This document shows positions 1 through 64,000 of a stretch of DNA of 64,000 nucleotides, piece after piece. A program made the position numbers and the translations under genes. The stretch spans positions 62,001 through 126,000 of the forward strand of contig NZ_PQVF01000006.1 of NCBI RefSeq assembly GCF_002920915.1. Reading direction: 5' to 3'. The notes under the pieces are model-generated. The model was not told the DNA's origin and did no database searches. It saw nothing but the letters and a program-made list of their open reading frames with translations. How positions within the stretch are numbered: the stretch's first letter is position 1; each line of letters opens with the position of its first letter. This stretch comes from Solitalea longa. Lineage in GTDB: Bacteria > Bacteroidota > Bacteroidia > Sphingobacteriales > Sphingobacteriaceae.

Positions 1-97
1 TTCATATGTAGCTATAACGACTAAAAAAGTCTTATTAATTATGTTTTTCAATAATAAAGAAAATAATTCAGATGTGTTTTTGTAGATAGGCTCAAAA

Positions 98-132
98 GCA
101 AGAAAAGACGATCTTTTGAATCGACTTTTCTT
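98..132 (-). terminator. Terminator-like hairpin after tyrA
   Basis: An inverted repeat pairs 100-112 with 120-132 (13 bp, one mismatch) around a 7-nt loop. On the minus strand it is followed by a T-rich stretch, just past the tyrA stop codon. Confidence 0.5.
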
Positions 133-145
133 ACTTTATTAATAA

Positions 146-1018
146 TTAATGTCCTTTTGCCCGTTTCAATTCCAGGCCTTCGAGCACTCGGCGTATATCG
201 TTTATCTTGCCAATTTCTTTAAAAAGAGAGTCGGCATCATTATTGGCTATCAAATCCCTGAAATCTTGAAGGTTTTTTAGGTATTCATCCACCGACTTTA
301 ATAATGATTTTTTATTCTGAAGGAAAATAGGCGTCCACATTTCGGGTGAACTTTTGGCTAAACGTGCTGTTGAAGCAAATCCCGAACCTGCCAATTCAAA
401 AATATTCGTTTCGTCTTTTTCAATTTCTAGTACTGTTTTTCCTAGAACGTAAGAAATAACATGCGATAAGTGAGAAACATAGGCAATATGTCGGTCGTGT
501 TCTTCGGCACCCATATGGATAACATGCATGCCAATAGCCTCGTGAATAACCCTGATTAGGAGTACAGCCTTCGGATCCGATCTTTCTTCCTCACAAATAA
601 TAGTTGTTTTTTTATCAAAGAGTCCATCAATAGCAGCCGTTGGACCTGAATTTTCTGTGCCTGCGATAGGATGGTTAGCTACGTAATTGCGTCGTTTAGG
701 ATGATTTTCAACAACCTTACAGATCTCTGATTTAGTTGAACCAACATCCATTACTACGGTTTTTTCTGAAATGGCATCTAAAACCTTGGGTAAAACAGCA
801 AGGGTGGCATTTACCGGAACCGATACAATAACTAAATCGGCATCTTTTACTGCTTCTTCCAACGGAAGGTATTCATCTATAGTGCCAAGTTCCTGGGCTT
901 TTTTGCAGTGGTCAATATTTTTATCGGCACCAATTACGTATTTGGCTATACCTTTTGAACGTAGATCTTTAGCTAATGAGCCTCCGATAAGGCCCAAACC
1001 AACAACAGTTAATTTCAT
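146..1018 (-). CDS. tyrA: Prephenate dehydrogenase
   Basis: NAD(P)-dependent oxidative decarboxylation of prephenate to 4-hydroxyphenylpyruvate, the committed step to tyrosine, in the cytoplasm. The 290-residue protein starts with a Rossmann dinucleotide fold (VVGLGLIGGS, residues 5-14). It carries the family HPIAGTENSG motif with the catalytic His near residue 116, then a helical dimerisation domain. The length fits a monofunctional TyrA without fused chorismate mutase or ACT domain. The ATG at 1018 sits directly before the Rossmann strand, so the start is well placed. In this phylum tyrA usually lies in an aromatic amino acid operon; any partners would lie outside the window, and a terminator-like hairpin follows at once. 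Confidence 0.93.
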   Translation of the reverse strand: MKLTVVGLGLIGGSLAKDLRSKGIAKYVIGADKNIDHCKKAQELGTIDEYLPLEEAVKDADLVIVSVPVNATLAVLPKVLDAISEKTVVMDVGSTKSEICKVVENHPKRRNYVANHPIAGTENSGPTAAIDGLFDKKTTIICEEERSDPKAVLLIRVIHEAIGMHVIHMGAEEHDRHIAYVSHLSHVISYVLGKTVLEIEKDETNIFELAGSGFASTARLAKSSPEMWTPIFLQNKKSLLKSVDEYLKNLQDFRDLIANNDADSLFKEIGKINDIRRVLEGLELKRAKGH

Positions 1019-1127
1019 TTGATTTTAGATGAACTGTAAAACTAAGGCTTTTTATCAAAAGAGGATAACTAAAAAAAAGTCGAATGTGGGATGCCCAACA
1101 TCTAAAAGAGACCGAAAATAAACAGAG

Positions 1128-1147
1128 CAGGGGAGACGTCCCCCCTG
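1128..1147 (-). terminator. Weak terminator-like hairpin
   Basis: CAGGGG at 1128-1133 pairs with CCCCTG at 1142-1147. It lies 15 nt past the dehydrogenase stop codon and is followed on the minus strand by a short T-rich tract. It is GC-rich in an AT-rich gap. Confidence 0.4.
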
Positions 1148-1161
1148 ATCTATAATGCTTA

Positions 1162-2265
1162 TTAAAGTTCTTTCGGAAATTCTACTTCAAGTTTTGTAGC
1201 CAAACAACGAAGATCTTCAACAACTACCGAAATTAAAGGTATTCCGGATTGGTTGCGTTCAATCTCAGCTTCAGCTTCCGGTTCACCCGGGATAATTACC
1301 GAAGTGTATTCAGAGGTGGTCTTTGCTGATTTAAAGCGATGGATCCAATTGTCCATATGAGATTTGAACTCATCCACAGGGCGGAAACCATCCACACGCA
1401 TTGCTCCCAGAAAATGGCCTAAACCTTGGCCTGGTTGATTGTCTAATGGTTCCAGGAAGGCTACAAAAGGAGGGACCCAAGGCCCGTAACTAGCGCCTGA
1501 TAAAACCGCTGATAAAATATCAACCGCCGAACTTAAACAAAAACCTTTGTGACTTCCATGGTCGCGGTCACTGCCTAAAGGAAGTAATGAGCCCCCTTTT
1601 TTCAGTCCGTTAGAATCAGAAGTGGAATTTCCCTGCGCATCCTGAATCCATCCCGAAGGAACTTCAACATCCTTGCGTTGGGCAATTTCCAGCTTGCCGT
1701 TAGCCGCAGCTGATGTAGCCATATCCATAATTACCGGTGGATATTTCCCGGCTGGAAAAGCATAGCAAATTGGATTTGTTCCAAGCATTCGCTCGGTAGA
1801 AAAGGTAGGAGCTACCAATGGTGAGGCATTCGTCATCGACATGCCGATCATATCTTTTTCGATGGCCATTAAAGCATGATAAGCCGCAATACCAAAGTGA
1901 TTGGAGTTCTTAACCGACACCCAGCCCGATCCTACTTTTTCAGCTTTTTGCAAAGCTATTTCCATTGCTTTAGGAGCAACCACCAATCCAAGACCAGCAT
2001 CGCCATCAACTGTGGCAGTGCTCGGAGTTTCGTGCACAATTCGAATATTCGGGGTAGGGTTGATGCGTCCTTTTTGCCATAAGCGCACATAACCGCTTAA
2101 ACGCGCCACACCATGCGAATCAATACCGCGCAAGTCGGCCTTGATCAATACATCTGCTGCCAGGGCTGCGTCATTCGCTGGCACTCCCATCTTCAAAAAT
2201 ATATCAATCGTAAATTGTCGTAATTTCTCAACGTCAAAAGTGCTGTAACTTACTTCGTTGGCCAT
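1162..2265 (-). CDS. Ldh family (malate/L-lactate/ureidoglycolate type) NAD(P)-dependent dehydrogenase
   Basis: Member of the Ldh_2 oxidoreductase family, unrelated to classical lactate and malate dehydrogenases, which reduces or oxidises 2-hydroxy acids with NAD(P). The 367-residue length is typical. Visible family features are the SNHFGIAAYHA segment with the substrate-handling His (about residue 124), GTNPICYAFPAG, and KGFCLSSAVDILSAVLSG near the nucleotide site. The substrate cannot be set from sequence; malate, L-lactate, ureidoglycolate and sulfolactate enzymes all share this fold. It stands alone, about 100 nt downstream of bshC, and is probably a separate unit or a loosely linked one. 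Confidence 0.85.
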   Translation of the reverse strand: MANEVSYSTFDVEKLRQFTIDIFLKMGVPANDAALAADVLIKADLRGIDSHGVARLSGYVRLWQKGRINPTPNIRIVHETPSTATVDGDAGLGLVVAPKAMEIALQKAEKVGSGWVSVKNSNHFGIAAYHALMAIEKDMIGMSMTNASPLVAPTFSTERMLGTNPICYAFPAGKYPPVIMDMATSAAANGKLEIAQRKDVEVPSGWIQDAQGNSTSDSNGLKKGGSLLPLGSDRDHGSHKGFCLSSAVDILSAVLSGASYGPWVPPFVAFLEPLDNQPGQGLGHFLGAMRVDGFRPVDEFKSHMDNWIHRFKSAKTTSEYTSVIIPGEPEAEAEIERNQSGIPLISVVVEDLRCLATKLEVEFPKEL

Positions 2266-2366
2266 GTTATTTATTAGCTTTAGTTATTAGTAATTAGTAG
2301 TTAGTTTGAGGTTATATCGACTAGTTGCCATTTCTCTGATTCCGACCGTCGATAGCCTGTTCTCCG

Positions 2367-3950
2367 CTATTCAAAAATTATAAATCTGAAATCAAGAGGA
2401 TCAAAATTATCGGCTAACATATCAATAAATCCGTTGCCGAATTTAAGGTATTGAGGCATGAAGTTTTCAACACGTTCCTGTAATGATCCGTTCGGGAAAA
2501 GCTTTTCTTTTACTTTAACAATTTGAGATGTTTGTTGTTCAAACTTTTTCTTTTCGGCTTTAGCTAGTTTACTTTCCAGACCTTTTAAGGAGTTGAAGAA
2601 CTTGGTTTTTTCCGCTTCTACACTTCCTGCTAATGTTGGGTCGATATTTTGCGCTTTCATGGCAACCTGAATAAACGCTTTTTCAAATTTTTGAATCTCG
2701 GCATCTAAATTCAATTCATTCGAACTTTGTTGCTTAACAAAAATGTCAATGAGTTTATTGGTTTCAGTAAACAGGTTTTTGGTTTCGAGGCTTAGTTGCT
2801 GCAAGCGTTTTTTCGAAGCTTCATCAACTATTAATGCCGAATTCCTCAAAACAAGCATTGGGAAATTTAATTGATAATGGCTGAAAGTAGATTTTAACTC
2901 CATCCAATAGCTTACTTCGGCACCTCCTCCAATATAGGCAAGGTTGGGTAAAATGCACTCCTGGTATAAAGGGCGCATAATCACATTCGGACTAAATTTC
3001 TCCGGATGTTGGTCGATCTCTTTTTCAAGTTCCTCTTTTGAGAAACCGATGTTTGTATTAAGAACCCTGTAGCAATTGTTTTCGAACACAATGCGTTCCC
3101 GCAATTGATCATCTAAATAGAAGAAATTGATCTCACGAGACTTAACCTGAATATGGTTGTCAATTTTTTCGAGTGCTTCCACCGTTTTATTAACCAGTTG
3201 ATAGCTATGCTGATCAATAATATCTTGTTTAATGATCGGCGAAAATTGCTTTTTCAATCTAGTGTCGTCCGCATCGATGATCAGCAACCCATATTTACCG
3301 AATAACTCGTTCACAAAAACACGAGTGGCATCAGCCAGATTTTTTTCATGGATATAAGCCGATTCAAATAAAGTGGCTAATTCTTTCGCCTGTTCAGATT
3401 CGCCTAAGATCGATTTTAACTCCTGAAGCAGAGGCTCGATAGATTCCGTTGATAACCTTCCAGTGGCACCTTTCGCTTCCAGCTCCCAGCATACTTTCTT
3501 TCCGAATAAATTAAAATGATTGATCTCTTCGAAATCATGATCTTCTGTGGCCATCCAATACACCGGGATAATCCTATTGCCAGGATTAGCCTGTTCAACC
3601 TTTTTAGCAAGGTTGATCGTGGTAATAATTTTATAGATGAAGTACAGCGGACCTGTTCCCAGGCATAACTGGTGGCCGGTAGTAACGGTAAACGTAGTAG
3701 GGAGGAGCAAAGCCTCAATGGCTTCATCCCAAGGACCATTTCCTATTGAATCATATTGATCTTTAAGTACTTCAACCAATACCGTTCGGTTAATATTTTC
3801 AGCTGATTTATCGGCAATTATTTGCTTAAATGATTCGAGTTTAGGTTGATAGGTATAAAAATTATTGAGTTTGCTGGCATTGCTAAGGTAATCAGTAAGG
3901 TTTTTTGAGAAGAAACCTGTAGAAGAGTAATTTACAAGGGTACAATCCAT
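2367..3950 (-). CDS. bshC: Bacillithiol biosynthesis cysteine-adding enzyme BshC
   Basis: Putative cysteine ligase that completes bacillithiol, the low-molecular-weight thiol of many Firmicutes and Bacteroidota, by joining Cys to GlcN-malate. The 527 residues match the family length. The N-terminal catalytic core shows TTGHQLCLGTGPLYFIYK and VYWMATEDHDFEEINH, typical of BshC (a Rossmann-like nucleotidyltransferase fold). A long coiled-coil segment follows near residues 380-480, rich in Lys and Glu. The ATG at 3950 gives a full N-terminus. No other bsh genes are in the window; in this phylum they are commonly scattered. Confidence 0.92.
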   Translation of the reverse strand: MDCTLVNYSSTGFFSKNLTDYLSNASKLNNFYTYQPKLESFKQIIADKSAENINRTVLVEVLKDQYDSIGNGPWDEAIEALLLPTTFTVTTGHQLCLGTGPLYFIYKIITTINLAKKVEQANPGNRIIPVYWMATEDHDFEEINHFNLFGKKVCWELEAKGATGRLSTESIEPLLQELKSILGESEQAKELATLFESAYIHEKNLADATRVFVNELFGKYGLLIIDADDTRLKKQFSPIIKQDIIDQHSYQLVNKTVEALEKIDNHIQVKSREINFFYLDDQLRERIVFENNCYRVLNTNIGFSKEELEKEIDQHPEKFSPNVIMRPLYQECILPNLAYIGGGAEVSYWMELKSTFSHYQLNFPMLVLRNSALIVDEASKKRLQQLSLETKNLFTETNKLIDIFVKQQSSNELNLDAEIQKFEKAFIQVAMKAQNIDPTLAGSVEAEKTKFFNSLKGLESKLAKAEKKKFEQQTSQIVKVKEKLFPNGSLQERVENFMPQYLKFGNGFIDMLADNFDPLDFRFIIFE

Positions 3951-4154
3951 TGGTCAGTTGTTCGTGTTAATTGTGTAAACAAAGTTCCCAACAGTAAAAC
4001 TGTTAATTTGTTTACTCAAATTTTATAAGGATTGGCCGAAAATACTAAATACTTGTTGTTCAGCGAGCTTTATTTTTCCAATATTCTTGTTGCATTAGCT
4101 ACGCAGTATGCGTCACATTGTTATGGCATTAACAATATGCTTAAGAATATGATA

Positions 4155-4192
4155 TTTAAATAGAAAGCCGATGAATGGTGTTTCATCGGCTT
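4155..4192 (-). terminator. Terminator after rimO
   Basis: Perfect 11-bp stem (4165-4175 with 4182-4192) and 6-nt loop. On the minus strand it runs into TTTCTATTT. It starts 10 nt past the rimO stop codon and closes the ribosomal/ftsY/rimO block. Confidence 0.75.
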
Positions 4193-4201
4193 CTCTAGAA
4201 A

Positions 4202-5536
4202 TTATTTTAAAGGGGTTCCGTAAAGATCGAAGTCTTCTGCCCGATCGATTTTAACTTTACAAAAGTCGCCAACGGTAACATAATGTTCACGAGCATCAAT
4301 TAATACCTCATTGTCAACTTCCGGAGAATCGTATTCTGTTCGGCCTACGAAGTAATCACCTTCTTTTTTGTCGATTAAAACTTTATAGGTCTTGCCTAGC
4401 TTTTCCTGGTTCTTTTCATAAGAAATGCCTTGCTGCAGATCCATGATCTCTTCCAGGCGTTCTTGTTTTACTTCTTCCGGAACGTCATCTTCCAACGTAT
4501 AAGCATGTGTTTTTTCTTCGTGAGAATAGGTGAAAACACCTAAGCGGTCGAAACGGGTTTGCTCAACAAAAGCTAACAATTCATCATGGTCTTCCTGGGT
4601 TTCGCCTGGATAACCTGAAATTAAGGTAGTACGCAAAGCAATATCAGGAACACGCTGACGAATTTGGTCAACCAGTTCAACTGTACGGCGCTTTGAAATA
4701 CCACGACGCATTGACTTGAGCATATTGTCGGTAATATGCTGAAGCGGCATGTCGAGGTAATTACAAATATTCTCACGCTCATTCATCACGTCTAAAATAT
4801 CCATCGGGAATTGTGACGGGTAAGCATATTGCAAACGGATCCATTCAATACCGTTAACATCAGAAAGGTTACGAAGTAAATCGGCAAGCTTACGTTCATT
4901 ATATAGATCTAAACCATAATAGGTAAGGTCTTGTGCAATAAGAACTAATTCTTTAGTGCCGTTTTTGGCCAATACCTTAGCTTCTTTCACCAGCTCATCA
5001 ATTGGTTTAGAAGCGTGCATGCCGCGCATTAACGGAATAGCACAAAAAGAACAGGGGCGATTACAGCCTTCTGCAATTTTAAAGAATGCGAAGTGCTTAG
5101 GTGTGGTTAACAAGCGCTCACCAATGAGCTCATGCTTATAATCTGCTCCTAAATTGCTGAGCATTTGCTTCAGGTCATTGGTGCCGTAAAAGGCATCAAC
5201 GTTTGTGATCTCTGCTTGCAATTCAGGTTTGTAACGTTCTGAAAGACAGCCGGTAACAATTACTTTCCCAACTTTGCCTTTTTCTTTCAGTTCGCTGTAT
5301 TGAAGAATGGTGTCAATTGATTCTTGCTTCGCATTATCAATAAAGCCACAAGTGTTAATGATCACAATATCATCTTTCCCTACTTTCTCGGATTCATGAA
5401 CCACATTAAAGCTGTTGCCTTTCAGCTGGCCCATCAATACTTCCGAATCCACAATATTTTTTGAACAACCCAAAGTAATTACGTTTACTTTCGGTTGAGC
5501 TTTAGCTTCTGCTGGTTTTAATCCTTTTGTTCTCAT
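4202..5536 (-). CDS. rimO: Ribosomal protein S12 methylthiotransferase RimO
   Basis: Radical-SAM enzyme that puts a methylthio group on the conserved Asp of ribosomal protein S12. The order is an N-terminal UPF0004 domain with cluster cysteines C24, C63 and C97, a radical-SAM core with C158-x3-C162-x2-C165 (GCNRPCSFCAIPLMRG), and a C-terminal TRAM domain (about 380-444). RimO rather than the tRNA enzyme MiaB is favoured by the TLGCSKN start motif and the CAIP sequence after the SAM cysteines. It lies 83 nt downstream of ftsY on the same strand. The gap between them holds short direct repeats of AACTCGT and no terminator, so cotranscription is likely. Confidence 0.94.
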   Translation of the reverse strand: MRTKGLKPAEAKAQPKVNVITLGCSKNIVDSEVLMGQLKGNSFNVVHESEKVGKDDIVIINTCGFIDNAKQESIDTILQYSELKEKGKVGKVIVTGCLSERYKPELQAEITNVDAFYGTNDLKQMLSNLGADYKHELIGERLLTTPKHFAFFKIAEGCNRPCSFCAIPLMRGMHASKPIDELVKEAKVLAKNGTKELVLIAQDLTYYGLDLYNERKLADLLRNLSDVNGIEWIRLQYAYPSQFPMDILDVMNERENICNYLDMPLQHITDNMLKSMRRGISKRRTVELVDQIRQRVPDIALRTTLISGYPGETQEDHDELLAFVEQTRFDRLGVFTYSHEEKTHAYTLEDDVPEEVKQERLEEIMDLQQGISYEKNQEKLGKTYKVLIDKKEGDYFVGRTEYDSPEVDNEVLIDAREHYVTVGDFCKVKIDRAEDFDLYGTPLK

Positions 5537-5619
5537 TAGAATAATTACGGGTCCCGAGTTGCGGGTTACGGGTTAACCAATCTACATCTGACCAACTCGT
5601 AACTCGTAACTCGTAATTA

Positions 5620-6594
5620 TTAATTCTTAAATAGCGAATTCACGAACTCTACTTTATTAAATAGTTGTAAGTCGTTGATTCCTTCGCCTACACCAATATA
5701 TTTTACAGGAATTTTAAACTGATCTGAAATACCAATTACCACTCCTCCTTTTGCCGTTCCGTCGAGTTTTGTTAAAGCTAGGGCATTTACATCAGTTGCC
5801 TGGGTAAATTGCTTGCATTGCTCAATGGCATTTTGCCCGGTTGATGCATCGAGTACCAATAAGATCTCATGTGGGGCATCTGGTACCACCTTCTTCATCA
5901 CATTCTTGATCTTGGTAAGCTCATTCATTAAACCGACTTTATTATGCAAACGACCTGCTGTATCAATAATGGCAATCTCTTCACCATGGGCTATAGCCGA
6001 CTGAAGTGTATCATAAGCCACTGAAGCTGGATCTGAACCCATTTGTTGCGATACAACACGCACACCCACACGCTCACCCCAAATATGAAGTTGGTCAACT
6101 GCCGCAGCGCGGAATGTATCACCAGCACCCAATACTACTTTTTTGCCGGCTTGCTTAAATTTATGAGCAAGTTTGCCAATGGTAGTAGTTTTACCCACAC
6201 CATTAACACCCACCACCATAATAACGTATGGGCGAACTTTCTCATCAACATTAAGTTTATCAAAATCAGAAGAGTTGTTTTCTTCCAGTAATTCCGTGAT
6301 TTCTTCCCTTAATATTGAGTTGAGCTCAGTTGTGCCAAGGTATTTATCTTTCGAAACGCGCTCCTCAATACGTTCAATTATTTTTAGGGTAGTAGAAACG
6401 CCAACATCTGAAGTAACAAGGATTTCTTCCAACTCATCCAGCACATCATCATCAACAGTTGATTTGCCGGCAATCATTTTGGTTAATTTAGAAAAAACGT
6501 TTTGCTTAGTTTTTTCAAGTCCCTTATCTAATGCCTCTTGCTCAGCTTTTACTTCTTCAGGTTTGGAGCGTTTAAAAAAATCGAATAATCCCAT
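5620..6594 (-). CDS. ftsY: Signal recognition particle receptor FtsY
   Basis: SRP receptor GTPase that docks ribosome-SRP complexes at the inner membrane. The 324-residue protein has a short charged A region, an N domain (about 30-110) and a G domain with GVNGVGKTTTIGKLA (P-loop), DTFRAAAVDQL, DTAGR, TKLDGTAKGG and GVGEGINDL. It lacks the long acidic A domain of E. coli FtsY, as is usual in this phylum. It lies in the conserved order rpmB-rpmG-DUF4295-ftsY-rimO, but a terminator hairpin at 6714-6745 separates it from the ribosomal genes upstream. Confidence 0.95.
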   Translation of the reverse strand: MGLFDFFKRSKPEEVKAEQEALDKGLEKTKQNVFSKLTKMIAGKSTVDDDVLDELEEILVTSDVGVSTTLKIIERIEERVSKDKYLGTTELNSILREEITELLEENNSSDFDKLNVDEKVRPYVIMVVGVNGVGKTTTIGKLAHKFKQAGKKVVLGAGDTFRAAAVDQLHIWGERVGVRVVSQQMGSDPASVAYDTLQSAIAHGEEIAIIDTAGRLHNKVGLMNELTKIKNVMKKVVPDAPHEILLVLDASTGQNAIEQCKQFTQATDVNALALTKLDGTAKGGVVIGISDQFKIPVKYIGVGEGINDLQLFNKVEFVNSLFKN

Positions 6595-6713
6595 TTTTTA
6601 TATATGTTTTTGAGGTCTGAGGTCATGTGTTGATGTTGACCTCAAAATTATCGCAAAGATAGAATAAAGCCTGCAGATTATTGATTAAGTGATCAGGACG
6701 ATATCCTATAGAA

Positions 6714-6745
6714 ACTAAAAAAGCTTCTTTCTACAGAAAGAAGCT
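6714..6745 (-). terminator. Terminator after the DUF4295 gene
   Basis: A 10-bp perfect stem (6722-6731 with 6736-6745) and 4-nt loop, followed on the minus strand by a run of six T. It lies 22 nt past the stop of the small DUF4295 gene. Confidence 0.75.
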
Positions 6746-6767
6746 CCATATAATACTTTAAGCTATA

Positions 6768-6926
6768 TTATTTAGCGTTAGCGATTACATCTTTAACGTG
6801 GTCGTTGTGTACTACCACTTCTTTAAAGCTGTATGCACCGGTTTTTGGTGAACGAACGGTGGTAATTACTTTAGAGTATTCTTTACCTGTACCGGTTTTA
6901 AGTGTTGCAACTACTTTCTTAGCCAT
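6768..6926 (-). CDS. DUF4295 small ribosome-linked protein
   Basis: A 52-residue basic protein starting MAKKVVATLKTGTGKEY and ending VIANAK. It matches the short DUF4295 family, found in Bacteroidota next to rpmB and rpmG. The family is conserved and Lys-rich, which suggests a ribosome-associated role, but no function is established here. It lies about 75 nt downstream of rpmG on the same strand and is closed by its own terminator. The ATG start is unambiguous, and several A/T bases precede it as usual for this phylum. Confidence 0.85.
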   Translation of the reverse strand: MAKKVVATLKTGTGKEYSKVITTVRSPKTGAYSFKEVVVHNDHVKDVIANAK

Positions 6927-7002
6927 TTTCTTAAATTTTTACTAGTAATTTGTTGTCAGGTGGATTGTTATCTCAACAAAAACCTTAAAACATTAAACTG
7001 AA

Positions 7003-7185
7003 TTACTTAATCTCTTTGTGAACAGTTACACGGCGTAATACATTGTTGAATTTTTTCAACTCTAAACGCTCAGTTGTATTTTTCTTGTTCTTGGTGGTAA
7101 TATATCTTGAAGTACCAGGCATACCACTTTCTTTGTGCTCGGTGCACTCAAGAATAACCTGTACTCTGTTTCCTTTTTTAGCCAT
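7003..7185 (-). CDS. rpmG: 50S ribosomal protein L33
   Basis: A 60-residue large-subunit protein ([18 protein letters not shown] start; [18 protein letters not shown] in the C-terminal half), the standard L33 length and pattern. Only one Cys is present, so this is the zinc-independent (C-minus) form. It lies 21 nt downstream of rpmB and is cotranscribed with it. Confidence 0.95.
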
Positions 7186-7206
7186 CGCCTAAATTTTTTT
7201 AAAATC

Positions 7207-7440
7207 TTATATGTAACCTTTTTTCAGAAATTTCTGAATGCATGATGAAATACCATTCTTGTTGATGGTTTTCAATGCAGAAGTTGATACTTTCAAAGTG
7301 ATCCAACGATCTTCTTCAGGAATATAAAACTTCTTTAATTGTAGGTTAGGATAGAATTTGCGCTTGGTTTTAACGTTTGAATTAGAAACGTTGTGACCTT
7401 TCATGGCGCTCTTTCCGGTTAAATCACAAACTCTCGACAT
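7207..7440 (-). CDS. rpmB: 50S ribosomal protein L28
   Basis: A 77-residue large-subunit protein starting MSRVCDLTGKSAMKGHNVSNSN, with the family RKFYPNLQ core and the C-terminal TLKVSTSALKTINKNG. No zinc-binding CxxC pair is seen. It is first in the rpmB-rpmG-DUF4295 operon, with a good promoter 50-80 nt upstream at 7491-7522. Confidence 0.95.
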   Translation of the reverse strand: MSRVCDLTGKSAMKGHNVSNSNVKTKRKFYPNLQLKKFYIPEEDRWITLKVSTSALKTINKNGISSCIQKFLKKGYI

Positions 7441-7490
7441 TGCTCTAAAGTATTAATATGCTAATTATTAGTCTTTTATTAAATGGGACG

Positions 7491-7522
7491 CAAATATCAG
7501 AAATATTTATGATAACAACAAA
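7491..7522 (-). promoter_or_regulatory. Bacteroidota-type promoter of rpmB operon
   Basis: On the minus strand TTTG (7522-7519), a 20-nt spacer, then GATATTTG (7498-7491) fits the -33 TTTG / -7 TAnnTTTG pattern with one mismatch. Transcription would begin about 45 nt before rpmB. Confidence 0.55.
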
Positions 7523-8018
7523 ACGAATTTCAATTATTCATTGATTTCCATTTGTTGATTCATATAAATCTGAGTCCCTTTATTTAAGGTCGCAAAGATA
7601 GTGATCTTCTGCTTAATAGTCAACCATATACTATAATCAAATTTGAATCAGAAGCAATAGTTAAGCAAAGTGTAAGTTAGGCAGCAGATTTGTGAGTGCT
7701 AAAATCAATCATTAATAATAAGGTTTGACTAACTTTAGGATTAAATATTAAAGGATTAAATGATAATTGTTAAATGAAAATTCTTTCTTTTTTCAATCCA
7801 GTTATGAGCAGCAGACCTTAAGTTTAAAATAATTTGTTTTTAAAATATTTTTAAATGTACTTAGTGGATAAGAAATCAAATAAAGAACTCTGTTCTTAAC
7901 AGATTAATTCAATATAGGTTTCGTTTTTAATATTTGATAAATATATTAGTGCATGATTTTATATAGTTACAGCCCATCATTGTAATTATTATTAAATTTT
8001 CAACCAGGTTTACGATTT
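7523..8018. other. Intergenic region between divergent rpmB and acs
   Basis: About 500 nt of very AT-rich sequence. No ORF, RNA gene or strong hairpin is visible. It must hold the acs promoter, but no clean -33/-7 pair could be picked for that strand. Confidence 0.5.
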
Positions 8019-9920
8019 ATGAGTAGTTTTAAAATTAGTTCGTTCGAAGAGTACCAACAGGTATACAAAAAAAGTGTTGATGATCCGGAAGGTTTTTGGG
8101 CTGATATTGCGGGCACTTTTCGCTGGCAACAAAAATGGGATAAGGTTTTGGATTGGAATTTCACAGAACCGAATGTGAAATGGTTTACAGGAGGTAAGCT
8201 CAATATCACCGAGAATTGCCTTGATCGTCATTTAGAGAAAAACGGAAATACAGTGGCCTATATTTGGGAGCCTAACAACCCGAATGATCAAACCATAAAA
8301 TATACGTACCGCGAATTATACGAGAAAGTTTGCCGTTTTGCCAACGTGTTAAAAAAGCATGGTGCTAGAAAAGGTGATCGTGTATGCATATATATGCCAA
8401 TGATACCCGAACTGGCTATTGCTGTATTAGCCTGCGCGCGTATTGGAGCCATCCACTCGGTAGTGTTTGGTGGTTTTTCTGCACATTCAATTGCCGATCG
8501 TATCCAAGATGCACAAGCTTCATTGGTAATAACTGCCGATGGCGGTGTGCGTGGAAATAAAGAGATTCCGCTTAAATCAGTAATGGATGATGCTCTTGAG
8601 CTTTGTCCAACGGTAAAAAAGGTGATCGTTTATACTAAAATTAAAACGCCTGCTTACATGCAGCGTGGCCGCGATTACTGGTGGGATGAAGAACTGGCAA
8701 CTGTTGGGGCTGATTGTCCGGCTGAGCCAATGGACTCAGAAGATACTTTATTCGTATTATATACTTCGGGTTCTACCGGCAAACCCAAAGGCGTATTGCA
8801 CACCTGCGGTGGATACATGGTATTTGCCCAATACACCTTTGAAAATGTGTTTCAATATTCACAACCTGAAATATTTTTCTGTACGGCAGATATCGGATGG
8901 ATCACCGGTCACTCCTATATTGTTTACGGGCCTCTATTAACTGGAGCAACCTCAGTAATGTTCGAAGGGATACCAACCTGGCCTGATCCGGGACGTTTCT
9001 GGGATATTGTGCAAAAGCATCGTGTTACTACTTTATATACTGCACCAACAGCGATTCGTTCATTAATGGCGTCAGGGTTAAAGCATGTTGAGAAAAAAGA
9101 CCTTTCTTCGCTGACAAAATTAGGTTCGGTAGGAGAGCCAATTAACGAAGAAGCATGGCATTGGTTCCATGATCATATAGGTAAAGGTAACTGCCCGATT
9201 GTTGATACCTGGTGGCAAACCGAAACAGGAGGTATTATGATTTCTCCGATTGCGGGTATTACGCCAACAAAACCGGGTTATGCAACGTTGCCATTGCCAG
9301 GCATTCAGCCTTGCTTAATTGACGAGAAAGGGCAAGAAATCGAAGGAAATGGCGTATCAGGAAATCTTTGTATTAAGTTTCCTTGGCCAGGAATGATCCG
9401 TACCACTTATGGCGATCATGAGCGCTGCCGTAAAACCTATTTCTCTACCTATAAGAATATGTATTTTACTGGGGATGGTTGTTTACGTGACGACGATGGA
9501 TATTATAGAATTACCGGAAGGGTTGACGATGTGATCAATGTTTCGGGTCACCGTATTGGCACTGCTGAGGTTGAGAACGCAATTAATATGCATACCGGTG
9601 TGGTTGAATCGGCTGTAGTTGGATATCCTCATGATATTAAAGGTCAGGGTATCTATGCTTATGTAATAACTGAGAAAACTCCGTCGGATGCTAATTTAAT
9701 GAAGCAAGATATTTTAATGACTGTTTCAAGGATTATAGGGCCGATTGCAAAACCGGATAAAATTCAGTTTGTAAGCGGATTGCCTAAAACGCGCTCAGGT
9801 AAAATTATGCGTCGCATTTTGCGTAAAGTAGCTGAAGGAGATCTGGCAAACGTTGGGGATACCTCAACATTATTAGACCCTGCAATAGTAGATGAGATTA
9901 AGGCAGGTGTAATTGCTTAA
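8019..9920 (+). CDS. acs: Acetyl-CoA synthetase (AMP-forming)
   Basis: Activates acetate to acetyl-CoA through acetyl-AMP, letting the cell scavenge acetate. The 633-residue length is standard. Motifs are YTSGSTGKPKGVLHT (A3, ATP binding), DTWWQTETGG (A5, acetate-pocket Trp present), YFTGDGCLRDDDGYY and RVDDVINVSGHRI (A7-A8 hinge), and PKTRSGKIMRR with the catalytic, acetylatable Lys near residue 601. It stands alone with a strong terminator, so is monocistronic. The citramalate made by the glm operon at the window end would typically be cleaved to acetate and pyruvate, which makes acs a plausible though distant partner. Confidence 0.96.
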   Translation: MSSFKISSFEEYQQVYKKSVDDPEGFWADIAGTFRWQQKWDKVLDWNFTEPNVKWFTGGKLNITENCLDRHLEKNGNTVAYIWEPNNPNDQTIKYTYRELYEKVCRFANVLKKHGARKGDRVCIYMPMIPELAIAVLACARIGAIHSVVFGGFSAHSIADRIQDAQASLVITADGGVRGNKEIPLKSVMDDALELCPTVKKVIVYTKIKTPAYMQRGRDYWWDEELATVGADCPAEPMDSEDTLFVLYTSGSTGKPKGVLHTCGGYMVFAQYTFENVFQYSQPEIFFCTADIGWITGHSYIVYGPLLTGATSVMFEGIPTWPDPGRFWDIVQKHRVTTLYTAPTAIRSLMASGLKHVEKKDLSSLTKLGSVGEPINEEAWHWFHDHIGKGNCPIVDTWWQTETGGIMISPIAGITPTKPGYATLPLPGIQPCLIDEKGQEIEGNGVSGNLCIKFPWPGMIRTTYGDHERCRKTYFSTYKNMYFTGDGCLRDDDGYYRITGRVDDVINVSGHRIGTAEVENAINMHTGVVESAVVGYPHDIKGQGIYAYVITEKTPSDANLMKQDILMTVSRIIGPIAKPDKIQFVSGLPKTRSGKIMRRILRKVAEGDLANVGDTSTLLDPAIVDEIKAGVIA

Positions 9921-9927
9921 AATATTG

Positions 9928-9953
9928 AAGGAGCCATAGGCTCCTTTTTTATT
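9928..9953 (+). terminator. Terminator after acs
   Basis: AGGAGCC (9929-9935), 3-nt loop, GGCTCCT (9939-9945), then a T run. A classical intrinsic terminator a few nt past acs. Confidence 0.85.
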
Positions 9954-10107
9954 GCAGAATTGTAGAATGTTTTCTACAGTATTTTGAGCTTTAAAGTGGG
10001 ATTCATTGCAAAAAGTTTAAATAAGCCGCCTAAAAGCATTAATGGCTCTTGGCATTATTATTTCAAGGTGTCATATAAAATATGGTTTAATTTTAAAACA
10101 TAATACT

Positions 10108-10260
10108 ATGAGCAGTTTATTGTATTTAATTGCCGTTATTTTGGTAATAGGCTGGATTTTAGGATTTTTTGTTTACTCGGCCGGTAATCTTATTCATATT
10201 TTACTGGTGCTTGCCATTGTTGCTGTTTTATTAAACTTTATCAGGGGTAGAAGCGTTTAG
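10108..10260 (+). CDS. Lmo0937-family small membrane protein
   Basis: A 50-residue protein that is almost all membrane: two hydrophobic helices (about 3-22 and 26-44) joined by a short turn and ending RGRSV. It matches the Lmo0937/DUF5670 family of tiny membrane proteins, common in stress-gene neighbourhoods. The upstream ATG at 10042 would add 22 residues with no family support, so the ATG at 10108 is preferred. Function is unknown. A strong terminator at 10313-10340 makes it monocistronic. Its neighbours (hydrophilic disordered protein, DUF892, DUF1003) suggest a stress-response group. Confidence 0.75.
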   Translation: MSSLLYLIAVILVIGWILGFFVYSAGNLIHILLVLAIVAVLLNFIRGRSV

Positions 10261-10590
10261 GGTGAATAGAACACCTTTTATATCTAAATTAAATTTACTC
10301 TTGGTTTTATATTGGGCCCTCCGGGCCCTTTTTTATTTTTTCAACATTCAAATTAACCGTACTTCAACGGGGTTTGGGAATTTGCTATAAGGAGTATCTC
10401 TCCAATAAATAATGGAACTCAATACGGAGTAGCAAGGGGGATGGGCTTGATTGCAGTTTGGCCTGTTTAACAATTTCTTAAATCTGTAAATAATGTAAGA
10501 TTTAAATGTAATAGTGTAACATAAGCGGATTGAGAACCATCATCTTTGGAGTAGTGAAAATTGGTTCACTATCTAAATTTACACTCAAAG
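10261..10590 (+). other. Intergenic region with a terminator
   Basis: Apart from the terminator at 10313-10340, the remaining 250 nt hold no recognisable gene. They must carry the promoter of the 10591 gene, but none could be identified with confidence. Confidence 0.5.
10313..10340 (+). terminator. Terminator after Lmo0937-like gene
   Basis: GGGCCC (10314-10319), 3-nt loop, GGGCCC (10323-10328), then a T-rich tract. Strong intrinsic terminator on the plus strand. Confidence 0.85.
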
Positions 10591-10980
10591 ATGAGCACCA
10601 ATCAAAATGACCAAAATAGCCAGGATACTGGCCGTCAGTCGAATCAAAAAAGCACAGAGGAGACTCTACAACAGCAAAGAGCTCAAGGAAATTCAACCCA
10701 AGAGCAACCTAAATCGGGTGATTCCCGTGAAAGAGGTCAACTTCCAAACGAAGATCGTAAGGACCAAAGTCAGAGAGAGCATCCAACAGATCCTAACGGA
10801 GATAAGTTTCATTCTAACAAACCGCAACAGGACGAAGAACGAAAAGATGATGATCAAACTGATCAGCCATTTGATGAACAATCAAACGATAAGAGTGAGG
10901 ATGAAATAGAAGAAAGTCAAGAAGTACAAAACCAAGACAAATCAAATCGTCAAGGATTCGATCCTCAGAGTAAAAATTAA
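10591..10980 (+). CDS. Hydrophilic, intrinsically disordered protein
   Basis: A 129-residue protein made almost only of Gln, Asn, Asp, Glu, Lys, Arg, Ser, Thr and Pro, with no hydrophobic core, signal peptide or Cys. It begins MSTNQNDQNSQDTGRQ and ends RQGFDPQSKN. The ATG at 10591 is preferred to a TTG 30 nt earlier. No domain is recognised; such hydrophilin-like proteins occur near stress genes in this phylum and may protect against desiccation, but that is inference. The DUF892 gene follows 10 nt downstream and its ribosome site overlaps the end of this gene, so the two form an operon. Confidence 0.65.
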   Translation: MSTNQNDQNSQDTGRQSNQKSTEETLQQQRAQGNSTQEQPKSGDSRERGQLPNEDRKDQSQREHPTDPNGDKFHSNKPQQDEERKDDDQTDQPFDEQSNDKSEDEIEESQEVQNQDKSNRQGFDPQSKN

Positions 10981-10990
10981 GGAGAACATT

Positions 10991-11554
10991 ATGCAAAATA
11001 CAACAAACGGTAATTCTCAAACTGCTAATGCAAAGAGAACCGCAAATAGAGGAATGAAATCTTCTCAGCTTATGCAATTGTTTGAAGATGAATTGAAGGA
11101 TATTTATTGGGCAGAAAAGGCTCTAACAACTGCAATTCCCAAAATGATTAACAATGCAACTTCAGCAGAGCTTGTAAAGGCGTTAGAAAAACATCTGGAG
11201 GAAACTAAGGGACAGATTACCCGCGTGGAACAAGTATTTGAGACATTGGGAAAAAAAGCAGTTGCTAAAAAATGTGAGGCCATGGAAGGATTGATAAAAG
11301 AGGCCCAGGAAATCATGGAATCTTGTGAACCCGGAGCAATGTGTGATGCAGGAATAATTTCAGCCGGACAAAAAGTTGAGCATTATGAAATAGCCTCATA
11401 TGGTACTCTTAGTCAGTTTGCAAGCACCTTAGGCTTATCAGCTGCAGCAAAATTACTTGGCGCTACTTTAGTTGAAGAAAAAGCAGCAGATGAAAAATTA
11501 TCGCAGGTAGCCATGAGTGCTGTAAATATTGAAGCAGCAGAAAAAGTAAATTAA
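10991..11554 (+). CDS. DUF892 (YciE/YciF-like) ferritin-like protein
   Basis: A 187-residue four-helix protein of the DUF892 family, related to ferritin and rubrerythrin. A short disordered head (about 1-25) precedes LMQLFEDELKDIYWAEKAL. The family carboxylate and His ligands are visible in ELKDIYWAE, HLEETKGQITRVEQVF and HYEIASYGTLSQFA. E. coli homologues are induced by osmotic and general stress, and a di-iron site is likely. It is translationally close to the disordered protein upstream (AAGGAG at about 10979) and followed by a Lys-rich micro-ORF. Well supported as a family member; substrate unknown. Confidence 0.85.
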   Translation: MQNTTNGNSQTANAKRTANRGMKSSQLMQLFEDELKDIYWAEKALTTAIPKMINNATSAELVKALEKHLEETKGQITRVEQVFETLGKKAVAKKCEAMEGLIKEAQEIMESCEPGAMCDAGIISAGQKVEHYEIASYGTLSQFASTLGLSAAAKLLGATLVEEKAADEKLSQVAMSAVNIEAAEKVN

Positions 11555-11672
11555 CACCCGGGAAAAGAAGTGAAGCTAGTTTAACAAGTGAAGATGTTTA
11601 AACGCTTAGGGCTAACATACCGCAATAGCTTGTTAAATAAATACACACCTCTTTTTCTTTAAATAAAGAGAT

Positions 11673-11804
11673 ATGAATAAAGATCCGAAAAAAGGTCAGG
11701 CCGATAGTAAATCGGTTTCGCATAGAAAAGAAGATACCAAATCAAAATCTGACCATAAATCAGATGATAAAAAAGATACTGCAAAAAAAGAAAGTAAAAA
11801 GTAA
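11673..11804 (+). CDS. Lys/Asp/Ser-rich small hydrophilic protein
   Basis: A 43-residue ORF, MNKDPKKGQADSKSVSHRKE onward, ending AKKESKK. It is wholly hydrophilic, low-complexity and presumably disordered. AAAGAG lies just upstream of the ATG and an intrinsic terminator begins 27 nt after the stop, which supports a real short gene at the end of the stress operon. Composition resembles the 129-residue disordered protein two genes upstream. No family is recognised. Confidence 0.5.
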   Translation: MNKDPKKGQADSKSVSHRKEDTKSKSDHKSDDKKDTAKKESKK

Positions 11805-11830
11805 TCTAATAGAAGGTGTTTTTCATCAAT

Positions 11831-11865
11831 GAAGCGTAATGGAGTAATTCATTGCGCTTCGTTTT
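11831..11865 (+). terminator. Terminator of the stress operon
   Basis: An 11-bp stem (11831-11841 with 11850-11860, one G-T pair) and 8-nt loop, followed by GTTTT. It lies right after the 43-residue gene. Its position inside the start of a 65-codon ORF at 11829 argues against that ORF being real. Confidence 0.75.
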
Positions 11866-12034
11866 ATAGTCCTACGGTGTTTCAAAGCGCTGACGCAAAT
11901 ACAGCAAGAACGATCAGTGCTGTTTATAACCGCCCCCTTGATTACGATGTTGCTATAAATTGGGGGTGGATTGGTCATTGGGTTTTACCTGAAAATCGGG
12001 AGATTACAGAAGTGCAGTATTGTTAGAATAAGGT

Positions 12035-12595
12035 TTACTCAGCCGATTTTTCATCGAAAGTTTTAGCCACACGATTTACATCAGTTTCTTCAGTTAATTC
12101 TTTCAAAGATCCATCTATTTCTTCTTCCAGGCCGAAGTGCCTAACCATTTTTTGAACCATTCTTAAAATCATTGTTGTTTCTTGCTCATTAAGCATGTTT
12201 ATCTGCAAATTAAGGTGAGCTCGCTTATCTGCTTCTTTAGTCATTCGGTTCTGACTCATTAGAACTAATAGCGTAAGAAAAATTGATTCTAATAAAACCA
12301 CAAATGTAAGGAGGCGGAAAGGGAAGGGATCCAAGGGGGCAATGCCTGGAATAATACCTAAGTTTATTAAGATCCATCCTCCCATACACACAGCATGAAG
12401 AATGATGTATGGAGTGCTGCCTGCAAAAGTTGTGATTCTGTCAGCAAAATGCTCAGCAATAGAACGACTTTGGACGGTTTCTTTTTCCAAGTCCAAGATA
12501 GTTTCGATGTTTTTTTGAACTGGAACTGTCGCCGATACCTCGCCGTCCCTTAATATTTCTTTCTCATTTCCATCTAAATTTTTCTTATTCTCCAT
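12035..12595 (-). CDS. DUF1003 membrane protein
   Basis: A 186-residue protein of the DUF1003 family. A cytoplasmic N-terminal half leads into SIAEHFADRITTFAGSTPYI, the family signature before the membrane. Two transmembrane helices follow (about 78-97 and 105-128), then FLTLLVLMSQNRMTKEADKRAHLNLQ-type sequence and a charged C-terminal tail. Function is unknown; homologues often sit with stress or transport genes. It is convergent with the stress operon ending at 11865 and has no close partner on its strand. Confidence 0.85.
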   Translation of the reverse strand: MENKKNLDGNEKEILRDGEVSATVPVQKNIETILDLEKETVQSRSIAEHFADRITTFAGSTPYIILHAVCMGGWILINLGIIPGIAPLDPFPFRLLTFVVLLESIFLTLLVLMSQNRMTKEADKRAHLNLQINMLNEQETTMILRMVQKMVRHFGLEEEIDGSLKELTEETDVNRVAKTFDEKSAE

Positions 12596-13165
12596 AATGC
12601 AGCATAATTATAAAGCCCATATTCTTCCACTCCGGTAGATGGATGTTATAAGGATAGTTCACGGAGGCTTAAATCCTCAGCATTCAAATACGTATACCCA
12701 CAAGAATATTGGGTAAAACCACAAAAGTATTTTTTATACTCTTGTAATTTTAAGAAGGGAATTTAGAATCATTAAATCGTTTCAATGGTTTAAAAATCTA
12801 TCATTCCTGTTTTTAGTCGCTGACTCTTGTGTTGCTTGTTTCTGTGACAGCATCCTTGAAATTAGCTTATATCCAAATTGCCATAGAAAAGTTATCACCG
12901 TAAATTTTATTAAATTCTTAATCATGATCTTACTATTTATTCAGTTAATCTGATGCAATTATGACTCCGAAGGCTGATTGGCTTTTGCGGGCCCATAGAC
13001 AGAATAAAAATGGGCTAGTTGCAATAGGCCGAAGGATTAAATAGGTAACTTATTGCTGATAAAAGGATTTTTGTGTAATTAAATGCCATGTTCGCTGAAC
13101 AATAATCAGTGGCTTCCTTACTGACTCAATAATTTAACTTAAATTTGAATCTATTTGCCAATATA
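12596..13165. other. Intergenic region between divergent DUF1003 and response regulator
   Basis: About 570 nt. One possible small minus-strand ORF (12782-12925) is listed separately. Otherwise no RNA gene or strong repeat is seen; promoters for both flanking genes must lie here. Confidence 0.4.
12782..12925 (-). CDS. Possible 47-residue small protein
   Basis: Minus-strand ORF, MIKNLIKFTVITFLWQFGYK followed by a polar tail ending RFLNH. It has a short amphipathic or hydrophobic N-terminal segment (about 5-17) and a charged C-terminus, like many small membrane-associated peptides. No clear ribosome site or homologue is recognised, so this is only a candidate. Confidence 0.3.
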   Translation of the reverse strand: MIKNLIKFTVITFLWQFGYKLISRMLSQKQATQESATKNRNDRFLNH

Positions 13166-13630
13166 ATGCATGACACTTTAATCATTAAGGTCCTCCTTGC
13201 TGATGATGATAAGGACGATTGTTTTCTTTTCAGAGAAGCATTGCAAGAGATTCCAATGGCTAGTGAACTTAAAGTGGTGAATAATGGCGAACAACTTATG
13301 CACTATCTTATCGATGAAGCAGAGGAACTTCCAACCATTCTTTTTCTTGATCTTAATATGCCGCGTAAAAACGGCTTTAGCTGTTTAGAAGAGATAAAGG
13401 GTAATGAAAATTTAAAGCAAATCCCTGTAATTATTTTTTCCACTTCTTATGATGCGCATGTTGCCGAGCTGCTTTTCAAAAAAGGAGCACAGCACTATAT
13501 TAGTAAGCCTGCTGACTTTTCGCAATTGATAAAAATAATTGAATATTCCCTTAAACTTATTTTACAGGAGAAGACTTCATCACCATTAAAAGGAAATTTT
13601 TTGCTTAGTAACCTGAAATCAACAACATGA
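13166..13630 (+). CDS. Single-domain response regulator (Rcp1-like receiver)
   Basis: A 154-residue CheY-type receiver with no output domain. The acidic pocket ADDDKDD (about 12-18), the phosphoacceptor Asp in FLDLNMP (about residue 62), Ser/Thr in IFSTS and Lys in YISKPAD are all present. This subfamily (Rcp1-like) pairs with bacteriophytochrome or hybrid kinases. The ATG at 13166 is preferred to an in-frame TTG 21 nt upstream. Its end overlaps the CheB/CheR hybrid kinase gene by 4 nt (ATGA), so the pair is translationally coupled and probably acts in one phosphorelay. Confidence 0.88.
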   Translation: MHDTLIIKVLLADDDKDDCFLFREALQEIPMASELKVVNNGEQLMHYLIDEAEELPTILFLDLNMPRKNGFSCLEEIKGNENLKQIPVIIFSTSYDAHVAELLFKKGAQHYISKPADFSQLIKIIEYSLKLILQEKTSSPLKGNFLLSNLKSTT

Positions 13631-16600
13631 GAAAAATTTCTTCTGATAAAAAAGGGTCCCTTTCTTTGAATTTGCCTAAAGCTGATTTTCCGATCGTTGC
13701 CATTGGTGCATCGGCAGGAGGATTGGAGGCTGTAAGCGAATTACTAAAAAATCTTCCTCCCGATACGGGTATGGCTTTTTTGTATGTGCAACATCTCAGT
13801 CCCGACCATAAAAGTATGCTCAGTTCGCTACTTGCAAAAACCACTTCAATGAAAGTGCAGGAAGCAACAAATAAAGAGTTGATGCTCCCCAATAATGTAT
13901 ATGTTATTCCACCTGATAAGGAAATGAATATCATGGACGGCATGATTAAAATCACACCCCGTCCAGAAACTCCGAAAGTTAATTTTCCTATTGATATTTT
14001 ATTTGCTTCCCTTGCCGAAACGCATAATGAAAATGTGATAGGAGTAATTCTGTCAGGCAGTGCAACCGATGGAACCCGGGGGATGAAGGCGATTAAGCGC
14101 GAAGGTGGTTTAACGTTTGCGCAGGACGACACGGCAAAATTCTCTAGTATGCCCAAAAGTGCCATTGCCGCCGGCGTGGTTGATTTTGTGTTGTCTCCCC
14201 AAAAAATTGCTCAGGAAATATCACAACTTAGCACACATTCATTTATAAATCCCAATAACGACTATAAAGGAGCGCATTCACCCAAATTGGACGGGGAGAC
14301 AGAGATTGACAATGCCAACCTCGACCTGAAAACAATTCTTCATCTCTTGCACAAAACGCAAGGGGTTGATTTCAGTCAGTATAAAATGACTACTATCAAG
14401 AGACGCATTTTGCGCAGGATGCTTCTTCACAAAATAAAATCACTAAATGAATATGTAACACTGCTCAAAGAAAAAAATGATGAGGTTAATATTCTTTACC
14501 AGGATTTACTTATTAATGTCACGGCTTTTTTTCGCGACACCGAAACGCATCAGTATTTAAAAACTACGCTGCTGCCAAGGTTACTCAAAAGCAAAAAGCC
14601 CGATGAACCCTTGCGCATTTGGGTGGCTGCATGTGCTACGGGTGAAGAAGCCTATTCAATTGCCATTACTCTGCTTGAAATTCAAAGCAGCAAATTCACT
14701 AACATACCCATTCAGATTTTTGCTACCGACCTTGACGCAAAAGCAATTGCAAAAGCACGCACTGGAGAATATTCGACAAGCGAATTGGAAGAAGTTTCTC
14801 CAAAACGCTTACAACGCTTTTACACCCAGACCCCAAACGGTTTTCGTGTAGCAAAGTCAGTGCGCGATATGTGTGTATTTGCACAACATAATGTTTTGGC
14901 TGATCCGCCCTTTGCCCGTGTTGATTTTATCAGCTGCTGTAACCTGCTTATTTATTTAGATACGGCAGCTCAGAAAAAAACAATCGCCATCTTTCATTAT
15001 GCATTAAACGAAAACGGGGTACTGATGCTCGGTAAAGCAGAAACGGTTGGTCAATCTACTCAGCTTTTTTCCCCTTTCAATAAAAATTATAAAATCTATA
15101 CGCGAAGAAACCATGCAGGTGTACGACCAATACCAGGTTTAACCTCTCGTTTGGCAAAGCAGACACCCTTGGAAATCAATTATAATTTCAACGAACGGAA
15201 AAGTCAAAGAGGTAATTTGGCTGCCAATGCAAGTCTCGACAAAGCCATTGATACGGTACTGCTTTCGCGTTTTATACCTGCAAGTGTAATTATTAACGAG
15301 CAGCTAGACATTTTACAATTTCGCGGAACGACCGATTTATACATTTCGCCTAGTACGGGCAAAGCTTCGCTTAACATTTTGAAAATGACCCGCCCAGAAA
15401 TTGCCTTCGAACTGCGCTCGGCCATTTCAAAAGCCATAAAATCAAAACAAAGCGTACGTAAGTCGGGAATTGAAATAAAAATGAATGAGGTAATTCGCTG
15501 CATCAGCGTTGAAGTAGTGCCGCTTAAAGTTGAGTGGGATGAACCGGTACTTCTTATACTTTTTACCGAACAGCAGACAGAAACAATTTTTGATAGTAGC
15601 AAAGACTCAAAAAGTAGTTCAGTAAAAGACCGCAGAATTAAAAAACTGGAAGAAGAACTGGCTGCAGCCCGTGCTGACCTGCTTATTCTTATTCAGGAAC
15701 AGGAGGCATTTAGCCAGGAATTGCAAACGGCAAACGAAGAAGTGGTTTCGAGCAATGAAGAATTACAAGCTATTAACGAAGAGTTGGAAACATCAAAAGA
15801 AGAAATAGAAAGTGCAAACGAAGAACTTACCACCACCAACCAGGAGCTGCAAACCCGCAATGAATTATTAAATGAGAGCTATGAGTATTCGGAAGCATTA
15901 GCCGCTACTATTCATGAATCTATGATTGTGCTCGATAAAAACCTTCGCGTAAAGACGGCCAACAAATCGTTTTATAAAGCTTTTGCTGTTCGCCCAGAAG
16001 AAACTGAAGGGGTGTTTTTGTATGAATTAGGAAACAGGCAATGGGATATTCCAAAGCTACGCCAACAGCTTGAAGAAATCCTTTCGAAGGATACTCATTT
16101 CCATGATTTTGAAGTGGAGCATGAGTTTGAAACCATCGGCCTAAAAGTAATGTTACTTAATGCTGGCCACATTACTCAAAAAGCCCACCACGAGCAATTA
16201 ATCCTTCTTTCTATTCTCGATATCACCGAAATAAAAAAGCTGCAGCAACAGCTTCAGCAGAAAGAAATAACTGAAGAGAAAGTAAAGAGCATGCATCTGG
16301 AAGCCACTGTAAGGAAACGTACCAAAGATTTGATCCAATCCAACAGTGCCCTTGAAAAAATGAACAAGGAGCTCGAAGCGTTCACCTATCTATCCAGCCA
16401 TGATTTACAGGAACCGCTTCGCAAGATCCAAACCTTTACACAAAGAATTTTGGAAAAAGAGAATCCAAATCTATCTGATATAGGAAAGGACTATTTTTAC
16501 CGCATACAAAATGCCGCAGCACGGATGCGAACCCTCATTCAGGATTTGCTCACTTTCTCAAGAATTAGTACAGCTGAGCGAGAATTTGAATTAACCGATC

Positions 16601-17058
16601 TCAATACTATTATTGCGGAAGTAAAGTATGAATTCAAAGATTTTATTGAAGAAAAACATGCAACCATTGAAGTGGGGGAATTGTGTGAATTAACTATTAT
16701 TCCTTTTCAGTTTGTTCAGTTGTTTCAAAATCTTATTAGTAATGCGCTCAAATTTTCCGCTCCCGGGATTCCTCCGCATGTAATCATAAAAAGCGAAATG
16801 ATAAAGGCAGCACACTCACCTTTGGCTCAGAAAAACGCGTGTCACCTTACCATCATCGATAATGGTATAGGTTTCGAACAGCATTTCTCCGAACAGATCT
16901 TTCAGGTTTTTCAAAAGCTTCACGGAAAAGATGAGTATGAAGGCACAGGTATTGGACTTGCCATTGTTAAAAAAATTGTAGAGAATCACAGTGGCCTCAT
17001 TACTGCTTCTAGTGAACTAGGTAAAGGGGCTAAGTTTGATATTTACATTCCTGTATAA
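13627..17058 (+). CDS. CheB-CheR-PAS hybrid sensor histidine kinase
   Basis: A 1143-residue soluble fusion. A CheB methylesterase domain (about 22-200) keeps the triad S29 (GASAGG), H56 (QHLSPDH) and D148 (SGSATDGT). A CheR methyltransferase domain follows (about 235-490; VAACATGEEAYS SAM loop, FISCCNLLIYL). Then come a Glu-rich coiled coil (about 665-765), a PAS domain (about 770-885), and a histidine kinase with the SSHDLQEPLRK H-box, NALKFSAPG, DNGIGFEQ and GTGIGLAIVKK. No membrane segment is visible and no flagellar genes are nearby, so it probably senses a cytoplasmic signal rather than serving swimming chemotaxis. It overlaps the receiver gene upstream and is closed by a terminator. Confidence 0.92.
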   Translation: MRKISSDKKGSLSLNLPKADFPIVAIGASAGGLEAVSELLKNLPPDTGMAFLYVQHLSPDHKSMLSSLLAKTTSMKVQEATNKELMLPNNVYVIPPDKEMNIMDGMIKITPRPETPKVNFPIDILFASLAETHNENVIGVILSGSATDGTRGMKAIKREGGLTFAQDDTAKFSSMPKSAIAAGVVDFVLSPQKIAQEISQLSTHSFINPNNDYKGAHSPKLDGETEIDNANLDLKTILHLLHKTQGVDFSQYKMTTIKRRILRRMLLHKIKSLNEYVTLLKEKNDEVNILYQDLLINVTAFFRDTETHQYLKTTLLPRLLKSKKPDEPLRIWVAACATGEEAYSIAITLLEIQSSKFTNIPIQIFATDLDAKAIAKARTGEYSTSELEEVSPKRLQRFYTQTPNGFRVAKSVRDMCVFAQHNVLADPPFARVDFISCCNLLIYLDTAAQKKTIAIFHYALNENGVLMLGKAETVGQSTQLFSPFNKNYKIYTRRNHAGVRPIPGLTSRLAKQTPLEINYNFNERKSQRGNLAANASLDKAIDTVLLSRFIPASVIINEQLDILQFRGTTDLYISPSTGKASLNILKMTRPEIAFELRSAISKAIKSKQSVRKSGIEIKMNEVIRCISVEVVPLKVEWDEPVLLILFTEQQTETIFDSSKDSKSSSVKDRRIKKLEEELAAARADLLILIQEQEAFSQELQTANEEVVSSNEELQAINEELETSKEEIESANEELTTTNQELQTRNELLNESYEYSEALAATIHESMIVLDKNLRVKTANKSFYKAFAVRPEETEGVFLYELGNRQWDIPKLRQQLEEILSKDTHFHDFEVEHEFETIGLKVMLLNAGHITQKAHHEQLILLSILDITEIKKLQQQLQQKEITEEKVKSMHLEATVRKRTKDLIQSNSALEKMNKELEAFTYLSSHDLQEPLRKIQTFTQRILEKENPNLSDIGKDYFYRIQNAAARMRTLIQDLLTFSRISTAEREFELTDLNTIIAEVKYEFKDFIEEKHATIEVGELCELTIIPFQFVQLFQNLISNALKFSAPGIPPHVIIKSEMIKAAHSPLAQKNACHLTIIDNGIGFEQHFSEQIFQVFQKLHGKDEYEGTGIGLAIVKKIVENHSGLITASSELGKGAKFDIYIPV

Positions 17059-17180
17059 TCTTTCTTCATCTTCTAGCCGTGGGGATCGTCGTATAAATGA
17101 TCTATACGCTGATAGATGAAGAGCAAGGGGAGGAGTTTTGAATTATTTAATGTGATTGTTCAGTTGCGTACTGCAAAAAG

Positions 17181-17210
17181 AAAGGGACTTACTGTTGTAA
17201 ATCCCTTTTT
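17181..17210 (+). terminator. Terminator after hybrid kinase
   Basis: AAAGGGACTTA (17181-17191), 4-nt loop, and TAAATCCCTTT (one mismatch) leading into a T run. It lies between convergent genes and may serve both. Confidence 0.65.
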
Positions 17211-17233
17211 ATTTAAACCAACACCTACCTGGT

Positions 17234-17788
17234 TTATTCTATCTGACTTATTTTATCACTAAAGTCTTTCGTTTTTGAAGAGTAACTATTGATCAAAGGA
17301 CTGATTTCTGTTGCCCATTTTTTAATTTCTGGATCTGAAGCATTGCTAAGCTTTGTTAACGAGTTACTTAGGTCTGTTTGAGTGGCGTCTACAGTTTTAG
17401 CGTATTGTTTATCATAGTCTCTTCCTGATAATTTTGTCAGATCCGTATTCATGCTATTCATCTCAGTAGTTAGATCTTCATTAAGGGTGATATTTCTTTG
17501 CTTCGCAAATTTTCTGAATTCTTCTCTGAGGGTTCCATAATCAGCTTTTAAATCTTTTGAATATGCCTGAACTTCTTGGGAAGTAGAATTAGTAAGGGCA
17601 TTTGTTGCTGATTGTTCGTTTATAATAAGATAACTATATGTTTTATTGTATAGTTCAGCATCTGTCATACTTACGCTATCTGTTTTACTGATTGATTTAG
17701 TGGTAGACTGCGCCGGTTTACAACTCATCTGGGAAAATATTGTCAAGCAAACTGCTACAGCCGCAAAACCTATTATGATTTTTTTCAT
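17234..17788 (-). CDS. DUF4142 predicted lipoprotein
   Basis: A 184-residue exported protein. A signal peptide with lipobox (FSQMSC, Cys at residue 23) is followed by a helical DUF4142 domain with paired long helices (NEQSATNALTNSTSQEVQAY; DKQYAKTVDATQTDLSNSL). DUF4142 is a ferritin-like or helical-bundle family seen in stress contexts; no metal ligands are obvious here. The gene is convergent with the hybrid kinase. Placement next to DUF892, DUF1003 and Lmo0937 genes is typical of stress clusters. Function unknown. Confidence 0.8.
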   Translation of the reverse strand: MKKIIIGFAAVAVCLTIFSQMSCKPAQSTTKSISKTDSVSMTDAELYNKTYSYLIINEQSATNALTNSTSQEVQAYSKDLKADYGTLREEFRKFAKQRNITLNEDLTTEMNSMNTDLTKLSGRDYDKQYAKTVDATQTDLSNSLTKLSNASDPEIKKWATEISPLINSYSSKTKDFSDKISQIE

Positions 17789-18207
17789 ATCACATATTAT
17801 TGATTACGTAACATAGGGGAAAGATGATGCCACAACATTTGTAATCATCAATAGCGTTTTTGATTTGTATTAGAATCGTAGTTTGAGGTATAATTGGTTG
17901 ATAAATAATAATTTACCTTTCAGTTGATGGTTGAAAGAAATTGTAGATAAACTTACGTTTAATGAGAAGAATAGCGTAGAAAGTACGCTGTTAAATTAAT
18001 AAAGTTCTTGTGAAGCAGTTATTAATTTGATTCTTTTCGAATACTTCATGGTTAAGTAAATAGTTGTTTATATGCGCACTACATTCCCGATAATGTGCAT
18101 TATCTTATTAAATCAGTGATTTATTAGCTGGTTAGATGGGTTTAAACAGGCTATGGGCACTGGCATCATTTTTCTATCTATATGAATAAACCAACCTTAA
18201 CTCAATA
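17789..18207. other. Intergenic region with a short palindrome
   Basis: About 420 nt without a convincing ORF. A palindrome GATAATG-TG-CATTATC at 18089-18104 could be a regulator site for the gene at 18208. Nothing else is seen. Confidence 0.35.
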
Positions 18208-18432
18208 ATGGATACTTCAAAAGGAAATGAGTCTAACAGGAAAATATCTTCAGCGAATCAAATGAACAGGGAAGATCTATCTTCTCTCTTCAAGACAAAA
18301 AATGCTGAAATCGATATTAATGGTAAAGAATGCTTATTAATTGTGCCTGAGGCTACTATTTTTAATGAAATGCTAAAAAAAAGTTTAGCGATCCGGGACT
18401 TGCTTTTAAAACTTAAAGAAAATTTAACCTAG
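18208..18432 (+). CDS. Hypothetical protein, 74 residues
   Basis: Unrecognised small protein. A polar head (about 1-30) is followed by a segment resembling a short beta hairpin, EIDINGKECLLIVPEATIF, then a Leu/Lys helix (about 54-74). No signal peptide or Cys cluster. It stands about 110 nt before an AraC-type gene on the same strand. The codon use is ordinary and it has an ATG start, but no homologue comes to mind. Confidence 0.5.
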   Translation: MDTSKGNESNRKISSANQMNREDLSSLFKTKNAEIDINGKECLLIVPEATIFNEMLKKSLAIRDLLLKLKENLT

Positions 18433-18545
18433 TGTTCACCTAAAATTTGTATTAATCCGGTTTCCTTATATCTGCTATTCAATCATTGAAAAGTAGTTGG
18501 ACCGTATTGAAATAGTTGGGCGAATCTAAGACAGAGGATTACTCG

Positions 18546-19106
18546 ATGAAACTTATAATAAGAAATATGGTGAGTTTGCGTTGCAAACTGTTGGTGAAAC
18601 AAGAATTGGATATTCTTAATATTTCCTATTCTAAGGTTGACCTAGGGGAGATTCAACTATTGAAGAGCCTTCCAAATGAAAAAATGAATCTGCTCAAGGC
18701 TGTGTTGTTAAAATCGGGACTAGAATTGATAGAGGATAAAAAAGTAATGCTCATTGAAAAAATTAAAAACATAATTGTTGAAATGATCCATTATGCCGAA
18801 GAGTTGCCCAAATCTACTTTTTCTGCGTACCTGACTGAGAAATTGAAATATAACTATACCTATATGTCAAATATTTTTTCAGAAATAAAAGGTATTACCA
18901 TTGAGCAGTTCATCATGCTGCATAAAATTGAAAGAGTCAAAGAATTAATTATTTATAATGAATTGACCTTAACGCAAATTGCCTATAAACTTCATTATAG
19001 TAGTGCCGCCCATCTCTCCAATCAATTTAAAAAGATGACCGGATTAACTCCCTCCTTTTTTAAGTCTTTTAAACCTCAACTACGCATACCGCTGGAAGAT
19101 GTCTAA
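18546..19106 (+). CDS. AraC-family regulator with HMA-like N-terminal domain
   Basis: A 186-residue protein. Residues about 1-70 resemble a ferredoxin-like heavy-metal-associated domain, as in related regulators that begin with an NMVCxRC motif. Here the motif is NMVSLRC, so one of the two metal-binding Cys is replaced by Ser. Residues about 85-180 form an AraC double helix-turn-helix (LTLTQIAYKLHYSSAAHLSNQF, KMTGLTPSFFK). The ATG at 18546 is preferred to a TTG 30 nt upstream. Homologues in this phylum often sit beside metal or thiol-stress genes. Loss of the Cys suggests changed sensing. Targets are unknown. Confidence 0.8.
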   Translation: MKLIIRNMVSLRCKLLVKQELDILNISYSKVDLGEIQLLKSLPNEKMNLLKAVLLKSGLELIEDKKVMLIEKIKNIIVEMIHYAEELPKSTFSAYLTEKLKYNYTYMSNIFSEIKGITIEQFIMLHKIERVKELIIYNELTLTQIAYKLHYSSAAHLSNQFKKMTGLTPSFFKSFKPQLRIPLEDV

Positions 19107-19247
19107 ACTAATCATCTAGATCCTGATAAGCCTTCAATTATTGACAGGGGTATTTATTGCTCAGTTTTCCTGCATATTTTATTGATTGTGAGTTGATTAT
19201 GTAAAAATGGGGTTTAGTACTGGTATGTGATTTGACTTTATTAATGT

Positions 19248-20060
19248 ATGAGTCAACCTTCAACTAATAAAATAACCACTGCTGAAACGATAGCGGAATA
19301 CTTGCCGTCTTCCTTTCAAAATTTTCTTATCGAGTTAGGATCAATGCTGCAGTTTTTTATAGATTTTTTTAAGAATCTATTTAAAAGAGGATTTGAATGG
19401 AATGCGTTTATCAGGCAATGTTTTGAAGTGGGTTATCGTTCCATTGGGCTAATTTCATTAACAGCATTTATAATGGGTTTGGTAATGACATTGCAATCTC
19501 AACCCACCTTAGCCAACTTTGGAGCAGAGTCGTGGTTACCAGGAATGGTCTCCATTTCAATTGTTAGAGAAATCGGTCCTGTAATAACATCATTATTATG
19601 TGCAGGTAAAATTGCCTCGAGTATGGGTGCCGAGTTAGGGAGCATGAAAGTAACAGAACAGATTGATGCGATGGAAGTATCGGGTTCAAACCCAATGAAA
19701 TATTTAGTAGTAACGCGCATTTTAGCCACTACACTTACAATTCCACTTTTGGTCATACTCTCAGATGCTATTTCGTTTTGCGGAAGCTGGGTGGCCGTAA
19801 ACATAAACTCCACGATGAGTGCAATGCTTTTTTTTAACAAAATATTTGCAGCGATTGAATTTAAAGATTTGATTCCTTCCATTATCAAAAGCATTCTTTT
19901 TGGATTTGCAATTGGTTTTATAGGTTGTTATAAGGGATATAATTCAAGTAAGGGAACGGAAAGCGTTGGTGTAGCTGCTAACTCTGCTGTTGTTACCGCC
20001 TCCATTTCTATTTTCTTAATAGATATGTTGGTTGTTCAAATCACTAATTTATTGTATTAA
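19248..20060 (+). CDS. MlaE-family ABC transporter permease
   Basis: Inner-membrane permease of an Mla/Ttg2-type phospholipid (MCE) transporter, which helps keep outer-membrane lipid asymmetry. The 270-residue protein has a soluble amphipathic head and about five transmembrane segments. It carries the family signatures MGLVMTLQSQ, REIGPVITSLLCAGKIASSMGAELGSMKVTEQIDAMEV and GCYKGYN. It is first of three tightly linked genes: the ATPase starts 3 nt after its stop. The start at 19248 is an ATG with an AT-rich leader. The expected lipid cargo is inferred from the family. Confidence 0.92.
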   Translation: MSQPSTNKITTAETIAEYLPSSFQNFLIELGSMLQFFIDFFKNLFKRGFEWNAFIRQCFEVGYRSIGLISLTAFIMGLVMTLQSQPTLANFGAESWLPGMVSISIVREIGPVITSLLCAGKIASSMGAELGSMKVTEQIDAMEVSGSNPMKYLVVTRILATTLTIPLLVILSDAISFCGSWVAVNINSTMSAMLFFNKIFAAIEFKDLIPSIIKSILFGFAIGFIGCYKGYNSSKGTESVGVAANSAVVTASISIFLIDMLVVQITNLLY

Positions 20061-20063
20061 CAA

Positions 20064-20855
20064 ATGGATAGCGCAATTAAAACCGGGAGTAAAACCCTTG
20101 AAAATAATGTTACTTCATCAGAATACGTTCTGGAAATTGAGCATTTAAAGAAGTCATTTGATGATAAGCAAGTGCTGAAAGACATCAATTTAAAACTGAA
20201 GAAAGGGGAGAACCTGGTAGTATTGGGGAAATCTGGCCACGGTAAGTCGGTATTAATTAAGTGTATAGTAGGTCTGTTAACCCCAGACGAAGGGACCTTG
20301 AAGGTTTTCAATAAAGAAATTACTAACCTAAATGAAGATGAATTAACTGAATTGCGAAGACGGATAGGTTTCTTGTTTCAAAATTCGGCATTATATGATT
20401 CGATGTCGGTTAGAGAAAACCTTGAATTCCCATTACAACGCCAGGATGAACCATTAAGTGAAGAAGAATTAACCCCATTAATAGAAGAGGTTTTGGAGGC
20501 GGTTGGATTGCTGGATGCTATTGATAAGATGCCGTCCGATCTTTCGGGCGGGATGCGAAAAAGAATAGGCTTGGCTCGCACCTTAATATTGAAACCGGAA
20601 ATAATGCTGTATGACGAGCCTACAACCGGGTTAGACCCCATTACTTCCAATGAGATCAGTTTGCTGATCCTTGATATTCAGAAGAAATATAATACCTCTT
20701 CGATCATTATTACCCATGACATGGCTTGTGCTAAGGTTACGAATGACAGGATAATGGTGCTAAAAGAGGGTGAATATATAGCGGAAGGTTCTTATGAAGA
20801 GCTTGAAAATTCAGAAGATGAATTTGTAAGATCCTTTTTTAATAGTACTAATTAA
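20064..20855 (+). CDS. MlaF-type ABC transporter ATP-binding protein
   Basis: ATPase that powers the Mla-type lipid transporter. The 263 residues contain the Walker A variant GKSGHGKSVL, Q-loop FLFQNSALYDSM, signature DLSGGMRKR, Walker B MLYDEPTTGLD and the H-loop ITHDM. An extra N-terminal stretch of about 24 residues precedes the usual start of the fold. It is sandwiched between the permease (3-nt gap) and the MCE protein (7-nt gap), so the three are made together. Confidence 0.93.
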   Translation: MDSAIKTGSKTLENNVTSSEYVLEIEHLKKSFDDKQVLKDINLKLKKGENLVVLGKSGHGKSVLIKCIVGLLTPDEGTLKVFNKEITNLNEDELTELRRRIGFLFQNSALYDSMSVRENLEFPLQRQDEPLSEEELTPLIEEVLEAVGLLDAIDKMPSDLSGGMRKRIGLARTLILKPEIMLYDEPTTGLDPITSNEISLLILDIQKKYNTSSIIITHDMACAKVTNDRIMVLKEGEYIAEGSYEELENSEDEFVRSFFNSTN

Positions 20856-20862
20856 AAAATAT

Positions 20863-21588
20863 ATGGACACCATTAAGAAAATAAAACTAGGTGCTTTTGT
20901 ATTAATCACCTTGGTTTTGGCAATAATTGCGGTGTTTCTGATCGGGCGGAAAAAGAAACTATTTAGCGATACCTTTTATCTATCAGCATATTATAAAAAT
21001 ATTGGTGGATTGCAGGTTGGGAATAATGTGCGCTTTTCGGGAATATTTGTGGGAATAGTAGAAAAAATAGAGCTGGTAACCGATAGTACGGTTCGGGTAG
21101 ATATGCAAATAGAGGAAGGAGTGAGAAAGTTCATAAAGAAAGATGCACTTGCCAGTATAGGTTCTGAAGGTTTGATGGGGGATAAATTGGTGATTATTAG
21201 TCCAGGTAAGAATTCACTACAACCTATTGAGTCGGGTGGGAAAATTGCAACTTCTGAACCCATGGATATGGATAAGGTAATTAACCAGTTAGGAAACATT
21301 ACCGCCAGCGCCACAGCTATTACCACAGACCTTGCTAAAATTACCAATCATATAAATGCGGGGAAAGGTTCTTTGGGCCGATTGATATATGATAATCAAA
21401 TTGCTAATAACCTGGAGGGAACAGCTAAAAATGTTGAGAAGGGTACTAAGGGGTTTGAAGAAAATATGAACGCTTTAAAAAGCAACTTTTTATTTAGGGG
21501 TTATTACAAAAAGCAAGAGAAAGAGGCTGCAAAACGGAAGGAAGAAAAAGCTGATAGTACAAAAAAAGCCAAAAAGAAAAGTAAATAG
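20863..21588 (+). CDS. MlaD/MCE-domain lipid-transport protein
   Basis: Single-pass membrane protein (helix about 9-27) with a periplasmic MlaD/MCE domain (about 38-115, YYKNIGGLQVGNNVRFSGI and GSEGLMGDKLVIISPG). A helical region follows (about 130-200), then a very Lys/Glu-rich C-terminal tail. It would form the ring that passes lipids between inner membrane and outer-membrane partner. It ends the permease-ATPase-MCE operon; the DUF4421 gene comes 90 nt later and may be in the same unit. Confidence 0.9.
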   Translation: MDTIKKIKLGAFVLITLVLAIIAVFLIGRKKKLFSDTFYLSAYYKNIGGLQVGNNVRFSGIFVGIVEKIELVTDSTVRVDMQIEEGVRKFIKKDALASIGSEGLMGDKLVIISPGKNSLQPIESGGKIATSEPMDMDKVINQLGNITASATAITTDLAKITNHINAGKGSLGRLIYDNQIANNLEGTAKNVEKGTKGFEENMNALKSNFLFRGYYKKQEKEAAKRKEEKADSTKKAKKKSK

Positions 21589-21677
21589 CTTGGTCCCTTG
21601 GTTTCAACTAATTAACAGTTGTTATTCTATTGAGTTTGGGGAGTTGAGATTGTATATAAGGATTTTAGTATAATGAC

Positions 21678-22637
21678 ATGAAAACCCGTTCTTTTCTTTG
21701 TTTATTTCTTTGTTGGGCTAATCTTTTAAATGCCCAATCAAAGCAGGGTGATACACACGATACCACTTATTATACTTCGTTTACAGATAAATTGGTGAGT
21801 CGGGGTTTCCTTGATCAGCGTTATTCCAAGCTTCGGCTTTCAGATAGCGAAGACGGTTCTAACCTAACCTATAAACCCGATAATGTGTTAAGTTTAGGAA
21901 CAGGAGTAAGTTATGGTTGGTTTACCTTCAATCTGTCATATGGATTTGGGTTCTTAAACTCTTCAAAAGATAAAGGAACTAAGTATTTCAATCTTCAATC
22001 ACATAGTTATTCTCAAAAAAATATAGTCGATTTGTTTGCTCAGTTTTATTCAGTCAAACCAAGTTTCAAAACACAGTTTTTCGGCGGATCCTACCAATAC
22101 GTATTTAACAATAAGCGTTTTTCTTATCGTGCAGCCTTTTTACAAAATGAATGGCAAAAGAAATCAAGTGGTACATTTTTACTGGGAGCAGAAACTTATT
22201 TTGGAACGGTAAAGGGAGATAGTACGATAATTCCGGTCTCCAATCCGGGCTCGGCCGGCGAATTAAAAAACCATACGGTACGTTTTTATGAATTTGGTCC
22301 CAACATAGGTTATACCTATACACTTGTTATAAAGCAGCATTTTTCTGTAACTGGTTCGTTATCGGTAAGTATGGACTATGGAAGGATCACCTTTGAAAGT
22401 GATGTAGGAAAAAACTATAAGGATGGATTTACCCCTAACTTTTTTACCAGAGTTTCGGGAGGTTACACCACCAATAAATGGGCCTTGAATGCCATTTGGT
22501 TAAATGATAACATTCGAATGAAGGGTAAGGATAACGCCAGAAAATTAAATATTGATAACGGGAACGTTCGAATCATTTACACCTATCGTTTCAACACGGG
22601 GCCGAAATTCAAAAAGAAATTAAGGTTTTTAAACTAA
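21678..22637 (+). CDS. DUF4421 outer-membrane protein
   Basis: A 319-residue exported protein (signal peptide about 1-19, cut after LLNAQ) predicted as a beta barrel: alternating aromatic and polar strands such as YGWFTFNLSYGFGFLN and FSYRAAFLQNEWQKKSSG. It belongs to the DUF4421 family of Bacteroidota. Function is unproven. Its place right after an Mla-type lipid transporter suggests an outer-membrane partner, but this is inference. A long perfect hairpin follows at 22657-22695. Confidence 0.8.
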   Translation: MKTRSFLCLFLCWANLLNAQSKQGDTHDTTYYTSFTDKLVSRGFLDQRYSKLRLSDSEDGSNLTYKPDNVLSLGTGVSYGWFTFNLSYGFGFLNSSKDKGTKYFNLQSHSYSQKNIVDLFAQFYSVKPSFKTQFFGGSYQYVFNNKRFSYRAAFLQNEWQKKSSGTFLLGAETYFGTVKGDSTIIPVSNPGSAGELKNHTVRFYEFGPNIGYTYTLVIKQHFSVTGSLSVSMDYGRITFESDVGKNYKDGFTPNFFTRVSGGYTTNKWALNAIWLNDNIRMKGKDNARKLNIDNGNVRIIYTYRFNTGPKFKKKLRFLN

Positions 22638-22656
22638 GAGTCTGTCTTATTTGCTT

Positions 22657-22695
22657 ATTATTTTCTTCTTATAAACATTATAAGAAGAAAATAAT
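22657..22695 (+). terminator. Long perfect hairpin after DUF4421 gene
   Basis: A 17-bp perfect inverted repeat (22657-22673 with 22679-22695) and 5-nt loop, 20 nt after the stop codon. It is AT-rich and lacks a clean T tract, so it may protect an mRNA end rather than act as a classical terminator. Confidence 0.55.
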
Positions 22696-22932
22696 TACAT
22701 CAATACCTACGGCCACCATATTATACCCACTCAAACTCCTTCCTTAAAAAATACTTTCAATAAACCGAATAATGTCATTTTCCTAAATGAATACATTGGC
22801 TGAGTTCTGTTAAAACAGAGCCTTGCGGCATTTTTTAATGACTGGCTTTGGCCATTTTTAGAAATATAGAGTTGTTGCTTTTTGTCAACCATTCTCCAAT
22901 CAATTATCCTTATTTTCGGGGCAAAAAATAAC

Positions 22933-23703
22933 ATGACCAAACAACGCCCTACTATATTAATTACCAATGATGACGGCATAACCGCACCTGGGATTAAAGT
23001 TTTAATTGAATTGATGCGCCAGCTTGGAGATATAGTGGTTGTAGCGCCAGATAGTCCTCAATCGGGGATGGGGCATGCCGTTACAATTGCAAAGCCTTTA
23101 CGTTTAGATAAGGTAGATATTTACGAAGGGGTTGAAATGTATCAATGTTCAGGTACTCCAGTTGATTGCGTGAAATTGGCAGTTAATAAGGTGTTACATA
23201 AAAAACCGGATCTATTGGTTTCAGGGATTAATCATGGTTATAATTCGTCTATCAATGTAATTTATTCAGGAACAATGTCGGCGGCAATGGAAGGAGCTAT
23301 TGAAGGCATTCCTTCTGTTGGGTTTTCTTTAGGAGATTTCAGGCAAGATGCCGATTTTGAAGCTACAAGGCCATTTGTTTTGGATGTTGCAAAGCAGATT
23401 TTGGCGAATGGATTACCTGCCGGAACGTTATTAAATGTTAATTTTCCTCCCGTTAAAGATATAAAAGGGCTAAAAGTTTGTCGTCAGGCCATTGCCAAAT
23501 GGGAGGAAGAGTTTGATGAACGAATTGATCCAAACGGTCGTCGGTATTTTTGGCTTACGGGTAAGTTTGCGCTTAATGATAAAGGAGAAGACACCGATGA
23601 ATACGCATTAAACGAGGGTTTTGCTTCTGTGGTGCCGGTTCATTTTGATTTTACATCATACAATGCAATTCCAACGTTAAAGAATTGGAATTTTAACGTT
23701 TAA
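22933..23703 (+). CDS. surE: 5'-/3'-nucleotidase SurE
   Basis: Survival protein E, a divalent-metal nucleoside monophosphatase active under stress and in stationary phase. The 256-residue protein begins with the metal-binding ITNDDGITAPGI, followed by VVAPDSPQSGMGHAVT, SGTPVDCVKLAV and VSGINHGYNSSINVIYSGTM, all catalytic motifs of the family. The ATG at 22933 is preferred to an upstream in-frame non-ATG start, because the family starts just before the ILITNDDG strand. A small membrane-protein gene follows 17 nt later and lpxB after that. Confidence 0.94.
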   Translation: MTKQRPTILITNDDGITAPGIKVLIELMRQLGDIVVVAPDSPQSGMGHAVTIAKPLRLDKVDIYEGVEMYQCSGTPVDCVKLAVNKVLHKKPDLLVSGINHGYNSSINVIYSGTMSAAMEGAIEGIPSVGFSLGDFRQDADFEATRPFVLDVAKQILANGLPAGTLLNVNFPPVKDIKGLKVCRQAIAKWEEEFDERIDPNGRRYFWLTGKFALNDKGEDTDEYALNEGFASVVPVHFDFTSYNAIPTLKNWNFNV

Positions 23704-23719
23704 GCATTAGATTAATCGC

Positions 23720-24022
23720 ATGAGTGAAAATATTCAACTGCCATCAGGGGATAATCCTTGGAAAGGGCTTTTTAAAAAAGACAGCTTTTTATTTGGAACA
23801 ATTTTGGGAATAATAGTACCTCTTCTTATGTTTTTTCTGGTTGAATTTGTTCATCTGGGAGATCAAATGGGGGTAAGAGATTCATCGCTGTATTTATTAG
23901 GGTTAATTGTAAACCTTTTTTTAGTTCGTTATTATTTCAAAAAAGAGATCAGTAATACCGGCAAAGGAGTTTTTCTTATCTCATTTTTGGTGGTTTTAGC
24001 CGTCTTTTTCTTTAAAAGTTAA
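23720..24022 (+). CDS. Small three-helix membrane protein between surE and lpxB
   Basis: A 100-residue protein with a polar head and three predicted transmembrane helices (about 22-42, 56-70, 80-97). It has no motif I recognise. Its location between surE and lpxB on the same strand with short gaps indicates one operon, and such a small membrane protein is common at this position in related genomes (recollection, not checked). Function unknown. Confidence 0.7.
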   Translation: MSENIQLPSGDNPWKGLFKKDSFLFGTILGIIVPLLMFFLVEFVHLGDQMGVRDSSLYLLGLIVNLFLVRYYFKKEISNTGKGVFLISFLVVLAVFFFKS

Positions 24023-24092
24023 TAATTAAACAGTCCATAGACCATGGTTTTATAGATAGTAACGGCTATGGACCATTGATTTTTTACAATTT

Positions 24093-25205
24093 ATGAAATA
24101 CTATATTATTGCCGGAGAAGCATCAGGAGATCTACATGGTTCAAACCTGATGAAGGCTTTAAAAGAGGCTGATTCTGCAGCCGAATTTCGTTTTTGGGGC
24201 GGAGATTTAATGTTGGCTGAAAGCGAGAATATCCGTAAGCATTACAAGGACATGGCCTTTATGGGCTTTGTTGAAGTAGTGGTAAATCTTCGTAAAATTT
24301 TCAATAATCTTTCTGATTGTAAAAACGATTTATTGGCCAATCGTCCGGATGCCTTAATACTGGTTGATTTCCCGGGTTTTAATTTAAAGATGGCCGAATT
24401 TGCCAAACGAAATGGCATTAAAGTTTTCTACTACATATCGCCAAAAGTTTGGGCCTGGAATCAAAAACGGGTGTTAAAAATTAAAAAGGTCGTTGACCAC
24501 ATGCTCTGTATTTTGCCTTTTGAGGTATCGTTTTATGATAAATGGGGAATGAATGTTGATTATGTTGGAAACCCTTTATTAGATGCAATTTCTACCTATC
24601 CATATAATCCCCATTTCAGAACAGATAACCAATTAGATAGTAAACCCATTGTTGCCTTATTGCCGGGTAGCAGAAAACAGGAAATTGAGCGATTGCTGCC
24701 GGAAATGGTGAAAATGCAAACGCTATTTCCCGAAAAGCAATTTGTAATTGCTGGTGCACCTACGTTTGCTTCGGATTATTATGAACAATTCAAAAAAGGA
24801 ATCCAAATTCCAGTGGTTTTTGGTAAAACCTATGACCTGCTGAAAAATGCAGAAGCTGCGATTGTTGCATCAGGCACAGCCACTCTTGAGACAGCCTTAT
24901 TGGATGTTCCACAAATAGTGGTTTATAAGGGCAATCCTTTAAGTATTGCCATAGCCAAAGTGCTGGTGAAGATCCGTTTTATTTCACTGGTAAATCTTAT
25001 ATCCGATAAGCCGGTGGTAAAAGAACTTATCCAGGAAGATTGCAACGAAAAAAATCTTCAAGCTGAGTTGAACAACATTTTAAATAATGCCGACTATCGA
25101 CAAAAAATGCTGCAAGACTATGATGAGCTGGATCAATTGATGGGGAGTCCGGGTGCATCTGAACGTACCGCAAAACTAATTGTGGGATATCTTTCTGAAA
25201 AGTAA
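24093..25205 (+). CDS. lpxB: Lipid-A-disaccharide synthase
   Basis: GT19 glycosyltransferase joining UDP-2,3-diacyl-GlcN and lipid X to make the lipid A disaccharide at the inner membrane. The 370 residues carry the family motifs AGEASGDLHGSNLM at the start, FMGFVEVV, DFPGFNLKMA, YYISPKVWAWNQKR, LPFEVSFY, LLPGSRKQEI and SGTATLETALLDVPQIVVYK. Complete N- and C-termini. It confirms that the organism makes lipopolysaccharide. It ends the surE operon; a terminator follows 20 nt later. Confidence 0.95.
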   Translation: MKYYIIAGEASGDLHGSNLMKALKEADSAAEFRFWGGDLMLAESENIRKHYKDMAFMGFVEVVVNLRKIFNNLSDCKNDLLANRPDALILVDFPGFNLKMAEFAKRNGIKVFYYISPKVWAWNQKRVLKIKKVVDHMLCILPFEVSFYDKWGMNVDYVGNPLLDAISTYPYNPHFRTDNQLDSKPIVALLPGSRKQEIERLLPEMVKMQTLFPEKQFVIAGAPTFASDYYEQFKKGIQIPVVFGKTYDLLKNAEAAIVASGTATLETALLDVPQIVVYKGNPLSIAIAKVLVKIRFISLVNLISDKPVVKELIQEDCNEKNLQAELNNILNNADYRQKMLQDYDELDQLMGSPGASERTAKLIVGYLSEK

Positions 25206-25777
25206 ACAACTTATATTTATCATCTCCAAAGTCCGAAAAGGACTTTTTGTTTAGAAAGTATATAAGTAATAATGTCAATTCAAAACAAAGAATAGAGAGT
25301 TAGAGATCTGGATAAAGTAAAACTATAAATTGCAAAACCATCTTTTTTAAAATAGGTGGTTTTGCTGTTTTTAGATGGGGAATAACTATTCTGGAGATAC
25401 TCTCTAATTCCTTTCATGAAACTATTCTGATAGATTCCTTAGTAATACTTTGTCTCAATTCCCTAAAGAGATGTGGAAAAGCATTCCAAACAGTGAGGAG
25501 TATTTCTACAAACTTGAACTGATTTTTCATCGTTTTCATTGTGTTGTAATGACCAATTTGCAGGTTCTCTATAAAAAGCTTAATAACCAGGCTTTACTCG
25601 ATGCTATGCCCAATGTTAAGCTACTTGTGTTTTCATGAAAGGCATTGGCAAGATTCCTGCAAGAATACTGAATGGTTTTGTTTGAATTAAAGAATAATTG
25701 GTTAATAGGTTGAGTTTTAGCTGGATTATCTTTTCATTACTTGCAGGCCTGGTGTTTAAACATTTACTGATTAACCC
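25206..25777. other. Intergenic region with two hairpins
   Basis: About 570 nt. It holds the lpxB terminator (25228-25249) and a second hairpin pairing 25333-25342 with 25355-25364. A 62-codon TTG-start ORF at 25450 lacks any supporting feature and is not called. No RNA gene seen. Confidence 0.45.
25228..25249 (+). terminator. Terminator after lpxB
   Basis: AAAGTCC (25228-25234), loop GAAAA, GGACTTT (25240-25246) and further T. Intrinsic terminator. Confidence 0.75.
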
Positions 25778-26329
25778 ATGCGCTCTAAACATTTATTTAC
25801 ACTAGTGTTCGTAACATGCATTTTGTCTTCTATGTTTTGTTATGGTCAGGTAACTTCATTTCCTTTAGAAGGAGAGTTTCATAATTATGCCACATTTTCT
25901 GTTGGCTCTTGCAGCGTTTCAAATATGACTGTAAAATATAAGCTTAATACAGTTGCGAATGAGCCCTCAGTTCTTCTTAATTTTAAATGGGAAGCATACG
26001 AAACCGCAGATGATAATTGTTTAAGTAGAGAACAATTTGAAATGTTTATTGAAGTAGGTATAGATGGAAAGTCTGTTTATATTCCGGCAACCGGTATTTT
26101 AGGAACTACACCCAGGGGAAATAATGACTGGGGATATAACCCATTTGTCGTCCCTCCAGATTGGGACAAACTCTTCTTAATATCGTTAAGAGGAGTTAAG
26201 GTTGGAAATTCTGCAGGAAGGGTTTATGTCTCCAATGATATGGCAAGAACCTATTGGTCTTCGGGTAATATGAAGGTTAACAGTGTTATACTATTGGATA
26301 AACTGGGGAATAAAAAAGCAATTCAATAA
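25778..26329 (+). CDS. Secreted hypothetical protein
   Basis: A 183-residue exported protein. The signal peptide (about 1-23, CYGQ cut site) leads to a beta-rich domain with two or three Cys that could pair (GSCSVSNM, DDNCLSREQF). No known domain is recognised. It stands alone, between lpxB and a DUF4870 gene. The start ATG is followed at once by a classical signal sequence, so the gene is likely real. Confidence 0.6.
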   Translation: MRSKHLFTLVFVTCILSSMFCYGQVTSFPLEGEFHNYATFSVGSCSVSNMTVKYKLNTVANEPSVLLNFKWEAYETADDNCLSREQFEMFIEVGIDGKSVYIPATGILGTTPRGNNDWGYNPFVVPPDWDKLFLISLRGVKVGNSAGRVYVSNDMARTYWSSGNMKVNSVILLDKLGNKKAIQ

Positions 26330-26425
26330 GAATATTCATTGCGTTAATTATTGATAAGGTTTTTATTTTCAATGGTTTGTATTCTCGAAAGCGTTGTGTA
26401 TTTTAACAAAACACACCTGTAACTA

Positions 26426-26764
26426 ATGCTACGAGAAGACAATCAGTTTTTAATGTTTACCCACCTGGGCCAACTGGCTCATTTTGTTTTTCCGTTTGGA
26501 GGGCTTTTAGTGCCTGTTTTGCTATGGCAAATAAAAAAGGATGAAATCCTTCATCTTGAAGAACACGCCAAAGAGATCGTCAATTTTCAAATAAGCTTTA
26601 CTATTTATGCCATCGTTTCAGGTATTTTGGCCATATTTTTTATCGGCCTTGGTTTCTTAATTATCATCGGTTTGATAACGGTCATCTTTCCTGTTTTGGG
26701 AGCCGTAAAGGCAGCTAATGGCGAGTTTTATAAGTATCCGCTGACGATTGATTTTTTGAAATAG
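26426..26764 (+). CDS. DUF4870 membrane protein
   Basis: A 112-residue protein of the DUF4870 (Tic20-like) family, with three membrane helices (about 12-33, 53-75, 78-97). It has the family pattern FTHLGQLAHFVFPFGGLLVPVLLW and HAKEIVNFQISFTIY. Function unknown. It is convergent with the subtilase remnant; an imperfect 30-bp-class hairpin at 26773-26837 lies between the two. Confidence 0.82.
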   Translation: MLREDNQFLMFTHLGQLAHFVFPFGGLLVPVLLWQIKKDEILHLEEHAKEIVNFQISFTIYAIVSGILAIFFIGLGFLIIIGLITVIFPVLGAVKAANGEFYKYPLTIDFLK

Positions 26765-26772
26765 TATTTGAT

Positions 26773-26837
26773 AACCACGAGTAACACAGAGTAACACGAG
26801 TTATTTACTCAATGTAACCCTGAGTTACTCTCTGGTT
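26773..26837. repeat. Imperfect hairpin of repeated GAGTAAC units
   Basis: Direct copies of GAGTAACAC on the left face their rough reverse complements (GAGTTACTC) on the right, giving a long imperfect stem between convergent genes. It may act as a two-way terminator. Confidence 0.35.
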
Positions 26838-26843
26838 AAACAA

Positions 26844-27593
26844 TTATTTTCCGCTGTTTATTTCCTCTGCCAGCAGCAACGCATTATAAGCATTTACAAT
26901 TCCACCCGAATGGCATAGGTCTGTCATTGCTACATTGGTTTTTTGTTTGCCTGGTTTTACAACCAGGAAATCAATTTTCGAAACTGAACTTTCAATGATG
27001 TGTTTTACCTGACCAGCAGAAAGTTTAGGATAGTAAGATCGTAAAACGGCAGCCAGACCTGCTACCACTGGCGAGGCCATACTTGTTCCACTTTCAAATT
27101 CATAATTGTTTCCACCTTCGCAGGGAATGGTCGAGTAGATATTAAATCCAGGAGCAAACACATCTACCATTTCCTTTCCATAATTTGAAAAGGAAGCGAT
27201 CAGGTTCTCTTTATCATAACCGCTTGCCCCAACCGTAATTACGTTTTTGGCCTTATTGTTTCCCTTGATATACCTCGCGGTTGGGTACATTTCTGCCGAA
27301 TCTAAGTCTGCACCATCGTTTCCTGCTCCTTTTACTAACAAAACATCTTTCTGTTCAGCATAACGGTTTGCATCTTCCACCCATTTTTGTTCGGGCGAGT
27401 AATACTTGGCAAAACTCATGTTAATTACCTTCGCTCCATTATCCACAGCATAACGAATGGCCAGTGCGACATCTTTATCATATTCGTCTCCTACTCTTGG
27501 CGTGGCCCTAATGGCCATTAGCTGCACCGCATCAGCTATGCCATTTAAGCCCTTATCATTATTTCTAACGCCAGTTGTAATTGTTTTTCGTAT
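26844..27593 (-). pseudogene. S8 subtilase remnant (C-terminal catalytic half)
   Basis: About 250 codons match the second half of a subtilisin-like S8 protease: GIADAVQLMAIRATP, KVINMSFAKYY, the oxyanion Asn region GAGNDG, and the catalytic Ser motif GTSMASPVVAGLA. The N-terminal Asp (DTG) and His (HGTHVAG) motifs, the propeptide and the signal peptide are missing. The reading frame is in-frame with homologous sequence up to an upstream TGA at 27594-27596, well past the GTG at 27527. Beyond that the DNA is no longer recognisable as protease. The protein therefore cannot form a full catalytic triad. Best seen as a truncated gene; an active peptide is unlikely. Confidence 0.75.
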
Positions 27594-27856
27594 TCAGAGG
27601 AATTTATTGTCATCTAATTGTTTGCGACTGTTTAAACGCAATGATAATTATATTTCCCGAAAAATATAAAACACCATTGAATGGCTGATTTTTTATCTGA
27701 TACTTAGAAATAGGTGTTTAAAAATTCTTTATAGAATGAGAATAGCTTTTGCAAATGGTCAAAAGATCAACCACTGAGTCACAAGGTAACCTGCTATTAC
27801 TATGATAAAATTCCCAACTTTTTGCTAACTTCTATAAACATTATCTCCAGTAATTT

Positions 27857-28525
27857 ATGGAAGAACACATCGTCAAAATTCTTCATACCGAGTATGTTAC
27901 GCATGATGTAAAGCGTTTCAGATTCGAAAAACCAATAGGCTACCAATTTGAGCCCGGACAAGCTACCGAAGTGGCTATTAATACAGAAGGCTGGAAGGAG
28001 GAACGACGCCCATTTACTTTTACTAGTTTAAATCAATGGGATTATTTAGAGTTTACCATTAAAATTTACAATGATCATAATGGAGTTACACACGAATTGG
28101 GTAAGCTGAATGCAGGTGGAGAATTGATCATTCACGATGTTTGGGGAACAATAAACTATAAAGGCCCTGGAGTTTTTATTGCCGGTGGGGCAGGTGTAAC
28201 GCCTTTTATTGCCATTATTCGTGATTTAGATCAAAAGGGGCAGTTGCCGGGGAATTCATTGATATTTTCAAATAAAACGCAGGCGGATGTTATTCTTGAT
28301 AAAGAATTTACCGAATTGCTCGGGGCTGATTTTCACAAAGTATTTACCCGCGAAACGGTAATGGGTTTTAAAGAACATTATATTGATGAACTCTACTTAA
28401 AGGAAACGATCAAAAACTTTGATCAACATTTTTATGTATGCGGTCCTGAAAAATTTATGACAAATATCTGTCAAATGCTGGAAAGCTTAGGCGCCAAAAC
28501 TGAGGCTTTGGTGTTTGAAAAATAG
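27857..28525 (+). CDS. FAD/NAD(P)-binding oxidoreductase (flavodoxin/ferredoxin reductase-like)
   Basis: A 222-residue ferredoxin-NADP reductase-type protein. An FAD-binding beta barrel (about 1-100; RRPFTFTSLN flavin motif) is followed by a NAD(P) domain (FIAGGAGVTPFIAIIRDL, YVCGPEKFM). No 2Fe-2S or globin domain is attached, so it would pass electrons between NAD(P)H and a separate carrier or act as a flavin reductase. It stands alone with 190-nt and 324-nt gaps on its two sides. The partner is unknown. Confidence 0.85.
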   Translation: MEEHIVKILHTEYVTHDVKRFRFEKPIGYQFEPGQATEVAINTEGWKEERRPFTFTSLNQWDYLEFTIKIYNDHNGVTHELGKLNAGGELIIHDVWGTINYKGPGVFIAGGAGVTPFIAIIRDLDQKGQLPGNSLIFSNKTQADVILDKEFTELLGADFHKVFTRETVMGFKEHYIDELYLKETIKNFDQHFYVCGPEKFMTNICQMLESLGAKTEALVFEK

Positions 28526-28849
28526 TGTTTTTTAATTGGTACGAAAAATGCCATTGACACTTATTTATATTTCTTTCATAATTATCATTTTGATAATTAT
28601 TTATTCAATTAATAATAATTAAATATGCTTAATAAGTATTTTTTTTAAAATACCTAAAAGTAGGTATTGTGCCAGGTAGATAATGTGGCTATTTTTATCG
28701 GGTATTAAACTCGGCAAGGTGGTTAAATTAAGCTTCCGGTTTACACATTCAAAATCAGTCTTTTATCAAAATTTACGCTCCTCTAAAATTGTTTACCTAT
28801 TTCATATTCTAAGATGGGGTGATCTAATTGTTCATAATTAAAAGGATCT
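28526..28849. other. AT-rich intergenic region
   Basis: 324 nt, very AT-rich in the first half (runs of A and T around 28565-28660). No ORF, hairpin of note or RNA gene is visible. Confidence 0.4.
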
Positions 28850-29314
28850 ATGAAAAGAGTAACAAATCAACCCCATACTTTTATTTCTGAAGTTAAGAAC
28901 AGGCAATTGAAAGCTCAATCATTGAGCTCACAATTTTATTATTATTTCAATTCCAGATTTACTTCGAGCAGTCCTGAAAATGAAACTTCATCCACTCTGG
29001 ATGAGCAGAAACCTCCTTTGTTCAAAATTAAAAAAGCTAAGCCTAATGTAAGGTTAAAGGGTTCAACCCTAATAACCTGGGTACAGCTCATTTTAATCAT
29101 CCTGCTTGCATTCTCTACTAAATTGTTTGAGAAGGTGAAAATTGAAAAAGTGAAATTAAATGCTCCTAATGAATTGGCGGGGAAACCATTGATAAGCTAT
29201 AACGATTCTGAAAAGTTTGTTCACCCGGCTAAACAACAAACCTTTTTTGTGAGATCCTATCTTGCTTATAAGCAGATATTAAATTCAGCCGGCAATCAAT
29301 TTTGTAAGAACTGA
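28850..29314 (+). CDS. Unknown single-pass membrane protein
   Basis: A 154-residue protein with no recognised family. A basic, Ser/Gln-rich cytoplasmic-type N-terminus (about 1-70) is followed by one transmembrane helix (about 74-96, TWVQLILIILLAFSTKLF) and a Lys-rich C-terminal part. There is no signal peptide, Cys pair or known motif. It starts with ATG after GGATCT and is isolated between the reductase and an opposite-strand permease. Likely expressed but unassigned. Confidence 0.5.
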   Translation: MKRVTNQPHTFISEVKNRQLKAQSLSSQFYYYFNSRFTSSSPENETSSTLDEQKPPLFKIKKAKPNVRLKGSTLITWVQLILIILLAFSTKLFEKVKIEKVKLNAPNELAGKPLISYNDSEKFVHPAKQQTFFVRSYLAYKQILNSAGNQFCKN

Positions 29315-29489
29315 TAAACTCAGCAAATCTTGAATTGGTGTCTATGTTCCTGTAAATAGCAGGAGTCAATTCGCAAACTACCTATAGCTACTTATCATCT
29401 AAATAACGCAAATTAACAAATTGAGTTTAAATGGGGTTGTTTCTGCAGCATAATGCAAAAGCAAGCAACCTCATTTTTATCGATCAAGA

Positions 29490-30935
29490 TCATTGCTGTT
29501 GTTTTCGTACCAAACTGTGCTTCTTACCGTAAGTAAAATAGATCAGGATACCGATGGCCATCCATGCAAATAAACGGATCCAGGTATCTAAAGGAAGAAA
29601 TACCATCATGCCAACACAGGTTAATATTCCTAAAATTGGAACTAATGGAACCAGTGGGGTTTTAAATGATCGCGGAGCATCGGGCATAGTTTTACGCATG
29701 ATCAGTACGCCGGCACAAACAATTACAAAAGCTAGTAAGGTACCAATACTCGTCATTTCGCCTACTACTGTTATAGGCACAAATGCAGCAAACAGGCTTA
29801 TGAAAGCGGCAAAGAGTATGTTGGATTTCCAGGGTGTTCTGAATTTCGGATGTATTTCCGAAAATACTTTAGGCAATAAACCGTCACGAGACATTGAATA
29901 GAAAATCCTCGATTGCGCCATAAGATCCACTAAAATTACTGAAGTATAGCCAATTAAGATCGCTAGGATGATAGCCTGACTTAACCATTTAAACGGTGTT
30001 TTTTCAATCGCGATAGCTACCGGTGCGGCGCTTCCTTTAAACTCTGTGTAATTGGCCATTCCTGTCATTACATGTGAGAATACCATGAACAAGACGGTAC
30101 AAACAATCAGTGACCCTAAAATTCCAATTGGCATATTACGTTGAGGTTGCTTGGCTTCTTGAGCAGCGGTAGATACCGCATCAAACCCAATAAATACGAA
30201 AAATACAATGCCTGCGCCTCGCAGGATGCCTGTCCAACCAAATTCTCCGAAGGTTCCGGTATTATTAGGAATGTAAGGAATGTAATTTTCCGGATTGATA
30301 TAATGAACGCCCAATGTAATAAATACTAAAACAACACCCACTTTCAATGATACCACAATAGCGTTCATAAGAGCCGAACCCTTGGTCCCCTTGATCAGCA
30401 CCATTGAAATTAAAATAACGATTAGTGCTGCCGGCAAGTTGATAATACCATGAACCACTTCGCCATTAGCCAAGGTCACTGATTCGAAAGGAGAATAAAC
30501 CAGTTGTGGAGGAAAGTGAATGCCATACGAACTTAAAAATTTCAATAAATATTGCGACCAGCTGATGGCTACCGTTGCCGCTCCAACTGAATATTCTAAC
30601 ACTAAATCCCAACCAATGACCCATGCAAAAAACTCACCCATGGTCGCGTATGAATAGGTGTACGCGCTACCCGCAATCGGAATCATGGAGGCAAACTCAG
30701 CATAGCATAAGGCAGCAAAAGCGCATCCTAAGGCAGCAATTGCAAATGATATAGTTACTGCCGGTCCGGCATGATTGGCCGCTGCTATACCTGTTAACGA
30801 AAACAATCCAGCCCCTATAATAATGCCTATGCCTATTAAAATAAGGTTGAAGCCATTTAGCGTCCGTTTTAAAGAATGCGTATTGTTTTCTTCGGCTTCT
30901 TGTAAGAGTCTTTCTAATGGTTTTTTTAACATCAC
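29490..30935 (-). CDS. APC-superfamily amino acid permease
   Basis: A 481-residue inner-membrane transporter with 12 or more predicted helices, of the CAT/YfnA-like cationic amino acid transporter subgroup. Visible signatures are the first-helix GIGIIIGAGLFSLTG, FAALCYAEFASMIPIAGSAYTYSYATMGE, VFFVFIGFDAVSTAAQEAKQPQRNMPIGI and SRIFYSMSRDGLLPKVF. Substrate could be basic or neutral amino acids. The gene is alone on its strand; the 335-nt gap upstream holds a terminator of the next gene. Confidence 0.88.
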   Translation of the reverse strand: MMLKKPLERLLQEAEENNTHSLKRTLNGFNLILIGIGIIIGAGLFSLTGIAAANHAGPAVTISFAIAALGCAFAALCYAEFASMIPIAGSAYTYSYATMGEFFAWVIGWDLVLEYSVGAATVAISWSQYLLKFLSSYGIHFPPQLVYSPFESVTLANGEVVHGIINLPAALIVILISMVLIKGTKGSALMNAIVVSLKVGVVLVFITLGVHYINPENYIPYIPNNTGTFGEFGWTGILRGAGIVFFVFIGFDAVSTAAQEAKQPQRNMPIGILGSLIVCTVLFMVFSHVMTGMANYTEFKGSAAPVAIAIEKTPFKWLSQAIILAILIGYTSVILVDLMAQSRIFYSMSRDGLLPKVFSEIHPKFRTPWKSNILFAAFISLFAAFVPITVVGEMTSIGTLLAFVIVCAGVLIMRKTMPDAPRSFKTPLVPLVPILGILTCVGMMVFLPLDTWIRLFAWMAIGILIYFTYGKKHSLVRKQQQ

Positions 30936-31271
30936 TGGTTGATTAGTATAATTTATTCCAGGATTCTATCTATTAGCAGATTCTGAATGGAGTCGAAGGC
31001 TTCGACGACGTCCAGCGTGGTATGATGAAACAGCAATGGCGTACTTTGTACCTCTAACTTTGTAATTCTTACTTCCTGATCTGGTTTGCCTGAGCGTAGT
31101 TGAAGAACCTTCAAAAATAAGTTAATTATTTGTCAAAATAAGTCAATTGTTTTATTCAAATCTTTAGATATCAGCTTTGTATGAGATGGTTTGATCAAAA
31201 GTAAAACAGCCTATTGCTATTGCAATGAGGCTGTTTACCGTCTAATTTATCTATGTGAAAAAATGCCGGGA
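30936..31271. other. Intergenic region between two minus-strand genes
   Basis: 336 nt with a GTCGAAG-G-CTTCGAC palindrome near 30993-31007 and the terminator hairpin at 31204-31236. No ORF of note. Confidence 0.4.
31204..31236 (-). terminator. Terminator at the end of the sulfatase/desaturase gene train
   Basis: AAACAGCCT (31204-31212) pairs with AGGCTGTTT (31228-31236), with an inner ATTGC/GCAAT stem, and is followed on the minus strand by TTTTACTTTTG. It lies 36 nt after the last gene of the train. Confidence 0.7.
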
Positions 31272-32108
31272 TTATTTAGCTAGGTCGCTGCCTTCTTTAT
31301 TTGATTTTATCAACGGATAAAGAACCTGGGCATACCAAGGATCTTCAGGATAATCTTCGAGGCCATATTCTTCAGGATACTTGCGCGTGATCTTTGCCGT
31401 ACGGAAAAGTACATCCCAAAGGAAAAACATATTTCCATAATTGCCGTGGTAATGGCCAATTCCATCATGTTCGTGGGCGGCATGATGTGCATGGTGGGTG
31501 GCAGGCAGAGAGATGGTACGTTCAAGCACCCATGCCACCGGGTGCAGCCACTTGATGGTATAAAGTGGTTTGTCCCATTTTATGCTCGAGTGGGCCATTG
31601 TGGTGATCACTCCTTTAATTCCTCTTACAAATAAGGCTGGTAAGCCTAATCCTAAAAATGTAAGCGTAATGGTAACGTAAATCTGAGGGAACAGCAACGT
31701 ATAAATAAAGTTCTGTCGGCTCGCCATGGCCATACCCATGTAAGGTGCCGAATGATGGGTGCGGTGGAAACGCCATAGCCATTCCACCTCGTGATGCAAA
31801 CGGTGATACCAATATTGCGTTAAATCATCAGCGATGCATAAGATGAAGAAACCCCACCAAAAAGGTACCCATGATAGCACATCTTTATATTGAGGGATAA
31901 CTGATGGGAAAAATTTCAGAGCAAAATAAGATAGAAAAACGGGAAAGATTAAGCGACCAAAAAGCAGGCTGCTTAGGTCGGTTAGTTTTTCGTTGAGTTT
32001 CCAGTTTCGGTATAATCCCAACGAAAACTCGGCAAGTCCGGTTACGAGCAATATGACGGTCAATCCCCAGCCATTTAAATGATCGAATATGAGTTTTAAT
32101 GTTTCCAT
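31272..32108 (-). CDS. Sterol desaturase/fatty acid hydroxylase family protein
   Basis: A 278-residue integral membrane di-iron enzyme of the fatty acid hydroxylase superfamily. Histidine boxes are HRLHHEVEWLW, FHRTHH and THHAHHAAHEHDG, set among four or five membrane helices; NYGNMFFLWDVLFRT is also typical. Bacterial members hydroxylate or desaturate fatty acids, carotenoids or sterol-like lipids. It is the last gene of the sulfatase train, 39 nt after the 54-residue peptide. Substrate unknown. Its His-rich extension around HAHHAAHEHD is richer than the minimal family pattern. Confidence 0.85.
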   Translation of the reverse strand: METLKLIFDHLNGWGLTVILLVTGLAEFSLGLYRNWKLNEKLTDLSSLLFGRLIFPVFLSYFALKFFPSVIPQYKDVLSWVPFWWGFFILCIADDLTQYWYHRLHHEVEWLWRFHRTHHSAPYMGMAMASRQNFIYTLLFPQIYVTITLTFLGLGLPALFVRGIKGVITTMAHSSIKWDKPLYTIKWLHPVAWVLERTISLPATHHAHHAAHEHDGIGHYHGNYGNMFFLWDVLFRTAKITRKYPEEYGLEDYPEDPWYAQVLYPLIKSNKEGSDLAK

Positions 32109-32147
32109 GAATAATTAAGTTGATTGTGATTGATGGTGTTAAGTGCT

Positions 32148-32312
32148 TTACTTATTAACAAACACTTCTGTAGATGTTGATTGCTCGGACTGTTCGCCGC
32201 TGTTTGAAAACTGCTTTACAATTTCAAGGCTTAAAATAATGGCCAGTAAAGGCAGGACGAATAACAATATACTTACTGCGAGTTTTTTGGCTAAAAGAAT
32301 AGTTGTTTTCAT
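32148..32312 (-). CDS. Small single-pass membrane peptide
   Basis: A 54-residue ORF: a short basic head, one hydrophobic helix (about 11-30) and a Ser/Glu/Gln-rich acidic tail ending EVFVNK. It starts MKTTILLAKKLAVS. It lies 39 nt upstream of a sterol-desaturase-family gene and 124 nt downstream of the sulfatase, on the same strand. The ATG, the regular helix and the operon position support a real gene. No family recognised. Confidence 0.5.
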   Translation of the reverse strand: MKTTILLAKKLAVSILLFVLPLLAIILSLEIVKQFSNSGEQSEQSTSTEVFVNK

Positions 32313-32364
32313 ATTCAAGAGGATTAAATACTACCATGTTATACTTTACAACTTGTTATTAATC

Positions 32365-32404
32365 CCTTGCCCAATGCCGGAGGGGGGAACTCCGGCAGGC
32401 AAGG
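32365..32404 (-). repeat. GC-rich two-part stem-loop between sulfatase and small peptide genes
   Basis: Outer stem CCTTGCC (32365-32371) with GGCAAGG (32398-32404), inner stem GCCGGAG (32376-32382) with CTCCGGC (32390-32396), and a purine loop. It is far richer in G+C than its surroundings. No T tract follows, so it may mark mRNA processing or stability, or be a mobile palindrome. Confidence 0.5.
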
Positions 32405-32436
32405 ATCAACCAACTTATTATAAAATGAAGCTCTTA

Positions 32437-34011
32437 TTAAATAGGGAAGAAATAGTTTTCGCCATTAATGGTAATTGAACTATTGAATGTATTTGGCCAG
32501 GTTGGGGTTTTTACTTTGCTTTCCCAAACTTGCAAGGCAGCACTAAGTTCTTTTACCAAATCTGGGTGTTGGGCCGATAGGTCGGAAGTTTCTGAACGGT
32601 CTTTCGACAAATCGAACAATAACTGTTTATTGTTGCGTGTGTTGATGTAGAGTTTCCAATCGCCTTTACGAACTGCCTTTGAATAGCCATTACGCCAGAA
32701 TAGCACATCATGAGGACGAGCTTTGTTGCTTCCGTTAACATAAGGCAACAAATTGGTTCCATCATATTCAACACCTTTAGGCAACGAAATATTAGCCGCA
32801 GCAGCAACGGTACTGAAAATATCAAGGTTACTTACTGGTAATTTATATACCTGTCCGGCTGGAACTTTACCCGGATATTTAATGAAGAATGGAATGTTTA
32901 CACCCCCTTCGAAGTGCGAAAGTTTACCTCCACGTAATGGGTAGTTATCAGTAGCGCGGGTGTAAGTGGCCCCACCATTATCGCTGGTAAACACAATAAT
33001 GGTGTTTTTGTCAAGGCCTAAGGCTTTTAGTTTACGATGGATACGGCCAATAGCATTATCCAAACCTGTTATCATACCATAATAAACCCTAACTGTTGAA
33101 TCTTTAACCGAAGCATATTTATCGAAATCACTCTTTTTAGCCTGGAAAGGATCGTGCGGTGCATTGAAAGGCAAATACAAAAAGAAGGGTTTGGTTTTAT
33201 TGCTTTCGATATAAGAAATAGCCTCGTCAGCAAGCCTGTCGGTTAAAAACTCTTTGTCATCAACCACTGGTTTGTCGTTTCGAACAATCCGATTCGAGCC
33301 TTCACGGGTCCATGCAACGCGCTCACTTAAAGCCCAAGGTAAGTGGTAATCAACAATACCCGGAGTATTAGGATAAGCATAAAGGGTTAAGCCGCTATAA
33401 AATCCGTAGTGATAATCAAAACCTCTTTTTTGAGGCTGAAATCCATCAGTTTCACCTAAATGCCATTTGCCGATAATGGCCGTTTGATAACCATTTTGTT
33501 TAAACAGTTGTCCAATTGAAACTTCTGATTCAGGCAAGCCTTTTTTGATATTCAGAAATTCATCCTGAGAGATGGGTAGCTTCTCAACTGAGCCACCTGT
33601 TTTTGCGGCCGATGCTACAAATTGCTGTACCTGCTCTGGGGTAGGTTTAACGCCTTCGTTTTGAGGTACCAAAAACTCAAATCCAAAACGCTGCTGGTAA
33701 CGACCTGTCACTAAGCCGGCACGAGATGGTGAACAAATTGGAGCAGAAGAATAGGCTTGCGTAAACCTTGTGCCTTCTGTACCCAGGCTGTCAATATTAG
33801 GAGTTTTTAAAACATCGTTCCCAAATGATGAGAGATCATGATATCCCAAATCATCAGCTAAGATCACAATCACGTTAGGTTTTTGTGCTGCTTGTTCTTT
33901 AGCGGTAACCGTAGTTGACCGTTTTTTATCACCTGGCTTCTTTAGGGTGACCGAAAGGAGTGTTGCCGTACTGACGGTCAATATTCCTATGAGTAGATAG
34001 TTTTTTTTCAT
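32437..34011 (-). CDS. Secreted Cys-type sulfatase (arylsulfatase family)
   Basis: A 524-residue exported sulfatase that hydrolyses sulfate esters. An N-terminal hydrophobic segment (about 5-23) directs export. LADDLGYHDLSSFG supplies the metal-binding Asp pair, and C93-S-P-S-R97-A-G is the formylglycine motif, with Cys as the residue to be converted. GKWHLGE and FTSDNGGATY are further catalytic or metal regions. Cys (not Ser) plus a nearby formylglycine-generating enzyme gives a consistent maturation route. It lies 29 nt downstream of a sterol-desaturase-family gene in the same train. Substrate not determined; sulfated sugars or lipids are possible. Confidence 0.92.
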   Translation of the reverse strand: MKKNYLLIGILTVSTATLLSVTLKKPGDKKRSTTVTAKEQAAQKPNVIVILADDLGYHDLSSFGNDVLKTPNIDSLGTEGTRFTQAYSSAPICSPSRAGLVTGRYQQRFGFEFLVPQNEGVKPTPEQVQQFVASAAKTGGSVEKLPISQDEFLNIKKGLPESEVSIGQLFKQNGYQTAIIGKWHLGETDGFQPQKRGFDYHYGFYSGLTLYAYPNTPGIVDYHLPWALSERVAWTREGSNRIVRNDKPVVDDKEFLTDRLADEAISYIESNKTKPFFLYLPFNAPHDPFQAKKSDFDKYASVKDSTVRVYYGMITGLDNAIGRIHRKLKALGLDKNTIIVFTSDNGGATYTRATDNYPLRGGKLSHFEGGVNIPFFIKYPGKVPAGQVYKLPVSNLDIFSTVAAAANISLPKGVEYDGTNLLPYVNGSNKARPHDVLFWRNGYSKAVRKGDWKLYINTRNNKQLLFDLSKDRSETSDLSAQHPDLVKELSAALQVWESKVKTPTWPNTFNSSITINGENYFFPI

Positions 34012-34040
34012 AATATATTTAGTCTATAGCGATAGTAGTT

Positions 34041-35258
34041 TTATTTGAGAAATTTTTTTGAAGGTATCAGACCTTTCATGTAACTGCGTTTAATAGCATT
34101 ATAGTTTACCAACACAGCTTCAATTAAAGTGATAATTACTAACCAGATCAAAGGTTGTTCGGTAAAAACGGCAATCATACCGGTAATGAGCAGAAAACGC
34201 GCAAATTCTAAATTAAACACCCATGTTTTTTGCTCGAGTATGGCTCCACAGTTAATAAGGGTAATAAGGATGATCAACGAAACCACTGAAGCTATCAGTA
34301 GGTTTAGATAATTATAGAAATACAACATGGCTACTAATACCACAATAATGATGACTAATTGGGCAACCACGTAGCTTTTAAATTTCCAGGGAACTGGTAA
34401 TCGTCGTGAGCGGGAAAGGAAAACGGTTTCCAATTGTTCCCGGATTGAGGGATCTATCTGCTCAGGCCCACCGAACAGTACTTTCAGCTTATTTCTAAAG
34501 CCCTTGGTTAATTTTGCTGCGTAATAGAGCTCCGGGAAAAAGTGAAAGAACTGCCATAATAAACTATGTGTTTGTAATTGATGGGTGAGGCCATAGTTAA
34601 CTTCTTCGACTTCTTCGGCATATGTGCCAAATAGGCGGTCCCAAATAATAAAAAATCCACCATAATTTTTATCCAGATACGCTGCGTTAGTAGCGTGGTG
34701 AACCCTGTGATGCGAGGGAGTGACCAGAATGTATTCAATCCAACCCAATTTGCCGATTAACCGGGTATGAACAAAGAATGGATATACTCCCTGAATTAGC
34801 AAAACAGGCATGATCATAAGGGCCGGAAAACCAATAATGGGTAATATGGCCCAAAACAACAGCCGGGCTAGCGACTGAAAAATGGTAATCCGTGTGCCTA
34901 CCGAATAGTTAAACTCCTCGCTTGAATGATGAATTACATGCACAGCCCAAAACAAATTCACCTCATGACTGCTGCGATGATACCAATACCATAGAAAATC
35001 AACTAAAAGGAATAATAGCAGCCAGCTTGCCCAGTTTTGCTGAATATTTATAAGTGAAAACCTTTGATGTAAAAAGTCATACACAAAGAAAAAGAAACCA
35101 GCCGTAAGCAAACCCGCCACTCGGTCGAGTATGCCAATACTTAAGTTGCTAACCGTATCATTAAATTTATAAACAGCCAGTTTTTTACGTTTAGCCACGT
35201 AATATTCAATGCCTATTGCAAGCAACAAAACAGGTAAAGCCAGTGCTATTGATTCCAT
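34041..35258 (-). CDS. Sterol desaturase/fatty acid hydroxylase family protein (long form)
   Basis: A 405-residue membrane di-iron enzyme. Histidine boxes are HRSSHEVNLFW, HVIHHSSEEFN and HHRVHHATN; NYGGFFIIWDRLFGT follows. About 250 residues form the family core; the extra C-terminal 140 residues contain four more hydrophobic helices. It resembles the eukaryotic-type TMEM195/alkylglycerol monooxygenase group in layout, but assignment is uncertain. It is followed by the sulfatase (29 nt). A 227-nt repetitive gap separates it from the susD gene. Confidence 0.85.
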   Translation of the reverse strand: MESIALALPVLLLAIGIEYYVAKRKKLAVYKFNDTVSNLSIGILDRVAGLLTAGFFFFVYDFLHQRFSLINIQQNWASWLLLFLLVDFLWYWYHRSSHEVNLFWAVHVIHHSSEEFNYSVGTRITIFQSLARLLFWAILPIIGFPALMIMPVLLIQGVYPFFVHTRLIGKLGWIEYILVTPSHHRVHHATNAAYLDKNYGGFFIIWDRLFGTYAEEVEEVNYGLTHQLQTHSLLWQFFHFFPELYYAAKLTKGFRNKLKVLFGGPEQIDPSIREQLETVFLSRSRRLPVPWKFKSYVVAQLVIIIVVLVAMLYFYNYLNLLIASVVSLIILITLINCGAILEQKTWVFNLEFARFLLITGMIAVFTEQPLIWLVIITLIEAVLVNYNAIKRSYMKGLIPSKKFLK

Positions 35259-35284
35259 AGTTTTTTAGTTATTAGTCTATGATT

Positions 35285-35475
35285 TTTAGTACTCAGTCTG
35301 CAGTCGGCAGTCAACAGTCTGCAGTCAACAGTCTATGGTATATAGTCGAGATCTTAACTTCGTACTTCATATTTTAAATCGTACTTCATCCTTTAAATCG
35401 TACTTCAACAATCCCCAATCGTACTTTGTACTTTTAACTTTGTACTTTAAATCGTCATTCTACAATCGTCAATCT
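35285..35475. repeat. Low-complexity repeat tract between susD and desaturase genes
   Basis: Imperfect repeats of CAGTCTGCAGTCAACAGTC (about 35290-35335) are followed by repeats of ATCGTACTT and TTTGTACTTT (about 35350-35455). No ORF. Such degenerate spacer repeats are seen in intergenic DNA of this phylum; function unknown. Confidence 0.5.
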
Positions 35476-35485
35476 CCAATCTCCC

Positions 35486-36982
35486 TTATTTATCCCAAAA
35501 CAACTTAGGTGTTTGGTAGTTAGCCGGCTGAATATTGGTATTCAATACTTGTTCTGATTGAGGGTAAGGGAACCTGCGCGGAATTTGTCCATTAGGATTA
35601 TTCGTGTTGGTTCCGTTAACCGAAGGTGTCAGCGCTGGGTAACCGGTACGACGATAGTCGGTCCAAACTTCAGACTGAGTAAATAATGCTATATATTTTT
35701 GGGTGATAATGGTTTTCAGATCCGATTGAAAATCACCAGTAAGTGTAGCCTTTGCTGCCAGGTAAGCATCTTTATTAGCCTGAGATGCATTCGGATCTGC
35801 AGGGTTTGATGTTTTGTTGATGGAGGCCAAGGTAGCTTCCTTCAACGCTTTTTCTGCATTTACCTGGTCGTTCAATATTAAGCGTGCTTCGGCTTCAATA
35901 AATTTGGCTTCTACATACGATAAGAAAACTACCGGAGAAGTTGAACTGGCATAATACGAACCGATTACGGAGAAAGCTCCCGGAACACCGGCTATCGAAC
36001 CCCTGTATTTCCCGCTTCCGGCCGGATATTGTGTGGCGAAGGCCGAACGGCGGGGATCTACAGGTGCTGTTTCGGGTTTAGTAGAGGGATCATTTATAGC
36101 ATTGCCATTTAGCAAGTTTACAAATGAAGCGCCTAAACCTACCCACCCCGGGCGGTTGGTGTTTTGCTGGTAGAAGGGGTTTGAATTACTTACTGCAGCA
36201 CCGAATACCAATTGTAAATCGTTAGTATTTGAGCTTATACCACGATAATTACCATTAGCATCATACAAATAGCTTAGTGCTGTTTGAGCTGCAGTATTGG
36301 CATCCACTTTACTCAGGTGTATTGCCAAACGTGCTTTTAAGGTCCAGGCAGCGGCTAGCCAGTTTTGAACATTGCCTTTGAAGAAAAGATCATCAGCACC
36401 TGGAGCCGGAGCTGTAAAGCTGCTGGTAGGCAGGCTTAGTTCAGTTATTGCCGAGTCCAACTCTTTCTGCAGTTCGGTATAAATATCCTGTTGTTTGTCA
36501 ATTGCAGGTGATGCATTTACTTCAGCGTGCAGCGCCTGCTTGTACGGAATATCTCCAAAAATATCGGATAAGGTAGAAAAGGTGTATGCAGATAAGATCC
36601 GTGAAACGCCAGTATAGTAAGGCGAATTCAAGGCTTTGCTTTTCTGGTAAACAATGTTCAGGTTTTTTAGGCCATTGGTATAAAAGCTTCCCCAAATGGA
36701 GTTGTAAAAAGTGGTATTTACGTTGTAATTATCAAAGGCCACCGCATCGCCATTTGAACCGGCAAATTGTTGTATGGTAATTCCAGTTTGAATACCGGCG
36801 TCAACACCCTGTGAGAATGCCAATGTACCTTGCGCTCCTGATAAAACGGTAGAGATGGGGGCGTTATTGGAGGCGTTTGGATTTACATTCACCTCCGACA
36901 AATTGCAACCAGTGCTCAGTCCAAAAAGGGTTAGTACCGAGGCAAAGGATAAGAGCTTATGTTGATTTATATAATTTTTCAT
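35486..36982 (-). CDS. SusD/RagB-family outer-membrane lipoprotein
   Basis: A 498-residue surface lipoprotein that works as the lid on the SusC channel. A lipobox (STGC, Cys about residue 26) follows the signal peptide; the body is the helical SusD-like_2 fold, with AAWTLKARLAIHLSKVD (TPR region), TQSEVWTDYRRTGYPALTP and a C-terminal RRFPYPQSEQVLN. The ATG at 36982 is chosen because it starts right before the signal peptide; a longer frame from 37048 would overlap susC. It begins 11 nt after the susC stop. Ligand is unknown. Confidence 0.9.
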   Translation of the reverse strand: MKNYINQHKLLSFASVLTLFGLSTGCNLSEVNVNPNASNNAPISTVLSGAQGTLAFSQGVDAGIQTGITIQQFAGSNGDAVAFDNYNVNTTFYNSIWGSFYTNGLKNLNIVYQKSKALNSPYYTGVSRILSAYTFSTLSDIFGDIPYKQALHAEVNASPAIDKQQDIYTELQKELDSAITELSLPTSSFTAPAPGADDLFFKGNVQNWLAAAWTLKARLAIHLSKVDANTAAQTALSYLYDANGNYRGISSNTNDLQLVFGAAVSNSNPFYQQNTNRPGWVGLGASFVNLLNGNAINDPSTKPETAPVDPRRSAFATQYPAGSGKYRGSIAGVPGAFSVIGSYYASSTSPVVFLSYVEAKFIEAEARLILNDQVNAEKALKEATLASINKTSNPADPNASQANKDAYLAAKATLTGDFQSDLKTIITQKYIALFTQSEVWTDYRRTGYPALTPSVNGTNTNNPNGQIPRRFPYPQSEQVLNTNIQPANYQTPKLFWDK

Positions 36983-36993
36983 GAGTAATTGGC

Positions 36994-39900
36994 TTAAAAG
37001 GTTAATGTTAAAGTGGTAGCATAGCTGCGGGTGTTTGGAGTGGTCCAAAAATCAACACCTAATGCATTCGACAAACCATTACGTGAGCTTAAGTCAGGGT
37101 CGGCACCTGAATAGTTCGTGCTGAGCAGGAAGTTACGACCGGTAAATGTGAGGGCAGCTCTAGAAATTTTAGCCTTTTGGATCCATTTTAACGGCAATTC
37201 AAAAGTTAAATTGATATCGCGGATGCGTAACCAATACAGGTCTTTCTCCACGTACATTCCCGGAATGTTGAACGTTTGACGGTACCATGATTGTGAAGCG
37301 ATAGCCGTGATATCATTTTGTGCACCATCACTTTTCTTAACCCCGTCGAAAACCACTTGTTGACCTCTGTTGGCAGTTTCTTCAGCCACACCATTAAATA
37401 CCATTTGCAAGCGTGGTGCATTGGCAATGTCGAAACCGCTGCGGTAATCAAGGAAGAACGATAGTGTAGCAAACTTGTATCTTACTTCATTGCGAAAGCC
37501 CAAGTTGAAATCAGGGTTGGGGTCGCCAATGATCCTTGGAGTAGCATCAATCAATGGGTAACCATAATTTGCGTTTGGAGCACCGCTGGCTAAGAATTGC
37601 TGGTCATCAATAATGGGTTTACCTTCAGCATTGCGTTGCAGGTCAACACCAAATAAGGCACCAAAGGGCTGACCAACAATGGCGCGTGAATCACCGAAAG
37701 GAAATCCTCCGGTAAGTGATATGTTATTTAATCCCGGAGCTAATTCTTCTACTTTACTATCGTTTTTCGAATAAAGCACATTGAAGTCCCAGCTGAAGTC
37801 TTTGTTTTCAATCGGATTAACATTTAATGAAAGTTCAAAACCTTTATTGCTGATGCGGCCAGTGTTTACCAAAGCAGCGTTGCTGCCTGTAGAATTCGGT
37901 AATGAAACAGGAATGATCTGGTCCTTGCTCAGTGATGAATAGTAAGTAGCTTCCAGTCCTAAGCGGTTTTTAAAGAAGCCCAAGTCCGTACCCACTTCCC
38001 AGGTGTTGATACGCTCAGGCTTTAAGCCCTGATTTCCTAATGTTGATCCGTAACTCAAACCTGCAGTATTGTTAAACGGAAAGCTCAGGCTCGATTGGAT
38101 CCATCCACCGGCAGATGAATTGGTGAAATAGGTTTCCAATGAGTAGGGATCGGCATCATTACCCACCTGCGCATAGCTTGCACGTATCTTGCCTAGGCTG
38201 AACCATTTTTTAGTATCTCTATCCAAAAATTCTGAGAATACAAAACTGGCTCCCGCTGATGGGTAGAAGAACGAGTTGTGACCATCAGGTAGGGTAGAGG
38301 TCCATTCGTTACGACCTGTAAAATTCACAAACAGGTAATCTTTATGATTTAAAGCCAAACTGAAATATCCGGCAGCTAAGCGCTTGCGAACCGTTTGGTT
38401 AAAACTGTTGGTAGTTGAAGCATTTGAAATGTTGAACAATCCCGGAATAATCAACCCATCACCACGGGTATTGATCTGGTTTTTGTAAGAATCGTAATAG
38501 TTGCTTCCCACAATGGCCGATAGATCCCAGCCTTTGGTAATGGTACGTTGAGCTTTTAAGATCACATCGGTGTTAAGGTCCCTGCGGAAAAAGTTCACAT
38601 CATTAATGGCACCGGCAGCAACGCCTGAGGTTCCACGGCTAAAACCTCCTTTGCGCAAATCGCGGTAGCTATCATAGCCAAAGCGGAATGTACCGCTTAA
38701 CCAAGGCAGAAAATCATAATCAGCCTGAGCAAAGCCAAGGAAACGGTTTACATCATCATTTTGTGGGTTCATGTTCAATGACCAGTAAGGATTGTCCCAG
38801 CCTCTTCCGTTGGCATATGAACGCGAGTCGCCCCAGGGTTTTGAATTGGTGGCCGGCAGTAAATATGAATCAGGATTGTTAGCCGGATCGCTCAATCCAT
38901 TGGTTATATCAAAATTGGCCGGACTGTTAACCAAGGCACGAACCACGTTGGTGTTAAAACCTCCCATTAATGCCCGGTTGTCTGAGCCCGAATTAATGTA
39001 GTTTAACCCTGTTGAAAGTTTTAAAGCATCAGTTACCTTGTAATCGGCATTAGCTCTGAATGTATTTCTATAGAAATTAGTGGTAGGAATAATACCCGTT
39101 TGATCTAAGTTGCTATAAGAAAAATAGTATCCGCCTTTATCTAAATTACCGGTAACAGAGATGTTGTTGTTGTAGGTTTTACCGGTTTCAAAAAAGTTGT
39201 TAATGTTATCATAGTAGTTTACAGGTTTTCCATTAGAAATAGGAGAACTCTTACCTACAATCAATCCGTTTTTATCAAAGCCACTCGAAACTTCCGAATA
39301 AGTTAAGGAATCAATTCTTGCGCCCCAGTTTTCGTCAGAGCCCGGCTGTCCTGGAACTACGTATAGTCCGTTCAAACCGTTTGAATAAATGTTTTGGCGT
39401 GGCTGTAACCGGCGGTTTACTTCATCAAATGAAGCCGAACCCGTGTAGCTTACCGAGAACTTCTTGTCAACATCGCTGCCTTTTTTAGTGTTGATAATAA
39501 CAGCGCCGTTTGCTGCACGAATCCCATAAAGGGCAGCAGCAGCAGGTCCCTTTAATATCGATACATTATCAATATCTTCAGAGTTGATATCGATGGCACG
39601 GTTGGAAGGAGTGGCCAAAGAGAAAGCATTGGAAATAGTAGGCAAAATGTCTTGTACCGAATTATCCACCGGAATTCCATCCACCACAAAAAGCGGAGAG
39701 TTGTTGCCTAAAACCGAGTTATTACCACGGATGCGGATGGTTGATGAACCACCAGGTGAACCACCACTGTTTTGTACCTGTACACCGGTTACCTTACCAC
39801 TAAGGGCCGTTACCACATTGGTTTCTTTGGCTGCCAAAATCTCCTTCTTGTCAATTCGGGCAATACTGGTGTTAATTGATTTACGGTTACTTTCAATACC

Positions 39901-40254
39901 TAATGCAGTAACCACCACTTCCGATAGTTGATTTCGTGATCGTAGCAAGATGTTGATCTCTCCATCTTCCAAATCAAACACCTGAACTTCTTTAGTGATG
40001 TATCCCACGTATTGGATCACCAGTCTGAATGGAAACTTAGCTTTGGTATTCAATTTAAATTTACCATCAGCATCGGTTTGTATGGCATCACGTGTGCCTT
40101 TAATAGAAACAGTGGCACCGGCAACCGGTATTTTTGTCCCGTCTTCTAAAACGGTTCCACTAACCAATGTTTTTGTTTGAGCTAATGTGACCTGGCTCCC
40201 CAATAAACTAAGCAAGGCCAGTAATAAATAGCTATAGAGTAGTTTGTGTTTCAT
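36994..40254 (-). CDS. SusC/RagA-family TonB-dependent transporter
   Basis: A 1086-residue outer-membrane channel. It has a signal peptide (about 1-25), a carboxypeptidase-like regulatory repeat (VSGTVLEDGTKIPVAGATVSIKGT), a plug domain with IRGNNSVLGNNSPLFVVDGIPV, ILKGPAAAALYGIRAANGAV, and a 22-strand barrel ending in Phe (TTLTLTF). It takes up ligands with TonB energy. Fifty nt separate it from the FGE gene upstream. Placed between a maturation enzyme and a sulfatase, it probably imports sulfated substrates or their products. Confidence 0.93.
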   Translation of the reverse strand: MKHKLLYSYLLLALLSLLGSQVTLAQTKTLVSGTVLEDGTKIPVAGATVSIKGTRDAIQTDADGKFKLNTKAKFPFRLVIQYVGYITKEVQVFDLEDGEINILLRSRNQLSEVVVTALGIESNRKSINTSIARIDKKEILAAKETNVVTALSGKVTGVQVQNSGGSPGGSSTIRIRGNNSVLGNNSPLFVVDGIPVDNSVQDILPTISNAFSLATPSNRAIDINSEDIDNVSILKGPAAAALYGIRAANGAVIINTKKGSDVDKKFSVSYTGSASFDEVNRRLQPRQNIYSNGLNGLYVVPGQPGSDENWGARIDSLTYSEVSSGFDKNGLIVGKSSPISNGKPVNYYDNINNFFETGKTYNNNISVTGNLDKGGYYFSYSNLDQTGIIPTTNFYRNTFRANADYKVTDALKLSTGLNYINSGSDNRALMGGFNTNVVRALVNSPANFDITNGLSDPANNPDSYLLPATNSKPWGDSRSYANGRGWDNPYWSLNMNPQNDDVNRFLGFAQADYDFLPWLSGTFRFGYDSYRDLRKGGFSRGTSGVAAGAINDVNFFRRDLNTDVILKAQRTITKGWDLSAIVGSNYYDSYKNQINTRGDGLIIPGLFNISNASTTNSFNQTVRKRLAAGYFSLALNHKDYLFVNFTGRNEWTSTLPDGHNSFFYPSAGASFVFSEFLDRDTKKWFSLGKIRASYAQVGNDADPYSLETYFTNSSAGGWIQSSLSFPFNNTAGLSYGSTLGNQGLKPERINTWEVGTDLGFFKNRLGLEATYYSSLSKDQIIPVSLPNSTGSNAALVNTGRISNKGFELSLNVNPIENKDFSWDFNVLYSKNDSKVEELAPGLNNISLTGGFPFGDSRAIVGQPFGALFGVDLQRNAEGKPIIDDQQFLASGAPNANYGYPLIDATPRIIGDPNPDFNLGFRNEVRYKFATLSFFLDYRSGFDIANAPRLQMVFNGVAEETANRGQQVVFDGVKKSDGAQNDITAIASQSWYRQTFNIPGMYVEKDLYWLRIRDINLTFELPLKWIQKAKISRAALTFTGRNFLLSTNYSGADPDLSSRNGLSNALGVDFWTTPNTRSYATTLTLTF

Positions 40255-40304
40255 TTTAGTATAGTTAGTATATAGTTTAAGTAGATTAATTTGTGAAAAA
40301 AATA

Positions 40305-41159
40305 TTAATCCTTAGCACATCTGAAACCGGTATGCATTAAGCTGGTTTCAGCAGTTGAGGAGGAGCTGCCTATAATTCTGAAACCATGGCAAACACTGGG
40401 GTCGCATAAAAACGAGCCACCTTTACTTACATGGCGCATTGATGTATCTGATTGTGCTTCTTCGGCAGTAGGAGCCACTTTGTCGGCGCACCATTGCCAA
40501 ACGTTTCCTCCCATATCACTTATGCCCAATTGATTTTTTCCAAAATAGCCTACCGGCGATGTGGTCAGAAAACCATCTTCTTCAGTGTTTTTCTCCGGAA
40601 AGGAGCCCTGCCAGGTATTGGCCTTGTATTTCCCATCTTCTACCAGTTTTTCGCCCCAGGTATAGGTTTGGCGTGCATTTGATGCATTACGAGCTGCCCA
40701 TTCCCATTCGAATTCGCTAGGCAAACGTTCGCCTTTCCATTTGGCATAGGCGAGAGCATCGTTCCACGAAACCTGTGTTACTGGATGATCAGGGTTGGCT
40801 TTTGTATGGTCTTTTCCTTGTGGGTATAAGTAATAGGCTCCATCCAACATTTCCCAGCTTTTCTTATCGAAATCAAATACAGCGGAATTTCCAAATTTTT
40901 GAGCATCGGTAATGTAGCCGGTAGCCTTTACAAAGTCATCAAATTGTTTAACGGTCACCAAATCGGCATCGAGCTGAAAAGATTTTATGGCAATGCTGCG
41001 TGAGGTGCCGTCTTCAAACTGCTTGATCATCATTCCTCCCGGAACTCTGATCATTGACGCATGAGCAAAGCTTTGGGCCTGGGCTTGTGGCTGATGGCAA
41101 GATGAAGAACTAATTAATAATCCGATTATGAGCGACATGGTTAAGAGTTTTTTAGTCAT
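40305..41159 (-). CDS. Formylglycine-generating enzyme (SUMF1/FGE), lipoprotein
   Basis: A 284-residue exported protein: signal peptide with lipobox (ISSSSC, Cys at 21) and an FGE-sulfatase domain. Both active-site cysteines are present as C252-x4-C257 in KGGSFLCDPSVCHGFR, the arrangement found in true copper- and O2-dependent formylglycine-generating enzymes, unlike many Cys-less SUMF1 relatives. Also visible are VTQVSWNDALAYAKWKGE, RLPSEFEWEWAAR and ISDMGGNVWQWC. It would oxidise Cys93 of the neighbouring sulfatase. The gene overlaps the PstS-like gene by one base (TAATG). Being a periplasmic or surface lipoprotein is unusual for the substrate. Confidence 0.88.
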   Translation of the reverse strand: MTKKLLTMSLIIGLLISSSSCHQPQAQAQSFAHASMIRVPGGMMIKQFEDGTSRSIAIKSFQLDADLVTVKQFDDFVKATGYITDAQKFGNSAVFDFDKKSWEMLDGAYYLYPQGKDHTKANPDHPVTQVSWNDALAYAKWKGERLPSEFEWEWAARNASNARQTYTWGEKLVEDGKYKANTWQGSFPEKNTEEDGFLTTSPVGYFGKNQLGISDMGGNVWQWCADKVAPTAEEAQSDTSMRHVSKGGSFLCDPSVCHGFRIIGSSSSTAETSLMHTGFRCAKD

Positions 41160-42118
41160 TAGTTCTGTTTAGCAATGGTTTTTACAGTTGAGCTGTTTAC
41201 CTTGGTTTGCAGGTCTTTTTGGCTCAAAAGCGCATATCCAAATTCATGATTGTTTAATTGACCCTTTGCACGAATCCAGTTGATAAACTCCTCGATGGAT
41301 TTAGCATTGCTTTGTTCTTTTTTGTACGAAAGCGTTACTTGTTCAAAAGGTAACCCCGGGTTTGGCGTAGTTTCTATATAAGAGATCAATTGGTCGATCG
41401 TCCCATAAATTTGCTCGTTTTCATCAAGCTTACCGTTATTATTTAAATCTAGCGGAATAATATCCAGGCCTTCTTTTACTTTACGCGTGTTTAGATCGTA
41501 AATAAAATTGAGCACGTTGTAGGTAACGCCCGCCGAATCATTTAACACTGCCTGAATAAGGTGTTTATCATCTCCGCCCAGTTGTTCGCCTACCAGATTT
41601 TCCTGTTCAAAACCATAAAAGGCAGAAAAAGTAATGGGAACGCAGGCCTTTTGTGCCCGGGTATAAAATACGGGCTGGTAGCCTTTTAATTGTTTGTTGG
41701 GTTTTTGTTCAGCATCAGGTTCTGCAGGGTCGTATTTTTCAAAAAAGAGTTTTTTTAACTCTTTGGTTTTAATGCCTCGCGAGCCATAAATGCTCAGTAG
41801 CTTGTTTTGGCTATTGGCCACAGGCAGCAAAGCATAGCGAGCAACGGCTAAGGTTTCAAAACCGGAAAATTCAGCTTCGGTTAAGTGATGAGCATTAATA
41901 AACAGGTTGGCACTGTCGGCTGATTTGGTTCCTTTAACTGCTATCCTGATTTTAACATCAGGGTGCTCGTTTTTATATAAAGTGATCCATTTTTCAATAA
42001 CCGGGTATACGAAACGTGTACCTGTAATCACAATTTCATTGGTAGTATTTTGAGCCTGAGCTGAATAACCAATTGCCAATAGGGCAAAGGCACTTAGCAT
42101 GTGTTTTAGCGTTTTCAT
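41159..42118 (-). CDS. PstS-like periplasmic substrate-binding protein with an EF-hand-type loop
   Basis: A 319-residue secreted protein (signal peptide cut about SAQAQ). The domain resembles phosphate-binding PstS-type periplasmic proteins (ITGTRFVYPVIEKWITLYK; VKGTKSADSANLFINA). A canonical EF-hand-like loop is seen at D224-x-N226-x-N228-G-x-L231-D232-x-x-E235, which could bind Ca2+. No ABC permease or ATPase genes are near, so it may act with the SusC/D system or in sensing, not in a classical ABC importer. First gene of the train; the FGE gene starts within its stop codon. Confidence 0.75.
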   Translation of the reverse strand: MKTLKHMLSAFALLAIGYSAQAQNTTNEIVITGTRFVYPVIEKWITLYKNEHPDVKIRIAVKGTKSADSANLFINAHHLTEAEFSGFETLAVARYALLPVANSQNKLLSIYGSRGIKTKELKKLFFEKYDPAEPDAEQKPNKQLKGYQPVFYTRAQKACVPITFSAFYGFEQENLVGEQLGGDDKHLIQAVLNDSAGVTYNVLNFIYDLNTRKVKEGLDIIPLDLNNNGKLDENEQIYGTIDQLISYIETTPNPGLPFEQVTLSYKKEQSNAKSIEEFINWIRAKGQLNNHEFGYALLSQKDLQTKVNSSTVKTIAKQN

Positions 42119-42467
42119 ATTAGTTTAGCTATGGAGTTCAACAAATACGAAGCGAGAGCGATTTGCTTTACTTCATTGTGAATATGCTTTTTGAAGTATT
42201 TCTAACGTAAAGTGCTTACATCAGAAAAGAAGGGGGGAGGTTACATGCAACAGCAACGTTGCATGCAGGTATAGGCAGTGCAATAAATTTGTAAAGGTAG
42301 TGAAGTGTGATTAAGGTGGCTGATGTTTGTCATGATGTTAAATTTTAATTCATAAATATATTTAGTCTATAGAATATATAGACAAATATAAAATTGAAAA
42401 TCCAAATTCAAAAGAAAATATTAAAAAAAGTTAAAAGAGGGATTTGGAGCGTAGGAGGAGGGAATAT
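42119..42467 (-). promoter_or_regulatory. Long leader and possible promoter of the sulfatase train
   Basis: About 350 nt with no gene. On the minus strand TTTG (42386-42383), a 22-nt gap and TATATTTA form a near-consensus promoter, and a perfect inverted repeat GTCTATA-5-TATAGAC (42365-42383) sits between the two boxes like an operator. Downstream in the leader a CATGCAAC-6-GTTGCATG hairpin lies at 42244-42265. An 18-base match (AATATATTTAGTCTATAG) is shared with 34012-34029 before the sulfatase ATG. Confidence 0.35.
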
Positions 42468-42501
42468 AAAAAGAAAAGCCCTTATTAGGGCTTTTCTTTT
42501 T
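42468..42501 (-). terminator. Strong terminator of the tRNA-like array
   Basis: A perfect 14-bp inverted repeat (42468-42481 with 42488-42501) and a 6-nt loop. On the minus strand it ends in a T-rich tract, 3 nt past the last tRNA-like unit. Its symmetry also allows use from the plus strand. Confidence 0.85.
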
Positions 42502-42503
42502 GG

Positions 42504-42619
42504 CTGTAGGGGAAGGAGTCGAACCTTCAAGGAGTGGTTATCATTCAATTGCTTGAGCTTTCCCATCATTCTCCACCACCGAGACAAGGAGGTGTGTCTG
42601 CCTGTTTCACCACCCTACA
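42504..42619 (-). tRNA. tRNA-like class II RNA, last copy (unit 1)
   Basis: Same architecture as the copy at 43104-43219. The extra arm has a GCAA tetraloop and otherwise matches copies 2-4. Identity as a working tRNA is not proven; candidate anticodon GUC. Confidence 0.5.
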
Positions 42620-42653
42620 TTGTATGTGAGTTGTTGTTGTAAATTCTTTTTAG

Positions 42654-42769
42654 CTGTAGGGGAAGGAGTCGAACCTTCAAGGAGTGGTTATCATTCAATT
42701 ACTTGAGCTTTCCCATCATTCTCCACCACCGAGACAAGGAGGTGTGTCTGCCTGTTTCACCACCCTACA
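42654..42769 (-). tRNA. tRNA-like class II RNA, unit 2
   Basis: Identical to units 3 and 4. Its extra-arm tetraloop is GUAA in place of GCAA. Core arms as in the first transcribed copy. Confidence 0.5.
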
Positions 42770-42803
42770 TTGTATGTGAGTTGTTGTTGTAAATTCTTTT
42801 TAG

Positions 42804-42919
42804 CTGTAGGGGAAGGAGTCGAACCTTCAAGGAGTGGTTATCATTCAATTACTTGAGCTTTCCCATCATTCTCCACCACCGAGACAAGGAGGTGTGTCTG
42901 CCTGTTTCACCACCCTACA
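42804..42919 (-). tRNA. tRNA-like class II RNA, unit 3
   Basis: Identical to units 2 and 4, spacers included. Tetraloop GUAA, candidate anticodon GUC. Confidence 0.5.
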
Positions 42920-42953
42920 TTGTATGTGAGTTGTTGTTGTAAATTCTTTTTAG

Positions 42954-43069
42954 CTGTAGGGGAAGGAGTCGAACCTTCAAGGAGTGGTTATCATTCAATT
43001 ACTTGAGCTTTCCCATCATTCTCCACCACCGAGACAAGGAGGTGTGTCTGCCTGTTTCACCACCCTACA
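42954..43069 (-). tRNA. tRNA-like class II RNA, unit 4
   Basis: Identical to units 2 and 3, spacers included. Tetraloop GUAA, candidate anticodon GUC. Confidence 0.5.
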
Positions 43070-43103
43070 TTGTATGTGAGTTGTTGTTGTAAATTCTTTT
43101 TAG

Positions 43104-43219
43104 CTGTAGGGGAAGGAGTCGAACCTTCAAGGAGTGGTTATCATTCAATTGCTTGAACTTTCCCATAATTCTCCACCACCGAGACAAGGAGGTGTGTCTG
43201 CCTGTTTCACCACCCTACA
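43104..43219 (-). tRNA. tRNA-like class II RNA, first transcribed copy (unit 5)
   Basis: Read on the minus strand: a 7-bp perfect acceptor stem (TGTAGGG/CCCTACA), U8, a D arm of 3 bp (GTG/CAC) with GG and A21 in the loop, and a perfect T arm (GAAGG/CCTTC with TTCGACT). These are textbook tRNA features. The anticodon arm (43192-43176) has a 5-bp stem with a central U-U mismatch and loop TTGTCTC, giving U33, GUC (Asp codons) and an unusual U37. The extra arm is 47 nt (43175-43129) instead of the usual 10-24; GGAG/CTCC can close it, and it contains a TCAA-GCAA-TTGA hairpin. No CCA is encoded. It could be an odd tRNA, a tRNA with another job, or a stable tRNA mimic. Confidence 0.55.
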
Positions 43220-43238
43220 TTTTCTTTGTTTGTTGATA

Positions 43239-43271
43239 CAAATATAGGTAAACAATTTGTTTTGATGCAAA
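43239..43271 (-). promoter_or_regulatory. Consensus Bacteroidota promoter of the tRNA-like array
   Basis: On the minus strand TTTG (43271-43268), a 21-nt spacer, then TATATTTG (43246-43239), an exact fit to -33 TTTG / -7 TAnnTTTG. Transcription would begin about 43233, roughly 14 nt before the first tRNA-like RNA. Confidence 0.75.
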
Positions 43272-43663
43272 TCTGTTAATGAAAATTATCATTTATTAGT
43301 AAATTGTTGATTTGAATCAATTTTCATTGACAAACTATATCTTTTAAATCACAAGTATTCTACAGAATAAAAATGCGGTTTCTTTTGATTGCATAATTAA
43401 TTGTTTTATAAACTGTTAGCTTTTTGGTATTTTCTGCAAGGAGAAAACTTATTGATAATCAAGTGCTTGTTGTTTTTTGTTAGTCGAAGCCGACTAGGGC
43501 CATTGATTTACTTAATTAGGTAGAGCCAAGCTTCTTAGAAACACACAATCCTGTCGTTTGACAGGATTGTGGAGTATACGGAAATGAACAATTGACTTTC
43601 CGAATACTTATAGTGGAATCTGGTTAACCGAATTTCAAGGAGCCTATAGTTGTCGCTTAATAT
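43272..43663. other. Intergenic region before the array
   Basis: AT-rich, no ORF. It holds the terminator hairpin of the monooxygenase gene at 43544-43571 and otherwise no recognisable feature. Confidence 0.4.
43544..43571 (-). terminator. Terminator after FAD monooxygenase gene
   Basis: A perfect 12-bp stem (43544-43555 with 43560-43571) and 4-nt loop, about 90 nt past the stop. The trailing T content on the minus strand is modest (TGTTTCT). Confidence 0.6.
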
Positions 43664-44830
43664 TTACTTTAAATGCTCGTTAAATACCCCCAGCATGGAG
43701 TTTAAAGCATCTTTTGAATGCATCACTTGTCCGTTTTCAAGGGACTCACTCGCGGCCATAGCTGCCCGTTTACGCATCGTTGTTTCATAATCGGAAATTG
43801 CTTCTTTCAGCTCCTTGAATTTATCAGAGGTTAAACATTCACTAAGTTCCAGGGCATCGAGCATGGCCATGTTTACCCCTTCGCCAGCAAATGGAGGCAT
43901 TACATGGGCTGCATCGCCGAGCAGTGTAAGGTTGGCCTGGGTCTCCCAGGTTTGGTCTAAAGGCATACAGTAGATCAATCGTGGTATAACAGGAGTTGCT
44001 GTGTTTTCAAGCAGTTTATGCCAAACTGTGCTCCATTCGGCATATTCCTGTTTAAACCAGGTTAGCAATTGTTCTTTATCAACATAATTTAAACCATTGT
44101 TTGCTGCCCAGCTTTCCTCTGCTTTTATGCTTACATAAAACCCTAGCTCATTGTTTCCTTTTGAGCCCATTAGTAAACATTTAGAATTTCCGAAAGCCAT
44201 AATTTTTCCGCCGTTTAATAAGGCATGAATTTCAGGTGTTGCTTTTTCTGCATCATAAATATTGGCTTCCAGCATGGTGATACCCGAATAAAAAGCTTTG
44301 ATGTCTGTGAGGTAAGGACGAATTTTAGAGTTGGCCCCATCTGCCGCAATAACAATATCAGCATATGCAGTTGATCCATTTTTGAAATGCAGCAGCCAGC
44401 CTTCATTTTGTTTTTCCATGGAAACAAATTGGCTATCCCAAACCACTGTTTCCGGTTGTAATGATTCGAGCAGCATGTTTCTTAATGGACCGCGGTCAAT
44501 CTCCGGACGGAAATGTTCGCAGCCAAAATTTTCTTCCGGGTGGGTTTCGTGATCACTGAAAAGTATTTCTGCATGTTCGTTTACGATCAGCATTTTATCG
44601 GCTCCCGGGCGATAATGCTTTTTAAACTCTTCTAATAAGTTGGCTTTACGCAAGGCTGCCAATCCCGATTCATGGTGCAGATCAAGTGGCGAACCTTGCA
44701 CGCGAGCATGCTTGTCAAAATCCCTTTCATATACTTTAATATTAGCGCCCTTAAGCTGCAAAAGCCTCGCTAAGGTTAATCCTCCAGGACCTCCACCAAC
44801 AATAGCGATCTGTTTATTTTCTATCAGCAT
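43664..44830 (-). CDS. TetX-like FAD-dependent monooxygenase
   Basis: A 388-residue class A flavin monooxygenase. N-terminal IVGGGPGGLTLARLLQ binds FAD; VYERDFDKHARVQGSPLDLH and GDAAHVMPPFAGEGVN closely parallel the tetracycline-inactivating TetX family in order and spacing. The protein matches TetX in length and in the segment between these motifs (PEIDRGPLRNMLLESL). Chromosomal homologues in this phylum may have other aromatic substrates, so tetracycline hydroxylation is only a possibility. It follows an AraC regulator by 27 nt, so the two are probably one operon. Confidence 0.82.
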   Translation of the reverse strand: MLIENKQIAIVGGGPGGLTLARLLQLKGANIKVYERDFDKHARVQGSPLDLHHESGLAALRKANLLEEFKKHYRPGADKMLIVNEHAEILFSDHETHPEENFGCEHFRPEIDRGPLRNMLLESLQPETVVWDSQFVSMEKQNEGWLLHFKNGSTAYADIVIAADGANSKIRPYLTDIKAFYSGITMLEANIYDAEKATPEIHALLNGGKIMAFGNSKCLLMGSKGNNELGFYVSIKAEESWAANNGLNYVDKEQLLTWFKQEYAEWSTVWHKLLENTATPVIPRLIYCMPLDQTWETQANLTLLGDAAHVMPPFAGEGVNMAMLDALELSECLTSDKFKELKEAISDYETTMRKRAAMAASESLENGQVMHSKDALNSMLGVFNEHLK

Positions 44831-44857
44831 TTTAAATTTAGTTTTACGCTTGCAAAA

Positions 44858-45613
44858 CTATTGCTGCTTTAGGACGGATAATAGTAAAAATCGGTCGTTT
44901 TGATTTTTGGATAATTCTTTAGGCGCTACACCTGAAAACTTCTTGATCTCTTTTATGAAATGGGTTTGATCAGTGAAGTTTAGCTCAGGAAAAAGTTTAC
45001 CTTCTGCAATATGTTCCAATGAGGCTCTGAAACGTAGAATGTTGCAGTAGGTTTTTAATGAAAGCCCGAATTGTTGATTGAAGTAACGATTGATCTGCCT
45101 GCTGCTCCATGATACTTTTTCAGAAAGTTCCTTTACGCTCATTTCGCCATTTGATGAATAAATCAAGTCGAAAAGCTTGCGTTTTCTTTCATCTACTTCA
45201 AGCGGCAAAAGCTCGGTTATTTTTTTGGTGGCTTTCCGGTAAAATGCATCAAAATCTTTCAAATCATCGGCATTGAAATTCCAAAAGCCATCAGGAAGAT
45301 CTTTGGCGCCATTTGATATATCGGCTAATGAAGTTTGTAAAATATATTCGGCGGCAAGGGGTTTAAAATTTATATCGAAAGCAAGTGTTTGAGGAGGAAG
45401 GCTCCTTTTTTCAGGGAAAGTATCTAAACCAATGAGTGTAACATGAAAAGGCTCTGATGCAGATTGCGAAAAGAACAGATCAACCCGTCCATCAGGCATT
45501 ACAACCACTTCTCTTGCTTCATTCGATTGGTTGTGAAACATCCCGATACTTTCAACAAAGTCGGCAATAGATTTATCGGGTTTAATGAATTTGCAAATAA
45601 AATCATTGCTCAT
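44858..45613 (-). CDS. AraC-family transcriptional regulator
   Basis: A 251-residue regulator. An N-terminal DUF6597-like domain (about 1-130; FICKFIKPDKSIADFVESI) is followed by an AraC helix-turn-helix pair (about 155-245; MSVKELSEKVSWSSRQINRYF, FTDQTHFIKEIKKFSGVAPKEL). It lies directly upstream of, and on the same strand as, the TetX-like gene, so it probably controls that gene and itself. Inducer unknown. Confidence 0.85.
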   Translation of the reverse strand: MSNDFICKFIKPDKSIADFVESIGMFHNQSNEAREVVVMPDGRVDLFFSQSASEPFHVTLIGLDTFPEKRSLPPQTLAFDINFKPLAAEYILQTSLADISNGAKDLPDGFWNFNADDLKDFDAFYRKATKKITELLPLEVDERKRKLFDLIYSSNGEMSVKELSEKVSWSSRQINRYFNQQFGLSLKTYCNILRFRASLEHIAEGKLFPELNFTDQTHFIKEIKKFSGVAPKELSKNQNDRFLLLSVLKQQ

Positions 45614-45776
45614 GGTAGCATCATCACTTTTTTAGGTTATAAGCTTCAATTGCAAAGATAATTTCTGCTTAATTCATTGTTCTACTCGCTAAGAAATTCC
45701 CGCTTATTTCGCTGATTTTCGCAGATTCGTTAATCATTTATTCGGCGTACATCTCCGTGATCTGGGGCCTAAATTA

Positions 45777-46868
45777 CTACCTTCCAAATGATTCGCCAAT
45801 TCTGAATGTTATGCTGTAATCATTCTTTCCCAAACCTGCATCAACCCCAATATTAATTTTCATGGAAGGAATGAGTCTGAAACGCACTCCGGCACCTCCA
45901 CCGGGTAATAGTTGTGAACTAAAAATGTCGGAAAAAGATTCTACAGCCGAAGCCAGTCCAAAAAATCCCACCATTCCAAATCTTGAATTGTTAAACATCC
46001 AACGATATTCTGATTGAACTGTATAAATCTGGTTACCTCGGAATTCGCCTTGCGAATATCCTCGTATATCATCACTGCTTACTATGCCCTGTCCCTGAAA
46101 GGGTACTGAGCCGGTAGCAATATTTAAATTGGCCCGTGCTATCAATATATGCCTTTTATCATTTTTCACATCAAAAAACTGGTTGTAATTGAGCTGATAA
46201 CGGATAAAATTATTGTCGGTCCCTAACCACTCCCGGTAAAACTGATTTTTGAAGTTCATAAAGATCCCGGTGGTTGGAAAATAAACATCGTCCCTGCTAT
46301 CCTGGCTAATGACATAACCTATATTGCTCATGTTTTGTACGTCAACAGAATCATTATATGCATTAAAAATAGTTTTAGTCTTGTTGTATTCTCCATAGAG
46401 TCCGGCGTAGATCCTTTTATAAACTTTACGTTGAAATTGCCCCACCACCATTTTAACATCATTCGAATAATCTTCGTACTGCCCAGCATTGTTGTTCGCC
46501 TCTCCATTGAAGTATTGATAATTGACATTCCCCTTTACAGCATAAGCGCGTACACGCCATTTGTCTTGCTTTAAATATAATTGCTGTCCTACGCCAACTA
46601 TCCAGCTGTTTTCGGCAGTATAAATGCCCATCAATCCGGTATTTGAAACCGGTGATACAGTGTCGTTTTTGTTTACTTTATAAAAGGCTGAGGTCATGGC
46701 TCCAACAATAATGCCCTGTGTGCGGTTGTAATTAATTATTGGGATGGCTGCAAACCTTACTTTCTTATTTTTAGTTTTTGTAGAATCAGATTTGGTTTGT
46801 GCGAATGCGAGTTGTGTGATGGTCAGTAAAGCAATCACCAGTTGAGAACATAATAGATGTTTAAGCAT
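45777..46868 (-). CDS. BamA/TamA (D15)-family outer-membrane barrel protein
   Basis: A 363-residue exported protein: signal peptide (cut about LAFAQ), then a 16-strand-type beta barrel of the bacterial surface antigen family with no POTRA domains visible. Strand-like segments include YGEYNKTKTIFN, YFPTTGIFMNFKNQFY and GGGAGVRFRLIPSMKINIGVD. The protein lacks a terminal Phe (ends GESFGR), so membrane insertion may rely on an internal signal. Short POTRA-less members of this family are common in this phylum; function unknown. Confidence 0.75.
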   Translation of the reverse strand: MLKHLLCSQLVIALLTITQLAFAQTKSDSTKTKNKKVRFAAIPIINYNRTQGIIVGAMTSAFYKVNKNDTVSPVSNTGLMGIYTAENSWIVGVGQQLYLKQDKWRVRAYAVKGNVNYQYFNGEANNNAGQYEDYSNDVKMVVGQFQRKVYKRIYAGLYGEYNKTKTIFNAYNDSVDVQNMSNIGYVISQDSRDDVYFPTTGIFMNFKNQFYREWLGTDNNFIRYQLNYNQFFDVKNDKRHILIARANLNIATGSVPFQGQGIVSSDDIRGYSQGEFRGNQIYTVQSEYRWMFNNSRFGMVGFFGLASAVESFSDIFSSQLLPGGGAGVRFRLIPSMKINIGVDAGLGKNDYSITFRIGESFGR

Positions 46869-47224
46869 ACTCTGATTGTTTTGATGGTTTGTGCAAATTT
46901 TCGAAGGAGTTAATGGTCACCTACTATTAGTTTATTGGTTTGATGAAAGTAAAAAGCTATGTATCAGGTTATTGTTAATATACAGCTTTTAAATGGTATG
47001 TTGGATTTTCTGTGAAACTCAAATCGAACTGATTTAAAGACTTAGAATAAATGATGCAGATGTAAAGCAAGGAAGTAGAAACAAAAAATCCCGTCATTCG
47101 ACGGGATCATATGATGAATACTTGAATAAGAACTGTTGAGCTTCCCAAAAGCTTCCGGGAAGCTCTTGCAGTCTGGCTGTATATAATTAGCATTTAATTT
47201 TAGAAAGTGAACTTTCCAATCCAA
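46869..47224. other. Intergenic region with two hairpins
   Basis: 356 nt without a gene. It holds the fructokinase terminator (47083-47107) and a GAGCTTCCC/GGGAAGCTC hairpin (47138-47165) between that terminator and the fructokinase stop. Confidence 0.45.
47083..47107 (-). terminator. Terminator of the mannitol operon
   Basis: Perfect 8-bp stem (47088-47095 with 47100-47107) and 4-nt loop, with a run of six T on the minus strand. Confidence 0.75.
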
Positions 47225-48145
47225 CTATACCGGTTGTAATGAAACGGATTGCTGTTTCTTAAATGATTCGAATTCTTGTAATGTATATTCCGGACAAGCG
47301 CCTTCGCTCGAAGTTATAAATGCACCCAAAGTAACTGCCTGAGACATGATGTCATAAGGTGTTGCTCCTTTTTGAAGGCGTTTTGATAAAAAGCCTGCCA
47401 GAAACGAATCTCCGCTACCTACGGTGTCTTTTACCTGTACCGGCACAGCCGGACAAAGGTAAAATTGGTCTTCAATGGCATATAAAGCACCTTTGCTGCC
47501 TTTTGAAACGATTATTTCCTTCAGGTCAAACTTGTCTTGCAAAAATTTAACACCATCTCTTTCAGTGGTATATTCTTTTCCAAATGACTCTAACACAATA
47601 AGCATTTCAGCCTTGTTGAACTTACCTAAATGTGCTTTTTTCAGCAGCTCATTTATCAGGTTAATATTGTAAAAAGGTTTTCGAAGATTGATATCGAACA
47701 CATTGAAACGGCTTTTCTCGATCAACTCAAACAAGGCTTTTTCCGACACTTTGCTTCTTGCACCTAAAGAGCCAAAAACAAGTGCATCTGCCTGCTCTAA
47801 AAAGGCGATATCATCTTGTTTGGGTTGGTTATAATCCCAGGCTACATTTTCTGAAATGGTGTAATGTGCATCATTGTGCTCATCAATATCAGCAATTACG
47901 GTACTTGTAGGATAATTTTCAGCGATAGAAATTCCATCCACCGTCATATTCCATTTTTGTATTTTCTCTATGATCTCACGACCAAGTTCATCGTTGCCAA
48001 TGCTGCTGATCATCCTGGCCGTAGCGCCCATTTTAAACAGGTGATAGGCCACATTAAAGGGAGCGCCACCTAATTTTTTTTCTTTTCCCGGAAAAATGTC
48101 CCATAACACTTCTCCAAAACAGGCTACATTAATTTTATTTTCCAT
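47225..48145 (-). CDS. PfkB-family sugar kinase, likely fructokinase
   Basis: A 306-residue ribokinase-family sugar kinase. N-terminal CFGEVLWDIFPGKEKKLGGAPFNVAYHL and the anion-hole DTVGSGDSFLAGFL with its catalytic Asp are clear. The sequence GEVLWDIFPG is characteristic of bacterial fructokinases. In this operon it would phosphorylate the fructose made from mannitol by the dehydrogenase, giving fructose-6-phosphate. It lies last, 30 nt after the outer-membrane protein gene. Confidence 0.9.
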   Translation of the reverse strand: MENKINVACFGEVLWDIFPGKEKKLGGAPFNVAYHLFKMGATARMISSIGNDELGREIIEKIQKWNMTVDGISIAENYPTSTVIADIDEHNDAHYTISENVAWDYNQPKQDDIAFLEQADALVFGSLGARSKVSEKALFELIEKSRFNVFDINLRKPFYNINLINELLKKAHLGKFNKAEMLIVLESFGKEYTTERDGVKFLQDKFDLKEIIVSKGSKGALYAIEDQFYLCPAVPVQVKDTVGSGDSFLAGFLSKRLQKGATPYDIMSQAVTLGAFITSSEGACPEYTLQEFESFKKQQSVSLQPV

Positions 48146-48175
48146 TTGATTAAAATCTATGATAAAAAATGAATG

Positions 48176-48976
48176 TTAAAATGAGAAAGGCTGTATTGAA
48201 AATTGAAAATAGGCCTTATTGGTAACGGGATTCCACATGGGCCAAAAACCTACGGGAAGTGTGTAGTTCGCTATTTTCAAATTTCTTGTAAACATCAGGC
48301 TCACTTCGTTGACTCCAGCTTTTGGAGCGAAAAAGTTGCCTGTTTCACCTTTGGTATTATTTAATGCGAAACTGTAACCAACTCTACCACTGATTTCCCA
48401 TTTATCGTTTTTAACGAAAGGATATTCAGCTGATACAAAAGTAGAATAGCGGTTTTCAGTGTTTGAAAGATTTCGGTCTCTACCAAAGATAACAGTATTC
48501 CAGCTGAGTGTTAATGGGATTTTATTACTTATGGTATAGTTAGTTCTCAAGTCCCAGAAACGCCCCGTTTCATACGAGTTATAATTGAAGAATTCCCTAT
48601 TGTTATACCCGGCCCCCGGAGAATAATTATAGATATCCCACAGTTCGGCAGAGAAGTTTTTTACTTTAAAACCCACATAGGTGTTGAACTCTTTGTACGA
48701 ACCGGTTGTATTGCCACCTGCCCAAAATCCACCGTATACATTACCGTATTGCACATAAAGATTTCCGGTATAAACTAATCCTGTTGCCACTTCAGAGCCT
48801 CTCCAAAGGTGATTGTTTCGGAATTGCAAGGAGGAGTGTAAGTGATCAGTGAATGGCTTATTTTTAAGGCTATCCTGTGCATTGGCGAAAATGCTTGTTG
48901 TTAACATTAAAATCAGGAGAGCAGCTTTTGTAATGGAAACACCACAGTTAAATCGATGATTTAGGGTAGTATTCAT
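48176..48976 (-). CDS. Outer-membrane beta-barrel protein of the mannitol operon
   Basis: A 266-residue exported barrel: signal peptide (cut about IFANAQ) and repeated amphipathic strands (LVYTGNLYVQYGNVYGGFWAG), ending in Phe as outer-membrane proteins do. The ATG at 48976 is preferred; the frame extends 45 nt upstream without support. Its place between the MFS permease and fructokinase genes suggests a sugar-alcohol porin. No precise family recognised. Confidence 0.72.
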   Translation of the reverse strand: MNTTLNHRFNCGVSITKAALLILMLTTSIFANAQDSLKNKPFTDHLHSSLQFRNNHLWRGSEVATGLVYTGNLYVQYGNVYGGFWAGGNTTGSYKEFNTYVGFKVKNFSAELWDIYNYSPGAGYNNREFFNYNSYETGRFWDLRTNYTISNKIPLTLSWNTVIFGRDRNLSNTENRYSTFVSAEYPFVKNDKWEISGRVGYSFALNNTKGETGNFFAPKAGVNEVSLMFTRNLKIANYTLPVGFWPMWNPVTNKAYFQFSIQPFSF

Positions 48977-49069
48977 TATAAGTTTAGGTTTTAATTGGTT
49001 TATGGTTAGGCTGCAAACCAAAAGCGTTTAAGCTATGGTTTGCAGCCAGATGGTGAATAATTATGATGA

Positions 49070-50425
49070 TTAATGATGCGCTAGCACCTCTTCTCCCTCT
49101 GCAACAGCAACCTGGCGGTCTTGAGGTCTGATTTTATAGCCAAACAATGCATAGCTAAGCATCAACAGTTCACATGCTACGTTAAGCAACCAGGTATATC
49201 TCCATGATTCAAAGAAATCTGCTAAACCTCCCTGAAGTAAGGTGAACACTGCCCCTCCAAATACTGCGGACACAAAAACACCTGAAGCTTTTGAAGTATA
49301 TTTTCCAAGGTCTTTGATCGCAAGCGAGAAGATACAGCTCCACATTGATGAGTGTAAAAGTCCAACTGCAACCAGGTACCACAGATTTTGCTCAACCATT
49401 GAAACAAGGATGAGTATAGTAGCTATAATGGTAGTGGTGGTCAGCTGCACTCTAGCTGAAATTTTGCTAAAGAAGCTTGAAACGATTCTGCCGACAAGGA
49501 ATCCTCCCCAGTAAAGCGTAGATAATAATGCGTGAACGCCAAAATCAATGCCGCCAATGATCATATCTTCTCTCCCGAAGAAGGTAATTTTTCCTCCGGA
49601 TTCTAATAATTCCAATGCATACAGGTTAATGTTAGCACCTATGGCAACTTCGGTACCTACGTAAAAGAAAATCGCCATTACACCCAGTGCAAAATGTCTG
49701 AACGACCAAATGCTTCTTTCTAATACCTCACCCTTTGTAGCTCTTGTAGCCGGAAGATCAGGAATGTGAAGTTTCTTGGTTAATACCAATACAGCCACCA
49801 CACAAAGAATTAGTATGAATAGAGGGGTAAGCAATTGTTTGATCTCTATACTTTCAATAGATACTCCGCTAAACATTACCACGGTTACAAAGAAAGGTGC
49901 AGTTGTGGTACCTATAGAGTTTATTCCTGTGGTAATATTCAGTCTTTGTACAGGTTGTGTTCCCGGCAAATTGTAGGATGCCACATATGGATTAACAACT
50001 ACCTGTATTATTGCAGCCGAACATCCCATAATGTAAGACCCGGTAAGAAAGATCAAATAACCATAAGGTATGATGATGCTTCCTATCTGAAAATCTAAAT
50101 GAGGAAACTCATGACCTATAAAAGCAGCCGTTAAATAAATCGACAAGCCTAATATGATAAACATCAGTCCCCGGATAATGGTCTTTTGATATCCGTGCTT
50201 GTTCACCCATCTACTACCCAGTGTTCCATTGACCAGGTATCCGAGGAAAAAGAAAAATGAAATTAAAGTGGTAAGAGTATTTTTTAAATCGCCTGCATGC
50301 GATAAAAAAGTAAACTTTAAGGGAGCCTGTAACTGCTCATTTATGGTTGTTAAAAAACCTACTATAAAGTAGATAAAAGTAACAATTACGAAGGGCAGTA
50401 TTCTGCTCGGTGCTTTAGAGTTCAT
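49070..50425 (-). CDS. Sugar MFS permease (FucP-like family)
   Basis: A 451-residue major facilitator with about 12 helices and the FucP/glucose-galactose transporter pattern: FVTFIYFIVGFLTTINEQLQAPLK near the N-terminus, MGCSAAIIQVVVNPYVASY and GGIDFGVHALLSTLYWGGFLVGR. It would carry the sugar or sugar alcohol across the inner membrane. It follows the dehydrogenase by 40 nt. Specificity for mannitol is inferred only from its operon. Confidence 0.88.
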   Translation of the reverse strand: MNSKAPSRILPFVIVTFIYFIVGFLTTINEQLQAPLKFTFLSHAGDLKNTLTTLISFFFFLGYLVNGTLGSRWVNKHGYQKTIIRGLMFIILGLSIYLTAAFIGHEFPHLDFQIGSIIIPYGYLIFLTGSYIMGCSAAIIQVVVNPYVASYNLPGTQPVQRLNITTGINSIGTTTAPFFVTVVMFSGVSIESIEIKQLLTPLFILILCVVAVLVLTKKLHIPDLPATRATKGEVLERSIWSFRHFALGVMAIFFYVGTEVAIGANINLYALELLESGGKITFFGREDMIIGGIDFGVHALLSTLYWGGFLVGRIVSSFFSKISARVQLTTTTIIATILILVSMVEQNLWYLVAVGLLHSSMWSCIFSLAIKDLGKYTSKASGVFVSAVFGGAVFTLLQGGLADFFESWRYTWLLNVACELLMLSYALFGYKIRPQDRQVAVAEGEEVLAHH

Positions 50426-50465
50426 GATGCGCTTAGCTTTCTGTTTTCGTTTTACTTTAGTTTGA

Positions 50466-51935
50466 TTAAGCCACTGATAATCCTACAATGGAATTTAGTA
50501 CCTCCAGCGTGTTTTCTTCTTTAATTCTTGAAACAAACTCCACGTATTGTTCAACAAATTTTGAAGCGCTTTTTAGATCGATGCTTTGGAAGGCGGATAG
50601 ACCAAGGAAAGCTAACGGATCATTGCTGTCAATAAGCAGTTGATCATCGCTGGTTAGCCAAGGTTCGTTTAACAGAAATTCTAAACCTTTATCGTCGGTT
50701 TTGTATTTCAGGTAATGACGATAAGCTGCCACTAAAAAACTAACACGGGTAAGGTCCTTGTCGTCGTTTATCATTTTAGCCAGATTTGGCATAATGTAAA
50801 CAGGGAATTTTGAAATACCATCCGAGCAAAGGCGGCTGATCTGGTCACTAACCGAACGATTTGCAAAACGTTCGATAAGTGTAGTTTTGTAAACATCCAA
50901 ATCGGTGTTTTCAGGAGCCGGTACGTAAGGTGTAATATCAATATCCATGAAATCACGCACGAATTGAATGATCGTTGCATCGTGCATGGCATCATCCACT
51001 TTTCGGTAGCCGATCAACAACGAAGGATAAGATAGGAGGGTATGCGAAGCATTTAGCAAGCTCAGCTTCATGTTCTCATACTTAGAAACATCATTGGTAA
51101 ACTCTACACCTACTTTTTCCCAGGCTGGTCTTCCTGCAATGAAGTTATCTTCAATAACCCATTGAATAAAATCTTCACAATAAACCGGAGCCAGATCTTG
51201 TATACCACTGAGTTTATTTAATCGCTTCATGTCAGCAGGGGTAGTAACAGGCGTAATTCTGTCGACCATGCTGTTTGGGAACGTTACGTTTGTTTTTATC
51301 CAATGCGCCAAATCCTGATCTTGTGCCTCAATGAATGCTGTAAATGCCTTTTGGGTAACCTTGCCATTATGTTGCAGGTTATCACACGAAAGAATAGTAA
51401 GACCTCCGATACCGGCTGCTTTACGTTGACGTAATCCTTCGGCTATAAAGCCAAATACAGTAGTTGGAGTTTGAGGGTTTGCAATATCATGCTGAACCTT
51501 TTTATCTGAAAGGATGAATTCGTTGGTTGTTTTATCAATATTATAACCACCCTCTGTAATGGTGAGCGTGATGATCTTTATAGAAGCATCTGCAATTTTG
51601 CTGACCACGGCAATAGGGGTTTCAACTGCCCAGATTAATTCAACAAGCGATCCGATTTTTACTATAGAATCGTTTCCTGTTCTCCCACACACAGTAACTG
51701 TGTATTCTCCATCCTGGCTTTTTAATTTTTGCACTAATGCCTCATCAGATGGCAACATGGCAACTCCGCAAACTCCCCATTGTTGTTGAGTTGGATCTTC
51801 GAGCAGGCTATTGGTATAATATTCCTGGTGTGCCCTGTGGAAGTTTCCTACGCCGATATGTACGATCCCCGATTTTACATTACCGCGTTGGAAGTTGTAG
51901 TTAATTACTTGTGAATTAATAATTTGAGAATTCAT
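50466..51935 (-). CDS. Mannitol dehydrogenase-family protein
   Basis: A 489-residue NAD(P)-dependent polyol dehydrogenase of the long-chain mannitol dehydrogenase/fructuronate reductase family. GVGNFHRAHQEYYTN forms the nucleotide-binding start; the catalytic Lys-x5-Asn-x2-His motif appears in KLSLLNASHTLLSY. Coupled with a fructokinase and a sugar permease, mannitol (to fructose) is the likeliest substrate; D-altronate or fructuronate routes would need other partners. It is the first gene of the operon, facing a LacI regulator across 250 nt. Confidence 0.9.
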   Translation of the reverse strand: MNSQIINSQVINYNFQRGNVKSGIVHIGVGNFHRAHQEYYTNSLLEDPTQQQWGVCGVAMLPSDEALVQKLKSQDGEYTVTVCGRTGNDSIVKIGSLVELIWAVETPIAVVSKIADASIKIITLTITEGGYNIDKTTNEFILSDKKVQHDIANPQTPTTVFGFIAEGLRQRKAAGIGGLTILSCDNLQHNGKVTQKAFTAFIEAQDQDLAHWIKTNVTFPNSMVDRITPVTTPADMKRLNKLSGIQDLAPVYCEDFIQWVIEDNFIAGRPAWEKVGVEFTNDVSKYENMKLSLLNASHTLLSYPSLLIGYRKVDDAMHDATIIQFVRDFMDIDITPYVPAPENTDLDVYKTTLIERFANRSVSDQISRLCSDGISKFPVYIMPNLAKMINDDKDLTRVSFLVAAYRHYLKYKTDDKGLEFLLNEPWLTSDDQLLIDSNDPLAFLGLSAFQSIDLKSASKFVEQYVEFVSRIKEENTLEVLNSIVGLSVA

Positions 51936-52005
51936 AAACTATAAATTTTCTCCAAATGTAGATTGCTCGTGTAAAAAAGCCTTTACAAAAAGATTGAGAA
52001 TCCGT

Positions 52006-52050
52006 TGGGAACGTTTGCGGGAACGTTCCCAAAATCTGCAAACGTTCCCA
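52006..52050. promoter_or_regulatory. Triple LacI-type operator
   Basis: Three CG-centred sites: GGGAACGTTTGC (52007-52018), the perfect palindrome GGGAACGTTCCC (52019-52030), and GCAAACGTTCCC (52038-52049). The outer two mirror each other. They lie between the mannitol dehydrogenase and LacI genes. A -7-like TACATTTG for the dehydrogenase is at 51960-51953, so the sites are upstream of that promoter and near the regulator's own. Confidence 0.7.
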
Positions 52051-52184
52051 TTTTTTTGTATTTTATATAGAAAATTAAGGTTTTATTAGTTGAAATCACT
52101 GCCTTTATTTGTTCTATTCTATTGACATTCAGTGTTTAGTAGGTGTGTAGCAGGCTTTGCCTTAAAATTTTTACTCAACCATTC

Positions 52185-53195
52185 ATGAAAAAGCCCGTAA
52201 CAATTAAAGATCTATCAAAGCATTTATTGCTGTCTACTTCAACTATTTCACGGGCATTAACTAACGACAAGAATATACGGAAGGAAACCAGGGAAAAGGT
52301 TTTACAAGCCGCCCAGGAACTTGGTTATAAACCTAACCTCACAGCTGTTAATTTAAAATTGGGGCGTTCTAATAGCGTTGGTGTCATCGTGCCGGAAATG
52401 ATCACACCGTTTGCATCTCAGGTTTTGGAGGGTATCCAGGAAATATTATGGCCCGAAGGCTACAGGGTGATCATCGCCCAGTCGGAAGAAGATCCACAAA
52501 CAGAAAAAAAGAATTTGCAGTTGATGGAGCAGTTTCAGGTAGATGGGATCATCATTTGCGTGTGTGATCAGGCGGTTAATCAGAGTTTGTATTTGCAAAT
52601 TCAGCAAAAGGGAATACCCATGGTGTTTTACGACCGGATTTCAAAAGAGATGGAGGGCTCTCAGGTGATTGTCGATGATTACATGAAATCGGTATTTATG
52701 GTGGAGCACCTTATTCAAACAGGTAGAAAAAATATTGTTCATTTGCATGGTCCATCGTACATCAACAATTCTGCGGAACGGTTTAAAGGTTATAAGAAAG
52801 CTCTTGAAAAGCATAAAATTCCTTATTCACCTGAATTGGTCATAAAAACAGGTTTAACATTTGATGATGGCATGAACGCAGCCAGGCAGTTGCTTGAGTC
52901 GAATTTACCGTTTGATAGCATTTTTGCTTTTACAGATACACTTGCCATAGGAGCAATGAATTACTTGCGCGAGCAAAACATAAAAATACCGGAGCAGGTG
53001 GCGGTGGCAAGCTTTTCCGGTACAACACTTTCAACTTTAGTTTATCCCCAACTTACAACTGTGGAACAGCCTTTAAAAGAAATGGGACGCACCGCTGCCG
53101 AGATGATACTAAATAAAATTTCTGATAAATCTTATGAGGACAAAACCGTAGTGTTAGATGCCAAGATAAAGATAAGAGCCTCTACAACTGTTTGA
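52185..53195 (+). CDS. LacI-family transcriptional regulator
   Basis: A 336-residue regulator: an N-terminal LacI helix-turn-helix (about 4-50; TIKDLSKHLLLSTSTISRAL) and a hinge helix, then a periplasmic-binding-like sensor domain (about 60-335). The start at 52185 is set by the HTH; an upstream frame lacks support. It faces the mannitol operon and the triple operator lies between. It would respond to a sugar or sugar phosphate and control the operon and itself. Confidence 0.92.
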   Translation: MKKPVTIKDLSKHLLLSTSTISRALTNDKNIRKETREKVLQAAQELGYKPNLTAVNLKLGRSNSVGVIVPEMITPFASQVLEGIQEILWPEGYRVIIAQSEEDPQTEKKNLQLMEQFQVDGIIICVCDQAVNQSLYLQIQQKGIPMVFYDRISKEMEGSQVIVDDYMKSVFMVEHLIQTGRKNIVHLHGPSYINNSAERFKGYKKALEKHKIPYSPELVIKTGLTFDDGMNAARQLLESNLPFDSIFAFTDTLAIGAMNYLREQNIKIPEQVAVASFSGTTLSTLVYPQLTTVEQPLKEMGRTAAEMILNKISDKSYEDKTVVLDAKIKIRASTTV

Positions 53196-53283
53196 AAATA
53201 TCTATTACAGCTCGTTCCGATTTTTCCCGGTTTAATAAAATAAAACCAGTTGTTTTTATTCATGAAACGGTGTTTTCTGTAAA

Positions 53284-53313
53284 CAAAAAGATCCGGGTTG
53301 TAATCCCGGATCT
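53284..53313 (-). terminator. Terminator between convergent genes
   Basis: A 9-bp perfect stem (53289-53297 with 53305-53313) and 7-nt loop; on the minus strand it runs into TTTTTG. It ends the 53336 gene and may also stop LacI transcripts. Confidence 0.7.
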
Positions 53314-53335
53314 CATTTGAATAATTTCTTAAATC

Positions 53336-53773
53336 CTACCAAAACGAATCGGTAGTTAGCACTACCACCGTTCCTGGTTCTTCCACATTTTCATCATCTT
53401 CGGCGGAAACAAAAATTCTGACAGGTTTATAAGGGCTTGCTGTTTCAATTGCTGCCTTTCTGGCTTTCGAAAACATGGAACTAGAGCTGTTTATATGACC
53501 AACGCTTTTGATTCCTTTTTCTGCAGTTTCCATCCATACAATGTAGACTTTCTTAGGAGGCGTTAGTCTCTTAGGTTCTGCTAAATTGTCAATATTAATG
53601 TTGATGGCATAATTGCCATTCTTATCCTTTTTTACCTTTACGGTACCTTCAGCGCTGGGTACAACGCTTGAAGTGTTAAAAGATACTTTTTTCGTTTGCG
53701 CAGATGAACTAAAATAAGTCCCTGCCATTAATAAGAACAAGCAAATTGTCGAGCGTAAAAGTAGAGGTTTCAT
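53336..53773 (-). CDS. Secreted hypothetical protein
   Basis: A 145-residue exported protein: signal peptide (cut about SSSAQ), then a small beta-rich domain with YAININIDNLAEPKRL, KKVYIVWMET and VRIFVSAEDDENVEEPG. It resembles small immunoglobulin- or cupredoxin-like periplasmic domains but no family is recognised. It stands alone between the LacI gene and the glutaminase gene. Confidence 0.6.
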   Translation of the reverse strand: MKPLLLRSTICLFLLMAGTYFSSSAQTKKVSFNTSSVVPSAEGTVKVKKDKNGNYAININIDNLAEPKRLTPPKKVYIVWMETAEKGIKSVGHINSSSSMFSKARKAAIETASPYKPVRIFVSAEDDENVEEPGTVVVLTTDSFW

Positions 53774-54008
53774 ATTTTTAGTTTTGAAAAAATTACTTAG
53801 AATAAGTACTTCAATTGTAATTTAATAAAATATTTCAACATTTTCCTGGAAAGAAGGTAGTTTAACTCAATGAATTATTTTTGGTATATGTCTCATTATA
53901 AGTGGAGTATGTGATTGTTTTGACGGTTTGGATATTGATCATTGATAAAAAATCCCAAATTCCTCAGTCGATTGGAAGTTGGGGTTGTCATTTTATTCAG
54001 GTTTCCAA

Positions 54009-54920
54009 TCAGAAAATCGACAATTCGGTTTTGGTAGTCAATAATTCCAAGGACTTCATTCCTAATTCTGAGTTACCTTTCTTATTCAATCGAGGATTCC
54101 ATGTAGCCACAACAAATTTTTCGGGCAACAAAGCAACAATTCCGCCTCCTATTCCACTTTTTCCGGGCAACCCCACCTTGTATGTAAACTCACCCGACTC
54201 ATCATAGAATCCACAGGTTTGCATCAAGGCATTTGTACGTTTCACCTGAGATTTTGATAAGATTCTCTTACCCGTCTGGGTTCGCCCTCCGTTGGTCAAA
54301 AAATAAAAGGCTTGAGCCAACTCTTTGCAACTCATTTCTACTGAACACTGGTGAAAATAAAAATCCAAAACCGTGTCAACATCGTTTTTAATATTCCCAT
54401 ACGATTTCAAGAAATTAGCCATAGCCGCATTTCTAAATCCGGTTTCCTTTTCTGATTTTGCAACATTCAGATTAAAATCTATAGTCGGGATGCCTGTAAG
54501 CATTCTGATAAACGCTAAAAAATCCTGCTTTGGATCTTTCAAAACAGTTACCAACATATCGGCAATAACCAAGGCTCCGGCGTTAATAAAGGGGTTTCGG
54601 GGAATTCCCTGTTCGTATTCCAACTGTACTAACGAGTTAAATGCGTTGCCCGATGGTTCCACGCTTACCCTCTCCCAAATCTTTTCATCCAGAAAAGTCA
54701 AAGCCATAGTCAGCGTTAAGACTTTGGAAATACTCTGAATGGAAAACTTTTCCTGATAATCGCCTAAAGAAAAATTTTTACCTTCAAATGTTGTAAGATA
54801 AAGACCGAACTTATCAGGATCAACCTTTGCTAATTCCGGAATTGAAGTAGCTACACTTCCAACTTTAGGTAGCTTGCTTACCTCATTATATATATCATTC
54901 AATACTTTTTGATATTCCAT
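54009..54920 (-). CDS. glsA: Glutaminase
   Basis: A 303-residue serine-dependent glutaminase (beta-lactamase-like fold) converting glutamine to glutamate and ammonia. The Ser-x-x-Lys motif lies in FSIQSISKVLTLTMAL (Ser about residue 64), with INAGALVIADML and GLPGKSGIGGGIVALLPE following. It would feed the glutamate-degrading glm operon downstream, though 339 nt separate them and a shared transcript is unproven. Its base composition resembles the host part of the window rather than the glm operon. Confidence 0.93.
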   Translation of the reverse strand: MEYQKVLNDIYNEVSKLPKVGSVATSIPELAKVDPDKFGLYLTTFEGKNFSLGDYQEKFSIQSISKVLTLTMALTFLDEKIWERVSVEPSGNAFNSLVQLEYEQGIPRNPFINAGALVIADMLVTVLKDPKQDFLAFIRMLTGIPTIDFNLNVAKSEKETGFRNAAMANFLKSYGNIKNDVDTVLDFYFHQCSVEMSCKELAQAFYFLTNGGRTQTGKRILSKSQVKRTNALMQTCGFYDESGEFTYKVGLPGKSGIGGGIVALLPEKFVVATWNPRLNKKGNSELGMKSLELLTTKTELSIF

Positions 54921-55259
54921 CTTCTTTTATACGCATAGTTGTGTCCATTCTGATTTATCACTTTCAATAACTTTTAACCAAGCTTCCTTTCCTGTCCGGA
55001 TTGTCTATAGAAACTCCTAAAACTGATGATTTAAGGGCGAAGCTTGAGGAGGTGTTGAATCACAATAAATCGTGTTACAGTATGTAAATCATTAAGTGGA
55101 CCTGCTACTGTATAATTGGATGTGCCCCCGGAGAAGTTCGAATTCATTGGGTTTAATTGTACTCTGCGATTGTTTTTATTGTATTGGTATGCCAGATGGC
55201 CTTCAAGCTCGCAGCGATTCTAAACTGTTGTGTATGATTTTTGGTTAAAATGAATTCTG
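54921..55259. other. Gap between glutaminase and the glm operon
   Basis: 339 nt with no ORF, RNA or strong hairpin. The boundary where base composition rises lies about its right end (55260), which is the 3' end of the glm gene train. Confidence 0.4.
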
Positions 55260-55820
55260 TTAGAGCGATTGCTGATAAACCTTCCTTCCTTCATCATAAA
55301 TATTCCTACCCTGACTATCGATGGCAACAATTACCGGCAAATTTTCCATGACCAAACGGCGGACGGCTTCGGTACCGAGGTCTTCAAAGGCGACGATTTC
55401 AGCGCTTTGCACGCTTTGCCCCATCAGGGCAGCAGCTCCACCAATGGCGGCAAAATAAACACCATTAGTGCTCACAATGGCATCAATTACTTCCTGGTTG
55501 CGCAGGCCTTTGCCTATCATTACTTTCAATCCTTCTTTCATCAGGCGGGGGGCATACAAATCCATCCGTCCACTGGTTGTGGGACCAACAGAACCGATGG
55601 ATCTGCCTGGTTTTGCCGGACAGGGCCCAGCATAGTAGATCGCGGCACCAGTAAAGTCGAATGGCATCGGCTCACCTTGGTCAAGCAATTCGCACATTCG
55701 TTTGTGAGCAGCATCACGGGCGGTGTAAACGACACCCGAAATGTAAACCATATCCCCGGCTTTCAGTTTCTTGATGGTCTCCTCAGAGAGGGGAGTGGTA
55801 AGTTGTATGTTCTCTTCCAT
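55260..55820 (-). CDS. Class I fumarase/mesaconase beta subunit (Fe-S hydro-lyase)
   Basis: A 186-residue beta subunit of a two-part 4Fe-4S hydro-lyase (fumarase/L-tartrate dehydratase type). It has GDMVYISGVVYTARDAAHKR, GPCPAKPGRSIGSVGPTTSGRMD and AIGGAAALM typical of the family. In this operon the pair most likely hydrates mesaconate to (S)-citramalate, the third step of the methylaspartate pathway, though fumarate is also possible. It lies 51 nt after the alpha subunit and is the last gene. Confidence 0.85.
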   Translation of the reverse strand: MEENIQLTTPLSEETIKKLKAGDMVYISGVVYTARDAAHKRMCELLDQGEPMPFDFTGAAIYYAGPCPAKPGRSIGSVGPTTSGRMDLYAPRLMKEGLKVMIGKGLRNQEVIDAIVSTNGVYFAAIGGAAALMGQSVQSAEIVAFEDLGTEAVRRLVMENLPVIVAIDSQGRNIYDEGRKVYQQSL

Positions 55821-55871
55821 TATAAATTTTCAATCGAGATTGTTTAAATTTTCTTTTCCATTGTAGAGGGT

Positions 55872-56714
55872 TTACAAATGTCCCTCGGAATGGCGGGTAA
55901 CATGGCAACCAATATTCACCGAAACCGGAAGCCCGGCAATGTGAGTGGGATAGGTCACGATGTGAACAGCCAAGGCAGTGGTGCTTCCTCCAAAACCGGC
56001 AGGGCCAATACCTAAATCGTTAATGGATTGGAGCAATTCTTCTTCAATTTTTGCCAAGTCGGGATTTGGGTTTGCCTGGTCAACAGGTAACAGCAGGGCT
56101 TTCTTGCTGAGCAGTGCGCTTTTCTCCATCGTGCCACCAATGCCTACGCCAACAATGATGGGCGGGCAAGGATTTGCTCCGGCTTCGGATACAGTTTGTA
56201 TAACAAAATCTTTCACGCCTTGTAATCCTTGACTGGGTTTAAGCATTTTCAACTGACTCATGTTCTCGCTTCCAAACCCTTTGGGAGCAACGGTGATATG
56301 AAATTCATCACCCGGAACAATGTCGTAATGAATCACAGCCGGCGTGTTATCTTTGGTATTCACACGGTCAAGTGGATCTTTGACTACTGATTTACGTAAG
56401 AAACCTTTTTCATATCCTCTTCGTACGCCTTCGTTAATGGCATCTTCCAGCGAGCCACCTGTAACGTGAGCATCCTGTCCGACAGTGACAAACACTACTG
56501 TCATGCCTGTATCCTGACAAATGGGATCGAAGTTCTCGCGGGCCATCCGGGCATTCTCCACCAGAGTGCCCAAAACCTTTTGACCTAACGGCGACTTTTC
56601 AGTTGTACAACATTTACCTAAACAAGAATAAATATCATCTGATAAGCGGCAGTTGGCATCTATGCAGAGTTTTTCAACCAGTTCCGTAATCTGTTCCGTT
56701 CGTATTTCTCTCAT
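55872..56714 (-). CDS. Class I fumarase/mesaconase alpha subunit
   Basis: A 280-residue 4Fe-4S subunit. Cluster ligands are likely the Cys of PICQDTGMTVVFV, NPCPPIIVGVGIGG and VNIGCHVTRH. The protein covers the N-terminal half of one-piece class I fumarases. With the beta subunit it would form the active mesaconase or fumarase. It lies 18 nt downstream of the P-loop gene. Oxygen-sensitive clusters fit an anaerobic or microaerobic use. Confidence 0.87.
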   Translation of the reverse strand: MREIRTEQITELVEKLCIDANCRLSDDIYSCLGKCCTTEKSPLGQKVLGTLVENARMARENFDPICQDTGMTVVFVTVGQDAHVTGGSLEDAINEGVRRGYEKGFLRKSVVKDPLDRVNTKDNTPAVIHYDIVPGDEFHITVAPKGFGSENMSQLKMLKPSQGLQGVKDFVIQTVSEAGANPCPPIIVGVGIGGTMEKSALLSKKALLLPVDQANPNPDLAKIEEELLQSINDLGIGPAGFGGSTTALAVHIVTYPTHIAGLPVSVNIGCHVTRHSEGHL

Positions 56715-56732
56715 GATCTTATTTTAATAATT

Positions 56733-57683
56733 TTAATTCTGGTTATCACATCGTTTCAAAAAGTGTAATGTATTCAACTTGCTAATTTCCACATCTGTGT
56801 CATCGCTCAACCTACCTATAAGACAGTATTCCTTCGTTTTTGTGTCCTTGATCATATGTTTTACAAATGAGAAATGTTTCACTTCAGACGTATTGCGGAT
56901 ATGGAAACGAGGGCCGTTGCATTGTTTGATGATATCGCCAATCTTGATATGTTCTTCATCGTAGTAGCTTACATCAAGGTGCATGTCAATCATCTCATGG
57001 ACTTTCTCTGAGAGTTTATCGAAATCGATTCTAGGTTCCTTTGGGAATTTCAAAACAAACCCATTTCGCATATCGGAACTGTAAAACATTTCTTCACTGA
57101 TTCCGAAATCCCGGTTCAGTATATAGATGGTGATGTCTTCGACGGTATGTGCCATCTTGCGGTACACCAATGATTCATGTACAATTTCGTAGATACACTG
57201 TGGCTCGGGACCGAACAGACTTGGACGTGTAACTATAATTTCCTCTCCAATACCGACAATAATATCGGCATTTACCCCCAAAGCAGGGTAGAGCAGATTG
57301 AAATGTTCAATAACCACCCTTCGGTTGTGTTCCAAAGCGTTACGCACGAAATCGACGATCTCGTGCATTTGTGTGAAAGCCATCTGAAAACGCATATCGA
57401 TGTGATAGGTCGTTGCTTCCTGCACATTGTCAAAGAGCTCCCGTACTTGCATGATCTTACGCGGATTGATGGCATCATCATCATTGGAAAGTTCTAATCC
57501 AGGGAACATTCCTTTAATAAGAGACGATTTTCCGGACCCCGCATCACCTACAATCCCGATCAGTCGATCAGGGAAGGTAAGGTGGCGATGGGCGATTTGT
57601 TCCCCGAGGAAGAGCAAACGCTCCTTGCCTCGGGGGGCAAAATATTGGGAGAATACTGAATATTCCTGAATTAGGTTACGCAT
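56733..57683 (-). CDS. P-loop ATPase/kinase-like protein of the glm operon
   Basis: A 316-residue protein. A P-loop GIVGDAGSGKSSLIKGM (about 43-59) and ATPase segments are present; the C-terminal half includes HIRNTSEVKHFSFVKHMIKD. Similar proteins, as far as I recall, are labelled as carrying an alanyl-tRNA-synthetase-like second additional domain and recur in glutamate mutase operons. The biochemical role is unknown. It may be a nucleotide-dependent chaperone or kinase acting with the DUF4387 and AtuA-like proteins that precede it. Confidence 0.65.
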   Translation of the reverse strand: MRNLIQEYSVFSQYFAPRGKERLLFLGEQIAHRHLTFPDRLIGIVGDAGSGKSSLIKGMFPGLELSNDDDAINPRKIMQVRELFDNVQEATTYHIDMRFQMAFTQMHEIVDFVRNALEHNRRVVIEHFNLLYPALGVNADIIVGIGEEIIVTRPSLFGPEPQCIYEIVHESLVYRKMAHTVEDITIYILNRDFGISEEMFYSSDMRNGFVLKFPKEPRIDFDKLSEKVHEMIDMHLDVSYYDEEHIKIGDIIKQCNGPRFHIRNTSEVKHFSFVKHMIKDTKTKEYCLIGRLSDDTDVEISKLNTLHFLKRCDNQN

Positions 57684-57697
57684 ATCAGATTACCAAA

Positions 57698-58015
57698 TTA
57701 CATGTTGAAAGTGTACCCCATCAATGGAGAATGCTGTTGTGCGCCATACACATCCGTTTCGCCCAAAGCTCCCGATGGAATGGGGCGAATGATGGTGATT
57801 TTCACCGCTTTTGCAGGGTCAAAATAAACCAGAGCCATGATGTCTGACATTGGTATATTGAACAACTCCGCAAAGGCTTTCTCATTGATAGCCCTGGCAG
57901 CCTTCACCTTATTATACATATCGAAATCCTTGAAGATAACGTCGAACGTTAACTCGTACGGACCGGAATTCTTGCTTCGGATTACCGAGCAGATATCTCT
58001 TAAATTATATTCCAT
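57698..58015 (-). CDS. DUF4387 protein
   Basis: A 105-residue cytoplasmic protein of the DUF4387 family, starting MEYNLRDICSVIRSKNSGPY, with FDVIFKDFDMYNKV and ITIIRPIPSGALGETDVYG. The ATG at 58015 is preferred; the frame extends 72 nt further into the AtuA-like gene end without support. DUF4387 genes commonly follow AtuA/DUF1446 genes, as here (13-nt gap), which suggests the two proteins act together. Function unknown. Confidence 0.82.
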   Translation of the reverse strand: MEYNLRDICSVIRSKNSGPYELTFDVIFKDFDMYNKVKAARAINEKAFAELFNIPMSDIMALVYFDPAKAVKITIIRPIPSGALGETDVYGAQQHSPLMGYTFNM

Positions 58016-58028
58016 GATAGTATCTTTT

Positions 58029-59399
58029 TTAGTTTCCGGTTTTAAAATCAATGTATTCGATTGGGAAGAATTCTGATGGATCATCAACTTTCATGAGATG
58101 ATACACGTTGAACTCATACACATCACCCACTTTACAATCTGAAGGAGAGAAGGGGAATGCCAGATTTCCGGCAGTAGAGATCCGTCCTTCGTAACCAAAG
58201 TGCAGCATTGTTGAGCGGGCAAAACCACATATGGTATCGGCCTGCTCTTGGGTAGCTGCCACGGCTTCAATCACGATGCAAAGTTCGTGTGCCACACGGT
58301 CTTCACTTCCAGGGAAGAGCCCCATTACACCATTCTTTCCGTAGATTTTGAAATCAAGGAAGAAATCTTTGATACCATAGCTTTCAAAGTTGTTTTTAAC
58401 GCGATTTTTTACATTTTCTACAATGCTGTCAATTTTCTCGATCATCACAGGGTCTTTGACAGCAGCAATAGAGATGGTGCGACATCCTACTTTCTTCACG
58501 CCTTCAAGTTTCACGAAGTACTCCGGGGTTGGCTCAAATACGGTGCCTGTAACCTTCACCTTGTTATCCGTAATTTGTTCGAACTGCGATTGGTGCAGGT
58601 TTAGAGCGCCACCAGGACCCGGAAGGAAGTACGGGTTCGTTTTCTCATACAATGTATGTGCAGCTACCGAAAGAGTAGTACACTTACGTAAAGGTGAAAG
58701 AGGTTCAAGAATAAAACCATCTTTTTGCAAGTAACCGAACATACAGTCGCTACCGCTACCTGGAAGGGCGGCAATGGCGGCACATTCAAGGATTTTACCC
58801 ATGTGAAGGGCAAGTCCTCTGTCAAAACCTTCACGAATGGCAAGGGCGGCAAACACCGACGGGTCGTAAGAACGTCCGGCAATGATCACGTTCGCTCCTT
58901 CGTTTAATGCTTTGATGAACGGTTCTTCACCCATTTGTGCAACAATGCGAACAGTCTCATCAACATCGGCTACAGTAATTTCTTTGGCCGGATGAAGGGG
59001 AATAACCTCTCCTTTAGTCAGTTTGCTTTTTATCAATTCCTTGTCGAGTTCCGATTGGATTACGGCAAGTTTGTAAGTAAGTTTCTTCTCGCGAGTGATT
59101 TCTTTTACGATATCAACAACGAACTGCACGTGAGGGTGACCGCCGCAACCTCCTGCCGAACCGATAACTACCGGAATGCCGGCTTCGATAGCTGCAGGGA
59201 TCATGATTTCCAGGTCACGCTTCACTGAATTGAAATCGGTGAACGACTTTCCGGCTCCTAAATAATAAGGCCCCGGGTCGGTTGAACCAGCATCCACAGC
59301 AATTACGTGCGGATTGCGTTTCATGCCTTCTACAAACGATTCCATCGGGAAACCGTATCCGAGAATGGCAGTTGGCGATAATATCCTAAGTTCTTCCAT
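58029..59399 (-). CDS. AtuA-like (DUF1446) acyclic terpene utilisation family protein
   Basis: A 456-residue protein of the AtuA/DUF1446 family. Signatures are VDAGSTDPGPYYLGAG, IGSAGGCGGHPHVQFVVDIV, IIAGRSYDPSVFAALAIREGF and GPGGALNLHQ. AtuA is named from citronellol/leucine-type degradation, but members also recur in glutamate mutase operons with unknown roles, perhaps handling branched C5 acids or their CoA esters. It lies between methylaspartate ammonia-lyase (11-nt gap) and DUF4387. Confidence 0.85.
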   Translation of the reverse strand: MEELRILSPTAILGYGFPMESFVEGMKRNPHVIAVDAGSTDPGPYYLGAGKSFTDFNSVKRDLEIMIPAAIEAGIPVVIGSAGGCGGHPHVQFVVDIVKEITREKKLTYKLAVIQSELDKELIKSKLTKGEVIPLHPAKEITVADVDETVRIVAQMGEEPFIKALNEGANVIIAGRSYDPSVFAALAIREGFDRGLALHMGKILECAAIAALPGSGSDCMFGYLQKDGFILEPLSPLRKCTTLSVAAHTLYEKTNPYFLPGPGGALNLHQSQFEQITDNKVKVTGTVFEPTPEYFVKLEGVKKVGCRTISIAAVKDPVMIEKIDSIVENVKNRVKNNFESYGIKDFFLDFKIYGKNGVMGLFPGSEDRVAHELCIVIEAVAATQEQADTICGFARSTMLHFGYEGRISTAGNLAFPFSPSDCKVGDVYEFNVYHLMKVDDPSEFFPIEYIDFKTGN

Positions 59400-59410
59400 G
59401 TCTTTCTTTA

Positions 59411-60655
59411 CTAGATTCTGTTTTTAAGCGCGAGGATGCGTTGCATTTCGTTGAAGACAATCATATAGCCTTCGTCTACACCCATACCTGGTTTGGCTAG
59501 GTATTGAAGTGGGGAAGTAGCCATGGCAATGTGCGCGCAAACTTCGGCCGAACGATTGGTTTCGTTACAAGTACCACCAAGGTAGGCACCCATTCCGTTT
59601 TCTTTACAATGGATAACCGCTTCAATTGAATTGTTGATACCACCAAGGTCTGGAGTTTTTATCTGCGCCATGTGTCCCGCCTTATGGGTAGAGAAATCGC
59701 GAATATCTTCGAAAGTGTTACACCATTCATCAGCAACAATTTCGGATTTCGAACCGTTTCTTTCCATGATTTCGCGGATAATACGCAAGGCATCGATTTG
59801 TGCATTCTTTTCACCCATGTCAACCGGACCTTCAACACGTAAGTGGAATGGTTTGGCAACTTCTTCCAATTCACCGATGTAGGTTGCGATTTTCTCGAAG
59901 TCGTTGTTAAAAACGAGACCAAGAGTACCATATACGTCGATATGGATGATAGGGTTGTAAGACTCGTAAGGCTTGAACTCAAGGATACGGTTACGCAACC
60001 ATTCAAGATAGGCGGCGATTTTCTCTCCTTTCAAACCTACTTTTTCTTCAACGTGGTTGAATAAAGCGTGAGGCAATACGTTAGCTCCTTTCATAATCAT
60101 CTTGTCGGCATTTAGGTAACGGTCGTCACCTGATTGCGAGAAAATAGGAATCATGTCATCAGAGATGGTAGTGCCGTATTCATCGGCTATTACCTGTGCC
60201 ATAAGTTTGCTTTTGCTTTTGGCAACGGCATCAAGACAGGCTTGAGTTACACCGTAACGTATAGCGGTATGGTAGATTTTTCCGGTTGAAGGACTAATGG
60301 CTTTGTCAACTAAATCAGCCATAGCACGGAAAGTAGTGATGTCTTTACCTATGTATAAAGGCGCGATTTCTTGTTCAATCACCGGAATAAAGTCTTTGGC
60401 AAGGAACAAAGGATCGCGACCGCCTGCTCCCGAATATTGTACGGCTGCACAGTCGCCATGGGCGATGGCTCCGTTTTCAAGCACAAACATTACAGAGATA
60501 GATTCTCCCGACTGGCGTATAGCGGAAAAACCTTCAGTTACAGGTTTTCCTTTGTAGAATGCGCCGTCATTTTTTGCACCTTCTTTAATTGCTTTTTGGT
60601 CGTCAAAGAAAAAACCTGTTTTTCCTTGCACGCATATAACATCAATAATCTTCAT
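59411..60655 (-). CDS. Methylaspartate ammonia-lyase
   Basis: A 414-residue enolase-superfamily enzyme that removes ammonia from threo-3-methylaspartate to give mesaconate. It shows the family HIDVYGTLGLVFNND (metal-ligand Asp), VEGPVDMGEKNAQI, IVADEWCN and the catalytic Lys in QIKTPDLGGINNS. Length is standard. It lies next to glutamate mutase, which makes its substrate, and precedes the unknown trio. Confidence 0.94.
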   Translation of the reverse strand: MKIIDVICVQGKTGFFFDDQKAIKEGAKNDGAFYKGKPVTEGFSAIRQSGESISVMFVLENGAIAHGDCAAVQYSGAGGRDPLFLAKDFIPVIEQEIAPLYIGKDITTFRAMADLVDKAISPSTGKIYHTAIRYGVTQACLDAVAKSKSKLMAQVIADEYGTTISDDMIPIFSQSGDDRYLNADKMIMKGANVLPHALFNHVEEKVGLKGEKIAAYLEWLRNRILEFKPYESYNPIIHIDVYGTLGLVFNNDFEKIATYIGELEEVAKPFHLRVEGPVDMGEKNAQIDALRIIREIMERNGSKSEIVADEWCNTFEDIRDFSTHKAGHMAQIKTPDLGGINNSIEAVIHCKENGMGAYLGGTCNETNRSAEVCAHIAMATSPLQYLAKPGMGVDEGYMIVFNEMQRILALKNRI

Positions 60656-60778
60656 TCTTTATTTTGAATTTAGGGCAAAGGCATGATTATAAAACAACCA
60701 TAGATTTGCCGATTATTTATTTCTAAATGAAGGCTCCGATGAGCCCAAAATGGGTGTTTATTTTCTGAAGTAGTTTAA

Positions 60779-62239
60779 TTATTTAACTCCGTTTGGGCGT
60801 CCTACCAGAAATCCTTTTCCGATAGCATAAACGTCATCAACTACCATCTGAAAGCTAACAGCACGGTTTTCGTAGGCTGCCCTTTCATCCAATTTTTGTT
60901 TGTGGAACAAAACCAGTTCGTTGCTCAATGGTATATTACCGCAAGAAAGTATACGAATTGCTCCGTTATTATCACGGGCAGGCATCATTTTACCGGCGTT
61001 GTATTTGCTTGGAGCAAATGGGATGTCAAGAACGCCAGCTTCGAAAGCTAGTACTGTACCTTTCGCCCAGTCACCTTTACCAAGTTCTTCCACTTTATTC
61101 AATATACAAGTCATTTCGGCCATGATGATTTCCGCTTCTGCAATCACGGCAGGCATGTCACAGAAACTTTGCTGTTGCAACATAGAGGCTAACTGCTTAG
61201 AGGCTTTCAAACCTGCTGCATTGGCTTCTTTGGTAGGAATGCCTACGGCTTCGTGTGGGGTTTTCACAATTACCTTAGTCGCTTTTGCCAGTACGGCAGC
61301 AGCAGCTCCCCAGGAGATCACTCCGAAGGATTTCGATTCGTCTTGTGGGAAACCTCCCATCCACTGGTGGAAAACAGTACTGATACGCACGTCAGTGAAA
61401 CTGAATTGATCAAGGTATTTACGTGTCATGGATTCCAATGAACGAATAGCGGCCACGTCCTGAATCAAATTACCGCACTGTCCGTAACCCACAGTTACAT
61501 CCTTCACCCCTTGTGTAGCAGCAAGAACGGCTTCGATTACAGCTACAGCGTTAGAGATACATGGTGGCACAAGCGTTCCGGTCAAAGGGCCGAACGGTTC
61601 GCGATTGATGGATACACCAGCTTCCTCATACAATCCGATCAAGCGGTCGGTATACTGCCAGTGAGCGATGGTATGTTCAATAGAAAAGTTCTTAGAATAA
61701 GGAATATTATAAGAAATACCCCCGCCTTCATATGACGTGAATCCACCGGCAATGGAAATTTCGGTAAGCAAACGGGCATCTGGAGTTCCGTGACGTACCT
61801 GTACGGGACTCTTCAAAGCTGAAGTCACCTCGCGACAGATATGTACACCGTAGTTCAGTGCAGGAAATCCGTTCAGCATCGAACGTCCCGTTTCAAAACT
61901 CTTATCGATACCGACTTGAGCTTCTTTATAACGGTTCAGGCGAGTGTAACTGTCGATAGTTGTAGGAAGCAAGTCTGCTTCTCCTTCGTCTTCCAGATAC
62001 TTAAGTAATTCGATATGTTCTTTGTATAACGCTACTCCGGCCCTAGGTTGAATTAGGGTAGTACCATCCTTAACGGCTTGTTCCAACTTAACTCCAAAGC
62101 GTTTCTTTGCAGGGATGGATTTCTGGTAAGCAACCGCTTCGTCAAAATCGACATCTTTTCCAGTAGGCCATTGTTGGAGAACCTCTTTACGTTCGGCGAA
62201 GAAATCGTCGTTGGATAGTTTTTGATTTTTAATTTCCAT
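60779..62239 (-). CDS. glmE: Glutamate (methylaspartate) mutase epsilon subunit
   Basis: A 486-residue catalytic TIM-barrel subunit of the coenzyme B12-dependent glutamate mutase, which rearranges L-glutamate to threo-3-methylaspartate. Visible are [37 protein letters not shown]-like [22 protein letters not shown] and [10 protein letters not shown], all typical of the family. Its partner GlmS brings B12. Distance to glmL is 101 nt and to the ammonia-lyase 123 nt, all on the same strand. Confidence 0.95.
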
Positions 62240-62340
62240 TGTAATACTGTTTGGGTTTAATCACTGAAGAAACACATGGAATTTATTCAATCTAGGTGTA
62301 CTGTGTATTCTTCAGTTTTTTACTATTCTATATCACTTAT

Positions 62341-63723
62341 CTATGTTGCAAACTGTATTTCCGTCTTCAGAAGACGGAGCGCCGTTTCGGAATCGACCCT
62401 GCAGAGCAGTCCCATTGATGCAAAAATGTACCTGGCATCTATCAGGTATTTCGGTTTCTTTGGTTTCATATATAATGCCTTATTCGGATTGAAGAGGGCA
62501 CCTTCGAGAATCTTCACGGGGTTAATACTATTGATAATGGCTCCGCCTATACCAATTATATAAGGCACTTCGGTCAAGTCTTTTCCGGTGATAGAGAAAA
62601 TTTCACCCATCGGAGTGTAAGTGCTTTCGAGAATTCCACAGTGCCTTTCAACTGCTAATTCAACGGCCTTACGCGCCAGTCCTTCTTCAATTTGAAGTTC
62701 ATTATTTGTATAGGCTATGATGTCAGGGTTGGATAAACAAGTCTGAATCCATTGTTCGACCGCTTCTTCATTGATTCCCATTTCTTGCGAGAGTACATTA
62801 ACGCCGGCTTCATCGAGTAGGGAATTCAGGCTATAGCGCATTCCGAGATCTCCTTCCACTGTACGCTTACTGTAAGGTTCAGGCAAGCCTTTCATGAGGA
62901 TTGTATCTATGGAAGGTTTGCCATCGGTCATGGAATAAATGTCCGTGGTTGCGCCTCCGAGATCGACAGCCAATAAATTGTTTAAACCGGGAGTAGTAGA
63001 AGTGCCTTTGCTTAGGAGTTCGCAGGCGTTCATTACGGCCAGCGGGGTGGGTATGATTTCGATGGAGGATAATTGCTGCACTCCTGAGAGGCCTTTGGCA
63101 TCGATAATCTTCTTGATAAAGAGTTCGCGAATGCACTGTTTTGCGGGTTCGATGTTCAATTTATTGAAAACCGGCATCACATTTTGGGTAATGACATAAT
63201 CTTTACCCGATGGTTGAAAGATGGTCTCGAGTTCGGCCGAAGCACTTTTGTTTCCGGCCACGATGACCGAGAAGTTCCTTTGTATTTCGCACAGCTTTCT
63301 GGCATTAGCAAGGATCACCTCCTTATTTCCGCCGTCGGTGCCTCCGCAGAGCAAAACTAAATCGGGGTTGATGTTGTAAATCTCCGCTTGTTCTTCGGTG
63401 GATATTTCAAATGCATACGTCTTTACGACTTTTGCCCCCGCGCTTGACGCCGCCAACTTTGCTGCCTTAGAAGTTAGTTCGGGTACAAGACCCAATGCTA
63501 CCATCTTTAAACCGCCTCCGGCGCTGCTGCAGCAGAGCAGCTTGTCGTACGGGAACTTGCCAACCTTCATTTCCAGGTCGGCCAATGCGGCACGGAACCC
63601 ATCCATAATGTCAGTTTCGATCGTAGTAAATGCATTTGCCGTTCCCACGATTCGAGCTTCACTGCTGTCAATAGCCGTCAGCTTTGTATATGTACTACCG
63701 AAGTCGGCTGTTAAGAACTTCAT
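62341..63723 (-). CDS. Glutamate mutase accessory protein GlmL (MutL)
   Basis: A 460-residue protein of the GlmL/MutL family, actin-like ATPase fold (ADFGSTYTKLTAID; LLAVDLGGATTDIYSM; IIGIGGAIINS). It is thought to act as a reactivating chaperone for glutamate mutase, swapping damaged cobalamin. It starts 1 nt after the glmS stop region, lying between the two mutase subunit genes as in known clusters. Confidence 0.92.
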   Translation of the reverse strand: MKFLTADFGSTYTKLTAIDSSEARIVGTANAFTTIETDIMDGFRAALADLEMKVGKFPYDKLLCCSSAGGGLKMVALGLVPELTSKAAKLAASSAGAKVVKTYAFEISTEEQAEIYNINPDLVLLCGGTDGGNKEVILANARKLCEIQRNFSVIVAGNKSASAELETIFQPSGKDYVITQNVMPVFNKLNIEPAKQCIRELFIKKIIDAKGLSGVQQLSSIEIIPTPLAVMNACELLSKGTSTTPGLNNLLAVDLGGATTDIYSMTDGKPSIDTILMKGLPEPYSKRTVEGDLGMRYSLNSLLDEAGVNVLSQEMGINEEAVEQWIQTCLSNPDIIAYTNNELQIEEGLARKAVELAVERHCGILESTYTPMGEIFSITGKDLTEVPYIIGIGGAIINSINPVKILEGALFNPNKALYMKPKKPKYLIDARYIFASMGLLCRVDSETALRLLKTEIQFAT

Positions 63724-63724
63724 G

Positions 63725-64000
63725 TTAGTTTTCGGTAAAGGCTTTCAGATCGGCTATCGTTGTTTCCAGAGATGTTCCGGGAGGATATGCTTTAGTGAAT
63801 CCCATTTCCATGAAGCGTTTTTCTACTTCTGCAAAATCCTGTTTACCCACCACAAGGTTACCTCCAACCAAGAGAGGGATATTTTTCAGTCCCGCCTCCT
63901 CGCATTTCTGTCTCAGGCCATTACAATCTATCTCTCCGTGACCATAAAGGGAAGACACAACAATGGCATCTGCATTGGTTTCCAGAGCGGCATCAATGTA
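63725..64000 (-). CDS. glmS: Glutamate mutase sigma subunit GlmS (partial)
   Basis: The C-terminal 91 codons of the B12-binding sigma subunit; the gene continues beyond the window edge. In-frame sequence reads [20 protein letters not shown] before an internal Met, so the apparent short start at 63958 is not the real one. The region [16 protein letters not shown] fits the GlmS B12-binding domain. The 5' part, with the DxHxxG motif, lies outside the window. Confidence 0.88.

Follow-up and report, generated by a model that had tools for sequence, protein, structure and literature searches.

The closest known parallel to the RNA described here is the indirect, tRNA-dependent pathway to asparagine of Deinococcus, Thermus and Bdellovibrio, in which a non-discriminating AspRS and the amidotransferase GatCAB act on tRNA-Asn (PMC4206432). 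Bacteroidetes that have AsnRS, GlnRS and GatCAB and lack an asparagine synthetase were noted in 2014 as bacteria that probably make asparagine by a tRNA-dependent route; they have one AspRS (PMC4206432). The bases recognized in such reactions have been described as well: the aspartate identity set comprises G73, G34, U35, C36 and C38, with G2-C71 as a minor element, while the determinant for amidation of Asp-tRNA is U1-A72, and G1-C72 and U20a prevent this reaction in tRNA-Asp (PMC9976931). In E. coli, the regulator AsnC activates the asparagine synthetase gene asnA, and asparagine counters this activation (PMC8707732). Altogether, tRNA-dependent asparagine synthesis on tRNA-Asn is already known; a dedicated non-decoding carrier is undescribed in the literature searched (subscription journals and preprints fell mostly outside its scope), and no description of the RNA presented here was found in it.

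The locus analyzed here encodes a tRNA-like RNA that is likely to be a dedicated, non-decoding adaptor for tRNA-dependent asparagine synthesis. As in the indirect pathway, aspartate would be placed on a U1-A72 RNA and amidated by GatCAB, AsnRS and GlnRS are also present, and AsnA and AsnB are missing in some members. In contrast to that pathway, where the carrier is a decoding tRNA-Asn and AspRS must be non-discriminating, the carrier proposed here would be a non-decoding RNA dedicated to the task, and its aspartate identity would make it a possible substrate for an ordinary AspRS. We lean towards regarding it as a metabolic class of non-coding RNA, in which AspRS identity joined to a GatCAB signal would enable bacteria whose AspRS is ordinary to produce free asparagine on an RNA, under the control of the asparagine sensor AsnC.

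On the minus strand of the window (the whole stretch of 64,000 nucleotides that was analyzed), direct reading of positions 42504 to 43271 gave five units, each of 116 nt and repeated with an exact period of 150 bp, together with one promoter and one terminator (Table 1), and Tandem Repeats Finder reported a period of 150, 4.9 copies and 99% matches over 42494-43221. These results agree with the preliminary description in the strand, number and period of the units, in the promoter and the array-ending terminator hairpin, and in the parts of each unit, namely a 7-bp acceptor stem, U8, a 3-bp D arm (GTG/CAC) with GG, a 47-nt extra arm and a T loop TTCGACT with A58. The unit length, given there as 115 nt, is 116 nt when counted from U1 to G73. 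The -7 element TATATTTG ends 19 nt before U1 of unit 1. The anticodon stem has a U29.U41 mismatch, which the preliminary description does not mention.

Table 1. Coordinates of the array and its parts in the window.
Feature	Position	Strand	Basis or remark
Array promoter, -33 element TTTG	43268..43271	-	Sequence
Array promoter, -7 element TATATTTG	43239..43246	-	Bacteroidota consensus TAnnTTTG; 21-nt spacer to -33
tRNA-like RNA unit 1, U1 to G73, 116 nt	43104..43219	-	Sequence, Tandem Repeats Finder, homologues
Unit 1 anticodon GUC	43183..43185	-	Anticodon loop UUGUCUC at 43187-43181
Unit 1 variable arm, 47 nt	43129..43175	-	V1 stem GGAG/CTCC, V2 UGG/CCA, inner GNRA hairpin (GCAA)
tRNA-like RNA unit 2	42954..43069	-	Sequence, Tandem Repeats Finder
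tRNA-like RNA unit 3	42804..42919	-	Sequence, Tandem Repeats Finder
tRNA-like RNA unit 4	42654..42769	-	Sequence, Tandem Repeats Finder
tRNA-like RNA unit 5	42504..42619	-	Sequence, Tandem Repeats Finder
Intrinsic terminator hairpin closing the array	42468..42501	-	Sequence

The genome of the window carries two further diverged copies, of which the one on contig C1 has 90% identity and the one on contig C2 has 85%. Since an AsnC neighbor is absent at the array and present at the C2 copy, the array appears to be a secondary, paralogous amplification, which would raise the dose of the RNA. Multiple copies were also observed in relatives, with three copies 700 bp apart in genome G001 and five copies 370 bp apart in genome G048. 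Of 224 bacterial homologues among the matches listed, 101 have the -33/-7 promoter pair upstream, where 0.5 would be expected, and 73 have a boxA-like leader, GTTCTTT/A (3.9 expected). The promoter, the copy number and the boxA-like leaders suggest that expression may be high. Elsewhere in the window, short tandem repeats with units of 14-21 bp are clustered between genes at 35294-35481.

The RNA is carried by 39 of 100 relatives, with BLAST matches to a single unit in 37 of the 100, and a pattern scan of GTDB genomes located it in at least 120 stretches. The titles among the matches listed belong to Bacteroidota (Sphingobacteriales, Chitinophagales, Cytophagales and Saprospirales), with a single exception titled simply "bacterium", and 34 viral contigs carry the RNA, several of them near tRNA genes. 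A covariance model (R1), as proposed in the preliminary description, found further members. R1 also matches ordinary tRNA-Leu of 83-87 nt at about 55 bits, compared with 62-134 bits for true members; low-bit and short matches were therefore excluded, and a tally of 375/395 is not the frequency of the family. The RNA resembles class II tRNA-Leu in its D arm, D loop and overall fold and differs from it in anticodon, discriminator, first pair and size.

Folding of a single unit was not unusual (z -0.72), and the structure was therefore tested comparatively. Forty-five homologues were parsed and 43 were aligned with MAFFT (alignment A1). This alignment has both-sided changes in 10 pairs, compared with a shuffled mean of 3.5 and 0 of 500 shuffles as high, and the pairing was destroyed when the partners were slid out of register. 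In 47 hits of the model from a draw across the phylum, both-sided changes were found in 16 of 27 pairs, in an alignment that was fitted to the model; RNAalifold predicted the same cloverleaf from it. Both alignments show covariation in the V1 and V2 stems of the variable arm. The RNA thus has the 7-bp acceptor, D, anticodon and T arms of a cloverleaf, with a T loop TTCRANN, and its anticodon arm sets it apart from tmRNA, for which neither ARAGORN nor Rfam gave a match in the window. ARAGORN found no tRNA in the array, Rfam gave no match at gathering score, a relaxed Rfam scan returned chance-level matches only, none of them tRNA, and long-form copies were also missed by the Rfam tRNA model. 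The earlier opinion that this is not a described family is in line with these searches.

The conservation of individual bases was judged on the 47 covariance-model hits, which were not selected by anticodon. The GTDB genome pattern requires GUCNC and was left out when judging anticodon conservation, for which BLAST and model hits were used. U1-A72, G2-C71, U3-A70, U35, C36, C38 and G73 are invariant in all 47 hits, and G34 is found in 44, with C or U in the other three. U1-A72, G2-C71 and G73 are also present in 34 of 34 viral-contig copies. Position 33, described earlier as U, is indeed U in the copies of the window; across the family this did not hold, with U in 36 of 47 hits and A, C or G in the remainder. 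At position 37, A never occurs; most hits have U and the others C or G. Since the aspartate identity set and U1-A72 are kept while U33 and a purine at 37 are not, the RNA is predicted to bear the union of the AspRS and GatCAB signals and to drop features that the ribosome requires. This is consistent with the earlier suggestion of a high-dose, coordinately made non-standard tRNA or tRNA mimic, perhaps with a task outside translation, as the family is structured and keeps bases for aminoacylation and amidation, but not those for decoding.

The RNA shares G34, U35, C36, C38, G73 and G2-C71 with canonical bacterial tRNA-Asp(GUC). It differs in having U1-A72 rather than G1-C72, a class II-like body, a variable arm of 40 to over 100 nt and no conserved U33 or purine 37, and in being missed by ARAGORN and Rfam. 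Its enlarged D loop is class II-like (GGCAGA), and we read it as carrying A20a rather than U20a, plus an additional G20b. The ordinary tRNA-Asp of the window's genome, present in three copies, has G1-C72 and the loop CUGUCAC, and its tRNA-Asn has U1-A72 together with U20a in our own numbering, U20a being the antideterminant. In the anticodon domain of AspRS, an SRDLGG-type motif is common to the genomes with the RNA and to relatives without gatB; its Leu we take to mark discriminating enzymes, and the motif fits an AspRS of this kind in the genomes with the RNA.

It was set down as a prediction before testing that GatCAB would accompany the RNA and that asparagine synthetases would often be missing from genomes with it. 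With GatCAB scored by gatB alone, gatB was present in 38 of the 39 relatives with the RNA and, in a sample drawn separately from the phylum, in 36 of 36 same-class genomes with it. In 97 of 100 genomes, gatB is found exactly when GlnRS is missing or the RNA is carried. The three exceptions are G029, with the RNA and no gatB match, G014, with gatB, GlnRS and a broken RNA, and G071, with a gatB variant and GlnRS and without the RNA. Among the GlnRS-positive genomes, 36 have both the RNA and gatB, one the RNA only, two gatB only and 30 neither (Fisher p 4.6e-16, a value not corrected for phylogeny, as independent losses are few). Independent contrasts gave about three joint losses in the family and five pairs, for which the sign test was underpowered and not significant. 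The genomes with gatB and without the RNA nearly all lack GlnRS and would therefore need GatCAB for glutamine.

AsnRS was matched in 100 of 100 relatives, above the cut-off in 94, and AsnA in five of the 100 genomes, none of which carries the RNA. Ten genomes with the RNA have no AsnB above the cut-off. One of these is the window's own, in which AsnRS, GlnRS, gatB and the RNA are present and AsnA is absent. The genus of the window lacks any AsnB above the cut-off, and relatives without the RNA match an AsnB type of 560 aa. Most genomes with the RNA have AsnB-like proteins of 600-650 aa above the cut-off, so that the RNA may not be their only source of asparagine.

The gene neighborhood provides an additional link to asparagine. 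Of the bacterial and viral copies found by pattern, 155 of 263 among the matches listed sit in 123 loci beside one Lrp/AsnC protein, whose gene is the nearest upstream neighbor, invariably in divergent orientation and mostly at a distance of 125-190 bp. This protein best matches E. coli AsnC (PDB 2cg4, 124 bits versus 77 for the next) and the NCBIfam AsnC model, at 174 bits versus 77 for the next and below the equivalog cut-off. In an unbiased sample, 22 of 36 hits have this neighbor, and another class is represented among them. The asnC and asnA genes of E. coli form a divergent pair, and both arrangements have an AsnC orthologue that controls or neighbors an asparagine-forming step, a proposed one in the case of the RNA; here, the RNA gene stands in place of the asnA enzyme gene. 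As the ancestral RNA gene is divergent from asnC, an asparagine-sensing regulator probably controls the carrier, in the manner in which E. coli AsnC controls asnA. The preliminary description mentions neither this ancestral single-copy form beside asnC nor the U1-A72/GUC/C38/G73 signature nor the GatCAB link.

In the mechanism that we propose, AspRS would aspartylate the RNA by means of G73, G34, U35, C36 and C38, and GatCAB would convert the resulting Asp-RNA to Asn-RNA because its first pair is U1-A72 and not the G1-C72 of tRNA-Asp. Asparagine would then be freed from Asn-RNA by hydrolysis or transfer, and could be used by AsnRS, while AsnC would set the dose of the RNA. The carrier would have to be kept off the ribosome because an Asn-tRNA(GUC) would misread Asp codons, and both the length of the variable arm and the loss of U33 and R37 fit a molecule that is excluded in this way. 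If this is true, the RNA would be the missing Asp carrier of these Bacteroidota and would explain why GatCAB is retained where translation does without it. It would also be one of the few tRNA-shaped RNAs retained for metabolism rather than decoding, and would offer a clean system for studying how a charged tRNA is excluded from the ribosome. The family adds a widespread RNA that Rfam and ARAGORN miss and that viruses carry too.

Where the RNA was lost, the asnC promoter region often stays, and gatB is absent in 18 of 18 genomes of the Sphingobacteriaceae family that have AsnC and retain neither the RNA nor a large part of it. In genus g21, both the RNA and gatB were lost in G023 and both were kept in G043 and G056. 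In genus g5, remnants that resemble the acceptor stem and T arm only adjoin asnC (L251 and L259), and the genomes are reduced, at 1.7-1.8 Mb, and without gatB and AsnB. Judged by these losses, the tRNA-like part is predicted to depend on GatCAB. The main rival is an AsnC-controlled small regulatory RNA in which the tRNA-like 5' domain would serve for stability or for sensing or titrating AspRS, a reading that we consider unlikely. The pairs GcvA-GcvB and OxyR-OxyS are divergent regulator and small RNA genes, and the present locus resembles GcvA-GcvB in that an amino-acid-linked regulator is divergent from a non-coding RNA; GcvB, in contrast, is not tRNA-like and has no link to an amidotransferase. 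Additionally, in Sphingobacteriaceae a conserved 3' module, AGGTTTATAATTGGTTAG followed by a terminator, is found downstream of most copies and outlasts the loss of the tRNA-like part. This part of the transcript therefore has another role, which may be that of an independent small RNA or a trailer. A conserved apical GGGUUGACCAC in some variable arms could be read in the same direction. However, outside Sphingobacteriaceae the terminator directly follows the tRNA-like part, and a regulatory RNA would leave unexplained both the joining of U1-A72 to the aspartate identity set and the joint presence and loss of the RNA and GatB.

Two further explanations appear less probable still. An unusual but translating tRNA-Asp isoacceptor, or a tRNA that recodes Asp codons as Asn, would account for the GUC anticodon, G73 and the tRNA-like fold. 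This is highly improbable given the 11 of 47 hits without U33, the absence of A at position 37, the U.U mismatch that is fixed in the anticodon stem of Sphingobacteriaceae, the length of the variable arm (40 to over 100 nt) and the three ordinary tRNA-Asp copies already present; moreover, U1-A72 would permit amidation and misreading. Phages might also have spread the RNA as a decoy for AspRS or for anticodon nucleases, which would agree with the 34 viral contigs, in several of which the RNA lies inside tRNA arrays. We give this idea very little credence, as the chromosomal gene is fixed beside asnC in several families and in one or more further classes, and the link to GatB would be left unexplained. 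The dedicated adaptor for asparagine synthesis remains our preferred reading.

Several minor observations concern the variation of the RNA and its surroundings. On the divergent side of asnC, the 3' module was found without a tRNA-like domain at L243, L245-L250, L252, L253, L255, L256 and L258. Most Sphingobacteriaceae copies have a short variable arm with a GNRA hairpin; in many other copies, bacterial as well as viral, the arm is longer and bears the apical GGGUUGACCAC, which is near-identical between bacteria and viruses (e.g., L091:3130-3271 and L217:5195-5355). A pairing of GGGUUGACCAC with the D arm was considered and dropped, as covariation was not seen by eye. The anticodon arm contains ACACCUCCUU at 43193-43184 of the window, with the same arm in the other units, and it resembles the 3' end of Bacteroidota 16S rRNA; a fixed anti-Shine-Dalgarno mimic was likewise dropped, since the motif is confined to Sphingobacteriaceae and not kept elsewhere. 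Among the viral contigs, L211 carries a large tRNA array, GOLLD RNA, a tmRNA and a copy of the RNA with a hairpin-bearing D loop. L217:7214-7350 holds a 137-nt tRNA-like gene with an enlarged anticodon/variable region and a weak Rfam tRNA match, and L221:2000-4772 and L236:55-2664 hold several tRNA-like genes with a common acceptor stem, AGTCAGG...CCTGACT, and odd centers of varying length.
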